Below the pieces are notes generated by a model that was given only the letters and a program-made list of their open reading frames with translations, searched no databases and had not been told where the DNA came from. The translations under genes were made by a program, and so were the position numbers. Below, piece by piece: positions 1 through 20,308 of a stretch of DNA of 20,308 bases. Source of the stretch: a virus; the IMG/VR virus record IMGVR_UViG_3300017717_000122, positions 1 through 20,308 of that record. The stretch is one strand, 5' to 3'. How positions within the stretch are numbered: the stretch's first letter is position 1; each line of letters begins with the position of its first letter.

Positions 1-3000
1 GGCACTACCACATTTGCTGAGTGGACATCTGCATTTCCAGATTTATTAACAGCCACAGATACAGTGAACAGTACGCAAAAAGCATTTAATGTGCCAGTAA
101 TAACTAGCGATGGTAAACACCCGCTTCGTGATTATTTCATACAAGACCTAGGTGATAGTGATGCTGATGAGTGGACATTATTAGGTTGGAGAGCAAATCA
201 AAATGGTGCTGGCGATACACCTGCTGTAGGTGATAGATATATTGCAAATGACGATCAGTTTAAACTTGAAATAACCGAGGCTTCTGCGGGTAGTCACTAT
301 ATTGCTGGCGATGATTCTTACGATGCAACTGGTGTGATTTCTGAAAACAATCCAACCATTAAGATGCGTACTGGTGATACATTTACAATTAACAATGCCT
401 TACATGCACAGCACCCTGTTGAGATTAGATTAGTTATAGAAAGCACTGAAGACGGTACTACTGGAGTTGCGGCAACAACAGGAGTTTCTGGTGCAGGTAC
501 TAATTCAGTATCGTTTACCCCGACCTCTGCAGGCACATATTATTATCAGTGTGAGAATCACGAAAATATGTATGGCGTAATTGAAGTATCCACTATAAGT
601 GGAACCGGTAAAGTTATTAATATTACTAATCTCATTAATCAAACCGGAACTATTTTTAACTTTGAATATAGTGGAACACCAATAACTGGCACAGGCTACT
701 GTGCTGATCATAGAAACATATATGCCGGAGATCCGGGCGATTCAACAACTCGTTATAGACACACTGGTGGTGGCTTGTTTGTAGACCCAGTAAGAGATGC
801 ATCAAACAATCCAATTAATACATTACCTAGTGGATTAACAAACACATCTTTCTTAGGTTTTCTTGATGGACACTATTTCCAACCAATTGATTGTCGATCT
901 ATTAGCCCGTATAACGCAACTTCGTCTTTTAGTATAACTGATGTCACTGACACAGAACTTGTAAGGCTTAATACCGATATTATTGGAGATCATTTTAAAG
1001 AAGTGTTGGAGTCGAGACTATCTTTTGATTCTACTAATGTCGATACTGCTAACAATAGACTTATAATTGAAAATCATCAACAAGCAGAAATAAAAAGTAA
1101 ACATCAATTTACCGATGGAAATAATGGTGTGCCTGGTACGATAGTTGGATTAGACACTGATGACTTTGCTTATGTAAAGGTAATAGATGAAGATACGCTT
1201 GAGTTATACGAAACCAGATCAGGTAACGGCACCACATCATCGCCATATGTTTACAGCGACCAAGTTACATTCAGTTCAGCAACTGGTGGTGGATTTCAGC
1301 TTTATGCACAACAACCGAGTGCAGTTGCGACAGAGTTCTATGATCAGATATACAATACAAGCGGTAATTTAGGTGTTGAAAATATCGACACAACTTATGA
1401 AGACGCCTTTTCAGAAGTAACATTTACGATAGGTTCTGTTTCTAGTATCTTAGAAGACAACCCCGGTATAAACTATCAGAATGATGTCGGCGTTAGAATA
1501 TTCAATGAGGTCATAGCGGGGTATGATTTAAAAGATTTGATTATTACATTCGATAACGCACCATTTACTTTACAGCCTAACGAGATAGTAACACAAACAA
1601 TAAGATCGCCATACGAAGGACCTGTTACTGACACTGAGGCTGATTATGTAAATGGTGTTTTAGTAGACCCAGACGAATCAATTGGCGCATTGTTCGATAG
1701 AAGTGTCGATGTAAATGGTTTAAAGATTGCTGTTGGTCGTTCACGAGATAAATTTGGTAACTTAATTGTAACTAACTCAAATTTCGTTATACCCGATGAG
1801 TTTTCTTTGAAAGTTGCTAAAGTTGCAGAACTTATGGTAGACCCAACTGCATCTGGAATCAATACGCAAGCACAGAGAAAAATGATCGGTGTTATTAGAG
1901 GTGACTATGGAACGCCTCATGCAGATAAGCAGACTGCTTTGCAAATAATCTACTCGTCACCCGATTCTTATTTCAGTGACTTTACTGAAACGACTGGTGA
2001 TGCGCCCGGTTTCGCTAATTACAATGGTTATGAAACTTTCTTAAATACTCATGCAGTTGAAGAATACCCGAATGGTTTTATTCGTTATCCATCTCAATCA
2101 ATTGGAGATAGACAAATCGAAGAAGTCTTGGGTTCTCTAATAAGAATAATGCATCTACATGCTATACCTGGGGTTATTGATGGAAGCGATTCTGCAATAA
2201 ACTTTGATCCAGTGGGTCTTAGTGAGCAATGGCAAACTACAGAACTATTCAAAGCAATGAAAGAAGCCATCGATGCAGATAAGTATATACCAACAGACGC
2301 AAATCTTGATCCATTAGGTAGTCCTGCTGATGCAAAAGTAGCACTAAAAGAGTATCTGTACTTTTTGAATTGGGGTATGTGGTCATTAAGTGAGTTCTGG
2401 GGTAGCAGTAAGACGGCAAATTGGACAGACGATATGCTAACTCCATCTGGAATAGAATCTAATAATCCATTGGGTTACGAATTGTTTAACAAATACATTA
2501 ATCCAATTCTAAGTAGACCCAACTTTATACAGCTTCGATCTATTTTCCAAGATAACAATGCGGGTGTTTCTGGATATATAAACACACCAGTTACTTCATA
2601 TCTGACTGCGAGTGAAGTACGAGACCTGCCAGCCTCTACACGACTCACAGTAGACTCGACATTCAACTACGAAGAAAGTGTCACATCATTCGAATTATTA
2701 GAAGAAAAGTATGATGTTAGAATGAAGTTCTTAAAGAGAGTGGGTACAGAGTTTTATTTCAGACCCGTTAGTTTCTTTGGTGTCGATCAGAATGCACCAA
2801 TAACGATTAGAGCAGAAGATAGAAAAATCTTAACAATCAGAAAAGATCAAGAGTCTTTACCTATGGGTGCAAACGCACAAGTATTAGGGGCGGCAGAATA
2901 TAGTACGGGTCAGGTTGAAGAGATTAAAGTCTTGCATACTGGGTATAAATATAAAGATGGAGAGATGGTTGATCTTGTTAATATAGAAGAAGACAGTCCA

Positions 3001-3459
3001 ACATATAATCAAGTAGTTGCTACAGCAAAGATTTCTGCTAATGGTCAAGGTAGTACTGAGGGTAGATGGAAAGACACAAGTTCTTTCTTAAACGAGTCTT
3101 CTGCTATAGTTCATGATAATAACTATTATCAAGAATACTCTTATGATATATCTACAATGATTGATCCAGAAATATTTACACCCTTAGTTAAAGATGTTGT
3201 TGGTGTAGCAGGTACAAAAATGTTTCATACGCCTTTGATAAATAGTGAGAACAGCTTTGAAAGTAATGTGGATGTTGATATTGTAACATTTGATGTTGTT
3301 CTAGAGCCATTTATTGCAGAGGGTACTGGTTTTGTTGGTGATCCTACAGGCTCATTGGAAGCAGGCCCAGAGGGTAGTGAAGTTGGCTTACTTGTTACAG
3401 AAACTACTGGAGAACAATTAATTTCTGTTTCGACAGAAGAAGATGAGACTATTGTATAA
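1..3459 (+). CDS. Giant baseplate/tail structural protein (T4 gene 7 position) with cupredoxin-like domain, 5' end missing
   Basis: The frame is open from base 1, so 1152 residues are visible and the true start lies upstream; the GTG at 64 is only an internal codon. Domains seen, numbered from base 1: a cupredoxin-like beta domain at about 85-200 (His138, Cys184, His187, Met190); beta-rich linkers at about 200-600; a compact Trp-rich, probably helical region at about 620-855; and a C-terminal domain containing NYYQEYSYDI from residue 1041, a closing signature I recall from several marine T4-like tail proteins. It sits just upstream of the gp8 homologue, with a YHYH gene between, which matches the T4 order 6-7-8, and T4 gp7 is also about 1030 residues long. 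I therefore infer a baseplate wedge component or decoration. Direct homology to gp7 is not evident by eye. Its stop overlaps the next start (TAATG). A tail structural role is fairly sure; gp7 identity is tentative. Confidence 0.8.
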   Translation, partial: GTTTFAEWTSAFPDLLTATDTVNSTQKAFNVPVITSDGKHPLRDYFIQDLGDSDADEWTLLGWRANQNGAGDTPAVGDRYIANDDQFKLEITEASAGSHYIAGDDSYDATGVISENNPTIKMRTGDTFTINNALHAQHPVEIRLVIESTEDGTTGVAATTGVSGAGTNSVSFTPTSAGTYYYQCENHENMYGVIEVSTISGTGKVINITNLINQTGTIFNFEYSGTPITGTGYCADHRNIYAGDPGDSTTRYRHTGGGLFVDPVRDASNNPINTLPSGLTNTSFLGFLDGHYFQPIDCRSISPYNATSSFSITDVTDTELVRLNTDIIGDHFKEVLESRLSFDSTNVDTANNRLIIENHQQAEIKSKHQFTDGNNGVPGTIVGLDTDDFAYVKVIDEDTLELYETRSGNGTTSSPYVYSDQVTFSSATGGGFQLYAQQPSAVATEFYDQIYNTSGNLGVENIDTTYEDAFSEVTFTIGSVSSILEDNPGINYQNDVGVRIFNEVIAGYDLKDLIITFDNAPFTLQPNEIVTQTIRSPYEGPVTDTEADYVNGVLVDPDESIGALFDRSVDVNGLKIAVGRSRDKFGNLIVTNSNFVIPDEFSLKVAKVAELMVDPTASGINTQAQRKMIGVIRGDYGTPHADKQTALQIIYSSPDSYFSDFTETTGDAPGFANYNGYETFLNTHAVEEYPNGFIRYPSQSIGDRQIEEVLGSLIRIMHLHAIPGVIDGSDSAINFDPVGLSEQWQTTELFKAMKEAIDADKYIPTDANLDPLGSPADAKVALKEYLYFLNWGMWSLSEFWGSSKTANWTDDMLTPSGIESNNPLGYELFNKYINPILSRPNFIQLRSIFQDNNAGVSGYINTPVTSYLTASEVRDLPASTRLTVDSTFNYEESVTSFELLEEKYDVRMKFLKRVGTEFYFRPVSFFGVDQNAPITIRAEDRKILTIRKDQESLPMGANAQVLGAAEYSTGQVEEIKVLHTGYKYKDGEMVDLVNIEEDSPTYNQVVATAKISANGQGSTEGRWKDTSSFLNESSAIVHDNNYYQEYSYDISTMIDPEIFTPLVKDVVGVAGTKMFHTPLINSENSFESNVDVDIVTFDVVLEPFIAEGTGFVGDPTGSLEAGPEGSEVGLLVTETTGEQLISVSTEEDETIV
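253..600 (+). other. Cupredoxin-like (type 1 copper) domain inside the first protein
   Basis: This region encodes a plastocyanin-like pattern: a GDTFTI strand and an asparagine pair, then HPVEI (His138, codon at 412), and about 45 residues later a strand TYYYQ leading into CENHENM (Cys184 at 550, His187 at 559, Met190 at 568) and a closing strand GVIEV. In type 1 copper proteins the ligands are an early His followed by Cys, His and Met on one loop; all four are present here. The loop is short (C-x2-H-x2-M; plastocyanin has x4 before Met). Copper binding is inferred, not shown. Confidence 0.75.
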
Positions 3460-4445
3460 TGAGTACTCTTAGAATTACTACAGATGGAGACCCATACCCC
3501 GCAAAGGCTGGCATTGGCAGTACATCTGGTGTGCCTGTAAATAATGGAGAAGCTAGAAATTTTTCAAATCAAAATGCGATCAAAGATCAAGTTGACGAAA
3601 ATGGCGCCCCGAAAGTATACAATATAGCATATCGTGGTGGTGGTGGAGGCTCTCTTAGAGATGGCGTGATTATAGCAGAGAGCCCAAACAAGCAAGAAAT
3701 CGCTAACAATGAAATGGTTGGTATAGCGTTAAATGGTGTTGCAATCTATTCGCCGTGTGTGTCACAAATTACTACTGATATTGTTTCTGGTGATACTGAA
3801 TCTTTCGCTGGGTTCAACTATAATCTACCAGAACTACAAGCATCAATCAGTGGTTTTGATGCTTGTGGTGGTTCTGTCGATGACGAAAATGGCGAATATA
3901 GATATAGAAGCGGGCGGTTCCTAGAAAACGGATTTGCAAATAATGAAAGGTTTTCAGATGCGAGTAAGTACTACGCAAGCAATCCATTTGGTGGTAGTGA
4001 CTTTACCAGAACTGGTAATGACCCAGACGATGCGACCGTAACTCCAGGTCATTCGAAAATAGTTGGGTGGGCTTTAGATGGATTCCCGATATACGGCCCG
4101 TTTGCATACTCTAACCCAGTAGACCCCACTTCTGATATAGTGATTATGAGAACTGGATATGAAGTATTAGAGAGTCGTATAGTGTCTCCTACTGCACCAG
4201 ACATCACTACATATCCTTTGGGTACATTTAAAGAAGACTGGGTTTATAATAACCAGAAAGCGAATAGAACATTGGATTTGTATAATGGTAGATTTTGCGT
4301 TACTCCAGAATTTAAAGACGGAACATATGCATATTTTTTAACATTTAGTGACGGGAGTACAAACCCGAGTAGTTTATCATCACCAAGAACTCCAGAATAC
4401 CCGTACATTATTGGTAGAAGCACTAGACAGCAAAGAACTAGATAA
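3459..4445 (+). CDS. YHYH-domain protein in the baseplate cassette
   Basis: The 328-residue protein has the hallmarks of the YHYH family (Pfam YHYH). These are GIALNGVAIYSP at residues 88-99, then His198 followed by GWALDGFPIYGPF at 203-215, then LYNGRFCVTPEFKDGTYAYF at 274-293, and YPYIIG near 314-319. The family is widespread in bacteria, often as secreted proteins of unknown biochemical function, and also occurs in marine T4-like phages. A glycine-rich run (five Gly from residue 60) separates the N-terminal part from the domain, perhaps as a flexible tether. No signal peptide is seen. The ATG at 3459 overlaps the upstream stop by one base (TAATG), which implies translational coupling to the large tail protein. 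Position between a gp7-like gene and gp8 suggests a virion component or tail accessory. Family assignment is firm; function is unknown. Confidence 0.88.
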   Translation: MSTLRITTDGDPYPAKAGIGSTSGVPVNNGEARNFSNQNAIKDQVDENGAPKVYNIAYRGGGGGSLRDGVIIAESPNKQEIANNEMVGIALNGVAIYSPCVSQITTDIVSGDTESFAGFNYNLPELQASISGFDACGGSVDDENGEYRYRSGRFLENGFANNERFSDASKYYASNPFGGSDFTRTGNDPDDATVTPGHSKIVGWALDGFPIYGPFAYSNPVDPTSDIVIMRTGYEVLESRIVSPTAPDITTYPLGTFKEDWVYNNQKANRTLDLYNGRFCVTPEFKDGTYAYFLTFSDGSTNPSSLSSPRTPEYPYIIGRSTRQQRTR

Positions 4446-4461
4446 AATTTGGAAATAATAA

Positions 4462-6420
4462 ATGGCAAAAATTATAACAGAAAATTTTAAGATAGAAACA
4501 ACGAACGAATTATATGGTAGTTTGAACGATCAAAACTATTATATAGTAGCGTCTACAACTTCTACAAAAGAAGAGTTTCAGTCTACACCCGCTATACAAA
4601 ACACGCAAGTCTCTAAGAGGGACTTTATGCGTAGGGTTGTATTCGGTAGAAAAATTAGTACCGATAACGCAAGATACATGTTTTTAGAAAGACCTTGGGT
4701 AAAGGGTACTGTTTATGATCAGTATGACGATACTAAAGATGTCGAAAATCTTAATATGTTTGTATCTGTTAGAGAAGAGGGTAGCGGTAACTACTTGATA
4801 TTTAAGTGTCTAGATAATAATAATGGCGCACAGTCTCAAGAGATAACTGGTACCGTTGACCCTAGCAACTATCAGATGGCTATTACTCAAGATGGTTATC
4901 GTTGGCAGTTTATGTTTAAAGTTTTGTTTTCTGAAGTATTAGATTTTAAAACTTCAGACAATCTACCATTACCTGTAATTTCAACTGGTAGTGGTGGCTA
5001 TGGTGATGAGAAGGTTGTTGCCGCCGCTGAAGAAAACATTTCGAATATCTTATTAACAAATACTACTACCAATCAGTTTAATCAATATCTATTTGGAGAA
5101 GCCACAAGTACAGCAAACGCATCTGATGTTATTATAATTGACCCAGATAGTGCATCTCGTAGCGCATTTAGAAACATAACAGTATCTGTAACAGCAAAAC
5201 CTGGTAGAACGATCTATTCTGCATTGGATGCATATAAAAATATGTATTTTAAGGCTGATGGAAAAATCTATGATGTTATTGCATCAGTATCTTCGCCTAC
5301 AACAAACCAAATCACCCTTAGAATAAAAACTAGAGACATATTTTCGGCGCAACAAGTTTGTCAGCTACTTATTAAAGTTGCTGTGTCTAATAGCACACTT
5401 TCTGGTAAAACAGCAAAAGCGTATTTAGTTCTTGATGAATTTGGTACAGCAAAAAAAGTTGATTTTGAAACCAGAGGTACTGAGTATAAATTTGCAACTG
5501 CTGAAGTAATATACCCTCCTCTATTAAAAACTTCTGCTTCTGTTTTAAGCAACCCGACAACACTTCGTGCAATTGTCTCCCCTAGAGGTGGGCATGGTTC
5601 AGACCCGATTTCAGAAATGGCTATGAGTAAACTCTCTATTAATACAAGTTTTGTGGGTGGAGCAGTAAACGCACCAAACAGCAACGAGTATTCTATTGTC
5701 GGGCTGATTAAAAATCCAACATTTAGCGATGGTGTTAATGCAGATTCTTTTGACAATAGAACAGTTATAAGAGTATCTGGTGATCACATAAACCCTGCAG
5801 GCAATGTTTTAAATGGGGAAGATAGCACTCACACTGTTAGCACACTATTGACTGGAAATGCGGGCGGTGTTAATGATTACATAGAGCAATACATTAAAAC
5901 TATAGACATACAACAAATTGTTGACGGTGTATCATATACTATAGTTGACCCCGGTAATATGAGTAGAAATGACTTCACTTCTATTGGTGCGCCAATTGAA
6001 AATATCGAGTCTGCACATGGATTTGTGTTTACTGCTAACATAGCCAATACTATTCTTGGTTCAGAAAAAACAGCATTAGTATCAACTGTTACAGATAAAG
6101 TAGATATTAACTCTGCAACATACGACTATTCTTTAGACATAATAACAGCAAGAATACACGAATTAGTATCTGATGGCTCAGATACTTTAATTAAAGTTGT
6201 TGATTATGACGGCGACTTTCAGCATAAATTCCAGAAAGGCATATTTTATGTTAAAGAAACCCCATCGTCTTCAGTCAGTATAAATAATAAAATAGCGGAA
6301 AGTATTACATATGGTCAGTATGAATCATATTCGGGCGATCTCTTACACTTTATAGATTTCACCCCTATACCAAGAGATCCTGGCAGAAACGAAACAGTAA
6401 AATTCACATTTGACTTTTAA
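4462..6420 (+). CDS. gp8: Baseplate wedge protein, T4 gp8-like
   Basis: The 652-residue protein resembles the gp8 wedge family of T4-like phages. Visible signatures are IFKCLDNNNG at about 113-122 followed by DGYRWQFMFKV at 144-154, matching the T4 gp8 pattern in which YRCLD is followed by DGYVWEYLFEI. Also present are PRGGHGSDP at 374-382, with VGLIKNPTF shortly after, and a C-terminal DLLHFIDFTPIPR plus a short final beta strand, like the 'GEILY-ENR-PI' ending I recall from marine phage homologues. T4 gp8 has 334 residues; this one is about twice as long, as is usual for cyanophage-type members. In T4, gp8 dimers join gp7, gp10 and others in the baseplate wedge. The ATG at 4462 follows GGAAA at 4451-4455, a weak ribosome site, 16 bases after the YHYH gene. 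Confidence 0.88.
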   Translation: MAKIITENFKIETTNELYGSLNDQNYYIVASTTSTKEEFQSTPAIQNTQVSKRDFMRRVVFGRKISTDNARYMFLERPWVKGTVYDQYDDTKDVENLNMFVSVREEGSGNYLIFKCLDNNNGAQSQEITGTVDPSNYQMAITQDGYRWQFMFKVLFSEVLDFKTSDNLPLPVISTGSGGYGDEKVVAAAEENISNILLTNTTTNQFNQYLFGEATSTANASDVIIIDPDSASRSAFRNITVSVTAKPGRTIYSALDAYKNMYFKADGKIYDVIASVSSPTTNQITLRIKTRDIFSAQQVCQLLIKVAVSNSTLSGKTAKAYLVLDEFGTAKKVDFETRGTEYKFATAEVIYPPLLKTSASVLSNPTTLRAIVSPRGGHGSDPISEMAMSKLSINTSFVGGAVNAPNSNEYSIVGLIKNPTFSDGVNADSFDNRTVIRVSGDHINPAGNVLNGEDSTHTVSTLLTGNAGGVNDYIEQYIKTIDIQQIVDGVSYTIVDPGNMSRNDFTSIGAPIENIESAHGFVFTANIANTILGSEKTALVSTVTDKVDINSATYDYSLDIITARIHELVSDGSDTLIKVVDYDGDFQHKFQKGIFYVKETPSSSVSINNKIAESITYGQYESYSGDLLHFIDFTPIPRDPGRNETVKFTFDF

Positions 6421-6436
6421 GGAAAGAGTATAAAAC

Positions 6437-9400
6437 ATGGGTATCAACAAAGATTTAAATGTAGATCCGTACTACGATGACTTCGATGAATCAAAACAGT
6501 TTAATAGGGTTTTGTTTAAACCTGCTAGGGCTGTGCAAGCGAGAGAGTTGACTCAACTTCAAACTATTCTACAAAAGCAGGTAGAACGGTTTGGGTCAAA
6601 TGTGTATAAAGAAGGTACAATTATAAGTGGTATCAATCTGACAACACGAGACGATATCAACTATGTTAAGCTAGATGATCAGGTGGGGTTTGATGACCCA
6701 TCTCTTTTTAACGAAATTACTGATGAAGATGGTAGAACAAAAAGATATAAACTAGTCGGTAGGGATACTGGTCTAGAAGCAGAAATCATTTTAGGTTTAG
6801 GTGGGTTTGAAACACAGGCGCCAAATCTAAAAACATTCTTTATTAATTATCTTAAAAGTCAAATCCAAACTTCTGATTCTAATCTCGATATTAAAGAATT
6901 TGGTAGTGGTGAAAAACTAGAGATAAGAGACTGGAATGACAATCCAGTGAGTGTTGGTGGAGCAGGCACAACAGTTACTGTGAATGGTGGTGGAGCAGGC
7001 ACTGATCATGTGGGTAAATCTTTTGGTATTTCTTGTGAAGAGGGCGTAATCTATCAAAAGGGTCATTTCATTTTTGTCGAAAAGCAATTTATTATTGTTA
7101 CTCGATATAGTAATGTGGCAGGTCAATCAGCAACAGATTCAAATATAATCAATCCAATCTCTGTAGGTTTCACTATTGAAGAGAATGTTGTTGATTCTAA
7201 TCAAGACTCTAGTCTACTTGATAATGCTTCTGGTTTTAATAATCACCAAGCGCCTGGTGCAGACAGACTTCAATTAGTTCCTAAATTGGTTTCATATGAC
7301 AGCGATACCGCCCCAGACGAATTCTTTACTTTGATTAGATTTAGTGAGGGTAACCCAACCAGAGTTAGAGACTTTACTGAGTTTAGTACTCTAGGTGATG
7401 AGTTAGCCAGAAGAACATATGAAGAGTCTGGAAACTATGTCGTTGAGGGGTTAGACTCTGTACTACAAAAAGAAGATGGTCAAGTAGAAGTTAATGTTTC
7501 ACCAGGTAAGGCTTATATTTATGGCAGAGAAGTCAGAAATGTAGCAAATACTCTTATAGATATCGACCCAGTTATTACTACCCAGTCTAACACAGACCAA
7601 AAAACATCATTTAGTTATGGTCAGTACATTAGGGTTGCATATAGTGGTAGTAACGATTCTAACTTTATTGATTTAAATTTTGATAAGACCGCCGCTGGTT
7701 CTCATCAGAGTTATGTTCTTCTGGGTAATAGTGGTGCGACCAAAATAGGCACATGCAATATTATAAGTGCTAGGCCAGATGTATCCACCGGGAACAATGA
7801 ACTTAGACTTTTTGTATTTAATATAGTCAAGGTTCCGGTTCAAGCTGATGAGAACCTCACACACATAGCATTAAATACGACAAACCCAGCTAACTTTGAC
7901 CCAGCAACGGCAACTAAAGTAGCGGTGATTCAAGAAGATGGTCAGGGTAGAATCTATGGCTCTAATCACTCTACTCTTATTTTCGATACTGGTAAGAATG
8001 GTCTTTCGTCTATCTCTGATACAGACTTGGTTCAAATTAGGCAGACTACTGCCACAGCAAATAGTTCAGGTGTATGTCGAATTCCACCAACAATTGATGG
8101 TCAGCCTATTGCCCAAAGTGCTTACACAATTGCAATTAAAGACAATGGTGGAGGCAATGCTCCAACACTACACCGAGTTACTAATGTAACTAACTATGTA
8201 CCCACTGAAAACAATGATAATGGATTTAATGGAATCGATGTTACTCTTTCTGGCACAAGTGCCGAAGATGGCAACACATTTAGGATAATTTATCCGTTTT
8301 CGTTGACTAGAGATGTGCATCAAGATACTTTGGAAGAAAAAAGTTCTCGTTATGTTCAGTCAACTGTTAGTGGTGGCATCGTTCAACTGGGTGTCGCTAA
8401 TGTTGTTAAGCTAGAAGCAGTATACTTGATAGATGGCGCATTCGATCAATCAGATAATTCGAATCAAAGTGATGTAACATCAGACTTCGTACTTGTAAAC
8501 AATCAAAAAGATAATGTGTATGATTACTCTTATCTTAGACAAAAGAATAAGAGTCCTATTACCTCAGGCAGTAGTCTCCTAGTCAAGTACACTCATTTAG
8601 CACGAGATAATACAAATGGAAATGGTTATTTAACAGTAAATAGCTATCAAAACATTTCTACTACATTAAAACAAATTTTACCAGAGTATACAGGTAAAGA
8701 CTTAAAATCGTATAATCTTTTTGAGTCTATAGATGCACGACCATATGTTCGTGATATGGTTACTCCAAGTCAATCTCTGTCGAATGCACAAACAGTTAGT
8801 AGTTCCGTTATAGATAACAAAGCCGACTTAGTTAGCGGTGGAAATTTACACTTGTTTGAAGAATCGCAAATTGCGTCATCGACATTTAGCTACTTCTTAT
8901 CTAGAATAGATTCTGTTGTTTTAGATGAATATGGCAATACGCTATTAATTAAGGGTGGTGAAGCTGAAAGCCCAGTGCCACCAAAATTAGACAGACAATA
9001 TGCTCTTGCAGATATTCTGATACCGGGTGGCTCAAACGAAATAAACGGCGACAATAGAATTAGAATAGAAGAGCGATCCAATAAAAACTACACAATGTTA
9101 GACATTGAACAACTTGAAGATAGACTGGATGACTTAACTGATATGGTTACTCTGTCAATGGCGGAAAGAGACATACAGAGTTTAATAATAACAGACACTG
9201 ACGGAACAGAAAGATTTAAAAATGGTATTCTTGCAGACACATTTAAAGACTTAACTGGCGCAGACTTTACTGACCCAGAGTTCAATGCGTCTATTGATAA
9301 GTCTAAGTTTGTTGCACAGCCTGCTATTAAAGAGTTCCCTCTTGATCTGAAGATTGATTTTAGTAACACAGATAATGTTTCTGAAGATTTTGAAGAGTTA

Positions 9401-12394
9401 ACAACACTATCATTTAATAGTGTAAAGAAAACAATCATAAATCAGCCATATGCAACAAATGTGCGAAACTGCGTGTCTAACTATTATAGTTATCAAGGTA
9501 GGGCATTTATACATCCTAAGTTTGTTTTCCATCGTGATGTTATAAAAAATCCTGTAGTTCATTTACAGACTGACATTGCTTCTAGTGTTCTGAATGCGGT
9601 TAAAAATATTCAGAAGTTTATCCCCCTGACTCGTACTACTAGAGGTAGACGAAGACAGACTGCTTCTTGGATTGATCGTGTACGCCGAATTAGAGGCGCA
9701 CCAACTAGAGTTACAAACTTTGTCCAAAATATATCTACGACAAAACTGACTACTAAGATCAAAACACAAACTCAGCCTTTGGGCAACTTCATAACAGACT
9801 TTAGTATGAAGCCCTATCTAAAACAGCATGTAATCAGAATTGCTGTTAGTGGATTAAGACCAAACACTGTACATCACTTTTTCTTTGGTGGTAAAAATGT
9901 AGATGCTCATGTGAGGCAGTTTAGATATCCGTGGTACAGATTATATAGCAGATATTACAGAAGATATCATCGAAATGGTAGAATGCGTAGCAAAAGACAT
10001 AGAATGGCTAGATATTTACCATATAGAAACTGGGCTGATTGGTACTTTGGGAGAAGAAGAGGTCGAAGAGGAAGATATGCTTACAGTACGACAACTGTTC
10101 GTACAGACAGTAGAGGCAACTTGCTTGCATTCTTCAGAGTGCCGGCAGGTAAATTCTTTGTTGGACAAAACAAGTTAAAAATATCTGATGTGTCTCAATA
10201 TAGTTCTATTGAGTCTGGTGGTACTTCTTACGCTTGTCAAACTCACAGAGGGTATAACTTCTCTATCAGTAAGACTCAAATTAATAATACAACAAGAACT
10301 GTAGACTTTGACACCAGTACGACAGTTGTAAAAAGAGAGTTCCAAAGAAGAAGAAGAGACCCGATTGCACAAACATTTAAGATGAGGGCGGCTGATACTG
10401 GTAATGCCAACTTTGGTTATGTAAGCGACATTGATGTTTACTTTAGAAGAAAAGCGACCAATCAAGGCGTAACTCTACAGATAAGAGAGGCTCAAAATGG
10501 GTATCCAACATCTACGGTGTTACCAGAAGCAGAAGTGTATTTAGACCCGTCAGATGTTAGTGTCTCTACTTTGGGTACTGTACCCACTAAGTTTGAGTTT
10601 GATAATCCAATCAAACTGAAAGCAGATGTGGAGTATTGCTTTGTTATTATTCCAGATGGTAACTCGCCAGAGTATTTGATATACACATCCAAAGTCGGTA
10701 ATCGCAGCCTTTCGAAGGGTAACACAGCAAGGTCTGTTTCTGTTACTAACGACTGGGGTGATGGTGTATTATTTACTTCTACCAACGACAGTACTTGGAA
10801 GTCTTATCAAGACGAAGATTTGAAGTTTAGCATTAACAGATATAGCTTCAATACAACTGGTTTTGCTGATCTCGTTCCTAACGATGTAGAGTTTTTAACT
10901 ATTCGAGACAATAAAAAACTAACGAAAACAGATGGTACTGTAGGCCCAGAACTAATAAACTTTGAAGATGACGAGTCTGTATATGTTCTGAAAGATTGTA
11001 GCTTTAATGGTGAAGTTGGAGCAGATGGTGATTTAGATTCACCAGAAGTTATTACTGTTTCAAATAGTCAGTTAGCCTCTTTGACTGCTACTGGAAAAGG
11101 GTCTTTTAATGTTGGCGATTATATCATTATTCAAGAGATACAGGAAGATGATGCTACCGATGCTCCAAATAGAGTTCTTTCTCGAATAGAATCAATCGAC
11201 AATACGACCTATGCAGACAACAATGAAACTGCTTTTAATGTAGACACGCCATACTATGAAATTGATGGTACAGAGACAGTTAGCGTAACTTTGGTTACTT
11301 CCGCTAAAGTGGAGTACTATGATCCAGAAAACCCAAGTACATTACATCTAACAGAAAGTTCTGCCAGAAGAGAGAACTATTTTAATGATAACCCAGTACA
11401 TGGCTTTGGTGAATTTGAAGTAGGCACACTTTATCAGATCGTAACATTAGGTAATGGAACCCCTTCAGAAAATACTCTTAGTTGGAGAAGCGTCAGTGGT
11501 AACACTGGGTTACAGCCTGTTGTTGGAACTCAATTTACGGCGGTACGATCACAATCTCTAGAAGACTTTAACAACACCGGAGGCACGGCAAGACCACTTA
11601 CTCAGGTTCTTATAGGCGCTAAAACTGGAGCAGAAGCAACCATTACTTCTTTAGATACTCAGGGTATCTCATATTTTCAACCACAGGTACAGGTTGACAA
11701 TACACCGAAAACATCTTCTAAAGTAGATTTATATCAAAAGGTTGCTGGCGAACTTGTAGTAGATAAACCCATTACAGAAAATGATGACATTTATGTTACG
11801 GGTAACCCCAGAGTTATTGTGAGCAAAAGTAAACAAATAGAGAATGCGCCAGGGCAAGATGGAGATATTGTCGATGACTTTAGATTTAGGGTCACACTAG
11901 ACAATGGTGGATTTGATGCAGTAAGTCCATCTTTAGATGATGACATGAGTAATCTGAATGTTTATGAGTTTGAAATTAACAATAGTATTTCATCGCCTGA
12001 CTGTAATTACATCTCTAAAGAAGTTATACTTAACCCCGACATGCCTGCAGAGGGCCTTAAAGTTCTTCTTGAGGCGTACAGACCAATGGGCACAGCAATA
12101 GAAGTTTATGCTAGATTTGTTAAGAAAAATAATCTTGAAGAGAAGACTAATTGGATTGCACTCAACAATAAAAATTCCTTCCAATTCTCATCTGCAAGTA
12201 ATGTAGAAGACTATAGAACATTTGAGTTTGATCTTGATGAAAGTGGCGAAACTGCATACTATGCTTTCCAGATTAAGATTAGCATGAGACATATGCAGAC
12301 GGGTGAGTTAGACAACCCGGCCTTTTCTGGTATTGTGCCGAGCGCAAGTTTGTTCCCAACGATCTCTAGCTATAGAGCAGTGGCGGTAACATAA
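6437..12394 (+). CDS. Very large DUF4815-type virion structural protein (baseplate/tail fibre)
   Basis: At 1985 residues this is the largest gene here. The N-terminus (PYYDDFDESKQFNRVLFKP, then ARELTQLQTILQ and ERFG) is the signature of the DUF4815 family, known from marine T4-like phage tail proteins. In order: DUF4815 region at about 1-400; beta-rich middle; short coiled coil with IEQLEDRLDDLTDMV near 890-905, followed by a DTDGTERFKNG motif; GLRPNTVHHFFFGGKNV at about 1137-1153; an Arg/Tyr-rich insert at 1160-1216; a carbohydrate-module-like beta domain starting at DPIAQTF (1308); a TLYQIVTLGN module near 1662; and a conserved end with LLEAYRPMGT and ISSYRAVAV. A role as a gp9/gp10-type baseplate or fibre-connecting protein is inferred from its place after gp8. 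It starts at ATG 6437 behind AAGGAAAGAG. Its stop overlaps the next start (TAATG). Confidence 0.87.
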   Translation: MGINKDLNVDPYYDDFDESKQFNRVLFKPARAVQARELTQLQTILQKQVERFGSNVYKEGTIISGINLTTRDDINYVKLDDQVGFDDPSLFNEITDEDGRTKRYKLVGRDTGLEAEIILGLGGFETQAPNLKTFFINYLKSQIQTSDSNLDIKEFGSGEKLEIRDWNDNPVSVGGAGTTVTVNGGGAGTDHVGKSFGISCEEGVIYQKGHFIFVEKQFIIVTRYSNVAGQSATDSNIINPISVGFTIEENVVDSNQDSSLLDNASGFNNHQAPGADRLQLVPKLVSYDSDTAPDEFFTLIRFSEGNPTRVRDFTEFSTLGDELARRTYEESGNYVVEGLDSVLQKEDGQVEVNVSPGKAYIYGREVRNVANTLIDIDPVITTQSNTDQKTSFSYGQYIRVAYSGSNDSNFIDLNFDKTAAGSHQSYVLLGNSGATKIGTCNIISARPDVSTGNNELRLFVFNIVKVPVQADENLTHIALNTTNPANFDPATATKVAVIQEDGQGRIYGSNHSTLIFDTGKNGLSSISDTDLVQIRQTTATANSSGVCRIPPTIDGQPIAQSAYTIAIKDNGGGNAPTLHRVTNVTNYVPTENNDNGFNGIDVTLSGTSAEDGNTFRIIYPFSLTRDVHQDTLEEKSSRYVQSTVSGGIVQLGVANVVKLEAVYLIDGAFDQSDNSNQSDVTSDFVLVNNQKDNVYDYSYLRQKNKSPITSGSSLLVKYTHLARDNTNGNGYLTVNSYQNISTTLKQILPEYTGKDLKSYNLFESIDARPYVRDMVTPSQSLSNAQTVSSSVIDNKADLVSGGNLHLFEESQIASSTFSYFLSRIDSVVLDEYGNTLLIKGGEAESPVPPKLDRQYALADILIPGGSNEINGDNRIRIEERSNKNYTMLDIEQLEDRLDDLTDMVTLSMAERDIQSLIITDTDGTERFKNGILADTFKDLTGADFTDPEFNASIDKSKFVAQPAIKEFPLDLKIDFSNTDNVSEDFEELTTLSFNSVKKTIINQPYATNVRNCVSNYYSYQGRAFIHPKFVFHRDVIKNPVVHLQTDIASSVLNAVKNIQKFIPLTRTTRGRRRQTASWIDRVRRIRGAPTRVTNFVQNISTTKLTTKIKTQTQPLGNFITDFSMKPYLKQHVIRIAVSGLRPNTVHHFFFGGKNVDAHVRQFRYPWYRLYSRYYRRYHRNGRMRSKRHRMARYLPYRNWADWYFGRRRGRRGRYAYSTTTVRTDSRGNLLAFFRVPAGKFFVGQNKLKISDVSQYSSIESGGTSYACQTHRGYNFSISKTQINNTTRTVDFDTSTTVVKREFQRRRRDPIAQTFKMRAADTGNANFGYVSDIDVYFRRKATNQGVTLQIREAQNGYPTSTVLPEAEVYLDPSDVSVSTLGTVPTKFEFDNPIKLKADVEYCFVIIPDGNSPEYLIYTSKVGNRSLSKGNTARSVSVTNDWGDGVLFTSTNDSTWKSYQDEDLKFSINRYSFNTTGFADLVPNDVEFLTIRDNKKLTKTDGTVGPELINFEDDESVYVLKDCSFNGEVGADGDLDSPEVITVSNSQLASLTATGKGSFNVGDYIIIQEIQEDDATDAPNRVLSRIESIDNTTYADNNETAFNVDTPYYEIDGTETVSVTLVTSAKVEYYDPENPSTLHLTESSARRENYFNDNPVHGFGEFEVGTLYQIVTLGNGTPSENTLSWRSVSGNTGLQPVVGTQFTAVRSQSLEDFNNTGGTARPLTQVLIGAKTGAEATITSLDTQGISYFQPQVQVDNTPKTSSKVDLYQKVAGELVVDKPITENDDIYVTGNPRVIVSKSKQIENAPGQDGDIVDDFRFRVTLDNGGFDAVSPSLDDDMSNLNVYEFEINNSISSPDCNYISKEVILNPDMPAEGLKVLLEAYRPMGTAIEVYARFVKKNNLEEKTNWIALNNKNSFQFSSASNVEDYRTFEFDLDESGETAYYAFQIKISMRHMQTGELDNPAFSGIVPSASLFPTISSYRAVAVT
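6956..7002 (+). repeat. Short in-frame direct repeat
   Basis: The 14-base unit GGTGGAGCAGGCAC occurs at 6956-6969 and again at 6989-7002. The offset is exactly 33 bases (11 codons), so both copies encode Gly-Gly-Ala-Gly-Thr in the same frame of the large structural protein. It looks like a small duplication in a glycine-rich surface loop. Confidence 0.7.
9914..10084 (+). other. Arg/Tyr-rich basic insert in the DUF4815-type protein
   Basis: Residues 1160-1216 of the large protein contain 19 Arg, 11 Tyr and 3 Trp in 57 positions, with one Asp and no Glu. Runs such as SRYYRRYHR, RSKRHRMAR and RRRGRRGR occur. The segment lies between GGKNVDAHV and TDSRGNLLAFFRVP, two motifs that in relatives I recall are joined by a short linker. 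The reading frame is intact on both sides, so it is not a frameshift artefact. Confidence 0.8.
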
Positions 12395-12579
12395 TGAGCG
12401 AATCTTTTGTTCGATCTTCTAGCGGTTCAGGAGTTGTCAATGCTGATTTTGATGCGTATAGAAGAACTATTACCAAAAGAAAAGAAGATAAATATATAGA
12501 GGGATTAAAGCAGAGAATAGAGAAGCTAGAATCTGCAATGTCTAGATTAGAAAATACTGTTAAAGAGATAACGAAATGA
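12394..12579 (+). CDS. Small coiled-coil protein, translationally coupled
   Basis: This 61-residue protein is supported by tight packing: its ATG overlaps the upstream stop by one base (TAATG) and its TGA overlaps the next ATG by four (ATGA). The second half is a textbook coiled coil, with hydrophobic residues Ile35, Leu38, Ile42, Leu45, Met49, Leu52, Val56 and Ile59 in perfect 3-4 spacing. The N-terminal half is Ser/Gly-rich, then basic (TITKRKEDK). It has no signal peptide or membrane segment. I recall similar tiny Lys-rich coiled-coil proteins next to structural genes in cyanophages, but cannot name the family. It may be a trimeric or dimeric linker or an assembly factor for the fibre encoded next; that is inference. 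The gene is very likely real. Confidence 0.82.
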   Translation: MSESFVRSSSGSGVVNADFDAYRRTITKRKEDKYIEGLKQRIEKLESAMSRLENTVKEITK

Positions 12580-14216
12580 CTGCAAAGGCTGATTTACCAC
12601 TAGTATCAAATCTTTCCACATTTGGACAATGGAAAGATTTAACAAATGATCTTAGAGGTGTGGCGCAAATAAGCGTCACAATGGGAGATAACGAAGTTAA
12701 CAATGGGAATGTTGTTCTCAATGGTGACTTAACCTTGTCTGCGGCAAAGATATTTAAAGCAGACACGCTAAAGCCAACAGATAATGTCAACTTTTTACTT
12801 TTAGATAAAAATGACATTAGAGTTAAGGGCGAATCGGCAAAAGTATTTGTCAACTCTCTACAAGACTCCAGTACGAATGATACAGCGGCTACATTACAGT
12901 TTAGTAAGGGTGACTCTTATACAGAAACATTTTTTGTAAAAACAAATGCCGATCATACAGAATTGGAGATTGGTTCTGCTACCAAGTCTTTCAAAATAAA
13001 TGGATCGACTGGTGTTATTACTTCAAGCAATGGCGCAAAAGTATCTTCTTCTATGATAGCAGATGCTCTTAATGGTATTGATCTTGGGCAGACCACAGCA
13101 GGTTTAGGTAAATTTACTAAACTAGAGTGTACTGGAACTGGTGGACATGGTGTTATTGACAATGTTGCCATCGGTACTAATACAGCATCGACAATCAAGG
13201 GCACTCAAATCAATATTGACCCAGAGATAAATGGAGATAGTTTAAGTACAGAACAGATCAATGCCCTAAGAGGCGATATTAATAACACAAGAATTGGTCA
13301 ATCGTTACCACAGTCTGCATCATTTACAAGCGTTACTACAACCAATGGAGTTACTGGTAGTAATGGAGTTCTTGGATATGGAGATGTTGGTGACAGTAAC
13401 GGCGACATAATTGTTGATGTTGATAACGCAACATTCAATGGTACTGCTACCCAAGTTAACCCCAATGCAGTTAGAACTGTTTTAGAAACTATTTACTCTG
13501 TAGGAAGCATATATATAACAACAGACAACAGGTCACCAGATGCAATAATGAACTGGCCTTCTTCTAATTGGGAAAGATATGGTCAGGGTAAAACTTTGCT
13601 TGGTTGGGATACAGGTAAAGCTATGGTTTCTCTAACTTATCAAAATTCGACTAACGACTATAAAATAGTTCTTCCAAATAGTTCGCATGGAATTAAAGAA
13701 ACTGATACACTAGAAATTAATAAGCATTCTGGTCAAAACATTCAACAACACAACATTATTATTGCAGATGGTCATCAAGCTACAGTAAAATCTGTAGCGG
13801 GTGCAGAGATTGTAGTTGCACTAAATGGTAACCCTGTACCTTCTGGTGGAACATCATTTACAATTCCAAGTAACTCTTATGTAATACACAAGGGCTTTGG
13901 TACTGTAGGTAATTTGGGTGGGGAAGTTAGTACAGTATTAACAACTTCACAAATCCCTGATCATGTTCATGATAATAAAGCATGGCATGGTGAGCAGTTC
14001 TATCTATACAATGATGCTAACTCACCCACTTCACTACAGGGCACCAGCCGAGCGCAGGGTCCGCAAGGTAGTAGGGATGCTCATCTATACCAATACAGTG
14101 GTGGTGTGCATGGGTATGAAGATTCAAGTGGTGTTCATCAAGTAGATGTAGGAAAACCACATCAAAACTGTATGCCGTTTATTACGACATACATGTGGAA
14201 AAGAATTGCCGACTAA
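12576..14216 (+). CDS. Tail fibre with C-terminal tail-collar domain (gp12/gp10-like)
   Basis: The 546-residue protein has a repetitive, Gly/Asn/Thr-rich N-terminal shaft (about 1-300). A collar-type module then begins at YSVGSIYITTDNRSP (residue 307) and continues with NWERYGQGKTLLGWDTG. Near the end, PDHVHD (His463, His465) is an HxH pair like the one that binds metal on the axis of the T4 gp12 short-fibre trimer. The protein ends in PHQNCMPFITTYMWKR, the usual '-N-MP-I--Y-WKR' close of phage collar proteins. The stretch between HVHD and the end is polar, Gly/Ser-rich and probably the variable, receptor-facing part. It is likely a trimeric short tail fibre or baseplate fibre. The start is fixed by the ATGA overlap with the coiled-coil gene. 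Family is firm; assignment to gp12 rather than gp10 is open. Confidence 0.85.
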   Translation: MTAKADLPLVSNLSTFGQWKDLTNDLRGVAQISVTMGDNEVNNGNVVLNGDLTLSAAKIFKADTLKPTDNVNFLLLDKNDIRVKGESAKVFVNSLQDSSTNDTAATLQFSKGDSYTETFFVKTNADHTELEIGSATKSFKINGSTGVITSSNGAKVSSSMIADALNGIDLGQTTAGLGKFTKLECTGTGGHGVIDNVAIGTNTASTIKGTQINIDPEINGDSLSTEQINALRGDINNTRIGQSLPQSASFTSVTTTNGVTGSNGVLGYGDVGDSNGDIIVDVDNATFNGTATQVNPNAVRTVLETIYSVGSIYITTDNRSPDAIMNWPSSNWERYGQGKTLLGWDTGKAMVSLTYQNSTNDYKIVLPNSSHGIKETDTLEINKHSGQNIQQHNIIIADGHQATVKSVAGAEIVVALNGNPVPSGGTSFTIPSNSYVIHKGFGTVGNLGGEVSTVLTTSQIPDHVHDNKAWHGEQFYLYNDANSPTSLQGTSRAQGPQGSRDAHLYQYSGGVHGYEDSSGVHQVDVGKPHQNCMPFITTYMWKRIAD

Positions 14217-14222
14217 CTCAAT

Positions 14223-14230
14223 TATAAATA
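14223..14230 (+). promoter_or_regulatory. T4-type late promoter element TATAAATA
   Basis: This is an exact match to the T4 late promoter consensus, recognised in T4 by the phage sigma factor gp55 with gp33 and the gp45 clamp. It lies in the only intergenic gap of notable size in the window (14217-14261), starting 39 bases before the ATG of the beta-helix fibre gene. An 8-base match falling in a 45-base gap by chance is unlikely in DNA of this base composition. It would give the two fibre genes downstream their own late start point. Confidence 0.7.
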
Positions 14231-14247
14231 TAGTATAGCATAATATC

Positions 14248-14253
14248 AAGGAT
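14248..14253 (+). promoter_or_regulatory. Ribosome binding site for the beta-helix fibre gene
   Basis: AAGGAT is well spaced (9 bases from the end of GGA) before the ATG at 14262. A second AGGA at 14257-14260 is too close to the start to be the main site. Confidence 0.6.
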
Positions 14254-14261
14254 AACAGGAA

Positions 14262-17200
14262 ATGGCTAAAAAGTTTACCGAACTACTACCTATAGAAGCA
14301 CTCACAAATGATGATATCATTGCGATTGTTGATGACGGCAGTAGCAACAGCAGAAAGATAACTGCCGAGCAGATATCGGACTATGTTTATAAAATTGAAG
14401 TCGTGGGCGACTCAACTAATCTTGCTTCTATTAAACAGGCTCTCAATGGTTCGAACAACACATCGAATGGGTTAAGGGCGTCACAGCTATTTCATCAGGG
14501 GTTATATAGAGACTCTTCTTACTTTCTAAACTACAATAATCTTGATGGTCGACCCGCTACAATCCTCAATAATGGACAGTTAGTAAACACAGAAAACTAT
14601 ACATCTCTCAAAACGGAAACGGGTGCCCAAAGAGCGTCTCTTCGTGTTAGAGATGCAAGTGGAAGTGGTGCTAGTCCCGCACAAGTAACCGCCGATCATA
14701 TTGCGGCTGGGGTTATCAATCAGTTCTACACTGATACAAAAGTTAACGCTAGAATTGATGCTAAATTTGGTGATCTTTTTAATCAGTATAGTAGCACATT
14801 TGATGGCGGTAACACTCAAGATAGTTTAGAAGATGTCAAGGCTGAGTGGGTAACTGATACTAATAGTGCTACAACCTCTCAGATAATTAAAATAACAGAC
14901 CCAGAAGAATTAACATTAAATGCTTACAAAGTTGGTCAAGTATTAAGAGTTTATGGTGGACATCGACCATTGACGGGTGTTCCAACAGTGGCATTGTCTT
15001 CGGCCCCTTCTGCCACAGTGAATGCAGAAAATGGCGCATTTATATTAAACCCTTCTGCCTCAAGCAAATTGACTTTAAAATACAAACTGGCATATTTTGA
15101 TTTAAGAAATGGTAGAATCGGCCCCAGATCAACAACAGGCACTTTTGATATCACACTGACTACTCAAACAGAGACAACCACAGTTCAAGATATACGAAAT
15201 GCGTTTAACACTTCAAATTTTGTTAGTTTTAATATTGATGGTGCGCCTTCAAATGTGGGCTTACTAGTCTATAGACAAGAAGGTGGCTCAGGTGCATTTG
15301 AACTTGTTTCTATAGCAGGCCCAAAGGACACAGGTAATAATTCTGGTTGGAGAGATTATTACAACTTTGACTTTACTGACTGGTCTGGTAAAAATCCAGA
15401 CAATAATGCGTTTTTACCAGAACAAGATAAACTCATTGGTGGTAGAAGTGTAATACATTTTCCACAGCAACTTGCCGCAGGGTCCCTTAATGATGGCGTT
15501 ACATATGTTGGGTGGTCAGATGTAAGTATTAAAACCGTAGGCGATAGAAATGCTGGCGGAGAATTTCGACTAGAAATTAACGAAGACGATGTTATAATTA
15601 ATGGTACAGCAGATAAAACATGCTATTTGATGCATAACGATACCAATAAACTTCAAAGTGCTATAGACTCTAAAGCGGAGAAAAATCAGAGAAGTTTAAA
15701 CTTAAACGCAAAAACATATAATGTATCTCACATAAGAATGCCAAGTAAATTTGGTTTGACTGGTGTGACCGGTATCACAAAGATTAAAAAGCTACCACAC
15801 AGTGGCTTTATTAGCGGGACTGGATCATATGCCAATTATGCTATTCAGGGCGTAGCTTCTGGAGATGGGTTTGGTACTGAATTAATATCACTAATTGGTA
15901 TAGATTTTGATGGAAATAATAGAAATCAATATCTTTTGGGAGAGGATAATACATTTATAGACTTTGGTGTGCAATCTACTGGTTGTTTAATTCAAAACTG
16001 TAGAATTAGAAATTTAGTTGGTGAGGGCATTAACGCATCTAGCCCAACAGAGTTTAAGTTGTTAACTTCTGAAATAGCAGATAGCGGGGTTACAGATAGA
16101 CATGAATTTTCGCCATTAACAATTGATGATGGTATTAATACTATCGTTACTGGAAATATCATACAAAACTTTACAAACTTTATTGATGCATCTGTTACCA
16201 GACAGGGTGTTATTACTAATAATGTTATTAAAAACTTGACTGGTAATATTCAAGATGGTGAAGAAGAAACTGATCTTGGTTCGGCTATATTTACATATGG
16301 GTCTACTTTCTTACTTAGTAGCCCGAATGTATTGATGGGCCCGTCAAATGAATTTTTATCTGCGCCTGATATATTGAACTCTGAGTATGACGCTGTGAAT
16401 ATACTTAGAAGCAATTTGCAACAGCAGGCTAATTCTCCTGCAGGGTACTATACGAGTGACGAATTCGTTTATCAAGAAAATGGCACGGTCTTTGACTTAT
16501 CTCAAGATAGTGTTAATGAAACTCAGGGTGGCACAGTTTTATACAGAACTAACCTAATAAGAAAATTGGGGAATGCGTCAAATTCAGCAGAAGAGGTATA
16601 TGGAAACTTGGTGGGCCCGGGTGCTAGAGACATAAGAAATAATGAATTTTCTGCCCCACAAGTTCAAAACTTTGGATTGGTTCAAGACGAGACATATGAA
16701 ATTGTAGATGTTGGTAATACTGACTGGTCTAGAATAGGGGCAATTGGAAACATAGCAGGGCAGTCATTTGTATATAATGGTCAACCACTTTATGCTTATG
16801 ATGGAACAAATACTAACTCCACTCTTGCAACGACAGGTACATGCTCTCCTGGCTACGCTGTTGGATATGTTGATAGAGGTTTGACTCCAGTAACATTTGC
16901 CATTATTACAAATGGTGTTGTTGCTGGCGCAGATAATTCGTTAAATGGTCTTGTTGTTGGTGACAAAGTTTCAGTAGGGTTTAAACCTAACGGCGCAACT
17001 GGATCACCCGATGCTGTACCAGGCGTGTATGCGGTCACTGCTGTGAATGGTAACGGAACTGGGTTTACTGTAGAAAGTGGTGTGGGTGACGGAAATACAG
17101 CACACTTAACCATGCACAAAGTTGGTTTCCAACCAAGAATACAATTTAACAACATCTTAACAGATGTAGCTAGAGATAGAGGGCAGTTTAAGTTTGAAAT

Positions 17201-17828
17201 AACTAACGCTGTACATGGCTCTTTAAACAGATTATTAACTGGCGCATATAGTGCGGGTGAACTTGATACTATATATAGTAGTCAGATAAGAGCAAGTGAA
17301 TCAGATAGTTCAAGAATACATCCACCAAACTCATACCATGTTGGTGTGGCTTGGTCTGCAAATTATAGATATCATGTAGAGGCGGGGACATTTAGTACTA
17401 CTGGCTCATGGGAATATGAATTAGCCGCACCTAATAATTTTGGACACAGAAATCTTGACTCTAACGGAAAAGATCATACTGGGTTTAATATGAACAGAAC
17501 CACAGAAAACGACCCTCAAAATGCGGGCAGGGGCTATAGAGATTTCTATATTAAAATTGCGAACCCTAAGTATTTAACATTGGGCAAAAAGGTGTATATA
17601 GCTAAAACTGGCTTCAGTAGAGCGGACTTCAACAGTTATGGTATAATTGTTACCCTAGAACCAGATACAGCAACTACTACTGATATAGTAGTAAGATTTT
17701 TCGCTAAGGCGAACCCGTATGCGACTTCATCGACTGACGGTAGCTTCACATCAGGTTTATCTGGACCGGAAGCAGGAAAATTATCGATAATAGATGATTT
17801 TATATTATCGCAAGGACTTATTAAATAG
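14262..17828 (+). CDS. Long tail fibre / host-contact protein with beta-helix region
   Basis: The 1188-residue protein starts with MAKKFTELLPIEALTNDDIIAIVDD style sequence, a common attachment-type N-terminus of marine phage fibres. Residues of roughly 545-665 look like a right-handed beta-helix: GIDFDGNNRNQ at 546-556, then successive short strands each ending in Asn or Gly, such as CLIQNCRIRNL, IVTGNIIQNF and VITNNVIKNL. A TYEIVDVGNTDW module starts at 811, followed by a Gly-rich beta region. The C-terminal part is rich in aromatic and polar residues and may be the receptor-binding tip. Beta-helices in phage fibres often bind or cleave surface glycans, but no catalytic residues could be assigned. 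It is preceded by a late promoter and has its own ribosome site, so it begins a new transcription unit. Tail-fibre role is likely; enzymatic activity is unproven. Confidence 0.8.
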   Translation: MAKKFTELLPIEALTNDDIIAIVDDGSSNSRKITAEQISDYVYKIEVVGDSTNLASIKQALNGSNNTSNGLRASQLFHQGLYRDSSYFLNYNNLDGRPATILNNGQLVNTENYTSLKTETGAQRASLRVRDASGSGASPAQVTADHIAAGVINQFYTDTKVNARIDAKFGDLFNQYSSTFDGGNTQDSLEDVKAEWVTDTNSATTSQIIKITDPEELTLNAYKVGQVLRVYGGHRPLTGVPTVALSSAPSATVNAENGAFILNPSASSKLTLKYKLAYFDLRNGRIGPRSTTGTFDITLTTQTETTTVQDIRNAFNTSNFVSFNIDGAPSNVGLLVYRQEGGSGAFELVSIAGPKDTGNNSGWRDYYNFDFTDWSGKNPDNNAFLPEQDKLIGGRSVIHFPQQLAAGSLNDGVTYVGWSDVSIKTVGDRNAGGEFRLEINEDDVIINGTADKTCYLMHNDTNKLQSAIDSKAEKNQRSLNLNAKTYNVSHIRMPSKFGLTGVTGITKIKKLPHSGFISGTGSYANYAIQGVASGDGFGTELISLIGIDFDGNNRNQYLLGEDNTFIDFGVQSTGCLIQNCRIRNLVGEGINASSPTEFKLLTSEIADSGVTDRHEFSPLTIDDGINTIVTGNIIQNFTNFIDASVTRQGVITNNVIKNLTGNIQDGEEETDLGSAIFTYGSTFLLSSPNVLMGPSNEFLSAPDILNSEYDAVNILRSNLQQQANSPAGYYTSDEFVYQENGTVFDLSQDSVNETQGGTVLYRTNLIRKLGNASNSAEEVYGNLVGPGARDIRNNEFSAPQVQNFGLVQDETYEIVDVGNTDWSRIGAIGNIAGQSFVYNGQPLYAYDGTNTNSTLATTGTCSPGYAVGYVDRGLTPVTFAIITNGVVAGADNSLNGLVVGDKVSVGFKPNGATGSPDAVPGVYAVTAVNGNGTGFTVESGVGDGNTAHLTMHKVGFQPRIQFNNILTDVARDRGQFKFEITNAVHGSLNRLLTGAYSAGELDTIYSSQIRASESDSSRIHPPNSYHVGVAWSANYRYHVEAGTFSTTGSWEYELAAPNNFGHRNLDSNGKDHTGFNMNRTTENDPQNAGRGYRDFYIKIANPKYLTLGKKVYIAKTGFSRADFNSYGIIVTLEPDTATTTDIVVRFFAKANPYATSSTDGSFTSGLSGPEAGKLSIIDDFILSQGLIK

Positions 17829-17830
17829 GA
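17827..17830 (+). promoter_or_regulatory. Ribosome binding site overlapping the upstream stop
   Basis: AGGA overlaps the TAG stop of the beta-helix fibre gene (17826-17828) and lies 7 bases before the ATG at 17838. This fixes that start and suggests coupled translation of the two proteins. Confidence 0.6.
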
Positions 17831-17837
17831 AAAATAA

Positions 17838-20308
17838 ATGTCAAGTATATCAAGTATCAACAGTAACTCGTCAGTAATTAATGTAGGTAGAACCACGCCG
17901 GTTTCACCTGGCTCCCAAACAGCAGACAAATCTATACCTGTTGTAATGGCTTCTGATCAATCTGCAATCCCAGTAGAAGAGCAAAACAAGGTACAATCTG
18001 AAGTTGCACTATCGCTTCTAGGTATTCCAAGAGCAGAAGTTGCACTAGGTATCTTTGCTGATGTAAACACTTATGATGTTAACCCGTCTGAGTGGTCGAT
18101 GAAGCCAGCATATCATGTCAATGGTGATGGGGTTAAGCATCTACCCACAGAGGCGGGCGCACTTGTAGAAGCATCAAGAAACAAGACAGCAGTACTGACA
18201 TCTAAGCGTTTCTTCAGATATCAACCTGGTCGTGTATCTGCGGCTACATTTGGTATTAAGAGTTCTGTATCTGTTGCAGACTTTGCAGAAAATCCAGTTA
18301 TTCGTAAGTATGGTATTTACGATAAGTATGATGGTTATTATTGGGAAACTCGAAACAATGGTAAAGAAGACAACTTTGGTGTTGTAAGAAGAACACAGTC
18401 ACTACAATATTCCCCAGTAAGTCCTTATGGTCTGGCAGGTATAACACCAAGACGAGGTGAAGATAATCTGGGCGATGAAAATGCGCCTACTATAGACAAT
18501 AATCAATTAGATGATTATAGAATTGTTGGTCTTGGTGCGGCAGAGGGCTCTGAGGTTCTAGGCGACTTTATAAGTGATAGAAAAATATTGACAGAATTGC
18601 GTTACGAGTTCATAGACGCAGTTTTGGCTAGAGCGTTCGCAGATATTGGTAATGGTGGTAACTTAACAGCCACTAGTGTTACGATTCATAAAGGTACTAC
18701 TACAGATGCGGCTGCCGCTCAAATTAGTCTGAATACAACATCAGGCTTTTATAATGATCTTGCATTTGCATATAATGAGTCCATAGGAAAACTCGGCTAT
18801 TTGACTGGCGAGCAAATGGAAGCTAAATGTAAGCGTGACCTAGACTACTGGATTGGTAACTTCTTATTAGATTTAAAATGGGGTGGTACTGCACACACTA
18901 AATGGAATACAACAAACTTCGGTATAACAACTGGTACTTCAAATGGTACATGGCAAGTAGGGCAGTCAGTAGGTGTATTCCCAAATATCAGTCTATTCGA
19001 AGGTCCAATTCATGCGGCAATGTATGACGAACTTAACTCTGGTACTGGTGTTCTTGCGGCGGCTGGCTTGAGTGATGCGGCTGAAACTAAGTTAAAGAGT
19101 TTGGTTCAATCAGTAATTCAAGTAGCATTCCCTGTCAATGGAACAAATCCAACTGCATTTGTTCCACAAATTCCGACTTCTAGTGACTACGGCACACGAG
19201 GTGCATTAGACACATTCTATGATGTTAAGAGAAACTTTTGGTCATATTATGTAACTACGAAAAAAGCACCGATACCTTTAAGTCAAGTTCAGCCGAATAA
19301 AACTTACACAGTTCTTACTGGTGGTGGTTCAGGGCAAAATACTTACGGCGGAACTGATAGTGCTATAACTGATTTCCAAGCGGCATCGGCAGAATTTAAT
19401 GCTCAAACATTAGCTGATAATGTGTACCCCGGTCGAGTTTTCTCTACAGTAGGCACTCTGCCAGGTACACCTACTGCGGGTGATGATGAAGCACAAGTGT
19501 TAGAACTTATTACTTATACTATGGCGGCGAAAGGCTCATCATCAAATTCTACCAGTACATCGGTTACCAGTAATGCGTTAAGATTGTTTGATAGCCTAAC
19601 TCAAGCTGAAGTAGAACAAGTTATCAAAGATAAGTGTCAGCGTGATGTTGGCTATATCATCGATGGATATAAGAATGATCTGATTGGTGGTGGTGATGCA
19701 GAAACAACATATAACATGCATATGTTTTGCAGAGGTACTGGCATGTCAGTATACTCTCAAAGAAACTCTGACGGTTCATTAACTGAGCCAGATAGACACG
19801 GTGTTCTTAAAGGTATAATACAAAAAGACTTGACTTCTTTCGGCGCAGATACTGCACAAATTGCGAAACAAAATGATCTTGCTCAGAGAGTAGTTAATAA
19901 CTTCACAAACGAAGACATTAAAACAATGTCTGTTGGTAATAGACCATTCCCAGGTAACTTGATCACTCTTCGTGATGGTCTTGTTCATGTTCATGCGGGT
20001 GTCTATGACCCGTCTCTACTTAAAGACGCTAAACCAACAAAGACAATAGCTACTAACACTGCTAATCAAGATGCTGGGTATGTAAACAGAGTGGCAACTC
20101 AATTTAAATTGACAGAAGGTAATGTTACTTTTGGTCAACATGTTAAAATTAGTTGGTCTGGTGGTGACGATGAAATTCAAATACAAGCCGCATCTCCAGA
20201 ACTTGTTAAAATACACAAGGGAGAAGTGCTTCGAGTTAGAAGAGTACTTGGACCTAAGGGTAATGAGTTTACATTAGTAAAAGCTGATGGCACTAATTTC
20301 AATGAAAC
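17838..20308 (+). CDS. Long virion structural protein, 3' end outside window
   Basis: The frame runs without a stop from ATG 17838 to the window edge: 823 residues are visible and the protein continues. The N-terminus has SIPVVMASDQSAIPVEEQ (32-49), a phrase I recall from many phage structural proteins. SEVALSLLGI and a DVNTYDVNPSEW stretch follow (54-86), then RFFRYQPGRVSAATFGIKS from residue 124, all reminiscent of large cyanophage virion proteins. Two copies of a helical C-x-R-D motif lie at Cys331 and Cys600. Later come NRPFPGNLITLRDGLVHVHA and GVYDPSLLKD. No signal peptide or membrane segment is seen. It follows the fibre gene by 9 bases behind AGGA, so the pair are probably co-translated and may form one fibre or adhesin complex (inference). 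Structural role is likely; exact function is unknown. Confidence 0.8.
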   Translation, partial: MSSISSINSNSSVINVGRTTPVSPGSQTADKSIPVVMASDQSAIPVEEQNKVQSEVALSLLGIPRAEVALGIFADVNTYDVNPSEWSMKPAYHVNGDGVKHLPTEAGALVEASRNKTAVLTSKRFFRYQPGRVSAATFGIKSSVSVADFAENPVIRKYGIYDKYDGYYWETRNNGKEDNFGVVRRTQSLQYSPVSPYGLAGITPRRGEDNLGDENAPTIDNNQLDDYRIVGLGAAEGSEVLGDFISDRKILTELRYEFIDAVLARAFADIGNGGNLTATSVTIHKGTTTDAAAAQISLNTTSGFYNDLAFAYNESIGKLGYLTGEQMEAKCKRDLDYWIGNFLLDLKWGGTAHTKWNTTNFGITTGTSNGTWQVGQSVGVFPNISLFEGPIHAAMYDELNSGTGVLAAAGLSDAAETKLKSLVQSVIQVAFPVNGTNPTAFVPQIPTSSDYGTRGALDTFYDVKRNFWSYYVTTKKAPIPLSQVQPNKTYTVLTGGGSGQNTYGGTDSAITDFQAASAEFNAQTLADNVYPGRVFSTVGTLPGTPTAGDDEAQVLELITYTMAAKGSSSNSTSTSVTSNALRLFDSLTQAEVEQVIKDKCQRDVGYIIDGYKNDLIGGGDAETTYNMHMFCRGTGMSVYSQRNSDGSLTEPDRHGVLKGIIQKDLTSFGADTAQIAKQNDLAQRVVNNFTNEDIKTMSVGNRPFPGNLITLRDGLVHVHAGVYDPSLLKDAKPTKTIATNTANQDAGYVNRVATQFKLTEGNVTFGQHVKISWSGGDDEIQIQAASPELVKIHKGEVLRVRRVLGPKGNEFTLVKADGTNFNE
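18828..18887 (+). repeat. C-x-R-D helical motif, copy 1
   Basis: Residues 331-350 of the last protein read CKRDLDYWIGNFLLDLKWGG. They align without gaps with residues 600-619, with 9 of 20 positions identical (C, R, D, Y, I, D, L, G, G). Similar C-x-R-D-x-x-x-I-x-D sequences are, from memory, common in marine phage structural proteins. Confidence 0.7.
19635..19694 (+). repeat. C-x-R-D helical motif, copy 2
   Basis: Residues 600-619 read CQRDVGYIIDGYKNDLIGGG, the second copy of the motif, 269 residues after the first. This copy is closer to the general form I recall (C-x-RDVGYIID). Confidence 0.7.

Follow-up and report, generated by a model that had tools for sequence, protein, structure and literature searches.

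An Arg/Tyr-rich insert in a charge-inverted Ig-like domain of a DUF4815 baseplate protein from one phage lineage

The DUF4815 gene and its surroundings

The window, as we call the whole stretch of 20,308 nucleotides of viral DNA analysed here, contains a gene for a large baseplate protein. The protein belongs to the DUF4815 family, with a Pfam score of 177.8 bits against a curated cut-off of 30. Proteins of this family (PHROG 358) are named VrlC or VriC in cultured phages. The gene order was gp6-like protein, large acidic wedge protein, YHYH protein, gp8-like protein, DUF4815 protein, small protein, collar/Gp10_C protein and fibres. With the gp8-like gene (4462-6420) directly upstream and collar and fibre genes downstream, the DUF4815 gene occupies the position of VrlC in marine T4-like phages. 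The features discussed below are:

6437-12394, + strand: DUF4815 (VrlC/VriC-type) baseplate protein, 1985 aa (Pfam PF16075, E-value 3.7e-52; PHROG 358, 2.6e-251; fold match to phi812, Z 23)
9488-10306, + strand: Ig-like domain, residues 1018-1290, charge-inverted, net charge +43 here; AlphaFold core pLDDT mostly 80-95
9578-9619, + strand: predicted helix, residues 1048-1061, with conserved acidic residues lost
9632-9748, + strand: upstream loop, residues 1066-1104, Arg-rich here, 13-30% identity within the lineage
9914-10084, + strand: Arg/Tyr/Trp-rich insert, residues 1160-1216, 57 codons
9932-9973, + strand: helix within the insert, residues 1166-1179, WYRLYSRYYRRYHR, predicted by both AlphaFold runs at low confidence
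10010-10069, + strand: second of the insert's conserved motifs, residues 1192-1211, roughly YLPYRNWADWYFGRRRGRRG; YLP.RNWAD and G.RRRGR-type columns invariant in three lineage members
10937-11536, + strand: acidified region, residues 1501-1700, a candidate docking surface according to block charges

In marine myophages, VrlC has been described as a replacement for T4 gp7 and an integral component of the double-layered baseplate (PMC7029224). For Ackermannviridae, VriC has been suggested as the possible prongs below the baseplate, facing the cell (review, PMC11721090). A literature search found no paper treating DUF4815 in baseplates under that name. The baseplate operon also encodes a YHYH-domain protein (3459-4445; PF14240, 1.5e-30), and such a protein has been reported from the baseplate operon of pelagimyophages (PMC7029224).

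The only solved relative found was the DUF4815 protein of Staphylococcus phage phi812 (ORF65; sequence match 3.4e-35), which also topped the fold search. Over the Ig-like and the following domains, Z scores to 9EUF, the baseplate before contraction, and to 9EUI and 9EUJ, the state after contraction, were 22.7-23.3, compared with 13.1 for the next unrelated structure; the insert was not covered by this match. The phi812 protein has the same Ig-like segment (VKGLNPN...FDGV...TDAKG), but its loop (ITPATGYRKGSEDGTIM) is short, with ~19 aa, and has no marked basic character. By domain region, the closest cultured relatives were the VrlC proteins of the Sinorhizobium phages phiM7, phiM12, phiM19 and phiN3 (~31% identity). 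In phage phiM19, the genes are arranged similarly (wedge, wedge, VrlC, small protein, fibre), and the Sinorhizobium loop, VTNRVNPAIGNTLNGLHRLNRTNVVK, differs in being short and weakly basic.

The insert and the lineage that carries it

The insert lies in the open frame of 6437-12394, between GGKNV and TDSRGNLL. A recount of its composition (19 Arg, 1 Lys, 11 Tyr, 3 Trp and 1 Asp, net charge +19) agreed with an earlier note on this DNA and added the Lys. In all three phages with the insert, it was the most basic 57-aa window across 30-50 kb of structural genes (+17 to +19, runner-up +10). Two contigs (L001 and L002) matched the window at 99.9%, with no differences within the insert. Two divergent phages (L105 and L109) carry a homologous insert in an intact frame, 59-71% identical within the lineage, compared with 56-57% for the whole protein. 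The presence of the same insert in the near-identical contigs and in the divergent phages excludes an assembly error, and the intact frame described on both sides of the insert was recovered in all four. We refer to these five sequences, a small group among marine T4-like phages, as the lineage, which has three independent members.

The tree, built from 53 relatives, joined the window with L105 and L109 in one monophyletic group (SH-aLRT 100). The insert was confined to this group, which supports the lineage specificity raised as a question in the earlier note. The outcome that would have spoken for an ordinary core element, a segment fixed in all homologues, was not observed, as only one lineage of the 53 rows has the segment.

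Near the end of the gene, at 12296-12304, three adjacent codons (residues 1954-1956, QTG vs APN) differ from L001 and L002, while the remaining 20 kb are 99.9% identical.

AlphaFold placed the insert in a long loop of the Ig-like beta-sandwich, with a loop pLDDT of about 44-66. In addition to the helix listed above, both runs predicted a short helix around NWADWY, with low confidence. Every relative has a loop at this site, between FFDGxDVxAHV and TDxxGxL. The median length among 81 distinct loops was 38 aa, and the loops of the window, L105 and L109 had 73-74 residues, a net gain of ~35 over the median. The charge of the lineage loops was +17 to +20 (window: 74 aa, +20), compared with -6 to +8, and one at +11, outside the lineage. 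The site between the two flanks had been correctly described, but the "short linker" ascribed to relatives is a loop of ~29-60 aa, measured from the end of the strand as far as the TD motif.

Pairwise alignment scores of the lineage inserts exceeded those of composition-preserving shuffles by z 10.8-17.8. Three motifs were fixed: VRQFRYxW, YLPxRNWAD (YLPYRNWAD here) and GRRRGR. In the centre of the insert, the sequence drifts and the Arg-richness stays, as anticipated in the earlier note; both ends, on the other hand, are fixed in sequence. The fixed motifs and the level of identity make a random low-complexity stretch unlikely, and likewise a fast-evolving host-range or recognition loop.

Searches beyond the lineage returned no further homologues. 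The loop region alone had no tblastn match in cultured phages, and a pattern for the loop start had none in bacterial and archaeal genomes. A profile of the insert retrieved from IMG/VR only contigs already known, comparison with the PDB and PHROG gave no meaningful match, and no homologous module binding lipopolysaccharide (LPS) or acidic glycans was found. Sister marine lineages (L004/L005/L051, L006, L108 and L111) have the same protein and domain, with a partly Arg-rich loop of ~+4 to +11 where measured, but they lack the VRQFRYxW and YLPYRNWAD motifs. Without the loops, their domain core is still at 0 to -7 (L004, L162/L163 from the L005/L051 contigs, L006 and L111). These mildly basic loops suggest intermediate steps towards the insert.

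Charge inversion of the domain and acidification of the rest

The insert is part of a larger change, in which the whole Ig-like domain is charge-inverted. The net charge of the domain was +31 to +43 in the lineage and -20 to +10 in relatives; with both loops removed, the values were +9 to +16 and -17 to 0. Conserved acidic columns were lost at 10 of 17 positions in the domain, compared with 9 of 94 elsewhere (hypergeometric P 1.9e-5), and each of eight comparison groups had lost 0-3 of them in the domain. For example, the predicted helix at residues 1048-1061 reads LNAVKNIQKF here and LDLVDNIQEF in relatives. Across the columns shared with relatives, a strong positive shift occurred only at residues ~1021-1260.

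As the rest of the protein has turned more acidic, the overall charge did not change (-2.7 to -3.4 per 100 residues in the lineage vs -3.0, sd 0.7, in relatives). Outside the domain, the lineage proteins were at -5.7 to -6.0, below every relative compared. In independent contrasts, domain charge correlated with that of the rest at r -0.55 (p 0.0004), and at r -0.41 (p 0.017) with the lineage left out; equal-length control segments outside the domain reached -0.37 at most. In exploratory charge-block tests, uncorrected for the number of blocks and based on three independent lineage members, residues 1501-1600 had charges of -17, -17 and -17 (relatives -5.2, sd 3.6) and residues 1601-1700 had -9, -13 and -8 (relatives -0.5, sd 4.5). 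Identity within the lineage was just 34-38% at residues 1501-1600. A second acidified part comprised residues 801-1000. Among the neighbouring proteins, no compensating local acidic shift was found in the gp6, gp8, YHYH, collar and fibre proteins, the second fibre protein being compared with one relative only.

Possible roles of the insert

Together, the conserved arm, the inverted domain and the acidified rest suggest a lineage-specific electrostatic clamp. In this lineage, the Ig-like domain has switched from acidic to strongly basic, and one of its loops has grown into an arm rich in Arg, Tyr and Trp. The arm could grip the acidified surface through salt bridges and cation-pi or stacking contacts, with residues 1501-1700 as the best candidate surface. 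Docking could occur in cis, on the same chain, or onto a neighbouring copy within the baseplate, and it would stabilise the assembled baseplate. We infer that the two surfaces touch and that their contact serves assembly or stability.

Our tentative reading is that the insert serves this lineage as an Arg/Tyr docking arm, by which the Ig-like domain is clamped to an acidified surface on that same protein; we give this somewhat less than an even chance. Several observations argue for it: the insert is conserved at or above the protein average within a group of maximal support, the compensation lies in the same protein, the virion proteins compared from neighbouring genes have not shifted locally towards acidity, and VrlC is described as integral to the baseplate (PMC7029224). 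The low pLDDT of the insert speaks against it. The compensation could also reflect a protein-wide constraint on net charge or solubility, with no physical contact involved. The earlier note had listed LPS or acidic glycans, nucleic acid and an acidic baseplate partner as candidate ligands. Of these, the acidic partner is favoured, with charge compensation pointing to the same protein, while nothing in support of nucleic acid was found.

The main rival is binding to the host. An exposed basic face might bind a conserved polyanion of the host (LPS core or lipid A phosphates, or an acidic capsule) and thereby aid adsorption or triggering. The composition of the insert fits polyanion binding, the neighbouring virion proteins that were compared carry no offsetting acidic shift, and the suggested prong position of VriC would turn the protein towards the cell (PMC11721090). 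We take this role as a serious alternative, though less likely than the clamp; against it, the insert is conserved rather than fast evolving and the compensation sits inside the same protein. Next in rank, and less probable again, is an arrangement in which the basic domain would dock onto the acidic wedge protein from the large gene upstream (window 1-3459). This protein has a net charge of -128 to -151 in the lineage, to which lineage-specific extra segments contribute a sum of -48 to -62, and its charge density tends to anticorrelate with domain charge (rho -0.82, p 0.09, five points only). However, its shared columns show no localised acidic shift, and per residue it is only slightly more acidic than relatives, with one of the three lineage members within their spread.

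Two explanations that give the insert no binding partner are unlikely. A neutral or near-neutral expansion of low-complexity AGA codons in a tolerant loop would account for the codon usage (15 of the 19 Arg codons are AGA) and for the mildly Arg-rich loops of sister lineages. It fits poorly with fixed motifs, with an identity that equals or exceeds the protein average despite deep divergence and with the altered charge in the remainder of the domain; moreover, no significant tandem or direct repeats were found within the insert. We therefore give it little credence. Even less credible is a constraint from a gene that overlaps the region in the +1 frame. In each of the three lineage members, that frame (9975-10178) runs without a stop through most of the insert, where synonymous change is somewhat low (8-9 observed vs 11.5-14.0 expected, P 0.05-0.12). 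The signal is marginal, however, the +1 start and the upstream stops are not common to the lineage members, and AGA-rich codons read as GAN in the +1 frame, which by itself leaves few stops.

A broader version of the clamp reading is that a baseplate interface was rebuilt in one lineage, with one domain charge-inverted, another domain of that protein compensating, a new Arg/Tyr/Trp arm as the clamp and the total charge kept constant. We regard this as possible but rather doubtful. If true, it would be a natural experiment in swapping charges within a contractile-tail baseplate, and it would point to the surfaces at which the widespread, poorly understood DUF4815/VrlC protein makes contact with itself. 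It would also be a case in which selection has kept a large, newly acquired Arg/Tyr arm in a structural protein, and not in a variable receptor-binding loop.

The upstream wedge protein has further features of its own. Its segment 349-588 is plastocyanin/azurin-like, with possible copper ligands (HPVEI...YYYQCENHENMYG); the Pfam Copper-bind match (E-value 0.0068) is below the cut-off. The protein is ~300-600 residues longer than most relatives compared, and an extra segment of 151 residues is common to all three lineage members.
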